Shown here piece by piece: positions 1-64,000 of a stretch of DNA of 64,000 bases. The DNA is from Gemmatimonadaceae bacterium. Lineage in GTDB: Bacteria > Gemmatimonadota > Gemmatimonadetes > Gemmatimonadales > Gemmatimonadaceae. A program made the position numbers and the translations under genes. The notes under the pieces are model-generated. The model made no database searches. It was not told the DNA's origin and worked only from the letters and a program-made list of their open reading frames with translations. The stretch's first letter is position 1. Every line of letters starts with the position of its first letter. The DNA lies in the NCBI GenBank assembly GCA_011525845.1, contig WYBP01000023.1:62001-126000 (forward strand), in the 5' to 3' direction.

Positions 1-500
1 GCGGCGTCACGCAGGAACGGGATGGCGGCGCGCGAGAAGTAGAGCGCGCGTCCATCATCCGCCCGCACGACCTTCACGCAGTTCGGGTCGTCCACCACGG
101 TGGCGTCGCGCCGGCCCGCCGCGGTGCCGAGCGGGAAGCCCCCGTCGCGGACCATCGCGATGGCGCCGGCCATCGCGTCAGCGCGCATGAAGGGCTCGTC
201 CCCCTGGACGTTCACGATCACGTCGTGGTGCGCGTACTCGGGGCGATCCGCGACCTCGGCGACCCGGTCGGTGCCGCTCGGGTGTTCGGGGGAGGTCAGC
301 ACCGCCTCACCCCCGGCCGCGCGGACCACCGCCGCGACCTCCTCGGCCTCCGTGGCGACCACGACGGCGTCGGCCAAGCCGAGGGCCCGCACCCGTTCGA
401 GGACCCGGACCACCAGCGGTGCGCCGCCGAGCGCGCGCAGCGGCTTCCGGGGGAGCCGTGTCGCCCCGAGTCGAGCCGGGATGACGGCGAGGGTGCTCAT
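1..500 (-). CDS. kdsB: 3-deoxy-manno-octulosonate cytidylyltransferase, N-terminal 166 residues (cut by window edge)
   Basis: KdsB activates Kdo with CTP to give CMP-Kdo for the inner core of lipopolysaccharide, in the cytoplasm. The ATG is at 500, and the frame stays open to base 1, so the C-terminal third lies outside the window. Visible family features are the N-terminal nucleotide-binding stretch IPARLGATRLPRKPL (residues 7-21), HPSGTDR (73-79) and NVQGDEP (97-103), the loops that hold CTP and Kdo. The gene implies an LPS-bearing outer membrane. It is divergent from the TonB-C gene at 662, with a 161-base gap between them. I saw no convincing promoter in that gap. Confidence 0.93.
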   Translation of the reverse strand, partial: MSTLAVIPARLGATRLPRKPLRALGGAPLVVRVLERVRALGLADAVVVATEAEEVAAVVRAAGGEAVLTSPEHPSGTDRVAEVADRPEYAHHDVIVNVQGDEPFMRADAMAGAIAMVRDGGFPLGTAAGRRDATVVDDPNCVKVVRADDGRALYFSRAAIPFLRDA

Positions 501-586
501 CAGGACACCTCGCGGGCGAGTGCGGCGCATGCAAAATCCACGCCAAGGCAATCTATGGACCGGGCAGGACTGAACAAGGGGCTCAA

Positions 587-648
587 GACGGACGAGGGAT
601 GGCCGAAACTCAGGGAACGCGATTTCCCCCCCCGTCCCTCCGTCCTCC
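587..648. repeat. Purine-rich / pyrimidine-rich imperfect inverted pair
   Basis: A purine-rich arm (587-602, core GGACGAGGGATGG) faces a pyrimidine tract (623-648, containing nine C in a row then GTCCCTCCGTCC). The two arms are roughly complementary. The pyrimidine arm ends 13 bases before the ATG of the TonB-C gene, where a Shine-Dalgarno sequence would be expected, and none is seen. It resembles the better-defined copies at 12610, 13591, 16401 and 39303 but is the most degenerate, so membership in that family is inference. Confidence 0.4.
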
Positions 649-661
649 AGGCCGCCCACCG

Positions 662-1063
662 ATGTCGACCTTCGTTGTCCGCCAGTTCCTGCTTCGCCTC
701 GCGATCCTGCTCACGGTGGCAGCGATCCCGGCCGCCGCGCAGACCGCCTCGGACCAGGTGTTCGGCCCCAGCGAGCTCGACGAGCTGCCGCGGTTCGCCT
801 CGCAGGAGCGCACGGCGCGCCTGCTCGCGGAATCCTATCCGTCGAACATGCGGCGGATGGGGGTCACGGGCATGGTGCAGCTCCAGTTCGTTGTGGACGC
901 CCAGGGGCGGGTGGAGTCGTCGTCGATCAAGGTGATGAGCGCCAGCGCCCCGCAGCTCGCGCAGGCCGCCCAGCGCGTCGCGGCCGACATCGAGTTCACC
1001 CCCGCGCTGGTCCAGGGAAAGCCGGTCCGCGCACTGGTGCTCCTCCCCATCGTCTACAAGTGA
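662..1063 (+). CDS. Secreted TonB C-terminal-domain protein
   Basis: This 133-residue protein has a signal peptide (residues 1-26, hydrophobic [16 protein letters not shown], AxA cleavage) followed by one TonB-type C-terminal domain. The domain shows the usual pattern: a [18 protein letters not shown] strand-turn-strand, an amphipathic helix with [14 protein letters not shown], then a final strand. It lacks the proline-rich stalk and membrane anchor of a true TonB, so it is unlikely to energise outer-membrane receptors itself. Such free TonB-C domains occur in secreted proteins of unknown role. I chose ATG 662 because the signal peptide starts there; an in-frame extension to 599 has no hydrophobic core. 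The chemoreceptor follows after 10 bases, probably in the same transcript. Confidence 0.8.
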
Positions 1064-1073
1064 GCGGGGCCGC

Positions 1074-3416
1074 ATGACAGTCCAGCGACGGCTCCTCACG
1101 GCACTCATCCTGGCCGCGGTCCTGCCGCTCGCGGTCTCGATGACGCTCGCGGTGAACAGCTCGCGCTCCACCGTCATCCAGCAGGTCGGGGAGGCCCGGG
1201 CGCGCATGGCGCAGCAGGTGGCGCGGTGGCTCGACCGGGTGATGTTCGAGCGGACCCTGGAGCTCCGCGCCGCCGCCGTCACGGGCGAGCTCGTCGCGGG
1301 CGCGATGGGGTTCGCCGATACTGCGGACACGCGGCGGGCGCTGGACGCGTTCCGGGCCCGCTCAGGCCTCGCCCACGCGGCCCGGGTGTACAACGTCGCC
1401 GGCACACAGATGGGCGAGAGTGGCGCGAGCGATCGCACGCCGGTCCGGGGCACCCCCTGGTTCACCGCCGCGCTCGCTCCGAACTCCCCCGTGTACGTGG
1501 GCCCGGTGACGCGCACGGCGGACGGCAAACTCATCGTCCGGCTCGCGGACGCCGTCGAGTCGGCCACGGGCGTGGTCGGGGTGATGGTGGTCGACCTCGA
1601 CTGGAGCCTCCTCAGCGGCGCCGCCCTGGGCGCCGTCGAGCGCACCGCGGCGGACGGGACCACCACGGTCAGCGCCTGGGTCCTCGACGAACAGTCGCGC
1701 ATCATCGCCGGCCGCGACGTGGCCGCGATCTTCACTCCGGGCACCGACGATCCGGGGCTCCGTTCCGCCGTCGAGGGGAACGAGCGCGGGTCCCTGGTCG
1801 CTCCCTTCCGCGGCACCCAGGTCCTGGCGGGGTTCGCGCCGGTGGAGTCGGGGGCCGCGGACCCGCTGGTCTACCGCGGGTTCACCGACGGCCGTGCCAG
1901 CGTCCTGCTGGTGGAGCCGACCGCATCCGCCTTCGCGAGCGCGACGGCGCTGCGCAACCAGCTGATCCTCGTCGCCCTCGCGGTGGCCGCCCTCGCCTGG
2001 TGGGGGGCGATCCGCTTCTCCGCACGCCTCGCCTCACCCCTCGTGGCCGCCACGGAACTGGCGGAGCGGCTCGCGATCGGCGACACGCGGCACGACATCG
2101 CCCCGGTGACGGGCGAGGACGAGACGGCGAAGCTCAACGCTTCCCTGCGCAACCTGCTCGGCTACCTGCGGGGCCTGACCTCCGCCGCGGAACACGTGGC
2201 GCGCGGCGAGATGCACATCGTGGTGGAACCGAAGTCCCCCCACGACGAGCTCTCCCGCGCCTTCGCCACCGTCGTGCGCGTGAACGCCGACCTGACCGCG
2301 GCCCTCGGCTCCACCACGGAGCAGGCGGCCGCCGGGCAGCTGAACGCGCGCACGGACGCCGCACGCTTCGAGGGGGACTTCCGCACGGTCGCCGAGGGCG
2401 TGAACAGCACCCTCGAGGCGATGATCGCCCCGATCAACGAGGCCTCGCACGTGCTCGAACGGCTCGCGCGGCGCGACCTGCGGGCGCGCGTGACGGGGGA
2501 GTACCGTGGGGATCACGCGCGCATCAAGGACATGGTGAACCGCGCGGCGGAGAACCTCGACCGGGCGCTCGGCGCCGTGGCGACCACCGCGAAGGAAGTC
2601 GCGGCGGCGTCCGGGCAGATCGGGAGCGGGAGCGAGGTGCTCGCCTCGCGGGCCGCGCAGCAGGCGTCGGCCCTCGACGACGTGGTCGTCTCCCTGCAGG
2701 AACTGGGTCGCGTCACCCACCAGACGGCGGACAACGCCGAGCAGGTGCGCACCCTGGCGGGCGCGGCGCGCGGGAGCGCCGCGGCCGGCGCGGCGTCGAT
2801 GGAGCGGCTCTCCGTGGCGGTGGCGAAGATCAAGGTGTCGAGCGATGCCACCGCGAAGATCGTCAAGACGATCGACGAACTCGCCTCACAGACGAACCTC
2901 CTCGCGCTGAATGCGGCGGTCGAGGCCGCACGCGCCGGGGACGCGGGCAAGGGCTTCGCGGTGGTCGCCGACGAGGTGCGCAACCTCGCGATCCGCAGCG
3001 CGGACGCCGCGCGGACGACCGCGAGCCTGATCGAGGAGTCCGTGCTGAACGCGGACGGCGGTGTCCGCCTCAACGAGGAGGTCTCGCGCCAGCTGGCCGA
3101 GATCAACGAGCGTGTGAGCAAGGTCGGCGAGGTGATCGCGCTCATCGCGGATGCGGCGGTCCGCCAGCGTCAGGGCGTCGCCGACATCAATGGCGCGGTC
3201 GACCGGATGAACGTCGCCACGCAGGAGGTCGCCGCCAACGCGGACCAGTCGGCGAGCGCGGCGGTGGAGATGTCGGCGCAGGCGGAGCAGCTGGCCGAGC
3301 TCGTCGGCGACTTCGAGCTGAGTGGTGATGCCGGCGCGCGGCGGTCGATGCGCGCGGCCACGCCGCCCTCGACCGCTGTCGCGCGCGGCAACGGGCGGCA
3401 CGCCACGCTGCGCTGA
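1074..3416 (+). CDS. Methyl-accepting chemotaxis protein with large periplasmic sensor
   Basis: A transmembrane chemoreceptor of 780 residues. TM1 covers about residues 7-27, a periplasmic Cache-like ligand domain about 30-290, and TM2 about 295-312. A HAMP region (313-365), a second linker and the signalling coiled coil (about 490-760) follow. The kinase-contacting hairpin tip near residue 602 is textbook ([17 protein letters not shown], then [15 protein letters not shown]). The C-terminus is basic and lacks the NWETF-type pentapeptide for CheR/CheB docking. No che genes lie nearby, so it would signal to a remote array. It ends one base before the stop of the convergent YeeE-partner gene, with no hairpin between them. 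The ligand cannot be told from sequence. Confidence 0.93.
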
Positions 3417-3417
3417 G

Positions 3418-3864
3418 TCAGTGCGGCAGGTGGGGCCGCGTGTGCGCGTAGACGAAGGTGCCGAGCAACGCCCCCGCGATCGCCAGCAGGAAGGAGAGCA
3501 CCCCCGCCCCGACGACGGCGAAGAGCGGCCCCGGACACGCGCCGGAGGCCGCCCAGCCGATCCCGAATACCGTGCCACCGGCCCAGTACCGCGTCCCGCG
3601 GCCGAGTTCCTTGCGCGGCACGTGGAAGTCTGCGCCCGACACGGTCTTCACGCCCGCCGCCCGGAGCAGCCAGGTAAGGACCACGGCCGTGAGCACGGCA
3701 CTGCCGAGCACGCCGTACATGTGGAACGCCTGGAAGCGGAACATCTCCTGGATGCGCCACCACGAGACGATCTCCGCCTTGACGAGCACGATCCCGAAGC
3801 CCGCGCCGAGCAGCACGAAGAGCGCGGTCTCGGCCACGCGCGAACGTCTCGAGGGCGCGCTCAA
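3418..3864 (-). CDS. Smaller half of a split YeeE/YedE-type sulfur transporter
   Basis: A 148-residue membrane protein with about four hydrophobic segments. It carries the family signature GIGWAASGACPGPL near residue 110, including the cysteine found in YeeE/YedE (TsuA-like) thiosulfate transporters. It pairs with the larger half just upstream. I place the start at TTG 3864: this codon overlaps the upstream TGA (TTGA) and is preceded by GGAGG at six bases, so translation is probably coupled. A longer in-frame reading into the upstream gene gives arginine-rich, unconserved sequence. The pair probably moves a small sulfur species across the inner membrane; the substrate is inference. Confidence 0.83.
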   Translation of the reverse strand: MSAPSRRSRVAETALFVLLGAGFGIVLVKAEIVSWWRIQEMFRFQAFHMYGVLGSAVLTAVVLTWLLRAAGVKTVSGADFHVPRKELGRGTRYWAGGTVFGIGWAASGACPGPLFAVVGAGVLSFLLAIAGALLGTFVYAHTRPHLPH

Positions 3865-4451
3865 GCACCACCTCCGAGCACGAGCGGCAGGAGCAGGTGC
3901 GTGCCGATCAGCCCGCCGGCGAAGAAGCCACAGACCGCGATCAGGGAGGCGAGCTCGAAGTTCGCCAGTCCCGCCACGCCATGGCCGGAGCTGCACCCCC
4001 CGGCCCACTGCGTGCCGAACCCGACGAGGAACCCGCCCACGAGCAGGATGAGGAACGAGCGCGCCCCGAACATGACGGAGGTATCGAAGAGCTCGGCGGG
4101 CACGAGGCCGCTGAAGTCGGTGATGCCCAGCGCGGCGAGCGCGTCGCGCGTCGCCGGCGCGATGGCGACATCCCCGGACCCGAGGTACTGCGCGGCGATG
4201 AAGCCGCCGAGCATCGTCCCGACGAGGAAGGCGAGGTTCCAGCCGCCCGACGCGCGCCAGTCGTAGCGCAGGTACGCCGCGCGCGAGGTCGGCAGCGCCG
4301 CCGCGCAGAGGTTGCGCAGGTTGCTGGAGAAGCCGAACTGCTTGTTGCCGAGGATGAGCAGCACCGGGACCATCGCGCCGATCATGGGGCCGGCGACGTA
4401 CCAGGGCCAGGGAGCGAGGAGGCGGTCGAGCAGGGACTCGAACAGGGACAT
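3861..4451 (-). CDS. Larger half of a split YeeE/YedE-type sulfur transporter
   Basis: A 196-residue inner-membrane protein with an amphipathic N-terminus and about five hydrophobic helices. The diagnostic motif [13 protein letters not shown] sits at about 147-159, and its cysteine and glycines line the substrate path in YeeE/YedE transporters. Two-gene versions of this family, with one half per gene, are common, and the partner follows directly with a TTGA overlap. The gene lies 8 bases behind trpG/pabA on the same strand, at the distal end of the long fab-mqn gene train. Thiosulfate or another reduced sulfur compound is the likely substrate. Confidence 0.88.
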
Positions 4452-4459
4452 CGTGGCGC

Positions 4460-5053
4460 TCAGCGGTGGGCCGGGGAGGAGGCGAGCCGGAGGAAGTTCC
4501 GGAGCAGCCGACGGCCGTGGGGGGTCCCGATGGACTCGGGGTGGAACTGCACCCCGAAGACGGGATGCGTGCGGTGCCGGAGGGCGTGGATCTCGGACGG
4601 GTCGTCCGTCGCGTGCGCGGTCACCACCAGCTCGTCCGGGAACGACGCGCGCTCGACGACCAGCGAGTGGTAGCGCATCACCTCGAGCGGGTCCGGCGCG
4701 CCGTCGAAGAGGCCGGTGCCGTCGTGACGGACCTGGGAGGTCTTGCCGTGCATAACGCCGCGCGGCGCGCGGATCACGCGCCCCCCGTACGCCTCGCCGA
4801 TGGCCTGGTGCCCCAGGCAGACGCCGAGGATCGGGACGGTGGCACCGAGGCGCCGGATGAGCGGCACGGTGATGCCGGCATCCGCGGGCGTCCCGGGGCC
4901 GGGGCCGAGGACGATCGCCGCCGGACGGAGCGCCGCCACCGCGTCCACCGTGGTCGCATCGTTCCGCATGACCTGCGGGTCCTCGCCCAGCTCACCGAAG
5001 TACTGGACCAGGTTGTACGTGAACGAATCGTAGTTGTCGACGACGAGCAGCAT
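4460..5053 (-). CDS. Glutamine amidotransferase of anthranilate or aminodeoxychorismate synthase
   Basis: A 197-residue class-I glutamine amidotransferase of the TrpG/PabA family, close to the usual length. The oxyanion strand GPGPGTP (50-56), the nucleophile elbow [11 protein letters not shown] with Cys79, and the HPES motif ([13 protein letters not shown]) supply the Cys-His-Glu triad. It releases ammonia from glutamine for a TrpE or PabB partner acting on chorismate. Neither partner is in the window, and many bacteria use one such subunit for both tryptophan and folate, so I give no symbol. The ATG at 5053 follows the xerD stop by 8 bases, so the two genes probably share a transcript. Confidence 0.92.
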
Positions 5054-5061
5054 CACCCAAT

Positions 5062-5979
5062 CTAACCGCGCGGATGGAACTGCCTGTGCACCTGCCGCAG
5101 GTGCTCGCGGTCCACGTGCGTGTAGATCTGCGTGGTGGAGATGTCGGCGTGCCCGAGCATCTCCTGCACGGCCCGGAGGTCGGCGCCACCCTCGAGGAGG
5201 TGCGTGGCGAAGCTGTGCCGGAGCGTGTGCGGCGTGACGGCTTTGGTGACCCCGGACAGCTCCACGTACTTGCGCAGGATCCGCCATGCGCCCATCCGGG
5301 TGAGCGGCCGGCCCCGGGCGTTCAGGAAGAGCGTCCCCTCCCCCGCCCCACGCTCCAGCGTCGGCCGCAGTTCCCGGAGGTAGATGGCGAGCGCCCCGGC
5401 GGCCTTCCGGCCGATCGGCACGAGTCGCTCCTTCCCGCCCTTGCCGAAGACCCGCACCACGAGCTCGTCGAGGAGCACGTCGCGCACCGCGATCCCGATC
5501 CACTCGCTCACGCGCAGCCCCGCCCCGTACGCGAGCTCGAGCATGGCGCGGTCACGGAACGCCAGCCGCTCGTCCAGCGAGATCGCGCCGATGATGCGGT
5601 CCACCTCGGCCGCACTCAGCACCTCCGGCAGCACGCGCCACTTCTTCGGCGTCTCGAGCCGCGCGCTGGGGTCCCTCGTGACGACCCCCTCCGCGAGGAG
5701 GAACCGGTACCAGGTGCGGATCGCGGAGATGCCGCGCCGGATGCTCGCGGGGGAGAGCCCGAGGTCCTTCAGGTGGTAGATGAACTCGCGCAGGTGCGCC
5801 GGTTGCAGCGCGCCCGGTTCCCGGACGCCCTGGGACGCCGCCCACGCCGCGAGGCGTGCGAGATCCCGGCCGTACGCCTCGTTCGTGCGCGCGCTCGTGC
5901 CCTGCTCGAGCGTCAGGAACTCATCGAACCGCTCGAGGAGGAAGTGCCGCGCCAGGTCGTCCGCGCCGGCCGCGGTCAC
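5062..5979 (-). CDS. xerD: Tyrosine recombinase XerD (chromosome dimer resolution)
   Basis: A 305-residue tyrosine recombinase with an N-terminal SAM-like DNA-binding domain (about 12-100) and a catalytic domain (about 118-295). All active-site residues are present: Arg156 (GAGLRVSEW), Lys180 (GKGGKERLVP), His251 and Arg254 (HTLRHSFATHLL), His277 (LGHADISTTQ) and nucleophile Tyr286 (IYTHV). With a XerC partner it would resolve chromosome dimers at dif. XerC and XerD are hard to tell apart by eye; the length and the C-terminal THVDREHLRQVHRQFHPRG lean to XerD. The GTG at 5979 overlaps the dedA stop (GTGA). No dif-like site or cargo array is seen, so this is a housekeeping gene and not an integron. 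Confidence 0.9.
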   Translation of the reverse strand: MTAAGADDLARHFLLERFDEFLTLEQGTSARTNEAYGRDLARLAAWAASQGVREPGALQPAHLREFIYHLKDLGLSPASIRRGISAIRTWYRFLLAEGVVTRDPSARLETPKKWRVLPEVLSAAEVDRIIGAISLDERLAFRDRAMLELAYGAGLRVSEWIGIAVRDVLLDELVVRVFGKGGKERLVPIGRKAAGALAIYLRELRPTLERGAGEGTLFLNARGRPLTRMGAWRILRKYVELSGVTKAVTPHTLRHSFATHLLEGGADLRAVQEMLGHADISTTQIYTHVDREHLRQVHRQFHPRG

Positions 5980-6692
5980 GTGTCGCCGGAGCCATCGGTG
6001 GATCGCGGGGTCCCCGGACCGTCCGGGCCACCCTCCACCGGAGCAGCCGCCGCCGCGGCGGCCGCCAGGCGGCGCCTCCGCCAGAGCCGCCACCCGACGA
6101 GGACGAGGACTGCGGCCGCCGCGATCGCACCCAGCCCCACGTCCCGCGCCACGACCTCCAGCGTGGCCCGCACGCTGGCCCAGTCGCGGCCCACGTGGAA
6201 GGCGATGTAGGAGATCCCGCCGTACCAGAGGAGCGACGCGAGGGTGAAGATCGCCGTGACCTCCCAGAAGGGCAGCCCGATCGCGCCCGCCGCGGCGGGC
6301 ACGACGGCGCGCACCCCGGGCAGGAAACGGCTCACGAAGAGCGCCATCCACCCGTACTCGCGGTAGGCGTGCTCGATCCGCTGCTCCGCGGCCTCCACCT
6401 TCTGCTCGGTCCGGGCGAATCCGAATCGGCCAAGCTGCCGCGCGAGCCACTCCGCACCGAAGCGGCGTCCCACCCACCACAAGAATAGCGCCCCACCCAC
6501 GCTCCCGGCGGTGACCACGGCGATCGTCGGGACGAGGGTCCCACCCGCGCGCGCCGCCAGGAACGCGAGCAGTGCGGCGGCGAGGTCGCCGGGCATGATC
6601 GGCAGGACGCCCTCCACGAGGGAGGCCGCGAAGATCAGGGCATACAGGGCGAGGATCGGCACGCCGCCGAGCCAGCCCAGGAACGCGTCCAT
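5976..6692 (-). CDS. DedA-family inner-membrane protein
   Basis: A 238-residue polytopic membrane protein of the DedA/VTT (SNARE-associated) family. The N-terminal re-entrant region carries the acidic ASLVEGVLPIMPGD motif, and the signature FVSRFLPGVRAVVPAAAG appears at about residues 119-136. Some DedA proteins recycle undecaprenyl phosphate or phosphatidylethanolamine across the membrane with the proton motive force, but the substrate here is unknown. The C-terminus is unusual: a basic WRLWRRRR stretch, a run of alanines, then a Pro/Gly-rich tail. It sits one base after ispF and overlaps xerD by four bases. Confidence 0.87.
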   Translation of the reverse strand: MDAFLGWLGGVPILALYALIFAASLVEGVLPIMPGDLAAALLAFLAARAGGTLVPTIAVVTAGSVGGALFLWWVGRRFGAEWLARQLGRFGFARTEQKVEAAEQRIEHAYREYGWMALFVSRFLPGVRAVVPAAAGAIGLPFWEVTAIFTLASLLWYGGISYIAFHVGRDWASVRATLEVVARDVGLGAIAAAAVLVLVGWRLWRRRRLAAAAAAAAPVEGGPDGPGTPRSTDGSGDT

Positions 6693-6693
6693 G

Positions 6694-7188
6694 CTAGGAC
6701 CGGGGCGAGGGCGTGAGGGTCGCGACCGCGATGCAGGCGAGCCCCTCCCCGCGCCCGATCCATCCCATCCCCTCGTTCGTCTTCCCCTTCACCATGACCT
6801 CCGACGGCTCGATCCCGAGCGCCGCGGCGAGGCGTTCGCGGATGGCGGGGCGGTGCGGCCCGAGCCTCGGTGTCTCGGCGATGACCGTGATGTCGGCCTG
6901 GGCCGGCATCCAGCCGGCCGCGCGCACGCGCGCCACCGCCAGCCGCAGCATCTCGATGCTGTCGCGCCCGGCGTTCTCGGCGTGCGTGTCCGGGAACATC
7001 TCGCCGATGTCGCCGAGCCCGCTGCCCCCGAGCAGTGCGTCGGTGAGGGCGTGACAGATCGCATCCGCATCGCTATGACCGGTGCAGCGCACGGCGGCCG
7101 GGATGAGCACGCCGCCCAGCAGCACGCCGTGCCCCTCCGCGAAGCGGTGGGAGTCGTACCCGATGCCGACGCGCACCTGGAGGGTCAC
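6694..7188 (-). CDS. ispF: 2-C-methyl-D-erythritol 2,4-cyclodiphosphate synthase
   Basis: IspF catalyses the fifth step of the MEP isoprenoid pathway, turning CDP-methylerythritol 2-phosphate into the cyclic diphosphate with loss of CMP. At 164 residues it has the family's usual length. The metal ligands are visible as IGYDSHRF (Asp12, His14) and GHSDADAICHALTDALLG (His46), and the C-terminal KGKTNEGMGWIGRGEGLACIA motif binds the cytidine side. The start is GTG 7188. The usual partner ispD is not adjacent. The gene lies between mqnC and dedA, with gaps of 7 and 1 bases, and would supply the isoprenoid tail precursor needed by the menaquinone genes just upstream. Confidence 0.96.
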   Translation of the reverse strand: MTLQVRVGIGYDSHRFAEGHGVLLGGVLIPAAVRCTGHSDADAICHALTDALLGGSGLGDIGEMFPDTHAENAGRDSIEMLRLAVARVRAAGWMPAQADITVIAETPRLGPHRPAIRERLAAALGIEPSEVMVKGKTNEGMGWIGRGEGLACIAVATLTPSPRS

Positions 7189-7195
7189 CGGCCGC

Positions 7196-8242
7196 TCAGG
7201 CGGCGGCCGTGGAGGGTGCGGGCTCGATCAGCTGGTAGTCCTGGCGCCGCCGCCGTGGCGTGAACCCCGCCTCGCGGATCAGCTGCTCCATCTCCTCGAT
7301 GCTCGTGCGGTGCGTGGTGTTCGCCGCCGAGACGACGTTCTCCTCCAGCATGAGGGAGCCGAAGTCGTTGCACCCGTAGTGGAGCGCCGTCTGCCCGACC
7401 TTCATCCCCATCGTCACCCAGCTCGCCTGGATGTTCGGGATGTTCTCGAGCACGGTGCGCGCGAAGGCCGTGGTGCGGAGGTACTCCACCGCGTCGGTCT
7501 TCGGCATGTGGCTCATCGTGGGCGTGTTCTCCGGCTGGAGCGGCCAGCAGATGAACGCGGTGAACCCCTTCGTGCGGTCCTGCACCGCCTTGAGCCGCAG
7601 CAGGTGTTCCACCCGTTCCGCCTTCGTCTCCCCGATGCCGTACATCATCGTGCACGAGGTCTTGAGTCCCTCCTCGTGCGCGATCTCCATCACCTCGAGC
7701 CAGCGGTCCGCCCCGGCCTTCTTCTTCGCGACCTCGTCGCGCACGCGCTGCACGAGGATCTCACCACCCCCGCCCGGGATCGAGTCGAGCCCCGCCTTCA
7801 CGAGCTCCTGGATGACCGTGCGCGCGTCCATCCGGTACAGCGTGCTCCAGAAGTCCACCTCGCTCGGGGAGAACCCGTGGATGTGGATCGGGTGATTCCG
7901 CTTGATGTACTTGAGCAGCTCGAGGTACCACTCGAACGGGATGTACGGGTTGTGGCCGCCCTGGATCAGGATCTGCACGCCCCCGAGGGCCTTCACCTCG
8001 TCGATCTTCGCCCCGATCTGCTCGTAGCTGAGCGTCCACCCCTCGGCGTCCTTCGGGCGGCGGTAGAACGCGCAGAAGCCGCAGTCGGCCACGCAGACGT
8101 TCGTGTAGTTGATGTTGCGGTCGACGATGTAGGTGACCACCGGCTCGGGGTGCAGCCGCTTGCGCACCGCGTCGGCCGCCGCGCCCAGCTCGAGGAGCGG
8201 CGCGCGCGTGTAGAAGTCGAGCAGGTCCGATTCGATCGTCAT
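7196..8242 (-). CDS. mqnC: Cyclic dehypoxanthinyl futalosine synthase (radical SAM)
   Basis: MqnC closes the second ring of the futalosine menaquinone pathway, converting dehypoxanthine futalosine to its cyclic form with a radical SAM mechanism. The 348-residue protein has the CX3CX2C [4Fe-4S] motif in TNVCVADCGFCAF (Cys50, 54, 57), followed by family stretches GGVQILIQGGHNP and PGGGGEILVQRVRDEVAKKK. ATG 8242 overlaps the mqnA stop (ATGA). A longer in-frame reading back to 8386 runs through mqnA and is arginine-rich, so it is not real. The order mqnE-mqnA-mqnC on one strand supports the assignment; mqnB and mqnD are not in the window. Confidence 0.95.
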   Translation of the reverse strand: MTIESDLLDFYTRAPLLELGAAADAVRKRLHPEPVVTYIVDRNINYTNVCVADCGFCAFYRRPKDAEGWTLSYEQIGAKIDEVKALGGVQILIQGGHNPYIPFEWYLELLKYIKRNHPIHIHGFSPSEVDFWSTLYRMDARTVIQELVKAGLDSIPGGGGEILVQRVRDEVAKKKAGADRWLEVMEIAHEEGLKTSCTMMYGIGETKAERVEHLLRLKAVQDRTKGFTAFICWPLQPENTPTMSHMPKTDAVEYLRTTAFARTVLENIPNIQASWVTMGMKVGQTALHYGCNDFGSLMLEENVVSAANTTHRTSIEEMEQLIREAGFTPRRRRQDYQLIEPAPSTAAA

Positions 8243-9099
8243 GGGCGGGCGTGGGCGGACGGGAGGAAGGCGAGCTTGCCGCGCGGGACGCGTCCCGCGA
8301 GCTCGAGGCGCCGGAAGAACTCCGTGAGCCCCTCGAGGTCCGGGAGCCCGAGGCGCCAGTCGAGCCCGTCGAAGTAGTGCCGGCACTGGTCCAGCGGCAC
8401 GCCGGTGGCGCGTGCGGCCTGCGCGGCGAGCTCGGGCAGGTGCCCCAGCCCCCAGTCACGCGACTGGATGAGCGACGCGTGCACCGCGAGCGCCTCGGCC
8501 ACGGGCGTCGTGCGCTGCGCCACCCAGACGGCGAAGACGAACGGGAGCCCGGTCCAGGCCTTCCATTCCGCGCCGAGGTCGTACGTGAACGCGTACTTCC
8601 GGCCATGCGCCTGGGCCACGGGGTGCGTCACGCTCTGCAGCATCAGCGCGGCGTCGCCGATCACGAGCCGGGCATCGACGGGCATCCGCTCGTCCCGCGC
8701 GAGAGAATCCGCCTCGGCGTCCCCCGGCACGAACTCCGGGCGCGCGCGCCAGACGTGCTCGAAGAGGAGCTCGAGCAGGTGCACGCTCGTCATCGACGAG
8801 CGGCTGACGAGCACCTTCCTCCCCGTGAGCGCCTCGGCGGGCTCCGTCGAGAAGAGCATCACGCTGCGCACCGGACCGTCGCTCGAGATCGCGAGGTCCG
8901 GGAGGAGGAGGTAGCGCTCGAAGTCGCGCGCATACTCCACCGCCGAGACGACCGAGACGTCGAGCGTCCCCGCGGCCATCATGCGGTTGAGCGCGGTCGG
9001 GACGCCGTCCACGAGCCGGGCGTGGAGCGGCACCACGCCCCGGTCCACGGCCCCGTACACGGGGAAGCAGTTGATGTAGGGGATCCGGCCGACGCGCAT
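8239..9099 (-). CDS. mqnA: Chorismate dehydratase
   Basis: MqnA dehydrates chorismate to 3-[(1-carboxyvinyl)oxy]benzoate, the committed step of the futalosine route to menaquinone. The 286-residue protein has the periplasmic-binding-protein-like fold typical of MqnA/MqnD. The N-terminal RVGRIPYINCFPVYGAVD, the SRSSMTSVHLLELL loop and the YDLGAEWKAWTGLPFVFAVW segment are specific to MqnA. I prefer ATG 9099, which shares a base with the mqnE stop (TGATG); a GTG three bases earlier would add one residue. It is flanked by mqnE upstream and mqnC downstream, both overlapping. Confidence 0.94.
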   Translation of the reverse strand: MRVGRIPYINCFPVYGAVDRGVVPLHARLVDGVPTALNRMMAAGTLDVSVVSAVEYARDFERYLLLPDLAISSDGPVRSVMLFSTEPAEALTGRKVLVSRSSMTSVHLLELLFEHVWRARPEFVPGDAEADSLARDERMPVDARLVIGDAALMLQSVTHPVAQAHGRKYAFTYDLGAEWKAWTGLPFVFAVWVAQRTTPVAEALAVHASLIQSRDWGLGHLPELAAQAARATGVPLDQCRHYFDGLDWRLGLPDLEGLTEFFRRLELAGRVPRGKLAFLPSAHARP

Positions 9100-10256
9100 C
9101 ACGCGGCCACCGCCTCGTCGAACGTGCGCAGCACGCGGTAGAACGAGTCGCGCTCCGCGGGGACCTTCCCGGCGCCCCGGATCAGGCGGACGAGCTCGTC
9201 CAGCGACATCGCCTGCGTCGTCTGCGCCCCCACCGCGTGGTAGATCTTCTCCCGCACCACCGTGCCCTCGAGGTCGTTCACGCCGTAGTGCAGCGCGACC
9301 TGCGAGACGAAGGGGGTCACCATGATCCAGTGACTCTTGATGTGCGCGAAGTTGTCCAGGAAGAGGCGGCCGACGGCGAGGTTCTTCAGGTCGTCCACGC
9401 CGGAGGTCGCGATCCCCTGCCGCCCGAGCCGCTTGCCGAGCTCGTTGTCGTCGGGGTGGTAGGCGAGCGGGATGTAGGCGAGGAACCCTCCCGTCTCGTC
9501 CTGCAGGTCGCGCAGCATCTGGAGGTGCTCCATGCGGTCCGCGTGGCTCTCCACGTGGCCGTAGAGCATCGTGCTGTTGGTGCGGATCCCGAGGCCGTGC
9601 GCCGCGCGGTGCACGCCGATGTAGTCGGCCGCGCCGAGCTTCTTGTTGGCGATCTCCTCGCGCACCGCGGCGCTGAAGGTCTCGGCGCCCCCGCCGGGCA
9701 TCGTGTCGAGCCCCGCCTCCTTGAGCGCCGCGAGCACCTCCACCCAGGACATCTTCTCGATGCGCGCGATGTGCGCGATCTCGACCGCGGTGAGCGCCTT
9801 GATGTGCACGTGCGGGAGCTCCGCCTTGAGCGCCCGGAACATCTCCGTGTAGTAGGCGAGCCCCGCCTGCATGTCGAGCCCGCCGACGATGTGGAACTCG
9901 CGCGTGAGCCCCTGCTTGGCCTGCCGCGCCTCCTCCATCACCTGCTCGATGGTGTACCGGTACGCGCCCTCCTCCTTCGGGAGGCGCGCATAGCCGCAGA
10001 AGACGCAGGTCTTCCGCAGGGTGCAGATGTTCGTCGGGTTGATGTGCTGGTTGGCCGCGAAGGTGACCAGGTCGCCATGGCGCGAGCGGTTCACCGCGTC
10101 CGCGAGGATCCCGACGCCCGTGAGGTCGCGCGAGTCGAAGAGCGCGACGCCGTCGGCCTGCGAGAGGCGCGTGCCCGCGGCGACCTTGTCCGCGATGCGC
10201 CGCACCGCGGGGTCGGCGATGCGCTCGAACGGGATCTCCAGCGCGGCCACCGTCAC
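9099..10256 (-). CDS. mqnE: Aminofutalosine synthase (radical SAM) with CX5CX2C motif
   Basis: MqnE adds the adenosyl radical to the MqnA product to make aminofutalosine. The 385-residue protein shows NPTNICTLRKTCVFCGYARLPK, so the putative cluster cysteines are Cys78, Cys84 and Cys87 in CX5CX2C spacing instead of the common CX3CX2C. I checked the codons directly and the frame is intact on both sides. The rest is typical: GGLDMQAGLAYYTEMFRALK, PGGGAETFSAAVREEIANKK, and a C-terminal VALHYGVNDLEGTVV. The start is GTG 10256, four bases after the fabF stop. Its position ahead of mqnA and mqnC fixes the function better than the motif alone. Confidence 0.92.
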   Translation of the reverse strand: MTVAALEIPFERIADPAVRRIADKVAAGTRLSQADGVALFDSRDLTGVGILADAVNRSRHGDLVTFAANQHINPTNICTLRKTCVFCGYARLPKEEGAYRYTIEQVMEEARQAKQGLTREFHIVGGLDMQAGLAYYTEMFRALKAELPHVHIKALTAVEIAHIARIEKMSWVEVLAALKEAGLDTMPGGGAETFSAAVREEIANKKLGAADYIGVHRAAHGLGIRTNSTMLYGHVESHADRMEHLQMLRDLQDETGGFLAYIPLAYHPDDNELGKRLGRQGIATSGVDDLKNLAVGRLFLDNFAHIKSHWIMVTPFVSQVALHYGVNDLEGTVVREKIYHAVGAQTTQAMSLDELVRLIRGAGKVPAERDSFYRVLRTFDEAVAA

Positions 10257-10260
10257 GGTC

Positions 10261-11514
10261 CTACTCCGGGAGTCGGCGGAGCGCGATGCTCACGTTGTGG
10301 CCGCCGAACCCTGAGGAGTTGGAGAGCGCCGCATGGACCTCGCGCTTCACGGGCACGTTCGCCGTGCAGTCCAGGTCGCACTCCGGGTCGGGCGTGGCCA
10401 GGTTGATCGTCGGCGGGATCACGCCATGCTTGATCGCCATCGCGGTGAAGATCGCCTCCACGCCGCCGGCCGCACCGAGCATGTGGCCGGTGGCGGACTT
10501 CGTGGAACTCACGTTGAGCCCGGTGGCGTGCGGCCCGAAGACCTTCTTGATCGCCCGGATCTCGTTGGGGTCGTTGAGCGGGGTGGAGGTGCCGTGCGCG
10601 TTCACGTACTGCACGTCCGCCGGCGAGAGCCCGCCGTCCTCGAGGGCCCGCCGCATGGCGCGCTGCAGTCCCTCGTGGTCCTCGGGCTGGCCCGTGAGGT
10701 GGTACGCGTCCCCCGTGGCCCCGTACCCGACGACCTCGGCGTAGATGGGCGCCCCGCGCCGCCGGGCGTGCTCGTACTCCTCCATCACCACGCACCCCGC
10801 CCCCTCGCCGAGCACGAAGCCGTCGCGCGTCTGGTCGAACGGCCGCGACGCCGTCTCCGGCGACTCGTTGCGGGTGGAGAGCGCCTGCATGTTCCCGAAC
10901 CCGCCGATCGAGACCGGCGAGACCGCCGCCTCGGAGCCACCCGCGATCATCAGGTCCGCGTCCCCGTAGACGATCATGCGGAACGCGTCGCCGATCGCGT
11001 GCGCGCTGGTGGCGCAGGCCGACTGCGTGGCGTAGTTCGGCCCCTTCGCCTGGAACCGCATGGAGACCACGCCCGCGGCGATGTCCCCGATGAACATCGG
11101 GATGAAGAACGGGGAGATGCGGTTCGGGCCCTGCGTGCGGTACACCTCGCACTGGTCCTCGAACGTCGCGATGCCGCCGATGCCGGACCCGATCACCACC
11201 CCCATCCGCTCCTGCTCGTACCCCGTGCCATCGCCGAAGCCGGCGTCACGCATCGCCTGCACCGACGCGGCCATCGCGTACTGGGTGTAGAGGTCGGAAC
11301 GCTTGATCTCCTTGCGGTCCATGTAGAGGGAGGGGTCGAACCCCTTCACCTCGCACGCGAACCGGACCTTGAAGGCCGTGGCGTCGAAGCGCGTGATCGG
11401 TCCGCCGCCCGACTTGCCGTCGAGCAGGGCCTGCCAGGTGGTCGCGAGGTCGTTCCCCACCGACGTCACGCACCCGGCCCCCGTGATCACCACCCGACGC
11501 CGCGAGGCCGCCAT
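10261..11514 (-). CDS. fabF: Beta-ketoacyl-ACP synthase II
   Basis: FabF elongates fatty acyl chains by condensing acyl-enzyme with malonyl-ACP. The 417-residue protein has the Cys-His-His triad of elongating KAS enzymes: Cys167 (SACATSAHA), His307 (NAHGTSTPLND) and His344 (KSATGHMLGAAGG). The C-terminal NSSGFGGHNVSIALRR is also typical. It begins 2 bases after the acpP stop and ends 4 bases before mqnE, so menaquinone genes appear to follow fatty-acid genes in one transcript. Length and motifs are entirely ordinary. Confidence 0.96.
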   Translation of the reverse strand: MAASRRRVVITGAGCVTSVGNDLATTWQALLDGKSGGGPITRFDATAFKVRFACEVKGFDPSLYMDRKEIKRSDLYTQYAMAASVQAMRDAGFGDGTGYEQERMGVVIGSGIGGIATFEDQCEVYRTQGPNRISPFFIPMFIGDIAAGVVSMRFQAKGPNYATQSACATSAHAIGDAFRMIVYGDADLMIAGGSEAAVSPVSIGGFGNMQALSTRNESPETASRPFDQTRDGFVLGEGAGCVVMEEYEHARRRGAPIYAEVVGYGATGDAYHLTGQPEDHEGLQRAMRRALEDGGLSPADVQYVNAHGTSTPLNDPNEIRAIKKVFGPHATGLNVSSTKSATGHMLGAAGGVEAIFTAMAIKHGVIPPTINLATPDPECDLDCTANVPVKREVHAALSNSSGFGGHNVSIALRRLPE

Positions 11515-11516
11515 CG

Positions 11517-11753
11517 TCAGCCGAGCTTGCCGTTGAGGTAGCCGATCGCGTCACCCACGGTGCGGAGCTTCTCGGCGTCCTCGTCCGGGATGTCGATGTT
11601 GAACTCCTTCTCGAACTCCATCACCAGCTCGACGATGTCGAGCGAGTCGGCGCCCAGGTCCTCGATGAAGCTGGCCCCGTCGGTGAGCTTCTCACGCTCG
11701 ACGCCCAGCTCCTTCTCGATGATGTCCTTCACCTTCGCGGAATTGTCGGCCAT
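11517..11753 (-). CDS. acpP: Acyl carrier protein
   Basis: This 78-residue acidic protein carries acyl chains during fatty-acid and lipid synthesis. The phosphopantetheine attachment site is Ser37 in [12 protein letters not shown], and the helix [23 protein letters not shown] that docks on Fab enzymes is intact. The start is ATG 11753. It sits between fabG and fabF as in many bacteria, with its own well-formed promoter in the 117-base gap behind fabG (11815-11843) and a leader of about 55 bases. That leader contains a small perfect hairpin (GGTCCG/CGGACC, 11785-11799). Confidence 0.97.
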
Positions 11754-11814
11754 GCGGGATGACTCCGTAGGGGTGGAACGGCGGGGTCCGGAGCGGACCG
11801 TGATCGAACGCCTA

Positions 11815-11843
11815 AATATATGTTGCGGAACGGGAAAGGTCAG
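11815..11843 (-). promoter_or_regulatory. Sigma-70-like promoter for acpP
   Basis: Read on the minus strand, a -35 box CTGACC (11838-11843) is separated by exactly 17 bases from a -10 box TATATT (11815-11820). This is the clearest AT-rich patch in the fatty-acid cluster and lies in the fabG-acpP gap. Transcription would start near 11808, giving a leader of about 55 bases before the acpP ATG. An extra promoter makes sense for the most abundant protein of the pathway. The boxes are seen; activity is inference. Confidence 0.6.
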
Positions 11844-11870
11844 TTGCGACCGCCCTGCGGCCGGCACCCG

Positions 11871-12605
11871 TCACATCACCATGCCGCCGTCCACGGTGAA
11901 GACCTGCCCCGTGACGTAGGACGCATGCTCCGAGGCGAGGAACGCCACCACCCCGGCGATGTCCGCGGTGCTGCCGAGCCGCCCCAGCGGGATCTGCTCG
12001 GCGAGCGCCTTCACGGCCTCCTCGCTCATCGCATCCGTCATGTCCGTCTTGATGAACCCCGGCGCGACCACGTTGCAGAGGATGTTGCGCGAGGCCAGCT
12101 CCTTGGCGACGGACTTGCTCAGCCCGATCAACCCGGCCTTGCTGGCGGCGTAGTTCGCCTGCCCCTTGTTGCCGATGAGGCCGACCACCGAGGCGATGTT
12201 GATGATGCGCCCCCAGCGGCGCTTCATCATGCCGCGCTGCACGGTGCGGATGGCGATGAACGCGGATCGCAGGTTCGTCTCGAGCACCGCGTCCCAGTCC
12301 TCGTCCTTCATGCGCAGCATCAGGTTGTCGCGCGTGATGCCCGCGTTGTTCACCAGGATGTCGCACGAGCCGAGGGCCTTCTCCACCCCCTCGACGAGCG
12401 CGACCACCTCCGTGGGCACCCCGATGTCGCAGGCGAATCCCGCCGCCCCGCCGATCTCCGCCGCGACCGCCTCCGCCTTGGCCTGGTCCCGGCCGACCAC
12501 GGCGACCTTCGCCCCGCATCCCACGAGGGCGTGTGCGATCTCGCGGCCGATGCCGCGCGTGGACCCCGTGACGAGGGCGACCTTCCCTGTGAGATCGATC
12601 TTCAT
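11871..12605 (-). CDS. fabG: 3-oxoacyl-ACP reductase
   Basis: FabG reduces beta-ketoacyl-ACP with NADPH in each round of fatty-acid elongation. The 244-residue short-chain dehydrogenase has the cofactor motif GSTRGIG (14-20), NNAG (86-89), and the catalytic Ser139, Tyr152 and Lys156 (NYAASKAG). The C-terminal SYVTGQVFTVDGGMVM is standard. The ATG at 12605 has no Shine-Dalgarno sequence; instead the leader is a pyrimidine-rich copy of the window's repeat family. It follows fabD by 54 bases and precedes acpP. Confidence 0.96.
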   Translation of the reverse strand: MKIDLTGKVALVTGSTRGIGREIAHALVGCGAKVAVVGRDQAKAEAVAAEIGGAAGFACDIGVPTEVVALVEGVEKALGSCDILVNNAGITRDNLMLRMKDEDWDAVLETNLRSAFIAIRTVQRGMMKRRWGRIINIASVVGLIGNKGQANYAASKAGLIGLSKSVAKELASRNILCNVVAPGFIKTDMTDAMSEEAVKALAEQIPLGRLGSTADIAGVVAFLASEHASYVTGQVFTVDGGMVM

Positions 12606-12609
12606 GACC

Positions 12610-12645
12610 GGAGGTGGGAGGAGTGAGGGGGGAGGTGTGAGGGGA
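12610..12645. repeat. G/A-rich intergenic repeat, fabD-fabG gap
   Basis: The plus strand reads as G/A-rich blocks with the cores GGAGGTGGGAGGAGTGAGG and GGAGGTGTGAGGGG. The sense strand for fabG is therefore C/T-rich (CCCCTCACACCTCC) and ends about 5 bases before the ATG. It shares GGAGGTGTGAGG with copies at 16401-16522 and 39303-39437, and GAGTGAGGGG with 13591. No inverted partner is present here. Confidence 0.6.
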
Positions 12646-12659
12646 CGACCGGAGCGGCC

Positions 12660-13583
12660 CTACGACGCGAGCAGTGCCTCGACTTCCGCCACCGTGCCGC
12701 AGGTCATCGTCCTGCAATCGGGGGCGAGGCGCTTCACGAGTCCCGTGAGCACGGCGCCCGGCCCCATCTCCACGAACGTCGTGCCGGGGAACCGGGCCGC
12801 CATGTTCCGCACCACGTCCACCCAGCGCACCGGGGAGGTCAGCTGCCGGAGGAGGAGTTCGCGGGCGGAGGTCACGTCGCTCACCGCCGCCGCGGTCACG
12901 TTGCTCCAGACCGGCACGCGGGGCGAGGACCACTGCCCCGCCTGCAGTGCCTCCTGGAGACCGGCCGCGGCCGGGGCCATCAGCGGGCTGTGGAACGCGC
13001 CGCTCACCTGCAGCCGCAGCGCGCGCTTGGCCCCGGCCGCCTTGGCGAGCTCCATCGCGGCCTCGACGGCGGCGACCTCGCCGGAGATCACGATCTGCTC
13101 GGTGTTGTTGTAGTTCGCCGGCACGCAGACCCCGCTCCGGCCCGCCTCCGCGCAGATCTCCTCGATCGGGCGCTGCAGCTCGCCGAGGATGGCCGCCATG
13201 GCGCCGGGCGCGGTGACCCCGGTCTCGTACATCAGTTCGCCGCGCCGGCGCACGAGCCTCACGGCGTCCTCGAGGGGGAGCGCGCCCGCCGCATGGTACG
13301 CCGAGAACTCGCCGAGCGAGTGCCCGGCGGCGCCCTGCACGCGGTCACCGACGTGCGCTTGCACCACCGCCCAGACCGCGGCCCCGTGCGCGAGGAGCGC
13401 CGGCTGCGCGTTGTGCGTGAGCGTCAGCTCCTCGGCGGGCCCCTCGAAGCAGAGCGTGCTGAGCGGGGTCCCGAGCGCGGCGTCGGCGCGCTCGAACACC
13501 GCGCGCGCCTCGGGGAAGGCCGCCGCGAGGTCCTTCGCCATGCCGGGCTTCTGGGAACCTTGTCCAGGAAAGAGCAGGAGCAT
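12660..13583 (-). CDS. fabD: Malonyl-CoA:ACP transacylase
   Basis: FabD moves malonyl from CoA to ACP, supplying the extender unit for FabH and FabF. The 307-residue protein starts with the typical LLLFPGQGSQKPGMAKDL and has the nucleophile elbow GHSLGE with Ser89. The motif QVSGAFHSPLM supplies the catalytic histidine. I chose ATG 13583 because conservation begins exactly there; the open frame continues into fabH with no conservation. Its leader is pyrimidine-rich and lacks a Shine-Dalgarno sequence, as for fabG. Confidence 0.95.
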   Translation of the reverse strand: MLLLFPGQGSQKPGMAKDLAAAFPEARAVFERADAALGTPLSTLCFEGPAEELTLTHNAQPALLAHGAAVWAVVQAHVGDRVQGAAGHSLGEFSAYHAAGALPLEDAVRLVRRRGELMYETGVTAPGAMAAILGELQRPIEEICAEAGRSGVCVPANYNNTEQIVISGEVAAVEAAMELAKAAGAKRALRLQVSGAFHSPLMAPAAAGLQEALQAGQWSSPRVPVWSNVTAAAVSDVTSARELLLRQLTSPVRWVDVVRNMAARFPGTTFVEMGPGAVLTGLVKRLAPDCRTMTCGTVAEVEALLAS

Positions 13584-13590
13584 CAGGGAC

Positions 13591-13610
13591 GAGGAGGGAG
13601 TGAGGGGACG
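13591..13610. repeat. G/A-rich intergenic repeat, fabH-fabD gap
   Basis: The plus strand reads GAGGAGGGAGTGAGGGGACG, so the fabD leader on the minus strand is C/T-rich and ends 7 bases before the ATG. The GAGTGAGGGG core matches the copy at 12610, in the next gap of the same operon. It is short, and no inverted partner is seen in the 50-base gap. Confidence 0.5.
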
Positions 13611-13633
13611 GGGCTCGGCGCGATCGGCGGTCG

Positions 13634-14623
13634 CTAGTACCGCACGACCATGGAACCCCACGTGAAGCCGGCGCCGAACGCCACGAACATCACGGTGCTG
13701 CCTTCCTTCACGATGCCCTGCGCGTGCGCCTCGCTGAGGGCGATCGGGATCGACGCCGCCGAGGTGTTCCCGAACCGGTCGACGTTCACGAACACCTTCT
13801 CCATCGGGATGTTCGCGTGCTTGGCCGTGGCCTCGATGATCCGGATGTTGGCCTGGTGCGGGATCATCACGTCGATGTCGGTGGCCGAGAGCTTGGCGCC
13901 GTCGAGCGCACGGTCCGCGGCGTCGGCCATGGAGCGCACCGCGTTCTTGAACACCTCGCGCCCCGCCATGGTGAGCAGGTGCGTTCCCTCGGCCAGGATC
14001 TCGGGCGTGAGCGGGTCGGCCGCCCCGCCCTTCGGGCGGTGCAGGAGGTCGGCCAGCGTGCCGTCCGAGCGCATGTAGGCGGACAGGATCCCGCGCCCCT
14101 TCGTGCTGCGCTTGAGCACCGTCGCTCCGGCGCCGTCGCCGAAGAGCACGCAGGTGTTCCGGTCCTTCCAGTTCACGATGCGCGAGAGCACCTCGCCGCC
14201 GATCACGAGGATCGTCTCGTAGTTGCCCGTGGCGAGCATCCCCTCGGCCACCTGGATGCCGTACAGCCACCCCGAGCAGGCGGCGTCGATGTCGAACGCC
14301 ACGGCGCGCGACGCGCCGAGCTTGGCCTGCACCTCGACCGCGGTCGCGGGCAGCAGCCGGTCCGGGCTTGCCGTGCCGAGGATGATGGCGTCGAGCTCGC
14401 TGGCGGTCACGCCCGCCTGCTCCATGGCCGTGCGCGCGGCGGCGGTGCAGAGGCTGGTGAGGTTCTCCCCCGCCCCCGCGATGTGGCGTTGCCCGATCCC
14501 GGTCCGCTCGCGGATCCACTCGTCGGACGTCTCGATCCCGATCGAGGCGAAGTCGGTGTTCTTGAAGACGCGCGTCGGGACCGCGTGGCCCGTGGCCGTC
14601 AGCATCGCGATGGGACGCTTCAT
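13634..14623 (-). CDS. fabH: Beta-ketoacyl-ACP synthase III
   Basis: FabH starts fatty-acid synthesis by condensing an acyl-CoA primer with malonyl-ACP. The 329-residue protein has Cys116 (DIDAACSGWLYG), His256 (MIPHQANIRIIEA) and Asn286 (VDRFGNTSAASIPIAL), the Cys-His-Asn triad of KAS III. The start ATG 14623 overlaps the plsX stop by four bases. The primer (acetyl or branched) cannot be told from the motifs. Confidence 0.96.
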   Translation of the reverse strand: MKRPIAMLTATGHAVPTRVFKNTDFASIGIETSDEWIRERTGIGQRHIAGAGENLTSLCTAAARTAMEQAGVTASELDAIILGTASPDRLLPATAVEVQAKLGASRAVAFDIDAACSGWLYGIQVAEGMLATGNYETILVIGGEVLSRIVNWKDRNTCVLFGDGAGATVLKRSTKGRGILSAYMRSDGTLADLLHRPKGGAADPLTPEILAEGTHLLTMAGREVFKNAVRSMADAADRALDGAKLSATDIDVMIPHQANIRIIEATAKHANIPMEKVFVNVDRFGNTSAASIPIALSEAHAQGIVKEGSTVMFVAFGAGFTWGSMVVRY

Positions 14624-15627
14624 GGGGCGAGTTGCTCCTCGATGTGGCGGCTCATCCCGGACTCCACGGCGCGGAGCCCGGCGAGGATGCCGTTCTTGAT
14701 CGCCTCCGGGCTCGACTTCCCGTGGCAGATGATGCTCACGCCCTTGACGCCGAGGAGGGGCGCGCCGCCGTACTTCGCGTAGTCCATCGCGTGCACCACC
14801 GCGCCGAGCTGCTCGCGGGTGACCCCCGCCTTGGCGAGCATCCCGAAGAGCATCGGCGCGACCGACTCGTAGAACTTGAGCAGCACGTTCCCGGTGAATC
14901 CGTCGCAGACCACGACGTCCACGGGGCCACGGTCGCAGGCGCCGTGCGGGATGTCCCGCCCCTCGACGTTGCCGATGAAGTTGAGCCCCGCGCCGAGGAG
15001 GAGCTGGTGCGCCTCCTTCACGGCGGCGTTCCCCTTCTCCGGCTCCTCGCCGATCGAGAGCAGCCCGACGGCGGGATCCGCGCGGCCCAGGATGTCGCGG
15101 GCGTACACCGACCCAAGGCGCGCGAACTGCACGAGCTCCTTGGCCGAGCAGTCGACGTTGGCCCCCGCATCGAGCACCACCACCGGCTGGCGGGCGGTGG
15201 GGAAGACCGTGGCGATCGCCGGGCGCGTGAGCCCCTCGTGCAGGCGCAGCACGAAGGTGGAGGCGGCCATCTGCGCGCCGGTGTTCCCGGCGGAGACGAA
15301 GGCGTCGCTCTTCCCCTCGGCCTGCAGGCGGATGCCGACGGCCATCGAGGAGTTCGGCTTGCCCCGGATCGCCACCGAGGGCTTGTCGGTCATCTCGATC
15401 ACGTCGGGCGCGTCGATGAGCTCGAAGCGCGCCGCCGCCGCCGACAGGGTGTCCCGGTCGGCGGCGGCGGCGAGTTGCGCATCGAGTTGCTCGCGGACGG
15501 CGGCGGTGCGCCCCACGAGTTGCAGCGTGTGGCCGGCCCCGAGCTCACGGGCCGCCAGCAGCGCGGCCGCGACTGGCGCGGCCGGGGCGAGGTCGCCCCC
15601 CATCGCGTCCAGCGCGATGCGCGCCAT
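14620..15627 (-). CDS. plsX: Phosphate acyltransferase PlsX
   Basis: PlsX turns acyl-ACP and phosphate into acyl-phosphate, the acyl donor for PlsY in phospholipid synthesis. It acts at the inner face of the membrane. The 335-residue protein opens with RIALDAMGGDLAPAAPVAAAL. It contains the conserved AVGIRLQAEGKSDAFVSAGNTGA and the VVCDGFTGNVLLKFYE segment. It sits 2 bases after rpmF and overlaps fabH by ATGA, in the yceD-rpmF-plsX-fabH order seen across bacteria. Confidence 0.96.
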   Translation of the reverse strand: MARIALDAMGGDLAPAAPVAAALLAARELGAGHTLQLVGRTAAVREQLDAQLAAAADRDTLSAAAARFELIDAPDVIEMTDKPSVAIRGKPNSSMAVGIRLQAEGKSDAFVSAGNTGAQMAASTFVLRLHEGLTRPAIATVFPTARQPVVVLDAGANVDCSAKELVQFARLGSVYARDILGRADPAVGLLSIGEEPEKGNAAVKEAHQLLLGAGLNFIGNVEGRDIPHGACDRGPVDVVVCDGFTGNVLLKFYESVAPMLFGMLAKAGVTREQLGAVVHAMDYAKYGGAPLLGVKGVSIICHGKSSPEAIKNGILAGLRAVESGMSRHIEEQLAP

Positions 15628-15629
15628 GC

Positions 15630-15812
15630 CTACGCTTCGCGGGCTGCGACTCGCTGCTCACCCGCGTAGAAGCCGCACTCCTCGCAGACGTGGTGCGGGC
15701 GCTTCATCGCGCCGCACTTCGGGCATGCCTGGATGTTGATCGCCGGGGCGGTCTTGTGCGTGTTGCGTGCGCGCTTCTTGCGCTTCGAGGTGCGGCGTTT
15801 CGGGACGGCCAT
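15630..15812 (-). CDS. rpmF: 50S ribosomal protein L32
   Basis: L32 is a small protein of the large ribosomal subunit. The 60-residue sequence has the basic N-terminus AVPKRRTSKRKKRARNTHK and a zinc ribbon formed by CPKCG and CEECG. This is the zinc-binding form, not the cysteine-free version that some bacteria use in zinc limitation. It lies between yceD and plsX, its usual position. Confidence 0.97.
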   Translation of the reverse strand: MAVPKRRTSKRKKRARNTHKTAPAINIQACPKCGAMKRPHHVCEECGFYAGEQRVAAREA

Positions 15813-15860
15813 CGGAACCTGCTGGAAGAGGATTCGGAGGAATGGAACGGCTACTGACGA

Positions 15861-16331
15861 CTACTGGGTGTCGCGGGGGCTGCAGTCGCACGGACCCGCG
15901 TTCAGGTCGGCACCGCAGGTCTTGCAGAGTCCCAGGCAGTCGGGACGGCACAACGGCAACACGCTCGCTTCGAGCAACCACTGTTCACGCAGCGCGGGGC
16001 GGAGGTCGAGCATCGTCCCGAGGTCGCCCAGGGGATAGACATCCGGCTCGTCCGCATTCTCGTCGTCCGCGTCGGCGTAGATCAGGTGGGCTTCCGCGGC
16101 CACCGGGCTCTCCACCGGCGCGAGGCAACGGCGGCACTCTCCCGCGGCGGCGCCCTTGAGCGAGCCACTGAAGTAGAACCGCCCGCTCCCCGCCCCGCTC
16201 AGGCGCCCGGTGACATGGATCGCAGAGACAGGACGAATGTCGCCCTCCATCCAGACCGCGTCGTCGGAAGGGAGGTCGGATTCGACCTTGACAGCTCCCT
16301 CGGACAGGGTGCGAATGGCGAACGACAGCAT
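15861..16331 (-). CDS. YceD/DUF177 large-subunit rRNA accumulation protein
   Basis: A 156-residue member of the DUF177/YceD family, which supports 23S rRNA accumulation and almost always precedes rpmF. Cysteines in CRRCL and in CRPDCLGLCKTCG, plus two more near the C-terminus, could bind a metal; this is common in non-proteobacterial members. I start it at ATG 16331 because a longer reading to 16367 adds an unconserved His/Pro-rich leader and would span the likely promoter. It is the first gene of the fatty-acid train and follows the ndk terminator. Confidence 0.88.
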   Translation of the reverse strand: MLSFAIRTLSEGAVKVESDLPSDDAVWMEGDIRPVSAIHVTGRLSGAGSGRFYFSGSLKGAAAGECRRCLAPVESPVAAEAHLIYADADDENADEPDVYPLGDLGTMLDLRPALREQWLLEASVLPLCRPDCLGLCKTCGADLNAGPCDCSPRDTQ

Positions 16332-16338
16332 GGGCGGA

Positions 16339-16367
16339 AAGCTATCCGGGCCGTGTGGGTGGGTCAA
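16339..16367 (-). promoter_or_regulatory. Possible promoter for yceD-rpmF-plsX-fab, giving a leaderless mRNA
   Basis: On the minus strand a -35-like TTGACC (16362-16367) lies 17 bases from a -10-like TAGCTT (16339-16344). With normal spacing, transcription would begin at 16331-16332, the A of the yceD ATG, so the message would have no leader. The -35 box matches consensus at five of six positions but the -10 box at only three. A bulged hairpin pairing CCCTGC with GCAGGG lies just upstream at 16374-16396. Confidence 0.4.
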
Positions 16368-16400
16368 GGGTCCAAGCCCTGCACTGGCAGGGACTTAGAA

Positions 16401-16522
16401 GGGCAGAGGGGAGATGGGAGATGTGAGGGGGCCGCCCGTCCGGGCGGCCCTGCCCCTCGACGAGGAAAGGGCGCCGGCAGTACCCGGCGCCCTCCTCCCC
16501 TCTCACACCTCCCATCTGCCCC
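16401..16522. repeat. Purine/pyrimidine inverted repeat enclosing two hairpins (yceD-ndk gap)
   Basis: A purine arm at 16401-16430 (GGGCAGA, GGGAGATGTGAGGGG) faces a pyrimidine arm at 16491-16522 (CTCTCACACCTCCCATCTGCCCC). The arms can pair over TGGGAG/CTCCCA, TGTGAG/CTCACA and GGGCAGA/TCTGCCC, with one-base mismatches and a five-base bulge. Between them lie two perfect hairpins, GGGCCGCCCG/CGGGCGGCCC (16429-16450) and GGGCGCCGG/CCGGCGCCC (16469-16492). The whole element could fold as a branched junction. It fills nearly all of the 190-base gap between ndk and yceD, and its arms match the repeats at 12610 and 39303. Confidence 0.65.
16469..16492 (-). terminator. Hairpin terminator downstream of ndk
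   Basis: A perfect nine-base stem (GGGCGCCGG/CCGGCGCCC) with a six-base loop is followed on the minus strand by TTTCC. It lies 30 bases after the ndk stop and would end the sucC-sucD-ndk transcript. The T run is short, as is common in very GC-rich genomes. A second perfect hairpin follows at 16429-16450. Confidence 0.7.
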
Positions 16523-16941
16523 TACAGAACCTCAGCCTCGGCGAAGAAGAACCGGCTCTCCCGCACCGCGTTCTCGTCCGAATCCGAGGCGTGGATCGCG
16601 TTCTTCCCCTTCGACTCCGCGTAGAGCTTGCGCACCGTGCCGGGGGCCGCGTCGGCGGGGTCCGTCGCGCCGATCGCGTCGCGGAGCGCCGTCACCGCGC
16701 CGGCCTTCTGCACGATGAAGGGCATGCACGGGGCCGAGCTCATGAAGGCCACGAGCTCGTCATAGAAGGGGCGCCCCTTGTGGACGGCGTAGAACTCCTC
16801 CGCCTGCCGCCTGGAGAGCTGCATCACCCGTGCGGCCTTGAGGACGAACCCCTGGGCCTCGAGGTGGGCGATGATCTTCCCCGCCTTGCCGGCGTTGAAG
16901 GCGTCGGGCTTGATGATCGAGAACGTATAGTTGAGCGACAT
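16522..16941 (-). CDS. ndk: Nucleoside diphosphate kinase
   Basis: Ndk balances nucleoside triphosphates by passing phosphate through a histidine. The 139-residue protein has the active-site His117 in NAIHASDSDENA, the N-terminal TFSIIKPDA and a normal length. It is 33 bases downstream of sucD. That neighbour makes GTP or ATP by substrate-level phosphorylation, so the pairing has metabolic sense: Ndk can spread the phosphate from a GTP-forming SucCD. A strong hairpin terminator follows. Confidence 0.97.
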   Translation of the reverse strand: MSLNYTFSIIKPDAFNAGKAGKIIAHLEAQGFVLKAARVMQLSRRQAEEFYAVHKGRPFYDELVAFMSSAPCMPFIVQKAGAVTALRDAIGATDPADAAPGTVRKLYAESKGKNAIHASDSDENAVRESRFFFAEAEVL

Positions 16942-16974
16942 CGTCTGGTCTGGGATTGGTTGGGTCCGGCGGCG

Positions 16975-17847
16975 CTACTTCAGGCGCGCCTTGATGAGTT
17001 CCACGAAGTCCTTCGGGCGCTTCGCCACGCCCATGCCGGCCGCCTCGAACGCCTCGATCTTCTCGGCCGCCGTTCCCGACGAGCCGGAGATGATGGCGCC
17101 CGCATGCCCCATCCGGCGCCCCGGCGGCGCGGTCTGGCCCGCGATGAAGCCGACGACCGGCTTCTTCATGTGCTTCTTCACGAACGCGGCGGCCTCCTGC
17201 TCGTCCGTCCCGCCGATCTCGCCCATCATCGCGACGGCCTTGGTCTTCGGGTCCTTCTCGAACGCCTCGAGGCAGTCGATGAAGTTGGTGCCGTTGATCG
17301 GGTCGCCCCCGATGCCGACGCAGGTCGTCTGGCCGATGCCCGCGCGCGTGAGCTTGTCGACCACCTCATAGGTGAGCGTGCCGGAGCGCGAGACCACGCC
17401 CACCGGGCCCGGCGTGCAGATCCCGCCCGGGATGATGCCCACCTTCGACTCGCCGGGCGAGATGAGCCCCGGGCAGTTCGGCCCGAGGAGCCGCACCCCG
17501 CGCTCCTTCACGAAGGGATGGACCTTCGTCATGTCGAGCACCGGCACGCCCTCGGTGATGCAGACGACGAAGGCGACGCCCGAGGCGGCGGCCTCCATGA
17601 TCGCATCGGCGGCGTATGCCGGCGGCACGTAGATCACGCTCGCGTTCGCACCGGTGGCCTGCACGGCGTCGACCATCGTGTTGAAGATCGGGACCTTGCC
17701 CTCGAACTTCTGCCCGCCCTTCCCGGGCGTCACGCCGGCCACGACCTGCGTGCCGTACTCCATCATCTGCTTGGCGTGGAACGAGCCGTCGCGTCCCGTG
17801 ATGCCCTGGATGATGAGCTTGGTGTTCTTGTCGATGAAGATGCTCAT
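16975..17847 (-). CDS. sucD: Succinyl-CoA synthetase alpha subunit
   Basis: SucD with SucC converts succinyl-CoA, phosphate and NDP to succinate, CoA and NTP in the TCA cycle. The 290-residue subunit has the CoA-binding [11 protein letters not shown] near its N-terminus, [17 protein letters not shown], and the phosphorylated His248 in [15 protein letters not shown] 17847 overlaps the sucC stop (ATGA) and is preceded by AAGGGAGGGAAGG, a strong ribosome-binding site. Length and motifs are ordinary. Confidence 0.97.
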
Positions 17848-18989
17848 GCGGCCTTCCCTCCCTTGGCCAGCGCGACGGCCTGCTGCACCGCCTCGTCCAT
17901 GTCGTTCGACGCGGAGAAGCCGTTCGCCTTGAGGATCTTCATCGCCTCGGCCTCGTTGGTGCCGGTGAGGCGGATCACGAGGGGCACCTTGAGCGGGTTG
18001 GACTTGGTGGCGGTCACGATGCCGTTCGCGACGTCGTCGGTGCGCGTGATGCCGCCGAAGATGTTGAAGAGGATCGCCTTCACGCTGGGGTCCGCCGTGA
18101 TGATGCGAAGCGCCGCGACGACCTTCTCCGGGTTGGACGAGCCGCCGATGTCGAGGAAGTTGGCGGGCTCCCCGCCGTAGTACTTCACGAGGTCCATCGT
18201 CGCCATCGCGAGGCCGGCGCCGTTCACCACGCACCCGACGTTCCCGTCGAGCTTGATGAAGGTGAGGTTCGCGTTGCGCGCCTCGACCTCGCTGGGCGCC
18301 TCGCTGCTCTCGTCGCGCATCGCGGCGATCGCGGGGAGGCGGTCGAGCTCGTTGTCGTCGATCACCATCTTGCCGTCCACCGCCACGAGCACGCCCTTGG
18401 GGGTGACCACCAGCGGGTTGATCTCCGCCAGCGAGCACCCGCTCGCCATGAAGGCGGCGTAGAGCTGCTGCATGATCGTCGCGGCGGCGCGCGCCTGCTT
18501 CACGTCCTGGTAGAGGAAGAAGCCCATGCGCATCGCGTCGTAGGCCGGGAGCCCGTACCGCACGTCCACCGGCACGTAGAGGATCTTCTCCGGCGTCTCG
18601 GCCGCGACCTGCTCGATGTCGATGCCGCCCGCGGCGGACACCATGAACACCGGCTTCTTGGTCGCGCGGTCGACGATGATGCCGACGTACGCCTCACTCC
18701 CGATGTCCTCGGCCACGGTCACGAGCACCTTCTCGACGGTGAGCCCCTTGATGTCCATGCCGAGGATCGCGGCGGCCTTCTCCTTCGCCTCGGCCGGCGT
18801 CTTGCAGAACTTCACGCCGCCGGCCTTGCCGCGGCCGCCGACATGCACCTGCGCCTTCACCATGACGGCGACGCCGTACTCCTTCGCGATCGCCTCGGCT
18901 TCGGTGGGGGTCGTCGCGACCTTGCCCGGCGGGATGTTCACGCCATGGCTGCGGAGGATCTCCTTCGCCTGGTACTCGTGGATGTTCAC
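17844..18989 (-). CDS. sucC: Succinyl-CoA synthetase beta subunit
   Basis: The 381-residue nucleotide-binding subunit of SucCD has an ATP-grasp fold. It starts with [22 protein letters not shown] and contains the ATP-grasp strand [18 protein letters not shown]. The motif [17 protein letters not shown] and the INIFGGI-type loop ([12 protein letters not shown]) contact the alpha subunit. GTG 18989 is the start. It is the first gene of the sucC-sucD-ndk unit. A hairpin with an AT-rich loop lies just upstream (19018-19038). Confidence 0.97.
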
Positions 18990-19017
18990 ACGGTCTCCGA
19001 TGAGTGGAAGAGCTACA

Positions 19018-19038
19018 GCCTTCTAAGATAACGAAGGC
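19018..19038 (-). other. Hairpin or operator upstream of sucC
   Basis: A six-base inverted repeat (GCCTTC/GAAGGC) flanks nine bases that are the only AT-rich patch in the 74-base gap between the amidase stop and the sucC start. On the minus strand the loop reads GTTATCTTA and holds a possible -10 box TATCTT. It could be a weak terminator for the amidase gene or an operator over the sucC promoter; sequence alone does not decide. Confidence 0.35.
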
Positions 19039-19063
19039 GGCACCACTCACGGAAGCCGACGGG

Positions 19064-20725
19064 TCAGGGACGGACCTGGATCGACGGCAGGAAGGTCGGC
19101 GCACGCCGCGCCCGCACCCGCTGCTCGAACGCGTACGCGAGCCGCAGGAGCGTCCCCTCGCTGTACGCGGAACCCATGAACAGCATCCCCACCGGCAGCC
19201 CCGCCACGTCGCCGGCAGGCACCGTGATGCTCGGGTACCCCGCCGCGGCCGAGACGACGTAGCTCCCCTGCACCGCATTGTCACCGAGGAGCACGTCGAT
19301 CAGCCAGGCCGGCGAGTCCGTGGGCGCCACGATCGCGTCGAGCTTGTACTGCTGGAGGGTCGCGTCGATCCCCTGCGCCCGCGCCAGCTGGCGCACCAGC
19401 TGGAGCATGCGCTGGTACTCCGGGCTCGTCAGCGGCCCCTTGGACTCGGCGTACTGGAGGGTCTCCTGCCCGAACCAGATCAGTTCGCGATCGCTGTTCC
19501 TCGCGTTGAACGCGATCAGGTCCCGCAGCGACTTGACGGGCGACGAGGGTCCGAGCGACGCGAAGTAGGCGTCAAGGCCCGCCTTGAGCTCGTACGAGAG
19601 CACCTCGGCGTCGAACGCCCAGATCCCCTCCGCCGAGTCGAGGTCGGCCGGATCGACGATCACCGCACCGGCGGCCGCCATGGTGTCCAGCGCCAGCTCG
19701 ATGACCCGATCGGCGACGACGCTCGCCCCGAACAGGTTGCGCGCCACGCCGATGCGGGCGCCCCGAAGTCCCTCGGGGTCGAGGAAGGAGGTGTAGTCCT
19801 TCTCCGCGTACTCGGCCGCGTCCGCGGTCGTGGCGTCCCGCGGGTCTCGGCCCGCGATCAGCGAGAGGAGGATGGCGGCGTCTCGGACCGTGCGGGTCAT
19901 CGGGCCGACGCTGTCGTGCGTCACCGAGACGGGGATGATGCCCGCGCGGCTCACCAGCCCGACGGTCGGCTTCAGGCCCACGATCCCGCAGATGGCCGAG
20001 GGGCTCATGATGGAGCCCATCGTCTCCGTGCCGAGCGCGGCGGGAGCGAGGTTCGCCGAGACCGCCGCGGCGGTGCCCGAGCTCGAGCCTCCCGCACTGC
20101 GATCCAGCGCGTAGGGGTTCCGCGTGATGCTTCCCCGAGCGCTCCACCCGCCGATCGCCCCGCGGCCGCGCGCGGCCGCCCATTCGCTCATGTTCGACTT
20201 CCCGAGCATCAGGCACCCCGCCGCCCGCAGGCGTTCGACCACGAATGCGTCACGTGGCGCCACGCTCGTCGCCAGCGCGAGCGAACCGGCACTCGTGTGG
20301 AGCTTGTCCGCGGTGCCGATGTTGTCCTTGAGGAGGATCGGGACCCCATGCAGGGGACTCCGGGGTCCCTTGGCCTTGCGCTCGGCGTCGAGCGCGTCCG
20401 CGATCGCCAGCGCTTCGGGGTTGACCTCGAGGATCGCGTTGAGTTCCGGGCCGTCCCGGTCGATCCGCTCGATCGCGTCGAGGTACCACTCGACGATGGC
20501 GCGCGACGTCCATCGGCCGTTCGCGAGCCCCTCCGAGAGTTCGCCGAGCGAGATCTCGTGGAACTCCTGCGTGCCGGGCGGCACCGCGTGTGCGCCGACA
20601 CGCGCGAGCGCCTCCTCCGCGCGGAGTGCGGGCGCGAGTGCGCCCAGGGCGACGCAGGCCCCGACACGGCCGACGAACCCTCGACGACCCAGGCGGCGTG
20701 GGTCGCCGGCGGCGGCGTCGCTCAC
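19064..20725 (-). CDS. Exported amidase-signature-family enzyme
   Basis: A 553-residue amidase-signature hydrolase. Residues 12-34 look like a Tat signal (RRGFVGRVGACVALGALAP), so it is probably exported folded. The Ser-cisSer-Lys triad is present: Lys in PILLKDNIGTADKLHTSAGS, cis-Ser in SAGGSSSGTAAAV, and the nucleophile in LGTETMGSIMSPSAICG. The last motif has Met where many relatives have Asp (GTETDGS). The substrate, an amide or amidated peptide, is unknown. GTG 20725 is the start and its leader is C/T-rich with no Shine-Dalgarno sequence. It stands alone between UPF0182 and sucC, co-oriented with both. Confidence 0.88.
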   Translation of the reverse strand: MSDAAAGDPRRLGRRGFVGRVGACVALGALAPALRAEEALARVGAHAVPPGTQEFHEISLGELSEGLANGRWTSRAIVEWYLDAIERIDRDGPELNAILEVNPEALAIADALDAERKAKGPRSPLHGVPILLKDNIGTADKLHTSAGSLALATSVAPRDAFVVERLRAAGCLMLGKSNMSEWAAARGRGAIGGWSARGSITRNPYALDRSAGGSSSGTAAAVSANLAPAALGTETMGSIMSPSAICGIVGLKPTVGLVSRAGIIPVSVTHDSVGPMTRTVRDAAILLSLIAGRDPRDATTADAAEYAEKDYTSFLDPEGLRGARIGVARNLFGASVVADRVIELALDTMAAAGAVIVDPADLDSAEGIWAFDAEVLSYELKAGLDAYFASLGPSSPVKSLRDLIAFNARNSDRELIWFGQETLQYAESKGPLTSPEYQRMLQLVRQLARAQGIDATLQQYKLDAIVAPTDSPAWLIDVLLGDNAVQGSYVVSAAAGYPSITVPAGDVAGLPVGMLFMGSAYSEGTLLRLAYAFEQRVRARRAPTFLPSIQVRP

Positions 20726-20812
20726 GGTGCGGTGGCTGCGGGGAGGGAGGGCACGCTGCTACTACGCGCCTGCGCCGGAAACGTTAGCCCCGTCGCTCCC
20801 CGGATCGCCGCT

Positions 20813-23281
20813 TCAGGGCACGGGGCGGCCGACGAGCCGGCCGAGCGCCGCCCAGGCATCCCCATAGGCCCGCCAGTTCCCGGCGCGAAGCGCGGCCTGC
20901 ATCGCGTCGTACAGCGCCGCCACGCGCGACCGGAAGACCTCCGCCGGCAGGGCGAGGTCGGCGGGGATCTCCCGGATCCCCTGCGCCGCCGCCAGGGTGC
21001 GCCCCGTGCGCGGGCGCTCGGCCTGCAGCGTGGCCACGCCGGCAAGCCGCGGGGGCCCGTCGGGCGGCCACTCGTAGAACGCCTGCGCGAACACGATCCC
21101 GCCCGGCACCGGGAGCACCTGCACCCGGCCGCGCCGCGCGTGCGGCAGGGTCCGGCCGAACCCGGCCGTATCCGCCGCGGCCTGGAGACCCTCGAGCGTC
21201 GCAGTCCAGCGGGTCCCGCCGGGCGCCGCGTGGAACTCCGTACGCGGGGTCCGCCCGCCGCGCGCGAGGAGCAGCCCCGTCACCTGGTCGCCGCGATCCA
21301 CGACGGCGACGCTCCACGCGAGCGTTCCGGCCGTGTCGAGCTGGAAGAGCGTGGGCGGCCCCGTCGCCAGGTCCGCGTCCGCATCGTCCACCCGCGCCAG
21401 GGAGCGCGCCGCGATCGTGTCCGCGAAGAAGCCCGTGCGTCCGAGGATCGTCCCCTGGATCGCGGCCCACTCGATCGCCGGCGGGAGCGAGCGGCGCATC
21501 CACGCGGGCGCCACCTCCGGCGTGGTGAAGATGTCGGGGTAGAGCCGCATCCAGCTGCGCATGATCGGATCCGGGTCGGGCGGGCTCAGCAGCGTGACCC
21601 GACCCGTCTGGGCCTGCACGACGGCGGTCGCGGCGGGACGCACGTAGTGCGCGACGACGCCCCCGACGGTGAGGCGCTCGGCGAGCGGGTACTGCCGCGC
21701 GACGGCGAAGAGCTCCGCCACCCAGTACAGCGAGTCACCGTGCGTGACCGGCGTGATGGTCTCCCCGACCCGGAAGAAGGGCACGACCTGCGCGAGCCGC
21801 TCCCGCACCGCGCGGTGCACGACGATCCGCGGGCGCAGGGCGGGCGGATCGGCGAAGAAGAGCCGGGGATTCTGCTGGTCCCACGCGTGGGCGAACCGCT
21901 CGAGGCCCGAGCTGAAGCCCGGGGCGGCGAGGCGGCCCGCGGTGTCGGCGACGATCACATACCGGGAGGCGTCCGGCGTCACCAGCACGCCCGCGACGCC
22001 GCGATCCATCGGTCCCGCGGCGGCGACGGGTCCACCGGTGGGCGCCGCCGCGGCCGCCCGAAGGCGATCGACCGGCCAGGGCGCCCCCACGGGGCCGTCG
22101 GGAGGCGCCCCGCGCAGGAGCACCGCCTCGAGCCCGTCGCTCCCTCCCGTCCAGGCGAAGGCCGACACATCCGTTCCGCGGCGCTCGCGCTCGATGTGCC
22201 GCACCAGCGCCGCCGGGTCCCAGGTGCTGACGAAGCGGGCCAGGTCCACCGCCTGGACGAGGCTGGGCGCCTGCGCGTCGGCCCGCACGATCTCGTCCAC
22301 GCCGAAGGCGCGCCGGGAGTAGAGCGCACGCGTCGCGAGGTACGGGCGTTCGCGGACGGCCACCTCGCGCTCCGTCCCCTCGCGGCCCGCGACCGCGGGG
22401 AGCACGAGGCGCATGATCGGCCCGGCGACGATCAGTGCGGTCACGAGGCCGAACGCGATGCGCAGATGCCCGCGCCAGACCGACCAGGCGAAGACGACGG
22501 CGGCCGGGAGCGCGGCGAACGCGAGGATCACGAGGTACGGCATCAGCACGCGGTGGTCGTACGCCGAGAAGTAGCTCGGGGCCTCCACCCAGCTCGTGGG
22601 GCGACTCCCCTCGGTGAGGAGGTAGAAGCGGTCGAGGCGCCAGTTCCACGCGACGAGGAGGATCACCCCGCTCCCGAGGAGCCCGAGGTGGCGGCGCACC
22701 CAGGTGGACACGTAGAGCCCTCCCTGGTCCCACCGGATGCTCGGCGTCAGCGCATACAGGGCGACCACCAGCACCACCGTCAGGAGCACGAGTGCGCTCA
22801 CCAGCTGGTTGAGCACCATCTCGAACGGGAGGGCGTACGCGTAGAAGCCGAGGTCGCGCTCGAGGTAGGGATCGAACTCCGTGAACGGCACGCCGGCGAA
22901 CGCGAGGCGCGCCACGGTCCAGTCCAGGTCCACGAGCATCAGGAGGAACGCGACCACCACGGCGCCGCCGAGGGCGAGCAGGGTCAGCCGCCGCGTGGGG
23001 ATCGCCTCCCCGATCTCGAGGTTCCCCACCTGGCGCGGGAGCACGAGGGAGACGATCGACTGCCGCACGGCGTAGAGGTTCGCGAAGACGAACCCGAAGG
23101 TCGCGAGGAAGACCGCCGAGCGCAGCAGCGCCACGGTCATCACCTTGGACCGCCAGACGGCCTCGGTGCCGAGGGCGCGGTGGAAGGCCCAGTCGCCGTA
23201 GAGCGAGGCGAACCATCGCCCGCCGAGCAGCGCGAGCGCGAGGCCGGCGAGCAGCCAGAGGGCGCCGCGCCTCGGCGTCAT
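20813..23281 (-). CDS. UPF0182-family large membrane protein
   Basis: An 822-residue protein of the UPF0182 (COG1615-type) family. About seven transmembrane helices fill residues 1-290, followed by a large soluble domain with typical stretches such as ERPYLATRALYSRRAFG and HGDSLYWVAELFAVA. The function is unknown in all members. The ATG at 23281 lies one base after the phosphohexomutase stop, so the two are surely co-transcribed. It is shorter than actinobacterial members (roughly 950-1000 residues), mainly in the C-terminal part. Confidence 0.88.
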   Translation of the reverse strand: MTPRRGALWLLAGLALALLGGRWFASLYGDWAFHRALGTEAVWRSKVMTVALLRSAVFLATFGFVFANLYAVRQSIVSLVLPRQVGNLEIGEAIPTRRLTLLALGGAVVVAFLLMLVDLDWTVARLAFAGVPFTEFDPYLERDLGFYAYALPFEMVLNQLVSALVLLTVVLVVALYALTPSIRWDQGGLYVSTWVRRHLGLLGSGVILLVAWNWRLDRFYLLTEGSRPTSWVEAPSYFSAYDHRVLMPYLVILAFAALPAAVVFAWSVWRGHLRIAFGLVTALIVAGPIMRLVLPAVAGREGTEREVAVRERPYLATRALYSRRAFGVDEIVRADAQAPSLVQAVDLARFVSTWDPAALVRHIERERRGTDVSAFAWTGGSDGLEAVLLRGAPPDGPVGAPWPVDRLRAAAAAPTGGPVAAAGPMDRGVAGVLVTPDASRYVIVADTAGRLAAPGFSSGLERFAHAWDQQNPRLFFADPPALRPRIVVHRAVRERLAQVVPFFRVGETITPVTHGDSLYWVAELFAVARQYPLAERLTVGGVVAHYVRPAATAVVQAQTGRVTLLSPPDPDPIMRSWMRLYPDIFTTPEVAPAWMRRSLPPAIEWAAIQGTILGRTGFFADTIAARSLARVDDADADLATGPPTLFQLDTAGTLAWSVAVVDRGDQVTGLLLARGGRTPRTEFHAAPGGTRWTATLEGLQAAADTAGFGRTLPHARRGRVQVLPVPGGIVFAQAFYEWPPDGPPRLAGVATLQAERPRTGRTLAAAQGIREIPADLALPAEVFRSRVAALYDAMQAALRAGNWRAYGDAWAALGRLVGRPVP

Positions 23282-23282
23282 C

Positions 23283-24665
23283 TCAGTGCCCGGCTCCGGT
23301 GCCGACGGTGACGCCCTTCGTCGCGAGCCACGCCTCCACCTCGGCACGGAGCTCGCCCAGCCGGCGCTCCGAGTCCGCCTCGAACCGGAGCACGAGGATC
23401 GGCTGCGTGTTGGAACTCCGGATCAGGCCCCACCCGCCGTCGAAGAGGATGCGGACGCCGTCGACGTCGGAGACCTTGTACCGGGCCGAGAAATGCGCGA
23501 GCGCGTCGCGCACGATCCCCTCCTTCAGGTCGTCGGGGCAGTCGACGCGGAGCTCCGGCGTGGAGACGAAGCGGGGCACGTCCGCGAGCAGCTCCTTCAC
23601 CGTGCGTCCCGAGTCCGCGACGATGCGGAGCAGGCGCGCGGCCGCATAGAGGGCGTCGTCATGGCCGTAGAACCCCTCGGAGAAGAACATGTGCCCCGAC
23701 ATCTCACCGGCGAGGGGGGCGTGCATCTCCTTCATCTTGTCCTTGATCAGCGAGTGTCCCGTCTTCCACATGACGGCCTTCCCTCCCGCCTTCTCGATGC
23801 CGTCCGGGAGCGCCTGCGAGCACTTCACGTCGAAGATGATCGCCTGCCCCTTCCCCGTGCGCGCGAGCACGTCGCGCGCGTAGAGGAGCAGGAGGTAGTC
23901 GCCCCAGATGATGGTGCCGTCGCCGTCCACGATCCCGATCCGGTCCGCGTCGCCGTCGAACCCGATGCCGACCTCGCTCCCCGTCTCGCGCACGCTGCGG
24001 ATCAGGTCCTGCAGGTTCTCGACGACCGTCGGGTCGGGATGGTGGTTGGGGAAGGTGCCATCGCTCTCCGCGAAGAGCATCGTGGGCGTGAGGCCGAGCG
24101 CGGCGAAGAGCTGTGGCGCCGCCACCGCGCCCGCCCCGTTGCCGCAGTCGATCACGACCTTCATGCCCGCCGGCAGCGTGCCGATGCGCGCCTTCATGTC
24201 GGCCACGTAGCGGTCGATCACCGCCTCGGAGCGCACCACGCCCTTGCCGGTGGGGAACGCCCCCTTGGCGATGATGTCGCGCAGGTGGACGATCGCCGCG
24301 CCGTGGAGCGACCCGGTGCCGACGGAGCACTTGAAGCCGTTGTACTCGGGCGGGTTGTGCGACCCCGTGATCTGGATGCCGGCCACCACGCCGAGGTGGT
24401 GCAGGCTCCAGTAGAGGAGCGGCGTGGGGACGATCCCGATGTCCACCACGTCGAGTCCGGCGCCCGTGAGGCCGCGCACGAGCGCGTCACGCAGCGCCTG
24501 TCCGCTCGGCCGGTTGTCGCGCCCCACCGCCACCGCGCCCTTCCGGCCGCGCTCCGCCAGGATGACCGCGTACCCGCGACCGATCGCCTCGGCCGCCTCG
24601 AGGGTGAGGTCCTTGCCGTAGATGCCGCGGATGTCGTAGGTGCGGAAGATGCCGGGAGCGATCAT
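23283..24665 (-). CDS. Phosphomannomutase / phosphoglucomutase
   Basis: A 460-residue alpha-D-phosphohexomutase that interconverts hexose 6-phosphate and 1-phosphate for cell-surface sugar synthesis or glucose storage. Ser102 in TGSHNPPEYNG carries the catalytic phosphate. Asp237, 239 and 241 in GFDGDADRIG bind magnesium, GEMSGHMFF forms the sugar loop and RSSNTQPILVLRFEA the phosphate loop. The GEMSGH loop suits dual mannose/glucose PMM/PGM enzymes. It follows nuoN after 89 bases that contain a strong hairpin, and leads directly into UPF0182. Confidence 0.93.
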   Translation of the reverse strand: MIAPGIFRTYDIRGIYGKDLTLEAAEAIGRGYAVILAERGRKGAVAVGRDNRPSGQALRDALVRGLTGAGLDVVDIGIVPTPLLYWSLHHLGVVAGIQITGSHNPPEYNGFKCSVGTGSLHGAAIVHLRDIIAKGAFPTGKGVVRSEAVIDRYVADMKARIGTLPAGMKVVIDCGNGAGAVAAPQLFAALGLTPTMLFAESDGTFPNHHPDPTVVENLQDLIRSVRETGSEVGIGFDGDADRIGIVDGDGTIIWGDYLLLLYARDVLARTGKGQAIIFDVKCSQALPDGIEKAGGKAVMWKTGHSLIKDKMKEMHAPLAGEMSGHMFFSEGFYGHDDALYAAARLLRIVADSGRTVKELLADVPRFVSTPELRVDCPDDLKEGIVRDALAHFSARYKVSDVDGVRILFDGGWGLIRSSNTQPILVLRFEADSERRLGELRAEVEAWLATKGVTVGTGAGH

Positions 24666-24691
24666 GAGGGGATCTCAGGGTCTGGATGTGA

Positions 24692-24717
24692 CGCGGGGCG
24701 CCCGAGAGCGCCCCGCG
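24692..24717 (-). terminator. GC-rich hairpin between nuoN and the phosphohexomutase gene
   Basis: A perfect ten-base stem (CGCGGGGCGC/GCGCCCCGCG) with a six-base loop lies 37 bases after the nuoN stop. There is no T run after it, so it could be an imperfect terminator or an attenuator, or protect the 3' end of the long nuo message. In the direction of transcription it is the only strong structure between nuoN and the next gene. Confidence 0.5.
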
Positions 24718-24754
24718 GAACCTGTGGCCGGTCGCCGTGCGGCGCCACGGGCGT

Positions 24755-26287
24755 CTAGGGTCGGATGCCCGGCGGCAGCCCCATGCCGGTCGTCGGCGAA
24801 TAGGGATGCTGGTGCAGCCCGTTCTCGCTGCTGTAGCGCACCAGCTGCGAGGGGAAGAGCCCGAGCGCGAGGATGAGCACCGCGGTCACGCCGATCACGG
24901 CCCGCGTCATGCCGCCCATCGGCGCGGGCTCGCGCGCGCCCTCGGGCCGCGGGGACATGAACATGGCCCGCACCACCTGGAGGTAGTAGCCCGCGGAGAT
25001 GACCGAGGTGAGCACGATCGCGACGGCGAGCGGCACCAGGCCCGTGATGGAGTCGAGCGCGGCCTGCAGGAGGTACCACTTGGCGAAGAAGCCGATGCCG
25101 CCGAAGATCGGGAATCCGAGCAGCGCGAGCAGGTAGACCGCCATCGCGCTCGCGAGCCAGGGGCGCGTCTGCCAGAGCCCCTCGTAGTCGGAGACGAGCG
25201 CCGGGGCGTCGCCGTCCGGCTGCAGCGTCATCACGATCGCGAAGGCGCCGAAGGTGGCGAGGCCGTAGGCGAAGAGGTAGAAGATCATCGCCGTGGAGGC
25301 GAGCGCCGTGCTGGACGCGATGGCCACGAGGAGGTAGCCCGTGTGGACGACGCTCGAGTAGGCCAGCATCCGCTTGATGTTGCGCTGCGAGAGCGCGACT
25401 ACGTTCCCCAGGAACATCGTGAGGAGGGCGAGCGCGCTCACCGGCACCACCCACGAGGCGGTGAGGAAGTAGAGCCCCTCGTACCAGATGCGCAGGAAGG
25501 TGGCGAACGCCGCCGCCTTCACCGCCGCCGCCATGAACGCCGTCACCGGCGTCGGCGACCCCTCGTACACGTCCGGTGCCCACATGTGGAACGGGGCCGC
25601 CGCGACCTTGAACCCCATGCCGATGAGCAGGAGTCCCGTGCCCACGAGGAGCATCGGGTGCGTGTAGAGCTTGAAGTGCACGATCTTCGCGCCGATCTCG
25701 TTCAGCTGCGTGGAGCCCGTGGCGCCGTAGATGAGGGCGATGCCGTAGAGCAGGAACCCGGTCGCGAAGGCACCCAGCAGGAAGTACTTGAGCGAGGCCT
25801 CCGCCGCCCGGGCGCGCCGCCGGTCGATGCCCGCCAGCACGTAGATCGCGATCGACATGATCTCGATCCCGAGGAAGATCACCATCAGGTCGCGCCCGGC
25901 GGCGAGCATCATCATGCCCGCGGCCGCGAAGAGCACCAGCACGTGCGTCTCCGCCGTCAGGATCCCGTCGCGCGCGTTCTGCTCGATGGAGAGCGCGATG
26001 GTCGCGAGCGCCGAGAGCAGGATGATCAGGTCGAGCGCCCACCGGTACCCGTCGACGGCGATGACGCCGCCCGCGGCCGCCGTGTACCCGCCGACCGCCA
26101 TGTGCACCGTGGCGGCGATCGCGACCACGACGACGAGCATGGCGCCGAAGCCGACGCGCCGCTGGCGCGCGGCCGACTCGCGGTCCCACGCGGCGACCAG
26201 CATGAGCACCATCGCGCCCGCCATGACGAGCAGGTCGGGGAGCAGCGCGTGCGCGAGCTGCGAGGGGATGAGGAGGTCGAGGGTCAT
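24755..26287 (-). CDS. nuoN: NADH-quinone oxidoreductase subunit N
   Basis: A 510-residue antiporter-like proton-channel subunit of complex I, with about 14 membrane helices. The key channel residues are in place: a Glu in IFLGIEIMSIAIYVLAG and a Lys in GMGFKVAAAPFHMWAPDVY. It is the last gene of the nuo operon, two bases after nuoM stops. The C-terminal tail HQHPYSPTTGMGLPPGIRP is polar. Length is close to other NuoN proteins. Confidence 0.96.
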   Translation of the reverse strand: MTLDLLIPSQLAHALLPDLLVMAGAMVLMLVAAWDRESAARQRRVGFGAMLVVVVAIAATVHMAVGGYTAAAGGVIAVDGYRWALDLIILLSALATIALSIEQNARDGILTAETHVLVLFAAAGMMMLAAGRDLMVIFLGIEIMSIAIYVLAGIDRRRARAAEASLKYFLLGAFATGFLLYGIALIYGATGSTQLNEIGAKIVHFKLYTHPMLLVGTGLLLIGMGFKVAAAPFHMWAPDVYEGSPTPVTAFMAAAVKAAAFATFLRIWYEGLYFLTASWVVPVSALALLTMFLGNVVALSQRNIKRMLAYSSVVHTGYLLVAIASSTALASTAMIFYLFAYGLATFGAFAIVMTLQPDGDAPALVSDYEGLWQTRPWLASAMAVYLLALLGFPIFGGIGFFAKWYLLQAALDSITGLVPLAVAIVLTSVISAGYYLQVVRAMFMSPRPEGAREPAPMGGMTRAVIGVTAVLILALGLFPSQLVRYSSENGLHQHPYSPTTGMGLPPGIRP

Positions 26288-26288
26288 C

Positions 26289-27869
26289 TCAGCGCTCCCC
26301 CACCGTGAGGCTGCGCGAGCTCAGGCGCGCCTGCTCGGCCTGCCGCACCATCCGCTCGGCGACGGCCTCCGTCTTGTGCAGCACCGGCTTGGGGTAGACG
26401 CCGAGCCAGAGGATGCCGATCACGAGCGGCGTGAGCAGCCCGATCTCCCGCCAGTTGAGGTCCATGCCCTTGAGCGCCTGGTTCTCAGGCTTCACGAGAG
26501 GATTGTAGATGATCCGCTGGACGGCCCAGAGGAGGTACGCCGCGGCGAAGATCACGCTCGTCGCCGCGATGAGCGCGTAGTAGGGCTGCGTCGGGAAGGA
26601 GCCGACGAGCACCAGGAACTCGCCGACGAACCCGTTGGTGCCGGGCACGCCGATGGAGCTGAAGGCGACCACCGTCAGGATGAGGGCGAAGACCGGCATC
26701 ACCTTCGCGATCCCGCCGAAGTCCTCGATCATCCGGGTGTGGCGCCGCTCGTAGATCATCCCGATCAGGAGGAAGAGCGCCCCCGTCGAGATGCCGTGGC
26801 TGATGGTCACCATCAGCGCGCCCTGCACGGACTCCACGGTCATCGCGAAGATGCCGAGCATCACGAAGCCCAGGTGGCTGACGGACGAGTAGGCGACCAG
26901 CTTCTTGAAGTCGGGCTGCACGAGCGCCACCAGCGCGCCGTACACGATGCCGATGACCGCCAGCACCAGCATCACCGTGCGCACGGTCGGGTGCATCGCG
27001 ACCGCCGGGAAGAGCGGCACCGCGAACCGGATGAAGCCGAAGGTGCCCATCTTGAGCATGATCGCGGCCAGGATCACCGAACCGGCCGTGGGCGCCTCGA
27101 CGTGCGCGTCGGGGAGCCAGGTGTGGAAGGGCCACATCGGCACCTTCACGGCGAAGGCGAGCGCGAAGGCCAGGAAGAGCCAGAACTGCCCCGGCACGCC
27201 ACCGCGCGTCATGGCGAGGATCGCGTCGTAGCTGAACACCGGCGTCCCGCCCTGCCCCGCCGCGATGCCGAGCCAGAGGATCGCCACCAGCATCAGCAGC
27301 GAGCCGACCATCGTGTAGAGGAAGAACTTGAGGCTCGCGTAGAGGCGGCGCTGCCCGCCCCAGATGCCGATGATCAGGTACATCGGCACGAGCATCACCT
27401 CCCACATCACGTAGAAGAGCACCAGGTCCAGCGCCATGAAGACGCCGAGCATGCCCGTCGTGAGGATCAGGAGGAGCGCGTAGTAGCTGTGGACCTTCTC
27501 ACGGATCGACGTCCAGCTCCCGAGCACCGCGAGTGGCATCAGGATCGTCGTGAGGAGCACCAGCATCAGGGCGACGCCGTCCACGCCCACCGTGAAGCGG
27601 GCGCCCCACTGCGGGATCCAGGCCGCGTCCACGTACGCCTGCCAGTCGAGGCTCGAGACGTCCACGGACCACCAGAGCCCGAGCGAGAGCACCGCCTCGG
27701 CCAGGAAGATCCAGAGGGCGAGCGTGCGTGCGGCGCGCATCGCGGCCTCGCCGGTGTGCTTCTGCGTCACGCCCTGCGCGAAGAGCAGCAGCGCGCCGAG
27801 CAGGGGCAGGGCGAGCAGCGTGGGGAGGATCCAGCCGTTGTATCCGATTCCGTCGAGGAACTGGGTCAT
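26289..27869 (-). CDS. nuoM: NADH-quinone oxidoreductase subunit M
   Basis: A 526-residue antiporter-like proton channel of complex I. The conserved Glu is in YVMWEVMLVPMYLIIG and the central Lys in AFAVKVPMWPFHTWLPDAH; the broken-helix LVAYSSVSHLGFVMLG region is present. It starts 15 bases after nuoL stops. There are no unusual insertions. Confidence 0.97.
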   Translation of the reverse strand: MTQFLDGIGYNGWILPTLLALPLLGALLLFAQGVTQKHTGEAAMRAARTLALWIFLAEAVLSLGLWWSVDVSSLDWQAYVDAAWIPQWGARFTVGVDGVALMLVLLTTILMPLAVLGSWTSIREKVHSYYALLLILTTGMLGVFMALDLVLFYVMWEVMLVPMYLIIGIWGGQRRLYASLKFFLYTMVGSLLMLVAILWLGIAAGQGGTPVFSYDAILAMTRGGVPGQFWLFLAFALAFAVKVPMWPFHTWLPDAHVEAPTAGSVILAAIMLKMGTFGFIRFAVPLFPAVAMHPTVRTVMLVLAVIGIVYGALVALVQPDFKKLVAYSSVSHLGFVMLGIFAMTVESVQGALMVTISHGISTGALFLLIGMIYERRHTRMIEDFGGIAKVMPVFALILTVVAFSSIGVPGTNGFVGEFLVLVGSFPTQPYYALIAATSVIFAAAYLLWAVQRIIYNPLVKPENQALKGMDLNWREIGLLTPLVIGILWLGVYPKPVLHKTEAVAERMVRQAEQARLSSRSLTVGER

Positions 27870-27884
27870 GGGATCGGCCTGTTC

Positions 27885-30101
27885 CTAGCGGAGAGTGAAG
27901 GCGGAGAGCACGAGGAACGCCCCGAACACGAGCGCCCACGCATAGGTGCCGACCCGGCCCGTCTGCCACTGCGAGCCCAGCCAGCCGAAGGCGCGCATGA
28001 GGAGCGCGCTCCCGTTCACGAGCAGCCCGTCGATCAGCCCGGTGTCCACGCCCTTCCAGAGCACGAGGCGCGAGAGCCCGACCGTGGGCCGGACGACGGC
28101 CTTGTCGTACGCCTCGTCCACGTACCACTTGTTCAGCAGGGTCTTCTCGATCCCCTGCTCCGCCGGCGCGTCCTTCGCCGGCTTGAGCTCGGCCGGCTTG
28201 AGGCGGAACGCCGCGAGGGCGATGCCCGCGACCGCGATCAGGATCGCGGTGCCGATGAGCGCGTACTCCGTGGCGTGGGAGAGGTGCGTCGCCTCGCCGT
28301 GCGTCACGATCAACGTCCCGGTGCCGACGACCGGCTCGAGCCAGTGGTGCAGCACCTCGGAGGGGCCGATCGCCCCGCCGGTGATCGCCGGGAGGTTGAA
28401 CCACCCGCCCGCGAGCGAGAGCACGCCGAGCACGAGGAGGGGACCCGTCATGATCCAGGGCGCCTCCTTCAGGTGGCCCCGCTCCTTCTCCCCGGTGCGG
28501 TTCGGCCCGTGGAAGGTGTAGAGCATCATGCGCGTCATGTAGATCGCGGTCATGAGGGCGGCCGCGAGTCCGAGCGCGTACACGCCGTAGAGGACGACGC
28601 CGCCGGGGATGCCCAGCCAACTGGCGTCCGCGAGCGTCGAGCCGTGCGTGCGGGCGAAGACGGAGGTGAGGATCTCATCCTTCGAGAAGAACCCCGCGAA
28701 GGGCGGGATGCCGGCGATCGCCAGCGTGGCGATCCACATCAGCCCGGCGGTGATCGGCATGAACGCCTTGAGCCCGCCCATGTTCCGCATGTCCTGCGCG
28801 TCCTCGTGCTTGTGCGTCGCGTGGTACGCCTGGTGCATGGCGTAGATCACGGAGCCGGAACCGAGGAAGAGGAGCGCCTTGAAGAACGCGTGCGTCATCA
28901 GGTGGAAGACGCCCGCCGTGTACGCCCCGACGCCCACGCCCACGAACATGTAGCCGAGCTGGGAGACCGTGGAATACGCGAGCACCTTCTTGATGTCCCA
29001 CTGCTTGAGGCCGATCGTCGCCGCGAACACGGCCGTGAGCGCGCCGATCACCGCCACCGTGAGCTGCGCGGCGGGTGCCATCGCGAAGAGCGTGGCGCTG
29101 CGGGCGACGAGGTAGACGCCGGCCGTCACCATCGTGGCCGCGTGGATGAGCGCGGAGACGGGGGTCGGACCCGCCATCGCGTCCGGGAGCCAGACGAAGA
29201 GCGGGATCTGCGCCGATTTGCCCACGGCCCCGAGGAAGAGGAAGAGGCAGATGGCCGTCGCAACGACGCTCCCGACCGAGAGCTCGGCCGCCGCGGCGCC
29301 GACGCCGGCGAAGGAGAGCGCCTCGAAGTTCGCGAACATCAGGAACATCGCGACCAGGAACCCGAAGTCGCCGATACGGTTGACGACGAACGCCTTCTTG
29401 CCGGCGTCCGCGTTGGCCTTGTCGCTGAACCAGAAGCCGATCAGCAGGTAGGAGCAGAGCCCCACGCCCTCCCAGCCCACGAACATCAGCGGGTAGCTGG
29501 CGCCGAGCACCAGCAGGAGCATGAAGAAGACGAAGAGGTTGAGGTACGCGAAGTAGCGCGGGTACCCCGGGTCGTCCTGCATGTAGCCGACGCTGAACAG
29601 GTGGATCAGGAACCCGACGCCGGTGATGATGAGCACCATCACCATCGAGAGCTGGTCCAGCTGGAACGCGACGTCCACCGAGAGGTTGCCGGTGGGCATC
29701 CAGGCGAAGAGCGTCTGCACGAACGGCACGTGCATCGCGTCGCCGGCGCCGCGCATGGCCCCGAAGATCAGGAGGGCGAGCGCGAAGGTGAGGAAGAGGA
29801 CGCCCGGGCCGATGATGGACACGAGCGCGGCCGACGGGTGGCGCGCGGGATGATGCGCGTCGTGACCGTCGTCGTGACCGTGGCCGTGCCCGTGGTCGCC
29901 GTGCGCGCCATCGGCGTGCGCGCCGTGGGCCCCGTGCGCGTCGTGCGCCGAGGGGTCCGCCGGCCCGATCGTCGCCGCCGCCCGTACGGAGAGGATGCCG
30001 TTGAGCACGAACCCGAGGAGCGGGAGCGCCGGCAGCAGCCAGACGAAGCGCGCCACGGTGTCGGCCAGCGGGTGGCCGGTGGCGGGAAGTTCAGTCTGCA
30101 T
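27885..30101 (-). CDS. nuoL: NADH-quinone oxidoreductase subunit L with a histidine-rich loop
   Basis: This is the 738-residue distal proton-channel subunit of complex I, ending in the long lateral helix and a final anchor. Channel residues are visible in FVGWEGVGLCSYLLIGFW and GAVGKSAQIPLFVWLPDAM. Unusually, a His/Gly/Ala/Asp-rich insert with 13 histidines fills residues 53-88, between TM1 (about 21-40) and TM2 (about 92-112). In most NuoL proteins this loop is short. Its ATG shares a base with the nuoK stop (TGATG). The insert is in frame and its surroundings are conserved, so it is not a sequencing slip. It could bind metal ions, but that is only inference. Confidence 0.96.
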   Translation of the reverse strand: MQTELPATGHPLADTVARFVWLLPALPLLGFVLNGILSVRAAATIGPADPSAHDAHGAHGAHADGAHGDHGHGHGHDDGHDAHHPARHPSAALVSIIGPGVLFLTFALALLIFGAMRGAGDAMHVPFVQTLFAWMPTGNLSVDVAFQLDQLSMVMVLIITGVGFLIHLFSVGYMQDDPGYPRYFAYLNLFVFFMLLLVLGASYPLMFVGWEGVGLCSYLLIGFWFSDKANADAGKKAFVVNRIGDFGFLVAMFLMFANFEALSFAGVGAAAAELSVGSVVATAICLFLFLGAVGKSAQIPLFVWLPDAMAGPTPVSALIHAATMVTAGVYLVARSATLFAMAPAAQLTVAVIGALTAVFAATIGLKQWDIKKVLAYSTVSQLGYMFVGVGVGAYTAGVFHLMTHAFFKALLFLGSGSVIYAMHQAYHATHKHEDAQDMRNMGGLKAFMPITAGLMWIATLAIAGIPPFAGFFSKDEILTSVFARTHGSTLADASWLGIPGGVVLYGVYALGLAAALMTAIYMTRMMLYTFHGPNRTGEKERGHLKEAPWIMTGPLLVLGVLSLAGGWFNLPAITGGAIGPSEVLHHWLEPVVGTGTLIVTHGEATHLSHATEYALIGTAILIAVAGIALAAFRLKPAELKPAKDAPAEQGIEKTLLNKWYVDEAYDKAVVRPTVGLSRLVLWKGVDTGLIDGLLVNGSALLMRAFGWLGSQWQTGRVGTYAWALVFGAFLVLSAFTLR

Positions 30102-30394
30102 CAGCCCTTCAGCAGGTTGACGTCCTCGAGATTCACCGACTGCCGGTGACGGAAGATCGCGATGATGATCGCCAGCCCCACCGCGGCCTCGGCGGCGGCC
30201 ACCGTCATCACGAAGATGACGAAGACCTGGCCGCTCGCGCCGTAGAGCGTGGAGAGGGCCACGAACGAGAGGTTGACCGCGTTGAGCATGAGCTCAACGC
30301 ACATGAAGATGATGATGGCGTTGCGGCGCGTGAGCACGCCGACCACGCCCACCGTGAAGAGCGCCGCGGAGAGCGCGAGGGACTCAGCCAGCAT
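30101..30394 (-). CDS. nuoK: NADH-quinone oxidoreductase subunit K
   Basis: A 97-residue subunit with three membrane helices in the proton path of complex I. The two conserved buried glutamates are seen in [12 protein letters not shown] and [13 protein letters not shown]. It overlaps the end of nuoJ by 11 bases and shares a base with the nuoL start. Length is normal. Confidence 0.97.
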
Positions 30395-30950
30395 CGCCGG
30401 CCTCCCGCTTCTTCCCGATCACCACCGCCCCGACGATCGCCGTCAGGAGCAGGATCGACGTGAGCTCGAACGCGAGCAGGTACTCGCGGAAGAGCGGCGC
30501 CGCGATCGGCCCGATGATGCCGGCCGTCCCCTGCGCCGCCTCGGTCGTCACCGCCGCCGGCAGCGTGAGCTTCGCCGGGAACTCGGCGCGCGCGAGCACC
30601 ATGATCTCGGCCAGGAGCGCCAGGCCGACGAACCCGGCCGCCAGCCGACCGCCCTTGCCGCGGATGTCCGAGAGCTCCGAGGGATGCCCGAGGTTCAGGA
30701 GCATCACGACGAAGAGGAAGACGACCATGATGGCGCCGGCGTAGAGCAGCACCTGGATCGCGCCGATGAACTGGGCGTCGAGCAGGATGTAGAGCACCGC
30801 CAGGCAGAACATCACGTTGATCAGCCAGAGCGCCGCCGCCACCGGACTCTTCCGTGTCACGAAGAGGATGGACGACACGAGCGCGATCAGGCCGAAGAGG
30901 TAGAAATGGAACCCGTAGAAGAGCGGGAAGAACTCGTTCCCCATCGTCAT
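30384..30950 (-). CDS. nuoJ: NADH-quinone oxidoreductase subunit J
   Basis: A 188-residue, five-helix membrane subunit of complex I. The [26 protein letters not shown] stretch contains the mobile helix that links quinone reduction to pumping. Two starts are possible, ATG 30950 (overlapping the nuoI stop as ATGA) and ATG 30944; I list the first. The C-terminal [11 protein letters not shown] is cytoplasmic. It overlaps nuoK by 11 bases. Confidence 0.95.
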
Positions 30951-31444
30951 TCCCCCCGCGGGTCGGCGGGATCCCAGAGCTCGCTCACGGGGTGCGTCTG
31001 CGCCGTGAGGCGCTCGAGGTCGTACACGAAGCGCTCACGGTTGAACTCCGCGTTCTCGTAGTGGCGCCCCATGTGGATCGCCTCCTCCGGGCAGACCTCC
31101 TGGCAGTAGCCGCAGAAGATGCAGCGGAACTCGTCGATCTCGAACACGAGCGGGTAGCGGTTCCCCGCCTCGTCCTCGCCGGGCACCAGCTTGATGCAGT
31201 TCGCCGGGCAGACGGTCGGGCAGAGGCCGCAGGCCACGCACTTCGCGGTGCCGTCCTCGGTGGTGAGCATCCGGTGCGTCCCCCGCCAGCGCGGCGAGAT
31301 GTCCCAGCGCTCCTCCGGGTACTGCACCGTGACCTTGTGGGGGTCGATCATGTGCTTGAACGTGAGCGCGAGCCCCTTGAGCGTGGCGCGCACGTAGCTG
31401 ACCTCGCCCACCGGCCGCTCCATCACCTTCACGGTGATCGCCAT
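30947..31444 (-). CDS. nuoI: NADH-quinone oxidoreductase subunit I
   Basis: A 165-residue 8Fe ferredoxin-like subunit that carries electrons through clusters N6a and N6b toward the quinone site. Both cluster motifs are complete: CVACGLCPTVCPANC and CIFCGYCQEVCPEEA. ATG 31444 shares a base with the nuoH stop. A longer reading frame upstream runs through nuoH and is not coding. Confidence 0.97.
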   Translation of the reverse strand: MAITVKVMERPVGEVSYVRATLKGLALTFKHMIDPHKVTVQYPEERWDISPRWRGTHRMLTTEDGTAKCVACGLCPTVCPANCIKLVPGEDEAGNRYPLVFEIDEFRCIFCGYCQEVCPEEAIHMGRHYENAEFNRERFVYDLERLTAQTHPVSELWDPADPRGE

Positions 31445-32706
31445 CAGCGGATCTCCCCGGGCGCGAGGTGGGCGCGCTGCACCGCACGGGCGCGCAGGCG
31501 GCCGAGCCGCTCGCGCTCGATGCGCGACGACGCGGGACTGATGATCCGGCCACGGTCGAGGATCACGAAGAGCACCACCAGGAGCACGAGGTTGATGCCG
31601 AACATCGCGAGCCCGAAGGTGCGCCCGCGCTCGAGGCCGGCGTAGTCGAGCCCGAGGATGGCGGCCGCGGCGATCACGATGTAGGCCAGCGCCACCGGGA
31701 GCATGAACTTCCACCCGAGCGACATCAGCTGGTCGTAGCGGAAGCGCGGGAGCGTCCAGCGCACCCAGATGTAGAAGAAGACGAAGAAGCCGACCTTGAA
31801 CGAGAACATCCCCACCGTCGCCAGCGCCTTGAGCACGGTGGCCGGCCCACTGTTGTCCCACTGCGTGAAGGGGATGTCCCAGCCGCCGAAGAAGAGCGTC
31901 ACGAACATCGCGCTCGCCGTCAGCATGTTCGCGTACTCCGAGATCGGGAACATCGAGAACTTCATCGCGCTGTACTCGCTGTGGTAGCCGGCGATGAGCT
32001 CGGACTCCGCCTCGGGGAGGTCGAAGGGGACGCGGTTGGTCTCCGCGAACGCCGCCACCAGGAAGAGGAAGGCGGCGATCGAGAGCACCAGCACGTTCCA
32101 CCCCATCGTCGCCTGCTGTACGATGATGGTGTTGAGCGACACGTTCCCCGCGATCAGGAGCACGCAAACGGTGCTCATCCCCATCGCGATCTCGTAGCTG
32201 ACCATCTGCGCCGAGGCGCGGAGGCCGCCGAGGAGCGCGTACTTGTTGTTCGACGCCCACCCCGCGAGCACGATCCCGTACACGCCGAGCGAGGTGATCG
32301 CGAGGGTGAAGAGGAACCCGATCGGGAGGTCGGCGACGACCAGGTCGATCTTGCCCCAGGGCGTAGGGAGCGGCGCACCGAAGGGGATCACCGCCCAGGC
32401 CAGCAACGCCGGCACGAAGGCGAGCGCCGGTGCCAGGATGAAGATCGGCTTGTTGATCTCCCCCGGCATCGTCTCTTCCTTCATGATGTTCTTCACGCCG
32501 TCGGCGAGCACCTGGAAGAGCCCCCAGGGGCCCACGCGGTTCGGCCCGTGCCGGTCCTGGATCCAGGCCGAGATCTTCCGCTCGGCGAGCGTGGTGTAGG
32601 CCACGCCGACCATGTAGACCGTGAAGACGATCAGCATCTTCACGACGGTGGCGATCAGGAACACCCAGGTGGAGGGCGGGAGCTGCATCGGATCGAGCGG
32701 TGGCAT
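31444..32706 (-). CDS. nuoH: NADH-quinone oxidoreductase subunit H
   Basis: A 420-residue membrane subunit that forms the quinone chamber with NuoB and NuoD. The loop ERKISAWIQDRHGPNRVGPWG and the acidic ETNRVPFDLPEAESELIAGYHSEYS are hallmark sequences. The protein is somewhat longer than the E. coli subunit (325 residues): the C-terminus carries an extra helix and a basic tail with RIERERLGRLRARAVQ. The ATG shares a base with the nuoG stop (TGATG). Confidence 0.96.
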   Translation of the reverse strand: MPPLDPMQLPPSTWVFLIATVVKMLIVFTVYMVGVAYTTLAERKISAWIQDRHGPNRVGPWGLFQVLADGVKNIMKEETMPGEINKPIFILAPALAFVPALLAWAVIPFGAPLPTPWGKIDLVVADLPIGFLFTLAITSLGVYGIVLAGWASNNKYALLGGLRASAQMVSYEIAMGMSTVCVLLIAGNVSLNTIIVQQATMGWNVLVLSIAAFLFLVAAFAETNRVPFDLPEAESELIAGYHSEYSAMKFSMFPISEYANMLTASAMFVTLFFGGWDIPFTQWDNSGPATVLKALATVGMFSFKVGFFVFFYIWVRWTLPRFRYDQLMSLGWKFMLPVALAYIVIAAAAILGLDYAGLERGRTFGLAMFGINLVLLVVLFVILDRGRIISPASSRIERERLGRLRARAVQRAHLAPGEIR

Positions 32707-34277
32707 CAGGCGACCCCCGCCGCGTGCCTGGCGCCCGCCATCGGCGCGCCGAGGAGCCCGAGCCGGTCGTAGCTCAACCCGGCGAACCCGGACTCCGACT
32801 TCGCCAGGGCGTCGAACACGCTCCCGGCCATGAAGTACTCGCCCTTCACGCCGAGCGCGTTCACCAGGTCCCCGAGCGCGTACCAGCTCGGGCGCGCCAT
32901 CCCCGGCGCCGCCTTGGCCTGCAGGAAGCGCTGCACGCGGCCCCGCAGGTTGGTGAAGGTGCCCTCTTCCTCCGCGACGTTCGCGATGGGCAGCACCGCG
33001 GCCGCGGTGGGAAGTCCCACCGGCATCACGGTGCCGATCACGATCACCGCCGACGCCTTCTTCGCGGCGGCGACGTCGAGACCCGCCAGGTCGTCGTCGG
33101 CCAGGACCAGCACGTCACCGTCCTTGAGGCCCCCGAGCGGGTCGCTGTCGCGGCGCTTGAAGCCGAGCGCCTCCGCACCGTGCACGTTCGGGGCACGGTC
33201 GGCACGCAGCGAGAGGTCCGGGACGCCCGGGAGCGGCGCCTCGGGGCCGGTCGCGCACCGGAACACCCCTTCGCCCTTCGTCGCGCCGACCACCTGCTTG
33301 AGCAGGAAGAGCGCTTCATTGGAGAGCCGCGGCGACGCGACGACGTAAGCACGCTTGCCGTGCAGCGCCTTGGCCGCGGCGGCGATGGCGATCTCCCAGT
33401 CCGCGGAGGCCAGCGCGCCGGCCTTCGGCACCTTGGGTGCGTCGATCCGGTCCGGACGGTTCATCCAGCGGTAGTCGAGGCGCCCCTCGTCACAGAGATA
33501 GAAGTGGTTGACCGCCTCGTTGGACCGCGGCTTCTGGCGCACGACGACGTTGTCGCGCGTCTCGAGGATGCTGTTGCACCCCTGCGAGCAGCCGGTGCAG
33601 ACGGACGCCGTGCGGTCGAGTTCCCACGCGCGGGCCTTGTTCAGGAAGTCCTTGGAGACAAGGGCGCCCACCGGGCAGAGGTCGATCACGTTCGCGGCCC
33701 AGGGCTGCGTGAGGTCGTGGTCGCTCGCCTTGCCGATCACCGCGCGGTCGCCGCGCTCGGAGACGTTGAGCACCGGCTCCTGGTGGATGTCATCCATGAA
33801 GCGCACGCAGCGCGTGCAGAGGATGCAGCGGTTGGTGACGTAGAGGACGTCGCCGCCGAAATCCTCGACCGGGTTGAAGCGCTTCGGCTCGTGGTAGCGC
33901 GAGTCGGCGCGCCCTTCCTGGAAGGTGTAGTCCTGGAGCTCGCACTCGCCGGCCTGGTCGCAGATCGGGCAGTCGAGCGGGTGGTTGATGAGCAGGAGCT
34001 CGAGCACGCCCTTGCGGGCCTCGAGCGCCTTCTCCGAGTAGACGTGCACCACCTGCCCCTCGCCCACGTTCGTCGCGCAGGAGGGGGCGAGCTTCGGCAT
34101 CTTCTCGACCTCCACCAGGCACATCCGGCAGACGCCCGCGACGGGGAGCCCGGGGTGGTAGCAGTAGTGCGGGACGAGCACGCCCGCGGCCTTCGCCGCC
34201 TCGAGGATCGTCGTGCCGTCGGGCACGCTCACCGCGCGCCCCTCGATCGTGAGGTTCACCATCTTCACGTCGGCCAT
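32706..34277 (-). CDS. nuoG: NADH-quinone oxidoreductase subunit G, short form with N7 cluster motif
   Basis: The iron-sulfur subunit of the complex I arm. Cluster motifs run in order: [2Fe-2S] N1b (Cys39, 50, 53, 67), N5 (His99, Cys103, 106, 112), N4 (Cys151, 154, 157, 201) and an exact N7 motif CX2CX3CX27C (Cys227, 230, 234, 262). At 523 residues it is much shorter than NuoG/Nqo3 of E. coli (about 908) or Thermus (about 783): most of the molybdopterin-oxidoreductase-like C-terminal domain is gone. The stop overlaps the nuoH start, so the short end is genuine and not a frameshift. Confidence 0.93.
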   Translation of the reverse strand: MADVKMVNLTIEGRAVSVPDGTTILEAAKAAGVLVPHYCYHPGLPVAGVCRMCLVEVEKMPKLAPSCATNVGEGQVVHVYSEKALEARKGVLELLLINHPLDCPICDQAGECELQDYTFQEGRADSRYHEPKRFNPVEDFGGDVLYVTNRCILCTRCVRFMDDIHQEPVLNVSERGDRAVIGKASDHDLTQPWAANVIDLCPVGALVSKDFLNKARAWELDRTASVCTGCSQGCNSILETRDNVVVRQKPRSNEAVNHFYLCDEGRLDYRWMNRPDRIDAPKVPKAGALASADWEIAIAAAAKALHGKRAYVVASPRLSNEALFLLKQVVGATKGEGVFRCATGPEAPLPGVPDLSLRADRAPNVHGAEALGFKRRDSDPLGGLKDGDVLVLADDDLAGLDVAAAKKASAVIVIGTVMPVGLPTAAAVLPIANVAEEEGTFTNLRGRVQRFLQAKAAPGMARPSWYALGDLVNALGVKGEYFMAGSVFDALAKSESGFAGLSYDRLGLLGAPMAGARHAAGVA

Positions 34278-34278
34278 G

Positions 34279-35592
34279 CTAGCGCGCCCCCACGGCGACG
34301 GTGGAGCTGCGCTTGCCCTTGATCAGGGCCTCGAACTCCGGCCTGAACTTCTGGATCGCGCTCACGACCGGCGCGCCACACGAGTCGCTGAGCACGCAGA
34401 TGGTCTTGCCCGTCATCATCTCGGAGAGGTCGAAGATCGTGTCGAGGTCCTCGTACGTGCCCTGCCCCGCGACGATCCGCTCGAGGATCTTGGTCATCCA
34501 GGCGGTGCCCTCGCGGCACTGCGTGCACTGCGCGCAGCTCTCGTGCGCGTAGAAGCGCGCCAGGCGCGCCATCTGCCGCGGCAGCGACTGCGCGTCGTCG
34601 AAGATGATCACGCCGCCGGAGCCGAGCATCGTGCCCTGCGCGACGAATCCCTCGTAATCCATCAGGGTCGCCTCGGCCTCCTCCATGTTCATCGTCGGCA
34701 CGGAGGAGCCGCCGGGGATGATCGCCTTGAACTTCCGGCCCGGGAGGGGGCCGCCGCAGAGGTCGTACAGGAACTCCTTGAAGGAGAAGCCCATCACGAC
34801 CTCGTAGTTGCCCGGCTTCGCCACGTTCCCGCACACCGAGTAGAGCTTGCTCCCGGTGCTCTTCGGGTTCGAGAGGCACATCGCCTTGTACCACTCGGCG
34901 CCGTTGTTCAGGATGTGCGGCACCGCGGCCAGCGTCTCGACGTTGTTGATCGTCGTCGGCATGCCGAAGAGCCCGCTCACCGCCGGGAAGGGGGGCTTGA
35001 TGCGCGGGTTGCCGCGCTTCCCCTCCAGCGAGTTCATCAGGGCGGTCTCCTCGCCGCAGATGTACGCGCCCGCGCCCTTGTGCACCCAGACGTCCACGCG
35101 CTTGCCCGAGCCCATCGCGTTCTTGCCGATGATCCCCGCCGCGCGCGCCTCGGCCAGCGCGGCCTCCATCACGCGGATGGGTTCGGTGAATTCGCCGCGG
35201 ATGTAGATGTACGCCGTCTCCGCGCCGATCGCGTGCGCGGCGATCGCGCACCCCTCGATCAGGGCGTGCGGCGTCCAGCGCATGATCTCGCGGTCCTTGA
35301 AGGTGCCCGGCTCGGACTCGTCGGCGTTGCAGCAGAGGTAGTGCGGCTTGCCGTCGCCGAGCTTCATGAACGACCACTTGAGCCCCGTCGGGAAGCCGGC
35401 GCCGCCGCGGCCGCGCAGCCCCGACGCCTTCACGATCTCGGTGATCGCGGTCGGCTCCATGTGCAGGGCCTGCTGCAGCGCCTTGTAGCCGCCGCGCGCC
35501 TTCCAGCCGTCCAGCGTGCGCGCCTCGGGCTCCCCGAAGTGCTTGGAGAGGATCGGGGTCTCGCGCGGATGGCTCTTGTGTGGGTATCCCAT
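34279..35592 (-). CDS. nuoF: NADH-quinone oxidoreductase subunit F
   Basis: The 437-residue flavoprotein that oxidises NADH. The FMN/NADH site is seen in LRGRGGAGFPTGLKWSFM and in the GAGAYICGEETALMNSLEG loop, and cluster N3 in ESCAQCTQCREGT. ATG 35592 shares a base with the nuoE stop (TAATG). Conservation begins shortly after this start, so an upstream extension through nuoE is excluded. Confidence 0.97.
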   Translation of the reverse strand: MGYPHKSHPRETPILSKHFGEPEARTLDGWKARGGYKALQQALHMEPTAITEIVKASGLRGRGGAGFPTGLKWSFMKLGDGKPHYLCCNADESEPGTFKDREIMRWTPHALIEGCAIAAHAIGAETAYIYIRGEFTEPIRVMEAALAEARAAGIIGKNAMGSGKRVDVWVHKGAGAYICGEETALMNSLEGKRGNPRIKPPFPAVSGLFGMPTTINNVETLAAVPHILNNGAEWYKAMCLSNPKSTGSKLYSVCGNVAKPGNYEVVMGFSFKEFLYDLCGGPLPGRKFKAIIPGGSSVPTMNMEEAEATLMDYEGFVAQGTMLGSGGVIIFDDAQSLPRQMARLARFYAHESCAQCTQCREGTAWMTKILERIVAGQGTYEDLDTIFDLSEMMTGKTICVLSDSCGAPVVSAIQKFRPEFEALIKGKRSSTVAVGAR

Positions 35593-36140
35593 TACTCGAG
35601 CCCCGCCAGGATCTCCGGGACCTTCTCGGGCGTCACGTTCTCCACGTAGTCCTCGTTGATCTGCACCGGCGTCGCGAAGCCGCAGGCGCCGAGGCATTCG
35701 ACCTCGATCACGGTGTACTTGCCGTCGGGCGAGGTGAGCCCGAGCTCCTTGCACCCGGTCTTCTCGAGGAAGGCCTCGACCACCTTGTCGGCGCCCGCGC
35801 AGAGGCAGGGCGAGGTGGTGCAGACCTGGATGAAGTGCTTCCCGACCGGATGCTGGTGGTACATGGTGTAGAACGTCACCACGCCCTTCACGTAGGCGGC
35901 GGTGCACCCGAGCTGGTCGCCGACCTCCATCATCGCGGCCTCGCTGATCCAGCCCCGGTCGTTCTGCACCATCCAGAGCGCGGGGAGGAGCGCGGCGCGC
36001 TTGTCCGGGTAGCGGGTGATCAGCTCCGCGAGCTCCTTGCTGCGCGCGGAGCCTGGGGTGAAGACGGGCTCGTACGGGGCGTCGTGGCCGTGCGCGTGCG
36101 CGCCGGCGGCGGTCCCGGGGGCCGAGGGGCCGTGGCTCAT
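35592..36140 (-). CDS. nuoE: NADH-quinone oxidoreductase subunit E
   Basis: A 182-residue thioredoxin-like subunit holding [2Fe-2S] cluster N1a, with ligands in CTTSPCLCAGAD (CX4C) and CLGACGFA (CX3C). The first 25 residues form an unusual Gly/Ala/His-rich leader (GTAAGAHAHGHDAPYEP) before the conserved four-helix bundle. ATG 36140 overlaps the nuoD stop (ATGA). The His-rich start recalls, on a small scale, the NuoL insert. Confidence 0.95.
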   Translation of the reverse strand: MSHGPSAPGTAAGAHAHGHDAPYEPVFTPGSARSKELAELITRYPDKRAALLPALWMVQNDRGWISEAAMMEVGDQLGCTAAYVKGVVTFYTMYHQHPVGKHFIQVCTTSPCLCAGADKVVEAFLEKTGCKELGLTSPDGKYTVIEVECLGACGFATPVQINEDYVENVTPEKVPEILAGLE

Positions 36141-37432
36141 CGGTCGATCTCTCCCATCACGATGTCGATCGAGGCGTTGATCGCGATGACGTCGGAGAGC
36201 AGGTGCCCCTCCACCATCTTCGGGATCGCCGAGAGGTTCACATAGCTGGGCGGCCGGATGCGCCAGCGCACCGGCTTGGCCGTGCCGTCGGAGACGAAGT
36301 AGTAGCCCTTCTCCCCCTTGGGGCTCTCGACCGGCACGTAGCACTCGCCGATCGGGGGACGCGGGCCTTCCATCACGAGCTTGAAGTGGTGGATCATCGA
36401 CTCCATCTCGCTCGTCGCCTTCGTCTTGCTCGGGAGGATCACGCGCGGGTCGTCGACGTTCACCGGTCCCTCGGGGAGGCGCTTGAGCGCCTGCTCGAGG
36501 ATCCGCACCGACTGCCGCAGCTCCTCCTGCCGCACGAGGAAGCGGTCGTACACGTCGCCGTTGGTCCCGACCGGCACCTCGAAGTCGTACGTCTCGTAGT
36601 CGAGGTACGGGAAGTCCTTGCGGACGTCGTACGAGACGCCGGAGGCGCGGAGCATCGGGCCGCTCAATCCATAGTTGAGCGCCTCCTCGGGCGACATCAC
36701 GCCGAGGCCCACCGTGCGACCGACCCAGATCGCGTTCTTGGTGAGCATCCGGTCGACCTGGTCGAGCGTCTTCGGGAAGCGGTCGAGGAAGCCGCGGAGA
36801 CCGTCGGTCCACCCGGCGGGGACGTCGGCGATCATCCCGCCGACGCGCGTGCCGCTCGTCGTGAGCCGCGCGCCCGTCCATCCCTCGAGGAGCTTGTAGA
36901 CGTTCTCGCGCTCCTGGAAGCTCCAGAGGAAGGGCGTGAACGCGCCGATGTCGATGCAGGTGGTGCCGAGCCAGACGAGGTGCGAGATGATGCGCGAGAG
37001 CTCCATCGCGATCACGCGGAGCACCTTGCAGCGCTCGGTGATCTCGATCCCGAACAGCCGTTCCGCGCCGAGCACGAACGCGACGTTGTTCCCCATCGAG
37101 TTCAGGTAGTCCTCGCGGTCGGTCCACGGGATGATCTGGTTGTACTGGCGGTACTCCCCGATCTTCTCGAATCCGCAGTGCAGGTAGCCGACGTGCGGGA
37201 TGCAGCGGACGACCGTCTCGCCGTCGAGCTCGAGCACCAGGCGCAGCACGCCGTGCGTCGCCGGGTGCTGGGGCCCGATGTTGATGAGCATGTGCTCGCC
37301 CTCGAGCTCGGGCTCGATCCCCCGCGGCGGCGCCATCAGGCCCTCGGCGCCGAGCGGGATCCGCTGCGGCTTGCCGTCGGGACCGAGGCCGGTCGTGGAG
37401 AGGGCGACTTCCAGGGTACGCGTCGCGGCCAT
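36137..37432 (-). CDS. nuoD: NADH-quinone oxidoreductase subunit D
   Basis: The 431-residue 49-kDa-type subunit that forms the quinone-binding pocket with NuoB. It shows the [NiFe]-hydrogenase-derived fold with INIGPQHPATHGVLRLVLELDGE (quinone headgroup His region) and a C-terminal DVIAINASIDIVMGEIDR. It ends by overlapping nuoE and starts 2 bases after nuoC stops. NuoC and NuoD are separate here, not fused as in E. coli. Confidence 0.97.
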   Translation of the reverse strand: MAATRTLEVALSTTGLGPDGKPQRIPLGAEGLMAPPRGIEPELEGEHMLINIGPQHPATHGVLRLVLELDGETVVRCIPHVGYLHCGFEKIGEYRQYNQIIPWTDREDYLNSMGNNVAFVLGAERLFGIEITERCKVLRVIAMELSRIISHLVWLGTTCIDIGAFTPFLWSFQERENVYKLLEGWTGARLTTSGTRVGGMIADVPAGWTDGLRGFLDRFPKTLDQVDRMLTKNAIWVGRTVGLGVMSPEEALNYGLSGPMLRASGVSYDVRKDFPYLDYETYDFEVPVGTNGDVYDRFLVRQEELRQSVRILEQALKRLPEGPVNVDDPRVILPSKTKATSEMESMIHHFKLVMEGPRPPIGECYVPVESPKGEKGYYFVSDGTAKPVRWRIRPPSYVNLSAIPKMVEGHLLSDVIAINASIDIVMGEIDR

Positions 37433-37434
37433 CC

Positions 37435-38175
37435 CTATTCTCCCGTCTTCTCACCGCCACCGAGACGCTTGCGCATGTCGGTGGGGAGGTCTTCGAACGC
37501 GTCGGCGATGGAGAGTTCCTCCATCGAGTAGCGGGCCTCGGGGTTCGCCGCGAGCGCCTGCTTGAGCTGCTCGGAGCGGCTGAACCGGCCGCGCATGGGG
37601 AAGTCCTTCCGGAGGGGGAACCCTTCCTTGTACTGCTCCCACATCAGGATGCGGCGCAGGTCGGGGTGCCCGTCGAACTTGATGCCGAACATGTCGTAGC
37701 ACTCGCGCTCGAGCCAATCCGCGCCCTTCCAGACGCTCCACACGCTCGGCACCTCGAGCGCCGTCTTCCCGTCCTTCGGGAGCTCCACCTTGAGCCGGAG
37801 GAAGCGGCGGTACTTGAGGGAGCGGAGATGCCAGACCACCTCGATCGGCCGCACGTGGTCGCGGTACTCGACCGCGGTCACGTCCGAGAGGTACTCGTAC
37901 GACTGCGAGGCGTCCGACTGCAGCCAGGCGCAGACCTCGAGCAGCTTGGCGCGGTCGATGAACACGGTCGTCTCGCCCCAGCCGACGCTCGCGCGGCCGA
38001 TCGCGGCGCCGAATTTCGCGCGCAGCGCGTCGACCGAGGGGTTCATCGGCCCGCCCTTGTGCGGCACGCCCCTGGGCGTCACCGGCGAATCGCCGGGCTG
38101 GCCCGGGTGCACGACCGTGAAGGTCGGCGCGCCGTGGTCCTGCGACGGCGCCCTGTGATCCTGGGGTGCGCTCAC
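37435..38175 (-). CDS. nuoC: NADH-quinone oxidoreductase subunit C, with possible N-terminal extension
   Basis: The 30-kDa-type subunit of complex I. The signature [23 protein letters not shown] is present at about residues 156-178. GTG 38175 overlaps the nuoB stop (GTGA) and gives 246 residues. However, the first 43 residues are a His/Pro/Gly-rich, low-complexity leader. ATG 38046 ([13 protein letters not shown]), preceded by an AAGGG motif, would start nearer to conservation. I list the longer form; either may be right. Confidence 0.9.
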
Positions 38176-38801
38176 GGCGCCGACCGGGTCTGGTGGACGG
38201 AGTTCCCGAACGGCTCGGAGAGCTCGTCGATCCGGCTCGGCGGGATGTAGAGCTGCGACGTGGGGTCGGGCATCATCTCGTCACGGAGCGCGGTGTTCGA
38301 CATCCGCTCCTCCATGATCTTCTTCTGCAGCATCATGATGCCGTAGATGAGACCCTCGGGGCGCGGCGGGCACCCGGGCACGTAGACGTCCACGGGGATG
38401 ATCGTGTCGATCCCCTGCACCACCGCGTACGAGTCGAACATCCCGCCCGACGAGGCGCAGGCGCCCATCGAGATGACCCACTTGGGCTGGTGCATCTGTT
38501 GATAGATGCGCCGGATGACGGGCGCGAGCTTGAAGGGCACGCGGCCGGCGCAGATCAGCACGTCGGACTGGCGCGGCGAGAAGCTCATCCGCTCCATGCC
38601 GAAGCGCGCGAGGTCGAAGTGCGACGCGGCCGACGCCATGAACTCGATGGCGCAGCAGGCGGTGCCGAAGGGCATCGGCCAGAGCGAGTTCGCGCGTCCC
38701 CAGTTCACGAGGAAGTCGAGGCGCGTGGTGACCCACCCTTCCTGCGTCTGCGGGTTGTACGAGACCGCGGAGGCCGGGTCGGGCTTGGCGATCAATCCCA
38801 T
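38172..38801 (-). CDS. nuoB: NADH-quinone oxidoreductase subunit B
   Basis: The 209-residue subunit that holds terminal cluster N2, the electron donor to quinone. The rare adjacent cysteines appear in [11 protein letters not shown], with the other ligands in MGACASSGG and [13 protein letters not shown] 38801 is preceded by AAGGGAG at seven bases, and the gene overlaps nuoA by ten bases. The C-terminal tail of about 45 residues is polar. Confidence 0.97.
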
Positions 38802-39196
38802 TGCAATGCTCCCTTCTTCCACACGTAGACGTAGCCGACGAGGAGGATGAGCATGAACACCAGCATCTCGCCCAGTCCGAAGAATGACAGCTGGCCGGCG
38901 GGACAGGCCCCGTCGACGAGGCTGACCCCGCACGAGAGCTGCCGGTAGTAGGCGCCCCACGGGATCATGAACACCGTCTCGATGTCGAAGACGATGAACA
39001 GCATGGCGACCATGTAGAACTTGACGGAGAACCGCTCGCGCGCATCGCCCAGGACCGGCATGCCGGACTCATAGGGCTCCTGCTTGACGGGCGTCGGCCG
39101 CGCGCGCGTGAGGTAGTGCGACAGCCCGAGGATCGCGACGGCGTTGACCGCGACGAATCCGAGGAGGAGGAGGACCGGGAGGTACGTCCGTTCCAT
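38792..39196 (-). CDS. nuoA: NADH-quinone oxidoreductase subunit A
   Basis: A 134-residue, three-helix membrane subunit and first gene of the 14-gene nuo operon. The conserved loop is seen in [33 protein letters not shown], followed by [11 protein letters not shown]. The gene is transcribed away from dcd across a 246-base gap. Its upstream region contains an 18-bp palindrome of the Rex-operator type 24 bp before the ATG, which suggests NADH-linked control of the whole operon. Confidence 0.96.
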
Positions 39197-39220
39197 AGAA
39201 GGGCGAGGGCGGGCTGGAGT

Positions 39221-39238
39221 TCGTGAAATATTTCACGA
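39221..39238. promoter_or_regulatory. Rex-type operator (perfect 18-bp palindrome) upstream of nuoA
   Basis: TCGTGAAATATTTCACGA is a perfect palindrome. It matches the GTGAA-N4-TTCAC core of Rex operators and 16 of 18 positions of the idealised TTGTGAAATATTTCACAA. Rex is a repressor that leaves DNA when NADH rises and controls nuo genes in some actinobacteria. The site lies 24 bp upstream of the nuoA ATG and would cover a possible -10 box. It can also be read as CGTGA-N6-TCACG, a CRP/FNR-family pattern. No rex gene is in the window. Confidence 0.65.
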
Positions 39239-39253
39239 GCAAGGTTCTGTCGC
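39225..39253 (-). promoter_or_regulatory. Possible nuoA promoter under the palindrome
   Basis: On the minus strand GCGACA (39248-39253) lies 17 bases from TATTTC (39225-39230). Each box is a partial match to sigma-70 consensus (4 and 3 of 6). The -10 box falls inside the palindrome, which would explain repression by a bound dimer. Start would be near 39218, leaving a leader of about 22 bases. Confidence 0.3.
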
Positions 39254-39302
39254 TGGAAAGTAGCCGGGGGGCGGAAGTGAGGCAACGGGAACGCGAACGG
39301 CG

Positions 39303-39437
39303 GATGGGAGGTGGGAGGTGTGAGGTGGGAGGAACGGCGCGCAGCGTCGGCCGTGGCTCGTGTGCGTCGGCACGGGGCGATACATTGCCTCCCGAGGTGC
39401 CGCTCCCTCACACCTCACCCCTCACACCTCACCCCTC
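39303..39437. repeat. Purine/pyrimidine inverted repeat pair in the nuoA-dcd gap
   Basis: The purine arm (39303-39332, core GGGAGGTGTGAGGTGGGAGG) is followed after 68 bases by a pyrimidine arm (39401-39437). The second arm contains two exact tandem copies of CTCACACCTCACCC (39407-39420 and 39421-39434). The arms are largely complementary and could pair as a long stem. The pyrimidine arm ends 5 bases before the dcd GTG, where a ribosome-binding site should be. The cores match those at 12610 and 16401-16522. Confidence 0.7.
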
Positions 39438-39442
39438 GTATC

Positions 39443-39997
39443 GTGTCGATCAAGAACGACCGCTGGATCACCGAGATGGCCACCAAGCACGGGATGATCG
39501 AGCCGTTCGAGAGCTCGCAGAAGCGCGAGGGGGTCGTCTCCTACGGCGTCTCGGCGTACGGCTACGACATGCGCGTCGCGCCCGAGTACAAGATCTTCAC
39601 GAACGTGCTCAGCTCGATCGTGGACCCGAAGCACTTCGACCCGAAGTCGTTCGTCGAGTTCGAGGGGCCGGTCTGCATCGTGCCGCCGAACTCGTTCGCG
39701 CTCGCGCGCTCGGTGGAGTACTTCCGCATCCCGCGCAAGGTCATGACGATCACGGTCGGCAAGTCCACCTACGCCCGCTGCGGGATCATCACGAACGTCA
39801 CGCCCTTCGAGCCGGAGTGGGAGGGGTACGTGACGCTCGAGATCTCCAACACCACGCCCCTGCCCGCGAAGATCTACTCCAATGAAGGGATCGCCCAGGT
39901 CCTCTTCTTCGAGGGGGACGAGGAGCCGCTGGTGAGCTACAAGGACAAGAAGGGGAAGTACCAGGGACAGGTGGGCGTCACGCTGCCCAAGATCTGA
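39443..39997 (+). CDS. dcd: dCTP deaminase
   Basis: Dcd deaminates dCTP to dUTP, the first step toward dTMP in many bacteria. The 184-residue protein has [35 protein letters not shown] and the catalytic glutamate in [15 protein letters not shown], so function is secure. GTG 39443 gives the usual length. Extending upstream would translate the intergenic repeats and is not conserved. No Shine-Dalgarno sequence is present; the leader is the pyrimidine repeat. Whether it makes dUTP only or both deaminates and cleaves (bifunctional type) is not clear. Confidence 0.93.
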
Positions 39998-40013
39998 GCG
40001 GACCGCGCCGCCG

Positions 40014-40823
40014 ATGATCCGGTACTGGCTCCCCCGGGCGGCGGCCGCATCGTGCCTTCTCCTGCTCGCGCTGGGGGCACGGCCGCTCACCGCCCAGTGC
40101 GTCGGCGCGGGCTACCCGCTCCACGTGACCGCGCTGGTACCGTCGCAACTCGATTCCGCCTACCTCCACGCCGCGGCGCGTGCGTTCGCGGAGCGCTGGC
40201 AGGTGCCGAGCACCAAGCGCTCCGAGTACTCCTCTTGGCGCCGCGTGCGCAACCGGACGCTCCCTCCCGCGCCCCGGTGGGCCGACGACTGGTCGCCGGG
40301 TGAGGCCCACCGCGCGCGCATGGTCGTCACCGTCTTCCGCGACGGGAAGCTACGTGCCGCCGAACCTTCGTCGGCATCGGGCGATCGCCTCTTCGACCGC
40401 TCCCTCCGTACCATCGCGACCGACCCGATGCCGGGGGCCTCGGAGCTGCCGCCCTTCCCGACCGGTATCACGGCGGACTCGATCGCGCTGGTCGTCCTGT
40501 TCGGCGAGCAGGAGGTACCCGACGGGGCCGGGGTGACCAGGTTCGCCTTCTCACAGCAACCGGTGCGCCTCATCCCGGGCACGCTGGAGGTGAACGCCCC
40601 GCGCAGCGCTCGGACCCCGGCGGCGAGCGAGCGGCGTGCCGTGGTGAAGTACGACGTGGACGCGGACGGCAGCGTGCCGGCCGCCTCGATCGAGATCCTC
40701 GAGTCGAGCGACCGCGACCTCGCGGCGGCGATCCGCGACGGGCTTGCGAAGGTGCGGTTCAAGCCCGCCGAGAACGATTGCCGGGCCATCAGGATGACCG
40801 TCCTCCAGCGATTCGGGAACTGA
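40014..40823 (+). CDS. Secreted protein with two tandem TonB-C-like domains
   Basis: A 269-residue protein with a signal peptide (residues 1-27, core AAAASCLLLLALGARPLTA). Two copies of a TonB-C-like unit follow. The first, at about 100-166, reads ARMVVTVFRDGKLRAAEP, a helix, then ADSIALVVLFGE. The second, at about 208-269, reads RRAVVKYDVDADGSVPAASIEIL, a helix, then FKPAENDCRAIRMTVLQ. There is no membrane anchor or proline stalk, so it is not a working TonB. The role is unknown. It lies 16 bases after dcd. Confidence 0.7.
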   Translation: MIRYWLPRAAAASCLLLLALGARPLTAQCVGAGYPLHVTALVPSQLDSAYLHAAARAFAERWQVPSTKRSEYSSWRRVRNRTLPPAPRWADDWSPGEAHRARMVVTVFRDGKLRAAEPSSASGDRLFDRSLRTIATDPMPGASELPPFPTGITADSIALVVLFGEQEVPDGAGVTRFAFSQQPVRLIPGTLEVNAPRSARTPAASERRAVVKYDVDADGSVPAASIEILESSDRDLAAAIRDGLAKVRFKPAENDCRAIRMTVLQRFGN

Positions 40824-40922
40824 GGTCCGCGGCCGTCACTTCGTGACCACGCCCGAAGTTGAGGGCGCGCGGGATCGTCACTGAGGGAGAGTCGACGCAC
40901 CCGCCCTCGACCCCGGATCCTG

Positions 40923-42779
40923 ATGAAACGCAAGGCCGCCGCCACCAGCGGCATCCTGAGCGGCACGCGCAGCTGGATCACCGGCATCATCACCACGCTC
41001 GCGGCGCTGATGGCCCTGATGGTGAACGCGCAGAACCTGGGGCTCTCCCCCTGGCTCGGGCTCTTCGATCCGAACTACGCCGACCGCGCGGCCCGCCGCA
41101 TCGTGCTCACCCCGCGCGGCGACACGCTGCGCGCGATCGGCGACACCGCGATGCTCACGGCGACCGTCACCGACAAGAACGGCGGCGCGCTGGTCGGCGC
41201 GACGCTCCGCTGGCAGTCGAGTGACAGCAGCGTCGCCTCGGTCGACTCGGGCGGCACGGTCGTGGCGCGGTCACCCGGCCGCACGGTGGTCGAGGTGCGC
41301 GTCGGCGAGGTGACGGCGCGCGCCGCGCTCCTGGTGCGACCGGTGCCGGCACGCGTGGCGGTGGCAGGCGACAGCGCCCGCCGGCTCGCCGATGGCGACA
41401 CGGCGATGCTCTCGGCGCGCGTCCTCGACGCGCGCGGCCAGCCGGTCGCGGGCGCGTCGGCACAGTGGCGGTCGACGGACACGCTCGTCGCGCGCGTCGA
41501 CAGCCTCGGGCTGGTGCGCGCGGTCGGCACCGGACGTGCCGTCGTCAGCGCCCTGCACGACACCCTCCGCTCGGACGTGAGAGTCGAGGTCGTGCTGACC
41601 CCCAGCGCCCTCGTCACGCTCAGCGGGGACCACCAGCGCGCCCTCGCGGGACGCGCGCTCGCCGAGCCGGTCGTCGTGCAGGCCGTCACGCGCACCGGAC
41701 AACCGGTGCCCGGGGTCCCGGTCGTGTTCACCACGGAACACGGAGAGGGAACGCTCGTGGCGACCTCGCCCGTGACCGACGCGCGCGGCCGGCTCCGTGC
41801 CCACTGGACACTCGGCACTCGCGCCGGCGTGCAGCGCGCGCGCGGCCGGCTCCCCGACATCGACTCCGCCTTCACGCTCACCGCCGAGGGAGATCCCGCG
41901 CCCGGCAACACGCGTGTGGATGTCCTCAACGCCGAACTCCGCGGCGTCGTGCTCGGTGGCGTCACCCCCGACGCGCTGGTGCGCGTCACCGACACCCTGG
42001 GCGTGGCGCTCGCCGGGGTGCGCGTCGCGTGGAGCACTCCGGACGGCGGCACGGTGGCGGGCGTCGAGCGCACCGACTCCGCGGGGAGCGCGGGCGCGCA
42101 CTGGACGCTCGGGCGGCGTGCCGGCTCGCAGCGCCTCCTGGTCCAAGTGGGGAACGCGCGATTCATCCCGGCCACGACGCTCCGCGCCGTCGCGGTACCC
42201 GGGCCGGCCGCCGCCCTCGTGGTGTTGAGCGGCGATGGGCAGCGCGCCGTCGCGGGCGCGGCGCTCAAACCCCTCGTCGCGCAGGTGCGCGACACGGCCG
42301 GGAACCCGGTGGCTGGTGCGCGGGTGACGGCGAAGCTCGCGGCGGGCTCGCTCCGGGACACCACGCTCACCACGGGTGCCGATGGACGCGTGACGATGCA
42401 CTGGACGCTCGGCACGAAGCCGGGGGAGCAGCGCGTCGAGCTGCGCGTCGAGGGCGCGCCGGCGCGCACGACCGTCACGGCGAGCGGTCGGGTAGGCCCC
42501 GCCGCAGCGATCGAAGTGACCGCGCAGTCCGGCGCCCCGAACGGCCGGGTGCGCCTCGTCGCCCGGGTCCGGGACGAGAACGGCAATGCGGTGATGAACG
42601 CCCCGCTCGCGCTCGCGGCCACCGCGGGCACGCTGAGCGGCGCCCGCGTCTGGACCGACAGCACGGGCCGCGCACTCGTGACCTGGACACCGCCCACCGG
42701 GAAGCGGGGCTCCGTGCGCATCGTCGCGACCGTCAGCGGCACGAGGCTCTCGGCGACTCACGTGCTCGCGGCTCCCTGA
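40923..42779 (+). CDS. Membrane-anchored surface protein with Ig-like repeats
   Basis: A 618-residue extracytoplasmic protein. An N-terminal hydrophobic segment (about 16-36) anchors or exports it. Two BIG2-like Ig domains follow (about 58-140 and 142-225; WQSSDSSVASVDSGGTVVA and QWRSTDTLVARVDSLGLVRA). Then come four Big1-like units of about 100 residues, each closing with a D-x2-G-x4-HWTLG-x3-G-x-QR motif; the fourth has the variant VTWTPPTGKRGS. The repeats are spaced 297, 300 and 283 bases apart. Such proteins act in surface structure or adhesion. No LPXTG or outer-membrane barrel is visible. Confidence 0.75.
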   Translation: MKRKAAATSGILSGTRSWITGIITTLAALMALMVNAQNLGLSPWLGLFDPNYADRAARRIVLTPRGDTLRAIGDTAMLTATVTDKNGGALVGATLRWQSSDSSVASVDSGGTVVARSPGRTVVEVRVGEVTARAALLVRPVPARVAVAGDSARRLADGDTAMLSARVLDARGQPVAGASAQWRSTDTLVARVDSLGLVRAVGTGRAVVSALHDTLRSDVRVEVVLTPSALVTLSGDHQRALAGRALAEPVVVQAVTRTGQPVPGVPVVFTTEHGEGTLVATSPVTDARGRLRAHWTLGTRAGVQRARGRLPDIDSAFTLTAEGDPAPGNTRVDVLNAELRGVVLGGVTPDALVRVTDTLGVALAGVRVAWSTPDGGTVAGVERTDSAGSAGAHWTLGRRAGSQRLLVQVGNARFIPATTLRAVAVPGPAAALVVLSGDGQRAVAGAALKPLVAQVRDTAGNPVAGARVTAKLAAGSLRDTTLTTGADGRVTMHWTLGTKPGEQRVELRVEGAPARTTVTASGRVGPAAAIEVTAQSGAPNGRVRLVARVRDENGNAVMNAPLALAATAGTLSGARVWTDSTGRALVTWTPPTGKRGSVRIVATVSGTRLSATHVLAAP

Positions 42780-42847
42780 ACGCCGGAGTGGCGTCGCACG
42801 TTTGAGTAGGTTAGTCAGAGACCTTGGACCCACAGCCTTCCTCATCG

Positions 42848-45415
42848 ATGACACAACGCCCGCTCCTCGCCCTTGCCGGCGGTCTCGCGTTCGCGCTCGC
42901 CGGCTGCTCCCCGTCGCCCGCCGCGACCCCGGCACCTGCCCCGGCCCGCACCACCCCGCCGGCCGCCCCGACGCCTGCAGGTCCCGGCGGAGGCGCGGCC
43001 GCGACTCCGGCAGCCCAGGGCGGTGCCCAGGGTGGGAACCAGGGCGGCAACCAGGGCGCGGCACAGGGTCCCCGTCCGTATCGGCAGGTGATCACGGACC
43101 GCGCGGTGACGCAGACGGGACTCTTCAAGATCCACCGCATCGGCGAGCGCCTCTACTTCGAGATCCCGGCGAGCGCGCTGAACAAGGAGATGCTCCTCAT
43201 CAGCCGCCCGGTGGAATCCACGCTCCAGGATCCGGGCGGGTTCTTCGGTGGCGGCATGCGCGCGATCGTGCAGTGGGAGCGTGCGGGTGACCGCGTCGTC
43301 CTGCGTGCCAAGGAACACGACCTCACGGCCGACTCGACGGCCGCCATCTGGCGCCAGGTCTCCGGCTTCCGGAAGGGGCCCGTCCTCGCGGCGTTCACGG
43401 CGGCGGCCTACGGGCCGGACAGCGCGGCCGTGGTCGACGTGAGCGACCTCTTCCTCTCCAACATCCCCGAGCTCTCTCCGGTCGAGGGGATCGTGCGCAC
43501 CAAGAGTTGGGTCGAGAAGACCTGGGCCTTCCCGACGAACCTGAATGTCGAGGTGACGCAGACGGGGGCCGCGCGTCCCGCGGCAGCGCCCGGCGGTCCG
43601 GGGGGCGGTGGCGGAGGCGGCGGACAGCCCCCGCTCCGCTCGCAGACGGTGCGCGTGCAGTTCAGCATGATGACGCTCCCCGACGTGCCGATGATGCCGC
43701 GCTGGCACGACGACCGCGTGGGCTTCAACTCGAGCCGCTCCTACGACATGTCGCGGCCGGTGCAGAAGGCCGAGCAGGTGCGCTTCATCCACCGGTTCAA
43801 GCTGGTGAAGAAGGATCCGAGCGCCGCGGTCTCCGACCCGGTCGAGCCGATCATCTACTGGATCGACCCGGCGACCCCCGACTGGCTCAAGCCGTGGATC
43901 GTGGTGGGCGTGAACAAGTGGCAGGACGCGTTCCGCGAGGCGGGGTTCAGCAACGCGATCTTCGGCCGCATCGCCCCGACGCCGGAGGAGGACCCGGACT
44001 TCTCGCTCTTCGACGCGCGCCACTCGGTCATCTACTGGCGGCCGAGCACCGTGGCGAACGCCACCGGCGGCCAGATCGTCGATCCGCGGTCCGGGCAGAT
44101 CCTGAAGGGTGAAGTGAACATGTACCACAACATCATGGAGCTGCAGAAGAACTGGTACTTCATCCAGGTCTCCCCGCTCGACGCGCGGGCGCAGAAGCTG
44201 CCCCTTCCCGACTCGCTCATGGGGCGCCTCGTGGAGTACGTGGTGACGCACGAGATCGGCCACTCCATCGGCTTCCCGCACAACATGAAGGCGTCCGCCA
44301 TGTACCCGGTGGACTCGATCCGCAGCCGTTCGTTCCTCGAGCGCATGAACGGGCATGTCGCCACGCTCATGGACTATTCGCGCTTCAACTACGTCGCGCA
44401 GCCCGAGGACAGCATCCCGCCGCACCTGCTGATCCCGCAGGTGGGGCCGTACGACAAGTTCGCGGTGCGCTGGGGCTACGCGCCGATCCCGGGCGCGCGG
44501 ACGCCGGACGACGAGAAGTCGACGCTCGACGCCTGGGCGCGCGAGCAGGACCGCTTCCCCTGGCTGCGCTTCACGACCCCCGACGCCACCGGCGACCACG
44601 AGAACCAGACGGAGGCGGTGGGTGACGCGGACGCGGTGCGCTCCACCACGCTCGGGATGCGGAACCTCGAGCGCGTCGTCGGCATGATCCGCTCCGCGGC
44701 CGAGAAGCCCGCGGAGAGCTACGACGAGGTGGGCACGCTCTACGAGCAGGCCGTGGGCCAGTGGGGCCGGTACATGGGACACGTGGCCTCGATCATCGGC
44801 GGCGCGTACACGCAGGAGAAGTACGGCACGGGAGAGCGCTTCACGCCGGTGGAGAAGGCGCGACAGCGCGAGGCGATGCAGTACCTGGGCCGCACGGCGT
44901 TCCAGGTGCCCACGATGTTCCTCGACCCCTCCCTGCTCCGCCGCATCGAGAACGAGGGCGTGGTCGAGCGCTTCCGCACCCGGCAGGGTGCGGTGATCAA
45001 CTCCCTGCTGAGCCAGGCCCGCCTGAACCGGCTCGTGGAGTTCGAGGCGCTCGCCGCGCGACCGGCCGACGTCTACACGCTCTCGGACCTCATGGCGGAC
45101 CTGCGCTCGGGCGTCTGGGGCGAGCTCACCCAGTCGAGCGTGCGCGTGAACGCCTACCGCCGCAACCTGCAGCGGGCCTATCTCGCGGCGGTCGACGCGC
45201 GGTTGAACCCGACCGAGGCGGCGTTGACGCGCGCGAACAACCCGGCGCCTGCCCCCTGGGCGTCGGACGTACGAGGTGCGATGCGCGCCGCACTGCAGGA
45301 CCTCGACCAGCTCGCGCAACAGGCGCTGGGGCGAGCAGCCGATCCGAGCACGCGCATCCACCTGAGGGACGTGCGCACCGAGGTGGCGCGGATCCTCGAC
45401 AGCGGGCGACCCTAG
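42848..45415 (+). CDS. Lipoprotein zinc metalloprotease (DUF5117/DUF5118 type)
   Basis: An 855-residue lipoprotein protease. ATG 42848 gives a clean lipoprotein signal ending in LAGC at Cys20; a TTG at 42824 would spoil it. A Pro/Ala/Gly/Gln-rich linker (about 22-75) precedes an N-terminal beta-rich domain, which is interrupted by a run of about ten glycines near residue 260. The metzincin zinc site HEIGHSIGFPHN begins at His468 and a Met-turn-like TLMDYSRFNY follows. Family members are periplasmic or outer-membrane peptidases of unknown substrate. An AT-rich patch at 42800-42815 may hold its promoter. The sensor kinase gene begins 4 bases after its stop. Confidence 0.88.
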   Translation: MTQRPLLALAGGLAFALAGCSPSPAATPAPAPARTTPPAAPTPAGPGGGAAATPAAQGGAQGGNQGGNQGAAQGPRPYRQVITDRAVTQTGLFKIHRIGERLYFEIPASALNKEMLLISRPVESTLQDPGGFFGGGMRAIVQWERAGDRVVLRAKEHDLTADSTAAIWRQVSGFRKGPVLAAFTAAAYGPDSAAVVDVSDLFLSNIPELSPVEGIVRTKSWVEKTWAFPTNLNVEVTQTGAARPAAAPGGPGGGGGGGGQPPLRSQTVRVQFSMMTLPDVPMMPRWHDDRVGFNSSRSYDMSRPVQKAEQVRFIHRFKLVKKDPSAAVSDPVEPIIYWIDPATPDWLKPWIVVGVNKWQDAFREAGFSNAIFGRIAPTPEEDPDFSLFDARHSVIYWRPSTVANATGGQIVDPRSGQILKGEVNMYHNIMELQKNWYFIQVSPLDARAQKLPLPDSLMGRLVEYVVTHEIGHSIGFPHNMKASAMYPVDSIRSRSFLERMNGHVATLMDYSRFNYVAQPEDSIPPHLLIPQVGPYDKFAVRWGYAPIPGARTPDDEKSTLDAWAREQDRFPWLRFTTPDATGDHENQTEAVGDADAVRSTTLGMRNLERVVGMIRSAAEKPAESYDEVGTLYEQAVGQWGRYMGHVASIIGGAYTQEKYGTGERFTPVEKARQREAMQYLGRTAFQVPTMFLDPSLLRRIENEGVVERFRTRQGAVINSLLSQARLNRLVEFEALAARPADVYTLSDLMADLRSGVWGELTQSSVRVNAYRRNLQRAYLAAVDARLNPTEAALTRANNPAPAPWASDVRGAMRAALQDLDQLAQQALGRAADPSTRIHLRDVRTEVARILDSGRP

Positions 45416-45418
45416 CGG

Positions 45419-48400
45419 GTGCGACGCTTCCGGGCGGCGGCCCGGCTGGCGCTCGTCGCTCTCCTTGCGAGCTCGGCGGCGCTCGGCGCGTTCAGCGTCG
45501 GCGCGCGTCACGTGGCCGCGCAACCCGCGCGTGGCGCCGCGCGTGGCGCCGCGCCGGTCGCGTCATTCGCGGACCGATGGCGATGGGCCGAGTTCGCCGA
45601 GCGCAGCGGCCTTCCGAGCCGGCTCGTCTGGGCCGTCACCGAAGCGTCGGACGGCGTGCCGTGGGCGGCGACGGATCGCGGCCTGGCCTGGTACGATGGG
45701 TACCTCTGGCATGCGCTCGGCCCGGCTCGAGCGATGCAGACCCGGACGCCACGGCTGCTGCGGCGCCCGGGCAGAGGGATCTACGCCGTCGTCGACGGCA
45801 GGCTCTTCGTCGGCGACACGTCAGGCGTCCGTGCCGTCCCGCTCGGGGGGGGCGTCGATGAGCCATTGGTCCTCACCGCTGCGACCCTGCAGGGGGACTC
45901 CCTGCTGCTCGTGACGGCGACCGCAGCGGGCCAGCCGGAGCTGTCGCTCTACGCGGCCGGTTCGCGCGCGACACTCGACCCTCCTGCGCGCCTCGCCCTC
46001 GGCACGGCCCATCTCTGGTCCGCCGGCGACGGTGTCGCCTACCTGCATTCCACGCAGGGCGTCCACCGCTGGCGGAACGGCGAATGGCAGCTCGTCTATC
46101 GACAGCCGTCCGCCGCACACGTGCGGAGCGTCGCCGCGGATTCCGCGGGCCGCGCGATGGTGTTCCTCCTCGGCGCCGAGGGCACGGGGCTGATCGACAT
46201 CCCGGCCACCGGCATGGCGAGCGTGGTGAGTTCCGAAGGGACCAACGCCGCGCTCGCGATCGGGCTCGGACCTGACGGGGAGGCGCTCGCGGTCTACGAG
46301 ACCGGCAACGTCCGGCACCGCCTCGACGGCATCTGGCGTGACGTGGACCCGGTCCCGGAGGAGTTGCGCGACGTGACGGCCCTGCACCGCCGGGCCAACG
46401 GCGATTGGTGGGTCGCCACACGCTCCGGACTCTACCTCTATCGCACCTCCTCCACGCGATGGACGTCGCGCGCCGATCCGTTCCCACACATGCGGAACCG
46501 GATCAACGCCATGGCGCGTGCACCGGACGGTGCCGTCTGGCTCGGCACGGGCGACGGCGTGCTGGTCCACCGCGACGGCGCGCCCGATCGCCTGATCGAG
46601 TCGGCGGCGGGCGTGCGCGTGGGGAGCGTGACCGCAGTCGCGGTGGACTCGACCGGCGCCGTCTGGCTCGGGAGCGGTGCGAGCTTCGAGGGCGCGCTGC
46701 GCTGGGACGGCCGGAGTTGGCGCCACTTCGCCGCGCGCGACGGACTGCCGACCCACATCCACCGCATCGAGTCCGGACGCGACGGGACGCTCTGGTTCCT
46801 CGGCATCGGGGGGAGCGGGGGGATCGCCTCGCGCGGGCCCTACCGGCGCGAGGGGGACCGCTTCGCTCGTGAGGCATGGCTCCCACCCGACAGCGGGATG
46901 CGCGTCTTCTCGTTCGCGGAGGGCCCGGACGGCACGCGGTGGTTCGGCACGGACGCTGGCGTCACGCGTGTCCGCGACGGGACCGCGACCCACCTGACGG
47001 TCCCGCAGACCACGGAGTATCCGCGCACGTTCACGATGGCCACCAGCGAGACCGGGGCACTCTGGTTCAGCAACCAGTCGCACGGCGTCGGCGTGATCGA
47101 GCCGGACGGCTCCGTGCATGCCCTGACGACCGCGGACGGCCTGGTCGACAACCGCGTGTGGGAGATCCGGCGCGGCACGGAAGGCACCATGTGGCTGTCC
47201 ACCGCGCGCGGGCTCTCCGCGTTCCGTGACGGCGCATGGCAGCGATTCGGCACGGGCGAGGGCCTCAGTGCCCTGCAGCTCTGGCCCATCCTCCCCGAAT
47301 CCACATCCGTCCTCATCGGCACGTTGGGCGCCGGCCTGCACGTGCTGAGCCTCGCGGAGCGCGATGCGCCCGCGGTCGTCGTCATCGGTGAACCCGTGCG
47401 TGTCCGGGATGAGACCGTCCTGAATTGGACCGCGCACGCCGCGTGGGGGCAGCAGCGCGCGGACCGGATCCAGACGCGCCATCGGCTCGACGACGGACCG
47501 TGGTCCCCATGGGGCATGGTCCGCGAGGCCCGCATCGCGCGCGGCGGCGCGCACACGATCACGGTGCAGGCACTCGGCATCTTCGGGAATCCTGGCCGGA
47601 CGAGCACGCTCGCGTTCACGGTGCCGCGGCCACTCATGCTGCAGCCGCTCTTCCTGCTCCCCGTGGCGGCGCTCACCCTCGCGCTCGCGCTCGTCGGATG
47701 GGGTGCCGCGCGCCGGCGCCGCCTGGCGCAGCTCGAGATGCGCGCGCTGGAGGAGCAGCTGCGGCAGTCGCAGAAGATGGAGGCGCTCGGGCAGCTCGCC
47801 GGCGGCGTCGCACACGACTTCAACAACCTCCTCACGGCCATCCTCGGCCACTCGGACCTGATCGACGATGCCCTGCCCCCGGGCGCGACGGCCCGCGAGG
47901 ACGTGGCGCAGATCCGCACGGCCGCGACCCGCGGCGCGACGATGATCCGCAAGCTGCTGATGTTCGGGCAGAAGGGGGAGATCGACCTCAAGCCGGTCCG
48001 GCTCGACGAACTCGTGCTCGGCCTCAATGTGATGCTCGGCCGGCTGCTCCCCGAGTCGATTGCGCTGCATGTCGTCCACCGCCAGAGCGCGACCGCCATC
48101 GTGGACCGGACCGCGGTGGAGCAGTCGCTCGTGAACCTGGCGACCAACGCGCGCGACGCGATGCCGGACGGCGGGACGCTCTCGATCTCGGTGTCCCGGC
48201 AATCGCTCGACCTGGTGACCGCGGCGCGCCTCGGACTCGCCGAGGCGGGGAGCTACGCCTGCCTAGAGGTGACGGACTCCGGCACGGGGATGGATGCGGC
48301 GACACGGGCGCGCGTGTTCGAGCCCTTCTTCACCACCAAGGGCCCGGACCGCGGCACGGGGCTGGGCCTGGCCATGGTCTACAGCCTCACGCGCCGGCAG

Positions 48401-48895
48401 GGGGGTGGGGTGGAGATCGAATCGGTGCTCGGACGCGGGACCACGGTCCGGCTCTTCTTCCGGCTCGCACCCGACGCACCGCCACTCGACGCCGCGCCCG
48501 CGCCGGTGGCGCTCGCCCCGTCGCGGGGAGGCTCCCTGCTCGTGGTCGAGGACGAGCGGATCGTGCGGGAGACCACCACGCGCGTGCTCGCGCGCGCCGG
48601 ATACACCGTGACCGCGGTGGAGAACGGCGCGGCGGCGCTCGAGCTGCTGCGGGAGCGCGCGGGCGCCTTCGACCTGATCATCTCGGACGTGGTCATGCCG
48701 GGCCTGAGCGGGTACCGGCTCGTGGCCGAGGCCCGGGCGTCGGGCGTGAAGGCGCCGTTCATCCTCACCAGCGGACACACCGAGCACCCGGACGTGGGCC
48801 CGTCGCCCGAGGGCGTGCCCTTCCTCGCCAAGCCCTGGAGCTCGGCCGACCTGCTCTCCCTCGTGCGCTCCACCCTGGACGCGCCGGGGTCCTAG
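45419..48895 (+). CDS. Hybrid sensor histidine kinase with periplasmic beta-propeller
   Basis: A 1158-residue two-component sensor. A signal or anchor segment (about 8-35) is followed by two-component-regulator propeller blades (about 55-645) with repeats such as GAVWLGTGDGVLVHRDG and GTMWLSTARGLSAFRDG. A Y_Y_Y-like domain (about 655-735) precedes TM2 (about 743-765). HisKA follows with phospho-acceptor His799 (GGVAHDFNNLL), then an ATPase domain (NLATNARDAMPDGG, DSGTGMD, GTGLGLAMVY). A receiver domain with Asp1090 (LIISDVVMPG) ends the protein. There is no DNA-binding domain. It resembles Bacteroides-type polysaccharide sensors in its outer part, but its ligand is unknown. The start is GTG 45419. 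Confidence 0.92.
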   Translation: MRRFRAAARLALVALLASSAALGAFSVGARHVAAQPARGAARGAAPVASFADRWRWAEFAERSGLPSRLVWAVTEASDGVPWAATDRGLAWYDGYLWHALGPARAMQTRTPRLLRRPGRGIYAVVDGRLFVGDTSGVRAVPLGGGVDEPLVLTAATLQGDSLLLVTATAAGQPELSLYAAGSRATLDPPARLALGTAHLWSAGDGVAYLHSTQGVHRWRNGEWQLVYRQPSAAHVRSVAADSAGRAMVFLLGAEGTGLIDIPATGMASVVSSEGTNAALAIGLGPDGEALAVYETGNVRHRLDGIWRDVDPVPEELRDVTALHRRANGDWWVATRSGLYLYRTSSTRWTSRADPFPHMRNRINAMARAPDGAVWLGTGDGVLVHRDGAPDRLIESAAGVRVGSVTAVAVDSTGAVWLGSGASFEGALRWDGRSWRHFAARDGLPTHIHRIESGRDGTLWFLGIGGSGGIASRGPYRREGDRFAREAWLPPDSGMRVFSFAEGPDGTRWFGTDAGVTRVRDGTATHLTVPQTTEYPRTFTMATSETGALWFSNQSHGVGVIEPDGSVHALTTADGLVDNRVWEIRRGTEGTMWLSTARGLSAFRDGAWQRFGTGEGLSALQLWPILPESTSVLIGTLGAGLHVLSLAERDAPAVVVIGEPVRVRDETVLNWTAHAAWGQQRADRIQTRHRLDDGPWSPWGMVREARIARGGAHTITVQALGIFGNPGRTSTLAFTVPRPLMLQPLFLLPVAALTLALALVGWGAARRRRLAQLEMRALEEQLRQSQKMEALGQLAGGVAHDFNNLLTAILGHSDLIDDALPPGATAREDVAQIRTAATRGATMIRKLLMFGQKGEIDLKPVRLDELVLGLNVMLGRLLPESIALHVVHRQSATAIVDRTAVEQSLVNLATNARDAMPDGGTLSISVSRQSLDLVTAARLGLAEAGSYACLEVTDSGTGMDAATRARVFEPFFTTKGPDRGTGLGLAMVYSLTRRQGGGVEIESVLGRGTTVRLFFRLAPDAPPLDAAPAPVALAPSRGGSLLVVEDERIVRETTTRVLARAGYTVTAVENGAAALELLRERAGAFDLIISDVVMPGLSGYRLVAEARASGVKAPFILTSGHTEHPDVGPSPEGVPFLAKPWSSADLLSLVRSTLDAPGS

Positions 48896-48930
48896 CGGCG
48901 CGTCGTACACCTTCCGCAGAATTGACAGCC

Positions 48931-49779
48931 ATGCCCTCTCTCGCGCCCTTCCATCCGCAGGTGGTCCACTTCGCCATCGCGCTCCTGCTCGTGGGCGTGG
49001 CGTTCCGCTGGATCGCCCTCAGCGGCAAGCTGAAGTTCACCGGCCCCGCGGCCACGACCCTCCTCGTCCTCGGGACGATCGCCGCGGCGGTCTCCGTGCG
49101 GTCGGGTGACGACGCCCACGGACCCGTGGAGCGCATCCCCGGCGTGCGTGCCGCGGTGATCGAGCACGAGGAGCTCGGCGAGATGACCAGGAACATCTTC
49201 CTCGGCGTGGCCGCGCTCGAACTCCTCGCCCTCGCGTTCGCGCGCGGCGGGGGCACGGCGCGCTACGCCAAGCTCGTGCGCGTGGGCTCGGGCGTGGTCG
49301 GCCTGGTCGGGGCGTTCTACCTGTACGAGGCGGCCGAGCATGGGGGCGAGCTGGTCTACAACTACGCCGGCGGTCCCGGACTCCGGCGCGGCGAGCCGGC
49401 GGATGTCGAGCGGCTCCTGGTCGCGGGGCTCTACCAGCAGGCGATGGCCGACCGGGGCGCGGGCAACGGTGACGGTGCGGCGCGCCTGATCGGCGAGCTC
49501 GCGGTGCGCAACCCGGCGGACACGACGATCCAGCTCCTGCGCGTCGAGTCGCTCCTGCTCGACGCCCGGGACCCCGCCGCCGCGCTGCAGGCCGTGCGCG
49601 CGGTCGGCGTGGACCCATCCGTCGCGCGCCTGGCCACGCGCAAGGCCTCGCTCACGGCGGACATCTTCCTCGCGATGGGGGCACCGGACAGCGCCCGTGC
49701 CGCGCTCGCCCCCGTGGTGGAGGCGTTCCCGCAGAACACCCGACTCAAGGCGCGGCTGGACTCCCTCGCTCCGCGGTGA
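48931..49779 (+). CDS. DUF2231 membrane protein with a TPR-like C-terminal domain
   Basis: A 282-residue protein. Residues 1-140 hold four hydrophobic helices of the DUF2231 type, starting with the typical FHPQVVHFAIALLLVGVAF and including SGDDAHGPVERIPG. The remaining 140 residues look like TPR repeats (AALQAVRAVGVDPSVARLATRK, then PDSARAALAPVVEAFPQNTRLKARL). DUF2231 proteins are inner-membrane proteins, some thought to bind haem through helix histidines. The fusion to a TPR part is less usual. It lies 35 bases after the kinase gene with no clear ribosome-binding site. Confidence 0.75.
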   Translation: MPSLAPFHPQVVHFAIALLLVGVAFRWIALSGKLKFTGPAATTLLVLGTIAAAVSVRSGDDAHGPVERIPGVRAAVIEHEELGEMTRNIFLGVAALELLALAFARGGGTARYAKLVRVGSGVVGLVGAFYLYEAAEHGGELVYNYAGGPGLRRGEPADVERLLVAGLYQQAMADRGAGNGDGAARLIGELAVRNPADTTIQLLRVESLLLDARDPAAALQAVRAVGVDPSVARLATRKASLTADIFLAMGAPDSARAALAPVVEAFPQNTRLKARLDSLAPR

Positions 49780-49812
49780 CGATGCACCGGAGCCCGGCCT
49801 GACCTGCTCCCC

Positions 49813-51045
49813 GTGAGAAGTCCCGCGATCCAGGTCCTCCTGGCGCTCGGCGTCGGGTTGGCCATCGGCACGGGGCTGGCCGAGTCCGGCCACACGGGAA
49901 CGGCGGGCATCGTCGGGTTCGCCGATGTGGTGGGCACCCTCTGGATCAACGCGATCCGGATGACGGTCATCCCGCTCGTCGCGACGCTCACGATCACTTC
50001 CGTCGCCACGAGCGGCGCGAGCGCTGAGCTCCGGCGCGCCGGGACGAAGGCGGTCGGCATATTCGTCGCACTCCTCGTCGCCGGCGGGGTGCTGGCGATG
50101 GTCACGGCGCAGATCTCGTTCGCGGGCTTCGCGCTCCCGCCGGACGTCGCCGAGGCCGCCCGCGCGATGGCATCCCCCACGTCCTCGACGGCCGCCATGC
50201 CGTCCCTCACGGAGCGCCTGCTCGAGATCATCCCGGCGAACCCCATCCGTGCCGCGGTGGACGGCGCACTCCTCCCCGTGGTCGTCTTCGCGCTGGTGCT
50301 CGGCTTCGCGCTCAAGGCGGTGGCCGCCGAACGGCGGGACGCGGTGATCGAGGTGTTGCGTGGCGTCGCGGACGCGATGCTCGTGCTGGTGGGATGGGTC
50401 GTCGCGCTGGCCCCGCTCGGCGTGTTCGGGCTCGCCCTCGCGCTGGGCGCGCGGCTCGGCGTCTCCTCCGTGGGCGCCCTCGCGCACTACATCGCCACGC
50501 TCGCCGTGACGCTGGTCATCTTCACGGCGCTGCTCTATCCGCTGGTCGTCGCGTTCGGGCGGCTCCCGCTGCGGCGCTTCGCCGCAGCCGCGGCCCCGGC
50601 GCAGGCGCTGGCGTTCGGCGCCCGCTCGTCGCTCGCGGCGCTGCCCCTCCTGATCGCCGAGGCGCGGGACTCGCTGAAGCTCGGCCAGACCGCCACGGGC
50701 TTCGTGCTCCCGCTCGCCGTCTCGGTCTTCCGGGTGAACGTGCCGATGGCGTGGATCGTGGGTGTGGTCTTCCTCGGGAAGCTGTACGGCATCCCGATCA
50801 CCGAGGCCCAGCTCGCGATGCTCGTGGTCACCTCCACGCTGATCAGCTTCAGCGTGCCGGGGATCCCGTCGGCGAGCCTCTTCCTGCTGGCGCCCGTGCT
50901 GGTGGACCTCGGATTGCCCGCGGAGGGCGTGGGGCTCCTGATCGCCGTGGACGTCATCCCCGACATGTTCAAGACGCTGGCGAACGTGACCTCGCACCTG
51001 GCGTCGGCGGTGCTCGTCTCGGAACGGGTGGACTTGCCGGGCTGA
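49813..51045 (+). CDS. Dicarboxylate/amino-acid:cation symporter (DAACS family)
   Basis: A 410-residue secondary transporter for C4-dicarboxylates or acidic amino acids, coupled to Na+ or H+. It has eight membrane helices plus two re-entrant loops. The first loop reads ARSSLAALPLLI, a variant of the SSSATLP signature, and the second SVPGIPSASLFL. TM8 VDVIPDMFKTLANVTSHLASA matches the substrate-binding region. GTG 49813 is the start. A small hairpin with the stop codon as its loop (CCGGGC-TGA-GCCCGG, 51037-51051) may be a weak terminator before the kinase gene. Confidence 0.9.
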   Translation: MRSPAIQVLLALGVGLAIGTGLAESGHTGTAGIVGFADVVGTLWINAIRMTVIPLVATLTITSVATSGASAELRRAGTKAVGIFVALLVAGGVLAMVTAQISFAGFALPPDVAEAARAMASPTSSTAAMPSLTERLLEIIPANPIRAAVDGALLPVVVFALVLGFALKAVAAERRDAVIEVLRGVADAMLVLVGWVVALAPLGVFGLALALGARLGVSSVGALAHYIATLAVTLVIFTALLYPLVVAFGRLPLRRFAAAAAPAQALAFGARSSLAALPLLIAEARDSLKLGQTATGFVLPLAVSVFRVNVPMAWIVGVVFLGKLYGIPITEAQLAMLVVTSTLISFSVPGIPSASLFLLAPVLVDLGLPAEGVGLLIAVDVIPDMFKTLANVTSHLASAVLVSERVDLPG

Positions 51046-51089
51046 GCCCGGGGGGTCACTCTTGGGGTCTCCCGTGCCGCGGGGGGACC

Positions 51090-54000
51090 TTGGAGTCTGC
51101 CGAGGAGCGTCGGCTGGCGACAGCGCTTGCGGACCGATACCGCCTGGACCGAGAACTCGGCCGCGGCGGTTGGGGGGTCGTGTACCTCGCGCAGGACCTG
51201 CGGCACCATCGGCCGGTGGCGATCAAGGTGATGGAGGTGGGCACCGGGGCGCTGGCCACGCGCGAACGGATGCGGCGCGAGATCGAGCTCGAGGCGAACC
51301 TCGACCACCCTCACATCGTCCCCCTCTTCGACTCCGGCGAGGCGGGAGACTCCCGCATCTACTTCGTGATGCCGTTCGTGGACGGGGAGTCCCTCCAGCA
51401 GCGGATCGCGAGGGAGAAGCAGCTCCCGGTGATCGATGCGGTCAGGATCGCTCGCGATGTCGCCGAGGCCCTGCAGCACGCGCATGCCCGCGGCGTGATC
51501 CACCGTGACGTCAAGCCGGCGAACATCCTGCTGTCGTCGGGGAGTGCGCGCGTCGCCGACTTCGGCATCGCGCGTGCGATCCACGGGCCGCTCTTCCTGC
51601 AGAAGACGGGCTGGGACACCACGCACGGCGTGCAGGTGGGGACCGCAGCATACATGGCGCCCGAGCAGGAGGCGGGCGACCGTTCGGTCGACGGCCGAGC
51701 CGACCAGTACTCGCTCGGATGCGTGCTCTACGAGATGCTGACCGGCAGACCGCCGTTCGATGCGAGTTCCCGGGTGGGCCTCGCGGCACGGCACGCGATG
51801 GATCCCGTGCCGAGCGTCCGCACCGTGCGGCCGAGCGTGCCAGCGGCACTCGAGGCGATCCTCTGCCGGGCGCTGGAGAAGCTGCCGGCGGAGCGATTCG
51901 AGGACGCCGGCGCGATGGCGGCGGCGCTGGAGGACGTCCTGCACGGCGCGTCCGGTGCAGTCACGCCCAGCGGCAGCACGCTCGTTCCCCGGGCCGACGG
52001 CACCCGCCGGCGGACGCTCCTGCTGGCGGTCGGCGGCGCCGCGCTGCTGACGGCCCTCGCGTCCTACGCGATCATCGACGTCGTGCGAGGCCCGCCGGCC
52101 GTGGCAGCGGACACGAGTGCCCTGCTCCTCTTCGGTCTGGAGGGCGACTCCGCTGCCACCCACGGCGCCGACGAGCAGGTGCGTCGCGCGATCGCGCGGT
52201 GGGACGGTCTCCGGCTCGTCGACGTGTTCGCGGTGCGAGAGGCGCTGGGCGGCCGGGCGGTCACGACGCCGATCGCCCGGCGCGTGTCGCGCGAGCTGGG
52301 GGCGGGCCGTTTCCTCAGAGGATCGATCACGGTCACGGAGAGCGGTACGATGCTCCAAGTCGCGCTGGCGGACGTCGACCCGGCCGTGGGGGTCCTCGCC
52401 GAGCGCACCGAGCGGCTGCCATTCGACGCCGACGCTCGGGACTCGATCATCGAGTCTGTCGTCGACCGCCTGCTGGTCCGGGCACCACCCGTGAGCGGGT
52501 GGTCCCCCCGCCGGTCGGACACGCGCTCCCTGCCGGCCGTGCAGCACTTCGTGCGCGGACGCACGGCCGTGAACGCGTGGGCGCTCGACTCCGCGGCGGC
52601 GGCCTTCGACCTCGCGTGGCGGAGCGACCCGCGGTTCGCCGAGGCAGCGCTCTGGGTCGCGCTCACGAGGTTCTGGCTGAACGACGACGCGAGCTCCTGG
52701 CGCCTCGCCGCGCACGCCGCGGTCCGCGACTCCTCTGCGCTCGGCGCGTTCCGCGCCGCCGAGGCGCGCGCACTCCTCGAGTATCTCGACGGCGACATCG
52801 CCCGCGCCTGTCGGTGGTGGGACGCGCAGACGACGCGGGACATCTACTCGTTCGTCGCGTGGTACAGCGCGGCGGTCTGCCACGACCGAGACGACCACGT
52901 CGTGCGCGACCCACGCTCGCCCTCGGGGTGGCGTTTCCGCGGCAGCTACCACTCCGCGCTCCAGCAGTATCTCCGCGCGTTCCAGCTGATGCCCTCCATC
53001 CACAAGGGGCTGCGCGCCGCCTCCTTCGAGCGACTGCGCACGTTGCTCTACGTGAGCGTGAACTCGATGCGCGTCGGCACGAGCACCGAGGCAGCGGGGC
53101 AGTTCCTCGCGAGCGCGTCGCTGCACGATGACACGCTCGTCTTCATCCCGTATCCTGCCGAGTTGGTCTTCCGAGCGGATCACGCGATCGCCGCCGCGCA
53201 GAGCGATCGCGCCGGCGCGGTGGTCCGCCGCCAGCGCGAGCTGTTCCGTGACCTCACCATCGCCTGGCTCTCGACCGATCCGACGAGCATCGACGCGCAC
53301 GAGGCGCAGGCGCTCGCCCTGCAGCTGCTCGGGGACCCCACCGCGCTCGACACGCTCGACAAGGCCGTCGCGCTGGCGCGTACGCCGGAGGAACGGGCCA
53401 ACCTCGCCGGCACGGAGGTCTGGGTGCGGGTGCGGTTCGCCATCCCGGACGATCGCACGAGCCTGCGGGCCTCCAGACTGGCGGCCGACACGGCGCTGCG
53501 GCTCGTGCCGCTCACCGCGCCGCACGGTTCCCGGGGGGATCGCGTGCGCGCGAGCCTGGCGGCGCTCATCGGGAGGGTCGCGGACGTGCGCCGCCTCGCG
53601 TCGACCCGTGCGTCCCGGATGGCGACTGTCCTACCAGCACCCGCGGCGGCGGCGGCGGCTGAGTTGGAGCTCTGGTCCGCCTTCGGCGGGCCGCGCGACA
53701 CGCTGACGGCGATGGCGGAGCGGGTCGACTCGTTGATCACGCGGCTGGTGCCGCGGGAGGACTTGGCGAGGGCGCGGTCCGTCGCGTTCGCGCGGAGCGT
53801 GCGCCTGGCCTGGCCGGACGGCGGACTGCCCGCCCGAGTCGCCGCCTATGTGGAGGACGACTACCTCGTGCCCGCCCTCGCCGCCGACCTCGCGAAGGAC
53901 ACGCTGGCCGTGCGGCGCGGCCTCACGGCTCTGCGCGCACTGCGGCAGCAGTTCCCCCCTCGCTCGGTGTCCTATGATGCGCTGCTGCCCGAGGCCGCGC

Positions 54001-54263
54001 TCCTCGCGCGCTACGAGGGGCCCGCCTCGGCGATCATGTGGCTCGACGAGGCCCTCGCCTTCGTGCGCACCTCACCCCCCGACTTCGACCCCACGAACGC
54101 TGCGGCCCTCGTCCGCCTCATGGCGCTGCGCGCCGAGCTCGCCGGCGCCGTCGGCGACGACGCCACCGCGCGCCGCTGGGCCGCGGCGGTGGTCGAGCTC
54201 TGGCAGGATGGCGACGACGCGGTGCAGCCGCTCGTACGGCGCATGCGGGTCCTCAGCAGGTAG
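51090..54263 (+). CDS. Transmembrane Ser/Thr protein kinase with TolB-like and TPR sensor
   Basis: A 1057-residue protein with an N-terminal Hanks-type kinase. All catalytic elements are visible: LGRGGWGVVY loop, Lys46 (VAIKVM), Asp140 (IHRDVKPANILL), Asp157 (VADFGIARA) and YMAPEQ. One transmembrane helix lies near 307-330. Outside the membrane, a FlgO/TolB-N-like domain (about 335-470) is followed by some 550 residues of TPR-like helices. I place the start at TTG 51090, after GGGGGG; no ATG or GTG lies in frame nearby before the glycine loop. Such receptor kinases are numerous in Gemmatimonadota and Acidobacteriota. No phosphatase or obvious target is adjacent. Confidence 0.9.
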   Translation: MESAEERRLATALADRYRLDRELGRGGWGVVYLAQDLRHHRPVAIKVMEVGTGALATRERMRREIELEANLDHPHIVPLFDSGEAGDSRIYFVMPFVDGESLQQRIAREKQLPVIDAVRIARDVAEALQHAHARGVIHRDVKPANILLSSGSARVADFGIARAIHGPLFLQKTGWDTTHGVQVGTAAYMAPEQEAGDRSVDGRADQYSLGCVLYEMLTGRPPFDASSRVGLAARHAMDPVPSVRTVRPSVPAALEAILCRALEKLPAERFEDAGAMAAALEDVLHGASGAVTPSGSTLVPRADGTRRRTLLLAVGGAALLTALASYAIIDVVRGPPAVAADTSALLLFGLEGDSAATHGADEQVRRAIARWDGLRLVDVFAVREALGGRAVTTPIARRVSRELGAGRFLRGSITVTESGTMLQVALADVDPAVGVLAERTERLPFDADARDSIIESVVDRLLVRAPPVSGWSPRRSDTRSLPAVQHFVRGRTAVNAWALDSAAAAFDLAWRSDPRFAEAALWVALTRFWLNDDASSWRLAAHAAVRDSSALGAFRAAEARALLEYLDGDIARACRWWDAQTTRDIYSFVAWYSAAVCHDRDDHVVRDPRSPSGWRFRGSYHSALQQYLRAFQLMPSIHKGLRAASFERLRTLLYVSVNSMRVGTSTEAAGQFLASASLHDDTLVFIPYPAELVFRADHAIAAAQSDRAGAVVRRQRELFRDLTIAWLSTDPTSIDAHEAQALALQLLGDPTALDTLDKAVALARTPEERANLAGTEVWVRVRFAIPDDRTSLRASRLAADTALRLVPLTAPHGSRGDRVRASLAALIGRVADVRRLASTRASRMATVLPAPAAAAAAELELWSAFGGPRDTLTAMAERVDSLITRLVPREDLARARSVAFARSVRLAWPDGGLPARVAAYVEDDYLVPALAADLAKDTLAVRRGLTALRALRQQFPPRSVSYDALLPEAALLARYEGPASAIMWLDEALAFVRTSPPDFDPTNAAALVRLMALRAELAGAVGDDATARRWAAAVVELWQDGDDAVQPLVRRMRVLSR

Positions 54264-54295
54264 CCGGTCCCCCAACGCTCCTCAAGGAGGAGTCC

Positions 54296-55648
54296 ATGTC
54301 TCACCGCTCCGCATTGGCACTCTGGCTGATCCCACCGCTGATCGCGCTCGGCGCGTGCGACCGTCTCACGGCGCGCTCGGTGTACCAGCTGGACGGCAAG
54401 TTCGCGGACGTCGGACCCAACCCCGAGTGCCCGCACGACTACGCGCCGCTCGCGGTGGCGACGACGGATGGCCCGAGCACCGGCCCGGTCCGCGTCTCGC
54501 CACCGGTCGGGTCCGCGCAGTCCCCCGCGGCCGCCGCCCTCGGCGTCGGCGTGGTCGCCATCCGATTCAGGACGGGCGTCCCGGAGTTCCACGATTGTCA
54601 GCGCCTCCTGGTTCGCCAGGGCGGCTCGTTCGAGTTCGGGCCACTCGCCGCGATCTTCGCGCTCGACTCGATCGAGTCGTCGAATGACACGGCCTTCTCG
54701 CGTCCGACCGTCGTCGGGCTCGTCTACAAGCCCGAAGCTGAGGCCTATCAGCCGCTCCGTCTCGAGTCCGTATTCAGCTGCGTGGTGCTGTATCGCCAGC
54801 CGCCCCGACGGATGGTACGCGGCTGGATGGTCGCGCGATCGAAGCCGGAGGATTGCCTCGGCTCGGTCGCACCGTCGGAACTGGCCGTCGCCCGGCATCT
54901 CAAGGTCAAGATCCTGCCTTGGCCCGACCACATGGACGCCACGGACGTGCCACCCGTCGCCCGGTGGGACTTCAGCCGATCGGGCGTCCACTACGTCGGC
55001 ATCCGCTGCGGCGGACACTGGTGCGAGGTCGGCCCGCGACTCGGCAGCAGCGATACGTTCGACTCTTCCGAGGACTACGACGATCCGAACTGGAAGAGCC
55101 CGCGGCCGCGTCGCAATGTCCGCGTGAAGGGGTGGTACGATGAGCAACAGCTGGCCACGTACACCACCGCGGGGCTGGGACCACCGCTCCCCGACGTCGG
55201 CACCGTGATCCCCACCGCGGGCCTCGACTCACTCCACGAGCCGACCTACGAGGACGGCACGTGGATGCAGGTGGCGCAGGTGAACATGCGCCCCTCGGCG
55301 GGCCCGTACGCCGCGTCCTTCAACTTCTACGGGGACCCGGGCCCACCGCCTCGGGCCCGACACGCGTCGCTGGCGTTGTGCCGCGACGGCACGGGGCGAT
55401 GCCGGCCCGAACCGCCGTTCACGTCGTTCGACGCCACCGAGTGCACGGGAAGCGATGGAGGGGAGAGTTGGATCGCGCGCGTCAGCAGTGAAACGGGACC
55501 GCCGAAGTACTTCTGTGTGCTGTTCCGCAAGCACCCGGCCGGCTTCCACGTCCCGAACGTCGTGCGGTGGAGGTGGCGCGCGGACGACGAGACGATCTGG
55601 GTCAGCTGCCCCGCCGGCTGCTGCGAGGTCAACGCGAAGAAGCGCTGA
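54296..55648 (+). CDS. Cysteine-rich lipoprotein of unknown function
   Basis: A 450-residue protein with a lipoprotein signal (PPLIALGAC, lipid cysteine at 21) and a strong ribosome-binding site AAGGAGG five bases before ATG 54296. I do not recognise the family. It has about 14 cysteines. Two segments share the pattern V-x-RW, about ten residues, then C-x4-CEV: one at 238-245 (CGGHWCEV) and one at 438-445 (CPAGCCEV). This suggests an internal duplication of a disulfide-bonded domain. Its position 32 bases after the receptor kinase suggests joint expression. It converges on the cyanophycinase gene with a 10-base gap. Confidence 0.6.
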   Translation: MSHRSALALWLIPPLIALGACDRLTARSVYQLDGKFADVGPNPECPHDYAPLAVATTDGPSTGPVRVSPPVGSAQSPAAAALGVGVVAIRFRTGVPEFHDCQRLLVRQGGSFEFGPLAAIFALDSIESSNDTAFSRPTVVGLVYKPEAEAYQPLRLESVFSCVVLYRQPPRRMVRGWMVARSKPEDCLGSVAPSELAVARHLKVKILPWPDHMDATDVPPVARWDFSRSGVHYVGIRCGGHWCEVGPRLGSSDTFDSSEDYDDPNWKSPRPRRNVRVKGWYDEQQLATYTTAGLGPPLPDVGTVIPTAGLDSLHEPTYEDGTWMQVAQVNMRPSAGPYAASFNFYGDPGPPPRARHASLALCRDGTGRCRPEPPFTSFDATECTGSDGGESWIARVSSETGPPKYFCVLFRKHPAGFHVPNVVRWRWRADDETIWVSCPAGCCEVNAKKR

Positions 55649-55658
55649 CCCCCACAGG

Positions 55659-56576
55659 CTAGGGAACGCGTGCCACTCCGCTCCGGGGATCGAACGTGGC
55701 CCCGGACGGCAGCACGTGCATGCTCACGCCCGTCGCGCCGAGGACCCCGGCGCCGGCGGGCGTGACCCCTGCGCGACGCGCGTCATAGACCACCACGACG
55801 CTCGCACCGCGCACCACCCAGGTCCCGTCGGGACGCACGACGAGGGCCGTCGACTCATCGATCCCGACGCCCAGGTGCGGCTCCCGCTCCAGCACGAGAC
55901 TGATGAGCCGATTGTGCCGCCGCCGGCGCAGGAAGTGCTGGTCGATGATCACATCGTCGATGAGCGCGAAGCCGTCCGCGGTCACGACGTTGTCCCGCGC
56001 GATGGTCCCCCAGGCGAGCGTCGAATCGGGACGCGTGCCCCCGGGGTGCCGTTCGTCCCCCGTGATCATCACCGCCGACATCACCGCGGCGCCGGCCGAG
56101 GTGCCGCCGATGACCGCGCCCGCCGCGTAACGCGCCTTGATCGCCCGCTCGGTGCGGGTCCCGCGCAGCACGCCCGCGAGCCGACCCTGGTCCCCTCCGC
56201 CGAACCAGACGCCCGTGGCATCGTCGAGCAGTCGCACGATCGAATCCGCGTCCGCCTGCTCCCGCGTGATCCAGACGTTCCGTGCGGTGGCGCCGAGCGC
56301 CCGCAGGTCGGCGGCCTTCTCCTCCCCGCTCGTGGCGCCGGAGGCGCTGGCCATGGCGAAGACGAGGATCCGCGCCTTCCCCTTCCCGCCCGCGAGATCG
56401 ACGAACTCCTGCACGAGCGCCGGTGGCTGCGGTCCGCCGCCGACGATGTAGAGCGTGCCGCGCGGCGTCGGCGCCTGCGCGCCGCCAACTCCCGCGAGCG
56501 CGACCGCCGTTGCGACCACCGTGAGGACGCAACAAGCCGCGCGCGTCAGGGAACTCCGGACGGATCGACGGGTCAT
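55659..56576 (-). CDS. Secreted cyanophycinase-like S51-family peptidase
   Basis: A 305-residue serine peptidase of the S51 (cyanophycinase / peptidase E) family. A signal peptide (residues 1-34, core VLTVVATAVALAGVGGAQA) implies export. The nucleophile is Ser160 in GGTSAGAAVMS; GTLYIVGGG and WFGGGDQGRLAG are also typical, as is the downstream DEST segment GVGIDESTALVV. True cyanophycinases cleave the storage polymer cyanophycin to beta-Asp-Arg. No cyanophycin synthetase or isoaspartyl dipeptidase is in the window, so the substrate is open. It diverges from the flavo-ferredoxin gene. Confidence 0.87.
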   Translation of the reverse strand: MTRRSVRSSLTRAACCVLTVVATAVALAGVGGAQAPTPRGTLYIVGGGPQPPALVQEFVDLAGGKGKARILVFAMASASGATSGEEKAADLRALGATARNVWITREQADADSIVRLLDDATGVWFGGGDQGRLAGVLRGTRTERAIKARYAAGAVIGGTSAGAAVMSAVMITGDERHPGGTRPDSTLAWGTIARDNVVTADGFALIDDVIIDQHFLRRRRHNRLISLVLEREPHLGVGIDESTALVVRPDGTWVVRGASVVVVYDARRAGVTPAGAGVLGATGVSMHVLPSGATFDPRSGVARVP

Positions 56577-56590
56577 GAACGGGAGTCTAT

Positions 56591-56650
56591 CGCTCGCGGG
56601 AACGCGCGTCCATCAGGTGCGCAACCTTGCCGCCCCGCGCCCCGCGAGCG
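56591..56650. repeat. 10-bp perfect inverted repeat in a divergent promoter region
   Basis: CGCTCGCGGG (56591-56600) and CCCGCGAGCG (56641-56650) are exact inverted copies 40 bases apart, in the 109-base gap between the cyanophycinase gene and the 2-oxoacid oxidoreductase operon. A smaller palindrome GCAACCTTGC lies between them. They could be two half-sites for a looping regulator or the arms of a long hairpin. GC-rich sequence produces some such pairs by chance. Confidence 0.4.
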
Positions 56651-56685
56651 AAGCTTGCAACAACCAATCAGGGGGTCGACGCACC

Positions 56686-58470
56686 ATGGGCGCCACGGAC
56701 GTCAACGATCCGCGGTACTACCACAAGGTGGTGGACTGTCAGTGGGCCTGTCCGGCACACACCAACGTCCCCGGCTACCTGCGGCTGATCGCGCAGGGGC
56801 GGTACGACGACTCGTACATGCTGAACCGCGAGTCGAACGTCTTCCCCGGGATCCTCGGGCGCACCTGTGACCGCCCCTGCGAGCCCGCCTGCCGCCGCGT
56901 GCGCGTGGAGGAGAAGCCGGTCGCGATCTGCCGCCTCAAGCGCGTGGCGGCCGACCTGCGCGGCGACATCACGGCGCGACTCCCCAAGGCACCGAAGCAG
57001 AAGAACGGGAAGCGGATCGCCTGCGTCGGCGCCGGTCCGGCCTCGCTCACCGTCGCGAACGACCTCCTCCCGCTGGGCTACGACGTCACGATCTTCGAGC
57101 AGAACGCCAAGCCGGGCGGCCTGATGCGCGTGAACATCCCGGCATTCCGGCTCCCGGCGAGCGTGCTCGACGAGGAGTGCGGTTACATCATCGACATGGG
57201 CGCGACGATGAAGTACGGCACGCCCATCGACTCGATGAAGGCGCTGCTCGCGAAGGGGTACGACGCCGTCTTCGTCGGCAGCGGCGCGCCCAAGGGGAAG
57301 GAACTGGACCTCCCGGGCCGCCACGACGACCCGGGCAAGATCCACATCGGCATCGAGTGGCTCGCCAACGTCCACTTCGGCCACGTGGAGCGGATCGAGC
57401 CGCGCGTGCTGATCATCGGCGTCGGCAACACGGCGATGGACTGCTGCCGCACCGCCAAGCGCGTGGGCGCCACCGACGTGACCGTCATCGCGCGCCGTGG
57501 GCGCAAGCACTTCAAGGCCTCCCCCTGGGAGCTCGAGGACGCCGAGGAGGAGCTGGTCGAGATCGTCGAGAACCACTCCCCGAAGCGCTTCGTGGTCGAG
57601 AACGGCACGCTGGTGGGGATGGAGTTCGAGGTCCTCGAGTGGACCGAGGACGCCTCCGGACGGCAGAAGAGCACCGTCAAGGAGACCCGCATCCTCCCCT
57701 GCGACGCGGTGATCCTCGCGATCGGGCAGGACAACGCCTTCCCCTGGATCGAGCGGGACGTGGGGATCGAGTTCGACCCCAAGTGGGACATGCCGGTCGT
57801 GGACAAGACGACCTTCCAGAGCACGCGGGAGGGTGTCTTCTTCGGCGGCGACGCGGCGTGGGGACCCGAGAACATCATCTGGGCGGTCGCGCACGGGCAC
57901 CAGGCGGCGATCTCGATCCACCAGCACTGCCAGGGGAAGCCCGTCACGGAGCGCCCGCCCCAGGGGATGACGCTGGTGAGCGCCAAGATGGGGATGCACA
58001 GCTGGGCCTACAGCAACGATTACGAACCGGCGAAGCGCGCGAAGATGCAGCACGAGGACCTCACCAAGCGCTTCGCGGACATCACCGTCGAGGTGGAGCT
58101 CGGCTTCACGCCCGAGCAGGCCGCACGCGAGGTGCAGCGCTGCCTCAACTGCGACATCCAGACCCACTTCACGACCTCGCTCTGCATCGAGTGCGACGCC
58201 TGCGTGGACGTCTGCCCCACGCGCTGCCTCACCATCACCACCAACGGCACCAGCGAGGCGGACCTGCGCACGCGGCTCTCGGCGCCCGCCGAGAACCTGG
58301 ACCAGGCGGTGTACGTGTCGGACGCGCTGCCGCAGACCAAGCGCGTGATGGTGAAGGACGAGGACGTCTGCCTGCACTGCGGCCTCTGCGCCGAACGCTG
58401 CCCCACCGCGGCCTGGGACATGCGCACCTTCGACCTCAAGCTGCCCTACGCGGGGATGATGCAGCCATGA
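56686..58470 (+). CDS. FAD/NAD(P)-dependent oxidoreductase fused to ferredoxin domains
   Basis: A 594-residue electron-transfer protein. The N-terminal part matches the Fe-S domain of GltD/NfnB-type enzymes (Cys18, 22, 61, 65, 69). A FAD-binding GAGPAS (115-120) and an NAD(P)-binding GVGNTA (245-250) follow. The C-terminus adds a ferredoxin region with cysteines 500, 503, 506 and 510, and a second motif CLHCGLCAERCPTAAW (562-572). The C-terminal 4Fe-4S pair could take electrons from the adjoining 2-oxoacid:ferredoxin oxidoreductase and pass them through FAD to NAD(P)+. The alpha subunit start overlaps its stop (ATGA). The direction of electron flow and the cofactor choice are inference. ATG 56686 follows AGGGGG by ten bases. 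Confidence 0.88.
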   Translation: MGATDVNDPRYYHKVVDCQWACPAHTNVPGYLRLIAQGRYDDSYMLNRESNVFPGILGRTCDRPCEPACRRVRVEEKPVAICRLKRVAADLRGDITARLPKAPKQKNGKRIACVGAGPASLTVANDLLPLGYDVTIFEQNAKPGGLMRVNIPAFRLPASVLDEECGYIIDMGATMKYGTPIDSMKALLAKGYDAVFVGSGAPKGKELDLPGRHDDPGKIHIGIEWLANVHFGHVERIEPRVLIIGVGNTAMDCCRTAKRVGATDVTVIARRGRKHFKASPWELEDAEEELVEIVENHSPKRFVVENGTLVGMEFEVLEWTEDASGRQKSTVKETRILPCDAVILAIGQDNAFPWIERDVGIEFDPKWDMPVVDKTTFQSTREGVFFGGDAAWGPENIIWAVAHGHQAAISIHQHCQGKPVTERPPQGMTLVSAKMGMHSWAYSNDYEPAKRAKMQHEDLTKRFADITVEVELGFTPEQAAREVQRCLNCDIQTHFTTSLCIECDACVDVCPTRCLTITTNGTSEADLRTRLSAPAENLDQAVYVSDALPQTKRVMVKDEDVCLHCGLCAERCPTAAWDMRTFDLKLPYAGMMQP

Positions 58471-60266
58471 GCGGGATCAACGACTTCGCGTTCAAGATGG
58501 GCACCGTCAACGGCACCGGGTCGGCCAGTGCGAACGGCCTCCTCATGCAGGCGATCTTCCGGATGGGGATCCCGGTCACGGGGAAGAACATCTTCCCGTC
58601 GAACATCCAGGGGCTCCCCACCTGGTACGAGATCCGGGTGAGCAAGGACGGCTACACGGCGCGCCCCTCCGAGGTGGACCTGGTGGTCGCGCTGAACCCC
58701 GCGACCTACGCCAAGGACGTGGCGACCGTCCGCCCGGGCGGCTACCTGCTCTACGACTCCTCGTGGCCGCTCGACCCGACCCTCGTGCGCGAAGGGATCA
58801 CGATCCTCGGCGTGCCCTTCGGGCGGATGTGCGTCGAGGCGTTCACCAAGGACCGCGAGCGCACGCTGCTCCGAAACATCGCCTACGCGGGCGCCCTCGC
58901 CGCCCTCCTCGAGATCGACATGCAGGTGATCGAGGGGATGCTGAACGAGAAGTTCGGGAAGAAGAAGTCGCTCCTCGACGCGAACCACACCGCGATCCGG
59001 CTCGGCTACGACTACGCCAAGGCCAACTTCACCTGCCCGCTCCCCTTCCACCTCGCGCCGATGGACGCCACCGGCGGCTCCATCCTGATGGACGGGAACA
59101 CGGCGTGCGCGCTCGGTGCGGTGTATGCCGGCGCCACGGTGGGCGCCTGGTATCCGATCACGCCCGCCACGGCGATGATGGAGGCGTTCAAGGCGTTCTG
59201 CGAGAAGTACCGTGTGGACAAGGCGACGGGGAAGAACAACTACATCATCCTTCAGGCCGAGGACGAGCTGGCCGCCGCGGGGATCGTGATCGGGGCGGCC
59301 TGGGCCGGGGCCCGGGCGTTCACCAACACTTCGGGGCCCGGGATCTCGCTCATGCAGGAGTTCATCGGCCTCGCGTACTACACCGACATCCCGGCCGTCT
59401 TCTACGACATCCAGCGCTGCGGCCCCTCCACGGGGATGCCGACCCGCACGCAGCAGGCGGACCTCCTCTCGCTCGCCTACGCCTCCCACGGCGACACGAA
59501 GCACCTGGTGCTCTTCCCCGCGGACCCGCACGAGTGCTTCTCGATGTCCGTCGAGGCGTTCGACCTCGCCGAGCGCTTCCAGACGCCGGTCTTCGTCGCG
59601 TCGGACCTCGACATCGGGATGAACGACTGGATGATCCCGCGCCTCGAGTGGGACGACGCGTATCGGCCCGACCGGGGCAAGGTGCTCGACGCGGCCGCGC
59701 TCGAGAAGCTGCCGCGCTTCTCGCGCTTCCTCGACGTGGATGGCGACGGCGTGGCCGCACGGACCCTCCCCGGCGTCGGGGGCAAGGGGGCGTACTTCGT
59801 CCGTGGCTCCGGACATGACAAGCATGCGGCGTACACGGAGGACTCGGACGCCTATCAGGAGGTCGTGGACCGGCTCAAGCGGAAGTTCGAGCACGCCGCG
59901 GCGGCGATGCCGAAGCCGGCGATCCTCCGCCGCAAGGGCGCCGAGGTCGGACTGGTGACCCTCGGCGGCTGCGACGCCGCCGTCCGCGAGGCAGCGGACC
60001 GGCTGCAGGAGGCCGGGATCGCCGCGGACGTGATGCGCATCCGGGGCTTCCCGTTCGGCGCCGAGGTCGCGGAGTTCCTCGGTGAGCATGAGCACACCTT
60101 CGTGATCGAGCAGAACCGGGACGCACAGTTGCGCTCCCTGCTGATGATCGAGCTCGGCGTGCCGCGCGACGAGCTCATCCCCGTCCTGGACTACGGCGGC
60201 ATGCCCCTCACCGCGAAGGTGGTGGTCGACGCCGTGAGCGCCCGCGTCGCGGGGGTGCCGGCATGA
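58467..60266 (+). CDS. 2-oxoacid:ferredoxin oxidoreductase, fused gamma-alpha subunit
   Basis: A 599-residue subunit with the gamma domain first (about 10-185) and the alpha domain second (from about 205). The gamma part has GTGSASANGLLMQAIFRMG and NIFPSNIQGLPTWYEIRVS. The alpha part opens with ACALGAVYAGATVGAWYPITP, the substrate-loop signature, and later ISLMQEFIGLAYYTDIPAVFYDIQRCGPSTGMPTRTQQADL. This fusion is typical of 2-oxoglutarate:ferredoxin oxidoreductases (KorA), but pyruvate or branched 2-oxoacids are possible, so I give no symbol. It overlaps both neighbours by four bases, as in a tightly coupled complex. Adjacent succinate dehydrogenase genes favour 2-oxoglutarate. Confidence 0.93.
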   Translation: MSGINDFAFKMGTVNGTGSASANGLLMQAIFRMGIPVTGKNIFPSNIQGLPTWYEIRVSKDGYTARPSEVDLVVALNPATYAKDVATVRPGGYLLYDSSWPLDPTLVREGITILGVPFGRMCVEAFTKDRERTLLRNIAYAGALAALLEIDMQVIEGMLNEKFGKKKSLLDANHTAIRLGYDYAKANFTCPLPFHLAPMDATGGSILMDGNTACALGAVYAGATVGAWYPITPATAMMEAFKAFCEKYRVDKATGKNNYIILQAEDELAAAGIVIGAAWAGARAFTNTSGPGISLMQEFIGLAYYTDIPAVFYDIQRCGPSTGMPTRTQQADLLSLAYASHGDTKHLVLFPADPHECFSMSVEAFDLAERFQTPVFVASDLDIGMNDWMIPRLEWDDAYRPDRGKVLDAAALEKLPRFSRFLDVDGDGVAARTLPGVGGKGAYFVRGSGHDKHAAYTEDSDAYQEVVDRLKRKFEHAAAAMPKPAILRRKGAEVGLVTLGGCDAAVREAADRLQEAGIAADVMRIRGFPFGAEVAEFLGEHEHTFVIEQNRDAQLRSLLMIELGVPRDELIPVLDYGGMPLTAKVVVDAVSARVAGVPA

Positions 60267-61318
60267 CGTCGATCGCCAAGCCCCCGGTCAAGCACCCCAG
60301 CTCGCGCCAGAACGGGATCGGGCTCACGCTGCGCGACTACGAGGGCGTGATGTCCACGCTCTGCGCCGGCTGCGGCCACGACTCCATCACCGCCAGCATC
60401 GTCCAGGCCGCGTGGGAGATGGAGCTCGAGCCGCACCGCGTCGGCAAGATGAGCGGGATCGGGTGTTCGTCGAAGACCACCGCGTACTTCATGAAGCAAT
60501 CGCACGGCTTCAACTCCGTGCACGGCCGGATGCCATCGGTCACCTCCGGGGCGGCCGCCGCCAACGGCGGACTCACCTACATCGGCGTCTCCGGGGATGG
60601 CGACTCGCTCTCGATCGGCGTCGGGCAGCTCTGCCACGCCATCCGGCGCAACGTGAACATGCTCTACATGCTGGAGAACAACGGCGTGTACGGGCTGACC
60701 AAGGGCCAGTTCTCCGCCTCGGCGGACATCGGCTCCACGTCCAAGAAGGGTGAGGCGAACGAGCAGGCGCCGATCGACCCGATCCTCCTCGCGCTCTCCC
60801 TCGGCGCCACCTACGTCGCCCGCTCCTTCTCGGGCGACAAGCGGCAGCTCGTCCCGATCATCAAGGCGGGGATCGCGCACAAGGGGTTCGCGCTCGTGGA
60901 CGTCATCTCCCCCTGCGTGACCTTCAACGACCACGAGGGATCGACCAAGAGCTACGCCTACACGCGCCAGCACGAGGTGGAGGCGGTCGAGGCGGACTAT
61001 GTGCCGCTGCGGCGCGAGATCACGATGCCCGAGACCAAGGGTGCCGTGACGGTGGTGCAGATGCACGACGGGTCCTCGGTGCGCCTCCGCCCCACGGCAC
61101 CCGACTACGATCCCACCGACCGCGAGAGTGCGTACGCACATGTCCGCGCCTGCCAGGCGCGGGGCGAGATCGCGACAGGGCTGCTCTTCGTGAGCGAGGG
61201 CGCGCGGGACATGCACGAGCTGGCCCGCACGGTGCCCACGCCGCTCGTGGACGTGCCCTTCGAGGCGCTCTGCCCCGGCCAGGCGGCGCTCGACAAGCTG
61301 ATGGCGCGGTATCGCTGA
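60263..61318 (+). CDS. 2-oxoacid:ferredoxin oxidoreductase, beta (TPP-binding) subunit
   Basis: A 351-residue subunit that binds thiamine diphosphate and one [4Fe-4S] cluster. Cluster ligands fit LCAGCGHD, GIGCSSK and VISPCVTFNDH. The TPP motif is GVSGDGDSLSIGVGQLCHAIRRNVNM followed by LENNGVYGLTKGQ. With the gamma-alpha subunit it would oxidatively decarboxylate a 2-oxoacid to an acyl-CoA and reduce ferredoxin. It starts at ATG 60263 (ATGA overlap). Its stop lies three bases from the stop of the convergent small gene. The C-terminal 80 residues extend beyond the shortest family members. Confidence 0.93.
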   Translation: MTSIAKPPVKHPSSRQNGIGLTLRDYEGVMSTLCAGCGHDSITASIVQAAWEMELEPHRVGKMSGIGCSSKTTAYFMKQSHGFNSVHGRMPSVTSGAAAANGGLTYIGVSGDGDSLSIGVGQLCHAIRRNVNMLYMLENNGVYGLTKGQFSASADIGSTSKKGEANEQAPIDPILLALSLGATYVARSFSGDKRQLVPIIKAGIAHKGFALVDVISPCVTFNDHEGSTKSYAYTRQHEVEAVEADYVPLRREITMPETKGAVTVVQMHDGSSVRLRPTAPDYDPTDRESAYAHVRACQARGEIATGLLFVSEGARDMHELARTVPTPLVDVPFEALCPGQAALDKLMARYR

Positions 61319-61321
61319 GCG

Positions 61322-61729
61322 TCAGCCCAGGTCGGGCCCCACCCACCCCCGTCGCGCCTCGACCGAGAAGAGCCGCTCGCGGCTGTAGGACCTGAGCGGC
61401 CACTCCCGTTCAGCCATCGGGGACGCGAGGAGGGCGTCGATGAGCGCCTCGAAGGGCACACCCTCGCGCGCCCGCACGAACGCCTCGATCCCGAGCAGGT
61501 AGAGCCGCGTGATCGTCTCGTGGTACCCCTCGGTGTCGCTATTCGGGGTCCCCACGGCATCGTTGTGCTCGCGGATCCGCCGGCGCACGATCGCCAGCGC
61601 CTCGTCGTGCGGGTGCCGCGAGAGGTACCAGAGACCCACCAGGAGGTGCGCCTGGTGCGTCCACTCCGCCTTCGCCACCTGTCGCGCCTCGAACCGGGCG
61701 ACGAACGCCGCGAGTTCCCGTTCCGTCAC
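61322..61729 (-). CDS. Small conserved-looking protein of unknown function, downstream of sdhB
   Basis: I do not recognise this 135-residue soluble protein. It is helical and histidine-rich, with KAEWTHQAHLLVGLWYL (His25, His28), REHNDAVGTPNSDTEGYHETIT (His55, His70, Glu71) and a C-terminal LRSYSRERLFSVEARRGWVGPDLG. The spaced His and Glu residues might bind a metal ion. GTG 61729 lies 13 bases after the sdhB stop, so it is probably the last gene of the sdh operon. It ends three bases from the korB-like stop on the other strand. It has no signal peptide or membrane segment. Confidence 0.7.
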   Translation of the reverse strand: MTERELAAFVARFEARQVAKAEWTHQAHLLVGLWYLSRHPHDEALAIVRRRIREHNDAVGTPNSDTEGYHETITRLYLLGIEAFVRAREGVPFEALIDALLASPMAEREWPLRSYSRERLFSVEARRGWVGPDLG

Positions 61730-61742
61730 TTCCCGGGGACCG

Positions 61743-62539
61743 TCAGGCGGAGTCCGCGTGCACCTTCTCCTCGACCGCGGTCGCACTCGCGAGCACATAA
61801 TCGCGATTCATCTGCATGATCGCGTCGAGCGAGATCCCCTTCGGGCAGGCCTCCTGGCACTCGCCGAAGAGCGTGCAGCCGCCGAACCCCTCGAGGTCCA
61901 TCCGTTCCACCATCGCCTTGGCCCGCCGCTTCCGTTCCGGCTGCCCCTGCGGCAGCGCACCCAGGTGCGAGATCTTGGCGGCGGTGAAGAGCGACGCCGA
62001 GGCGTTCGGGCAGGCGGCCACGCAGGCCCCGCACCCGATGCAGGCGGCGTTGTCCATCGCGAGGTCCGCGTCCGCCTTCGCGATCGGGAGCCCGTTGGCG
62101 TCCTGCGGCGTGCCGGTCGGCGCGGAGATGAACCCACCCGCCTGGATGATCCGGTCGAACGCGCCACGATCGACCACGAGGTCCTTGATCACCGGGAACG
62201 CCTTCGCGCGCCAGGGCTCGATCCAGATGGAGTCCCCGTCCTTGAAGCTCCGCATGTGGAGCTGGCAGGCGGTGGTCAGCTTCATCGGCCCATGTGCCGA
62301 GCCGTTGATCATCAGGCCGCACGACCCGCAGATCCCCTCGCGGCAGTCGTGGTCGAACGCGATCGGCTCATCCCCGGACTCGACCAGCCGCTCGTTCACG
62401 GTGTCGAGCATCTCGAGGAAACTCATGTCGGGGCTGATGTCGCGCGCCGGGTACTGCACCATCCGGCCCGCATCCTTCGGCCCCTTCTGGCGCCACACGT
62501 GGAGCGTGAGGTGCATCGCCGCACCGGCCGTGGACGCGC

Positions 62540-62543
<4 letters not shown>
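61743..62543 (-). CDS. sdhB: Succinate dehydrogenase / fumarate reductase iron-sulfur subunit
   Basis: This subunit passes electrons from the flavin of SdhA to the quinone site. Three cluster motifs are complete: [2Fe-2S] in [15 protein letters not shown], [4Fe-4S] in [15 protein letters not shown], and the third cluster in [16 protein letters not shown] choose GTG 62543 (266 residues) because it overlaps the sdhA stop (GTGA) and has GGAG six bases upstream. ATG 62516 lies nine codons later without a ribosome-binding site. It is longer than proteobacterial SdhB, as in other non-proteobacterial quinone-linked types. Confidence 0.94.

Positions 62544-64000
<1,457 letters not shown>

Follow-up and report, generated by a model that had tools for sequence, protein, structure and literature searches.

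The korC, korA and korB genes probably encode a 2-oxoglutarate:NADP+ oxidoreductase of the KorABC type. Its plausible role is the supply of NADPH, in a cell whose 2-oxoglutarate dehydrogenase is also complete. This type of enzyme is already described, widespread and little studied, and the operon is no new kind of system. Details that may be new are a phylum-specific basic NADP loop, an invariant cysteine (C82 of KorC) and the possible role as a source of NADPH. In one annotated record the products are labelled FAD-dependent oxidoreductase, 2-oxoacid:acceptor oxidoreductase subunit alpha and 2-oxoacid:ferredoxin oxidoreductase subunit beta. Our search of the literature on Gemmatimonas or Gemmatimonadota and 2-oxoglutarate yielded no title on this operon, a weak result with subscription papers outside its scope.

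Organization and distribution of the kor genes

The three genes lie on the plus strand of the window (the whole 64-kb stretch of DNA that was analysed):

korC, 56686..58470, plus strand: FAD/NAD(P) iron-sulfur subunit, GltD/NfnB-like, with C-terminal 2[4Fe-4S] ferredoxin domain, 594 aa
korA, 58467..60266, plus strand: gamma-alpha subunit of 2-oxoacid:acceptor oxidoreductase, 599 aa, above the TIGR03710 cut-off
korB, 60263..61318, plus strand: beta subunit with TPP and one [4Fe-4S] cluster, 351 aa, with a C-terminal extension

The sequence-only reading had described three genes joined by ATGA overlaps, and its coordinates proved exact, as did both overlaps (korC/korA and korA/korB). The frame of korC stays open in the 5′ direction as far as a GTG at 56455. 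The likely start is ATG 56686: among 19 relatives 12 have ATG at the aligned codon, and in nine of the 12 no earlier ATG occurs in the open frame.

Of 150 genomes from the host's phylum, 77 encode a close KorC. In 73 of these 77 genomes korC and korA were at most 300 bp apart, and 19 of 20 fetched regions contained all three genes in the same order, indicating that the arrangement does not reflect chance. One scan revealed at least 584 KorC-like stretches, of which the best 80 were examined for the operon. In these 80 named loci korC was followed by korA in 78 cases, and korB was also present in 67 of the 78; each miss was at most 351 bases from a contig end, and in a few loci korB was located up to 2.5 kb further on. 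The trio also occurs in Pseudomonadota, Aromatoleum included: on plasmid 2 of Aromatoleum aromaticum EbN1 the three proteins show 56, 52 and 57% identity. In a KorC tree of 105 rows, built by a quick method with two rows as outgroup, one branch (support 94) set apart the 20 host-phylum rows and another (support 63) the 83 others. Both outgroup rows were too long for rooting, so we claim no direction of transfer.

A link between kor and the adjoining succinate dehydrogenase genes was ruled out: sdhA, sdhB and two other neighbours of kor had no match in any of the 20 fetched regions at E 1e-10. At 19 loci the flanks (2-4 kb) held no conserved neighbour, each piece matching at most one other locus (E 1e-10).

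Substrate pocket of KorA and KorB

KorA and KorB contain the following domains:

KorA aa 16-182, 58512..59012, plus strand: gamma domain (POR)
KorA aa 217-384, 59115..59618, plus strand: alpha domain (POR_N), with YPITP at 229-233 and R317
KorB aa 65-214, 60455..60904, plus strand: TPP-binding domain, TPP_enzyme_C

T232 and R317 of KorA align with Thr256 and Arg344 of StOFOR1, an enzyme that accepts both pyruvate and 2-oxoglutarate. The ligands of the KorB [4Fe-4S] cluster are C34, C37, C68 and C218. K71 and L145 of KorB align with the substrate pocket residues K49b and L123b of StOFOR1, and K147 aligns with K125b, which contacts CoA. In StOFOR1 the replacement of K49b by Ile abolished the use of 2-oxoglutarate. 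The corresponding K71 is Lys in all relatives outside the host phylum (70/70) and inside it (19/19). D468 of StOFOR1 is also required for 2-oxoglutarate; its counterpart here is S448, a position occupied by Ser in 19/19 sequences inside the phylum, by Thr (70/74) or Ser (4/74) outside it, and by Leu in the Hydrogenobacter KorAB, which is specific for 2-oxoglutarate. At the remaining pocket positions (S45, T322 and L145) the enzyme agrees with the broad-specificity StOFOR1, in which L123b is a broad-specificity residue and not a mark of 2-oxoglutarate use. The pocket, as read from these alignments, allows 2-oxoglutarate and does not prove a preference for it.

On the 2-oxoglutarate synthase models KorA scored 175 versus 579 (NF007206) and KorB 112 versus 364 (NF007207), so far below the curated scores that no model names the substrate; the same values rejected an identity of the OorABCD type. 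Pyruvate:ferredoxin oxidoreductase was rejected by the scores of KorA on the PorA and NifJ equivalogs (61 and 29 bits, cut-offs 550 and 911), and phenylglyoxylate oxidoreductase PadEFGHI by the scores of KorA and KorB on PadG and PadI (51.2 and 20.9 bits, curated cut-offs of 700). The nearest solved relative of KorA and KorB is 6n2n, whose chain title is pyruvate ferredoxin/flavodoxin oxidoreductase and which we take to be the 2-oxoglutarate:ferredoxin oxidoreductase of Magnetococcus.

2-Oxoglutarate dehydrogenase in the genome and in the phylum

The check proposed with the sequence-only reading, whether the genome lacks E1 and E2 of 2-oxoglutarate dehydrogenase, gave a negative answer: both are present, SucA and SucB scoring above the curated cut-offs. 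SucA was also found in 72 of the 77 phylum genomes with a close KorC, hence the KorC arrangement is not peculiar to cells without 2-oxoglutarate dehydrogenase. KorABC as a replacement of SucA was rejected, SucA being absent in just five of the 77. Among these five, two genomes of one genus (G110 and G122) had no SucA candidate at all, and the gap in G129 may stem from the assembly because its E2 reads like SucB. We dropped a missing SucB-type E2 as support, since genome G034 has SucA and yet a single E2, which appeared branched-chain-like by eye.

The alternative that survives best is that the complex uses pyruvate or some other 2-oxoacid (2-oxobutyrate, a branched-chain or an aromatic one) with NADP+, 2-oxoglutarate being a minor substrate. 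The dual specificity of StOFOR1, whose pocket residues are nearly the same, is compatible with it, and so are the replacement of the supporting aspartate by S448, the failure to pass any curated 2-oxoglutarate model and the dehydrogenase already present in the genome. We nevertheless consider it unlikely. Other E1 and E2 genes of the genome resemble, by eye, those of pyruvate and branched-chain 2-oxoacid dehydrogenases, thus redundancy argues equally against these substrates. KorA is far under the curated scores for the pyruvate, ketoisovalerate, indolepyruvate and phenylglyoxylate enzymes, and the invariant K71 corresponds to a residue that StOFOR1 needs for 2-oxoglutarate. SucA was absent in 11 of the 150 phylum genomes, and all 11, a small and related sample, had some KorA-like protein, five of them of the KorABC type. 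The chance of 11/11 is 0.029 when counted post hoc and without regard to kinship, and we give it little weight.

The complete dehydrogenase in this cell, and SucA in most genomes with KorC, tell against the main reading, since they leave no evident need for a second enzyme. In the host genome we found no G6PDH and, besides KorC, no second GltD-type protein; beside the dehydrogenase, which forms NADH, the operon may thus serve as a source of NADPH. A tentative suggestion is a coenzyme switch at the phylum's 2-oxoglutarate node: in the absence of an oxidative pentose phosphate pathway the dehydrogenase would form NADH and KorABC NADPH, and some small-genome relatives may have lost the dehydrogenase and close the TCA cycle via KorABC alone.

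Clusters and NADP loop of KorC

The architecture claimed from the sequence (a GltD/NfnB-like flavoprotein with C-terminal ferredoxin clusters, a gamma-alpha subunit and a TPP beta subunit) agreed with the domain assignments. KorC contains the following elements:

KorC aa 17-91, 56734..56958, plus strand: Fer4_20 region with C18, C22, C61, C65, C69 and the invariant C82
KorC aa 110-404, 57013..57897, plus strand: FAD- and NAD(P)-binding domain, Pyr_redox_2
KorC R270-R273 (R-R-G-R), 57493..57504, plus strand: predicted contact to the 2′-phosphate of NADP(H), a putative role
KorC C486-L-N-C489, 58141..58152, plus strand: CxxC located 3′ of the flavin domain, N-terminal in NfnB
KorC aa 500-576, 58183..58413, plus strand: 2[4Fe-4S] ferredoxin-like domain, Fer4_7 dicluster

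The Fer4_20 region would carry two GltD-type [4Fe-4S] clusters, the first of them completed by C486 and C489. Residues 462-492 of KorC align weakly with 19-48 of 5jca_L, and residues 468-490 with 21-43 of 4ylf_B. The eight ligand cysteines of the ferredoxin-like domain are kept in 102/102 relatives. C82 is invariant in 102/102 KorC sequences and missing from five solved relatives. R270 and R271 align with the R-R of all five aligned NfnB-like relatives (NADP(H)-type loop of the second Rossmann fold). R270 is invariant, whereas positions 271 and 273 are basic in the host-phylum clade only: the loop reads R-R/K-x-R/K in this clade and R-S-x-F/Y in 83/83 relatives outside it. The AlphaFold model of KorC was poor in the Fe-S regions (mean pLDDT 57.9) and was set aside. 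KorC as the GltD subunit of an NADPH glutamate synthase was rejected: its scores on GltD-type models were far under the cut-off (e.g. 252.8 versus 471.75), and its partners are korA and korB, not GltB.

Domain content, conserved cysteines and gene linkage are features of the sequence itself; what the enzyme oxidises, which coenzyme it reduces, how the electrons travel and whether the subunits form a complex are inferred. KorAB would decarboxylate 2-oxoglutarate on TPP, yielding succinyl-CoA. Two electrons would leave singly via the [4Fe-4S] cluster of KorB to the ferredoxin-like domain of KorC, cross the GltD-type clusters, pair on FAD and reduce NADP+. KorABC and the complete dehydrogenase would act at the same TCA cycle step, the former producing NADPH and the latter NADH. 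The earlier suggestion of a dedicated flavo-ferredoxin partner stands insofar as a ferredoxin-type oxidoreductase would hand electrons to NAD(P)+, by homology most likely to NADP+. Its second part, reverse carboxylation with NAD(P)H, finds no support, being uphill by ~23-38 kJ/mol on the redox potentials.

The same 23-38 kJ/mol freed between 2-oxoglutarate and NADP+ could pay for flavin-based bifurcation, in which the oxidation would also reduce a second, low-potential acceptor, or two donors would together drive the reverse reaction. KorC is homologous to NfnB, whose FAD bifurcates according to a review, and it has four predicted clusters and the extra C82 near the presumed flavin-side cluster. 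We regard bifurcation as very improbable: the operon encodes no second flavoprotein or NfnA-type [2Fe-2S] partner, the 2-4 kb flanks of 19 loci offered no conserved neighbour, GltD, with the same flavin, is not known to use a low-potential acceptor from outside, and the simple route accounts for all parts. An NfnAB bifurcating transhydrogenase was rejected likewise, as no FAD/[2Fe-2S] NfnA is present in the operon or conserved in those flanks.

Ferredoxin genes and aromatic degradation

A Fer4_7 search of the whole genome gave 17 matches. Inside the window these were KorC itself and two proteins on the minus strand; at least one stand-alone gene was found away from the operon:

SdhB, 61833-62042, minus strand: Fer4_7 match inside the 64-kb window
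NuoI-like protein, 31025-31243, minus strand: Fer4_7 match inside the 64-kb window, NuoI by eye
Stand-alone ferredoxin-like gene, contig C9 92197-92394: Fer4_7 match

For the [4Fe-4S] type, this search upheld the remark that no free ferredoxin gene lies nearby. Least probable of all is a physiological direction from NADPH to ferredoxin (supply for a reductase), primed at KorAB, as proposed for anaerobic aromatic ring reduction: the enzyme of Azoarcus (Aromatoleum) evansii reportedly takes part in electron transfer for aromatic ring reduction, and the host has a stand-alone ferredoxin elsewhere, but no 4Fe-4S ferredoxin gene adjoins the operon, no aromatic-degradation gene was recognised beside the two proteobacterial loci scanned, and the reaction is uphill in potential without coupling.

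The two scanned loci, of the 80, were L067 (10 ORFs in the flanks) and L092 (9 ORFs). The EbN1 trio is preceded by two acyl-CoA dehydrogenase genes and also by genes for CBS and FAD proteins. Among the matches listed, these four upstream proteins occurred beside kor in one of 83 other named or plasmid loci (L142), with one protein only. A link to aromatic degradation was rejected, as none of its genes was recognised in the flanks of L067 and L092 and the EbN1 neighbours do not recur widely.

Comparison with known systems

A 2-oxoglutarate:NADP+ oxidoreductase (KGOR), with NADP+ as part of its name, is described from A. evansii (Ebenau-Jehle et al. 2003, J Bacteriol 185:6119). The match to A. 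evansii KorABC is one of architecture, a GltD-type FAD/NAD(P) subunit with ferredoxin clusters being encoded with gamma-alpha and beta subunits. KGOR reportedly combines a GltD-like FAD subunit with a gamma-alpha and a beta subunit. The link to A. evansii is by this architecture and by two congeners, A. aromaticum EbN1 and A. buckelii, which share the three genes in the same order and align near full-length at 50-58%. Unlike the A. evansii type, the present operon belongs to another phylum, its cell also has 2-oxoglutarate dehydrogenase, and no aromatic-degradation context is apparent. The R-R/K-x-R/K loop differs from the R-S-x-F/Y of the clade holding both Aromatoleum congeners.

KorA and KorB share kinship, YPITP, the catalytic Arg and one KorB [4Fe-4S] cluster with Magnetococcus OGOR (6n2n) and Sulfolobus tokodaii StOFOR1/2 (5b46-5b48). 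In contrast to our enzyme, StOFOR uses free ferredoxin as acceptor and has no KorC, and the same presumably holds for the Magnetococcus enzyme. With OorDABC (Helicobacter/Campylobacter type; 8ys5), which has split subunits, a small ferredoxin-like subunit and no known flavoprotein, the homology is in alpha and beta. Phenylglyoxylate:NAD+ oxidoreductase PadEFGHI likewise oxidises a 2-oxoacid and has an NAD(P) flavoprotein subunit of its own.

With the NfnB/GltD/DPD N-terminal domain family (5jca_L, 2vdc_G, 1gt8_A; fused 9n5u, 9bov, 8oh5) KorC has in common the FAD domain, the NADP(H)-type loop and the GltD-type cysteines. Its first CxxC sits after the flavin domain, a trait common to the fused forms 9n5u, 9bov and 8oh5. 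Unlike this family, KorC ends in a dicluster domain and is partnered by the subunits of a 2-oxoacid oxidoreductase, and the operon contains no GltB or NfnA.

Biological significance

Genome surveys count 2-oxoglutarate:ferredoxin oxidoreductase among the components of the reverse TCA cycle. Should KorABC be linked to NADP+, many genomes (at least 584 KorC-like stretches) would carry an NADPH-forming TCA step that is misread under such labels. The spread of the operon includes Bradyrhizobium, Phenylobacterium and Variovorax, which are easy hosts for testing. If the coenzyme switch is true, the phylum-specific basic NADP loop would be a mark of the NADPH role.

The korCAB operon

The sequence-only reading of three overlapping genes was borne out: all lie on the + strand, with ATGA at both joints. 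The window features are:

55659-56576, - strand: Peptidase_S51 gene immediately before korC; by eye it resembles a cyanophycinase
56686-58470, + strand: korC; 594 aa, N-terminal GltD-type Fe-S region (Fer4_20), flavin/NAD(P) domain, C-terminal dicluster ferredoxin domain
58467-60266, + strand: korA; 599 aa, gamma-alpha fusion
60263-61318, + strand: korB; 351 aa, TPP domain
61322-61798, - strand: 158-aa ORF, overlapping the sdhB end
61743-63910, - strand: sdhB- and sdhA-like genes (Fer2_3 + Fer4; Succ_DH_flav_C), convergent with korB

KorA passed the curated cut-off of TIGR03710 (2-oxoacid:acceptor oxidoreductase alpha subfamily; 549 vs 483 bits), and KorB fell below that of its subfamily, TIGR02177 (211 vs 262 bits). 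KorC passed none among the 25 best of its 54 NCBIfam matches, the top model being an unnamed NAD(P)-binding subfamily (395 vs 516 bits), and the Aromatoleum KorC behaved similarly (389 bits). Among the matches listed, the curated models therefore give this subunit no name.

The enzyme described by Ebenau-Jehle, Boll and Fuchs in 2003 (KGOR, the 2-oxoglutarate:NADP+ oxidoreductase of Azoarcus evansii) reportedly has three subunits and FAD. A passage of PMC10134865 credits its subunit KGOR-alpha to these authors and records its earlier placement in the GltD/NfnB superfamily beside NsoC; passages of PMC8163825 cite the 2003 work for ferredoxin regeneration. Because of that earlier placement the kind of enzyme is already known, and the window's copy is a member from a different phylum with small sequence differences.

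Distribution and gene linkage

In a 150-genome sample of the phylum, own genome included, 82 genomes had KorC matches at E 1e-60. Close KorC (>400 bits) occurred in 77, five genomes with weak matches only being dropped (G001, G007, G009, G038, G149), and close KorA (>600 bits) in 76, every one among the 77. The two lay within 300 bp in 73/77; the exceptions were G006, where 362 bp separate the genes, G053, with a split between contigs, G098, where the contig ends, and G051, whose KorC is in pieces on two contigs with its end 3.6 kb from KorA. In two single-contig genomes (G075, G125) the close KorC match was in two distant pieces, by rearrangement or misassembly. Several genomes (e.g. G010, G065, G090) carry a second KorA-like protein of another type, 33-35% identical, which occurs both with and without KorABC.

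All three genes stood in order in 19 of 20 fetched regions, the remaining one (L061) holding a distant homologue. A genome_contigs search gave at least 584 KorC relatives, of which the best 80 were kept; the ranking was by similarity to the Aromatoleum KorC, which biases the list towards Pseudomonadota. Among these 80, KorA followed KorC in 78 and KorB too in 67 of the 78; wherever either was missing the contig ended 0-351 bases on. Between korA and korB the median gap was 51 bases and the largest 2461. KorC matched 101 plasmid records at 1e-30. Among the 30 matches listed, identity was 56-61% in four (three Variovorax and Aromatoleum aromaticum EbN1 plasmid 2) and 27-36% in the others; the three of these four that were fetched all carry korC-korA-korB.

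Across 20 regions from relatives the sdh-kor adjacency was not retained, nor was the Peptidase_S51 gene beside kor, and the 158-aa ORF had no Pfam match at 1e-5. No neighbour gene common to kor loci within the phylum was found in the fetched regions. The korC-korA-korB operon is self-contained.

A Phenylobacterium zucineum plasmid (L065) encodes a KorC-like protein of 33% identity immediately ahead of nifJ and a gene resembling dihydroorotate dehydrogenase; this may be an analogous NAD(P)-linked pyruvate:ferredoxin system. Loci L046 and L047 share more genes downstream of korB, one NuoE-like by eye, perhaps an NAD-linked dehydrogenase cluster. In the KorC tree a record titled Frankia sp. RB7 (L132) nests within Bradyrhizobium, on an end branch of 0.019, and is probably mislabelled or contaminated; the same may hold for one titled Bacillota (L075), which groups among Alphaproteobacteria.

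Coenzyme and clusters of KorC

Arg270 was present in 102/102 sequences. Positions 271 and 273 were each Arg or Lys in 19/19 of the phylum, whereas outside it all 83 had Ser at 271 and Phe or Tyr at 273; the five solved relatives aligned all have R-R at 270-271. Because Arg270 is invariant, 271 and 273 are basic and R-R recurs in the solved relatives, the window's KorC appears NADP-specific, and its NADP loop looks more canonical than that of the clade including Aromatoleum.

The closest solved structures were NfnA/NfnB-type proteins, GltD and dihydropyrimidine dehydrogenase (DPD). KorC 17-415 aligned with 51-470 of NfnB 5jca_L, and KorC 462-492, which holds the CxxC C486/C489, weakly matched its N-terminus (19-48; 7 bits), as 468-490 did that of 4ylf_B (9 bits). 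The alignments suggest that KorC segments are rearranged relative to NfnB; because 462-492 matches the NfnB N-terminus and 17-415 matches 51-470, the NfnB-type first CxxC seems to sit C-terminal to the flavin domain. The same position is seen in 9n5u, 9bov and 8oh5, which are fused relatives.

By alignment, C486, C489, C18 and C69 were assigned as predicted ligands of one cluster, and C22, C61, C65 and a fourth ligand to a second. In DPD and Nfn the fourth ligand of the corresponding cluster is Gln or Glu. K85 aligns at this position in KorC; three fused relatives have Lys too, whereas 5jca and 4ylf have Glu. C82, three residues ahead, where the five aligned solved relatives have Arg, Ala or Gly, is a candidate ligand; it is Cys in 83/83 relatives outside the phylum, a count that omits two distant homologues of 33% identity (L061, L065), and in 19/19 inside. 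All eight cysteines of the C-terminal domain were kept in 102/102. KorB C34, C37, C68 and C218 were kept wherever aligned (70, 70, 70 and 66 outside the phylum, 19 each inside).

Substrate pocket

For StOFOR1, the Sulfolobus tokodaii 2-oxoacid:ferredoxin oxidoreductase (subunits a and b), passages of PMC5020499 describe carboxylate binding by Thr256a and Arg344a, loss of 2-oxoglutarate use in the K49bI and D468aA variants, and a preference for pyruvate with K49bR and for 2-oxoglutarate with L123bN. Aligned to it, the window's enzyme keeps T232, R317, K71, L145 and the CoA-contact K147, and has S448 of KorA in place of D468a: a pocket of the broad-specificity type minus one aspartate. Such a pocket allows 2-oxoglutarate without proving a preference, for which K71 counts and against which S448 does. 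2-Oxoglutarate is the putative substrate mainly by kinship with the described enzyme type.

Metabolic context

In this genome of 3.58 Mb (99.8% complete) korA is the sole POR_N gene. A check for missing 2-oxoglutarate dehydrogenase E1/E2 had been suggested; both SucA (924 aa, 1032 vs 770 bits, TIGR00239) and SucB (482 vs 379, TIGR01347) were found, with additional E1/E2 candidates. Across the phylum SucA (E 1e-100) was present in 139/150 genomes and in 72/77 with KorC. Of the 11 negatives, five are KorC-positive (G084, G096, G110, G122, G129); the other six belong to one family and have distant KorA only (G001, G003, G005, G007, G009, G011). Citrate synthase was found in all seven genomes examined, these five and the SucA-positive controls G034 and G103. 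Some SucA absences may be assembly gaps; SucA together with KorABC is the rule and SucA loss the exception.

The Fer4_7 search of the whole genome gave 17 matches, three of them (on C12, C13 and C9) in other frames and outside the 10 translated loci; among those 10 the sole stand-alone 4Fe-4S ferredoxin-like gene is at C9 92197-92394. No other Fer4_20 protein was found in the genome, and thus no GltD by that model.

Oxidation of 2-oxoglutarate with NADP+ releases 23-38 kJ/mol, as calculated from potentials, so NADPH-driven carboxylation requires coupling. The earlier suggestion of reverse carboxylation is not upheld, as no coupling is visible in the sequence. The genome gave no candidate for the glucose-6-phosphate dehydrogenase C-domain (same model positive in 9/14 control genomes). 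A membrane transhydrogenase subunit, PntB, is present and could likewise supply NADPH. KorABC, if NADPH-forming, would suit such a cell.
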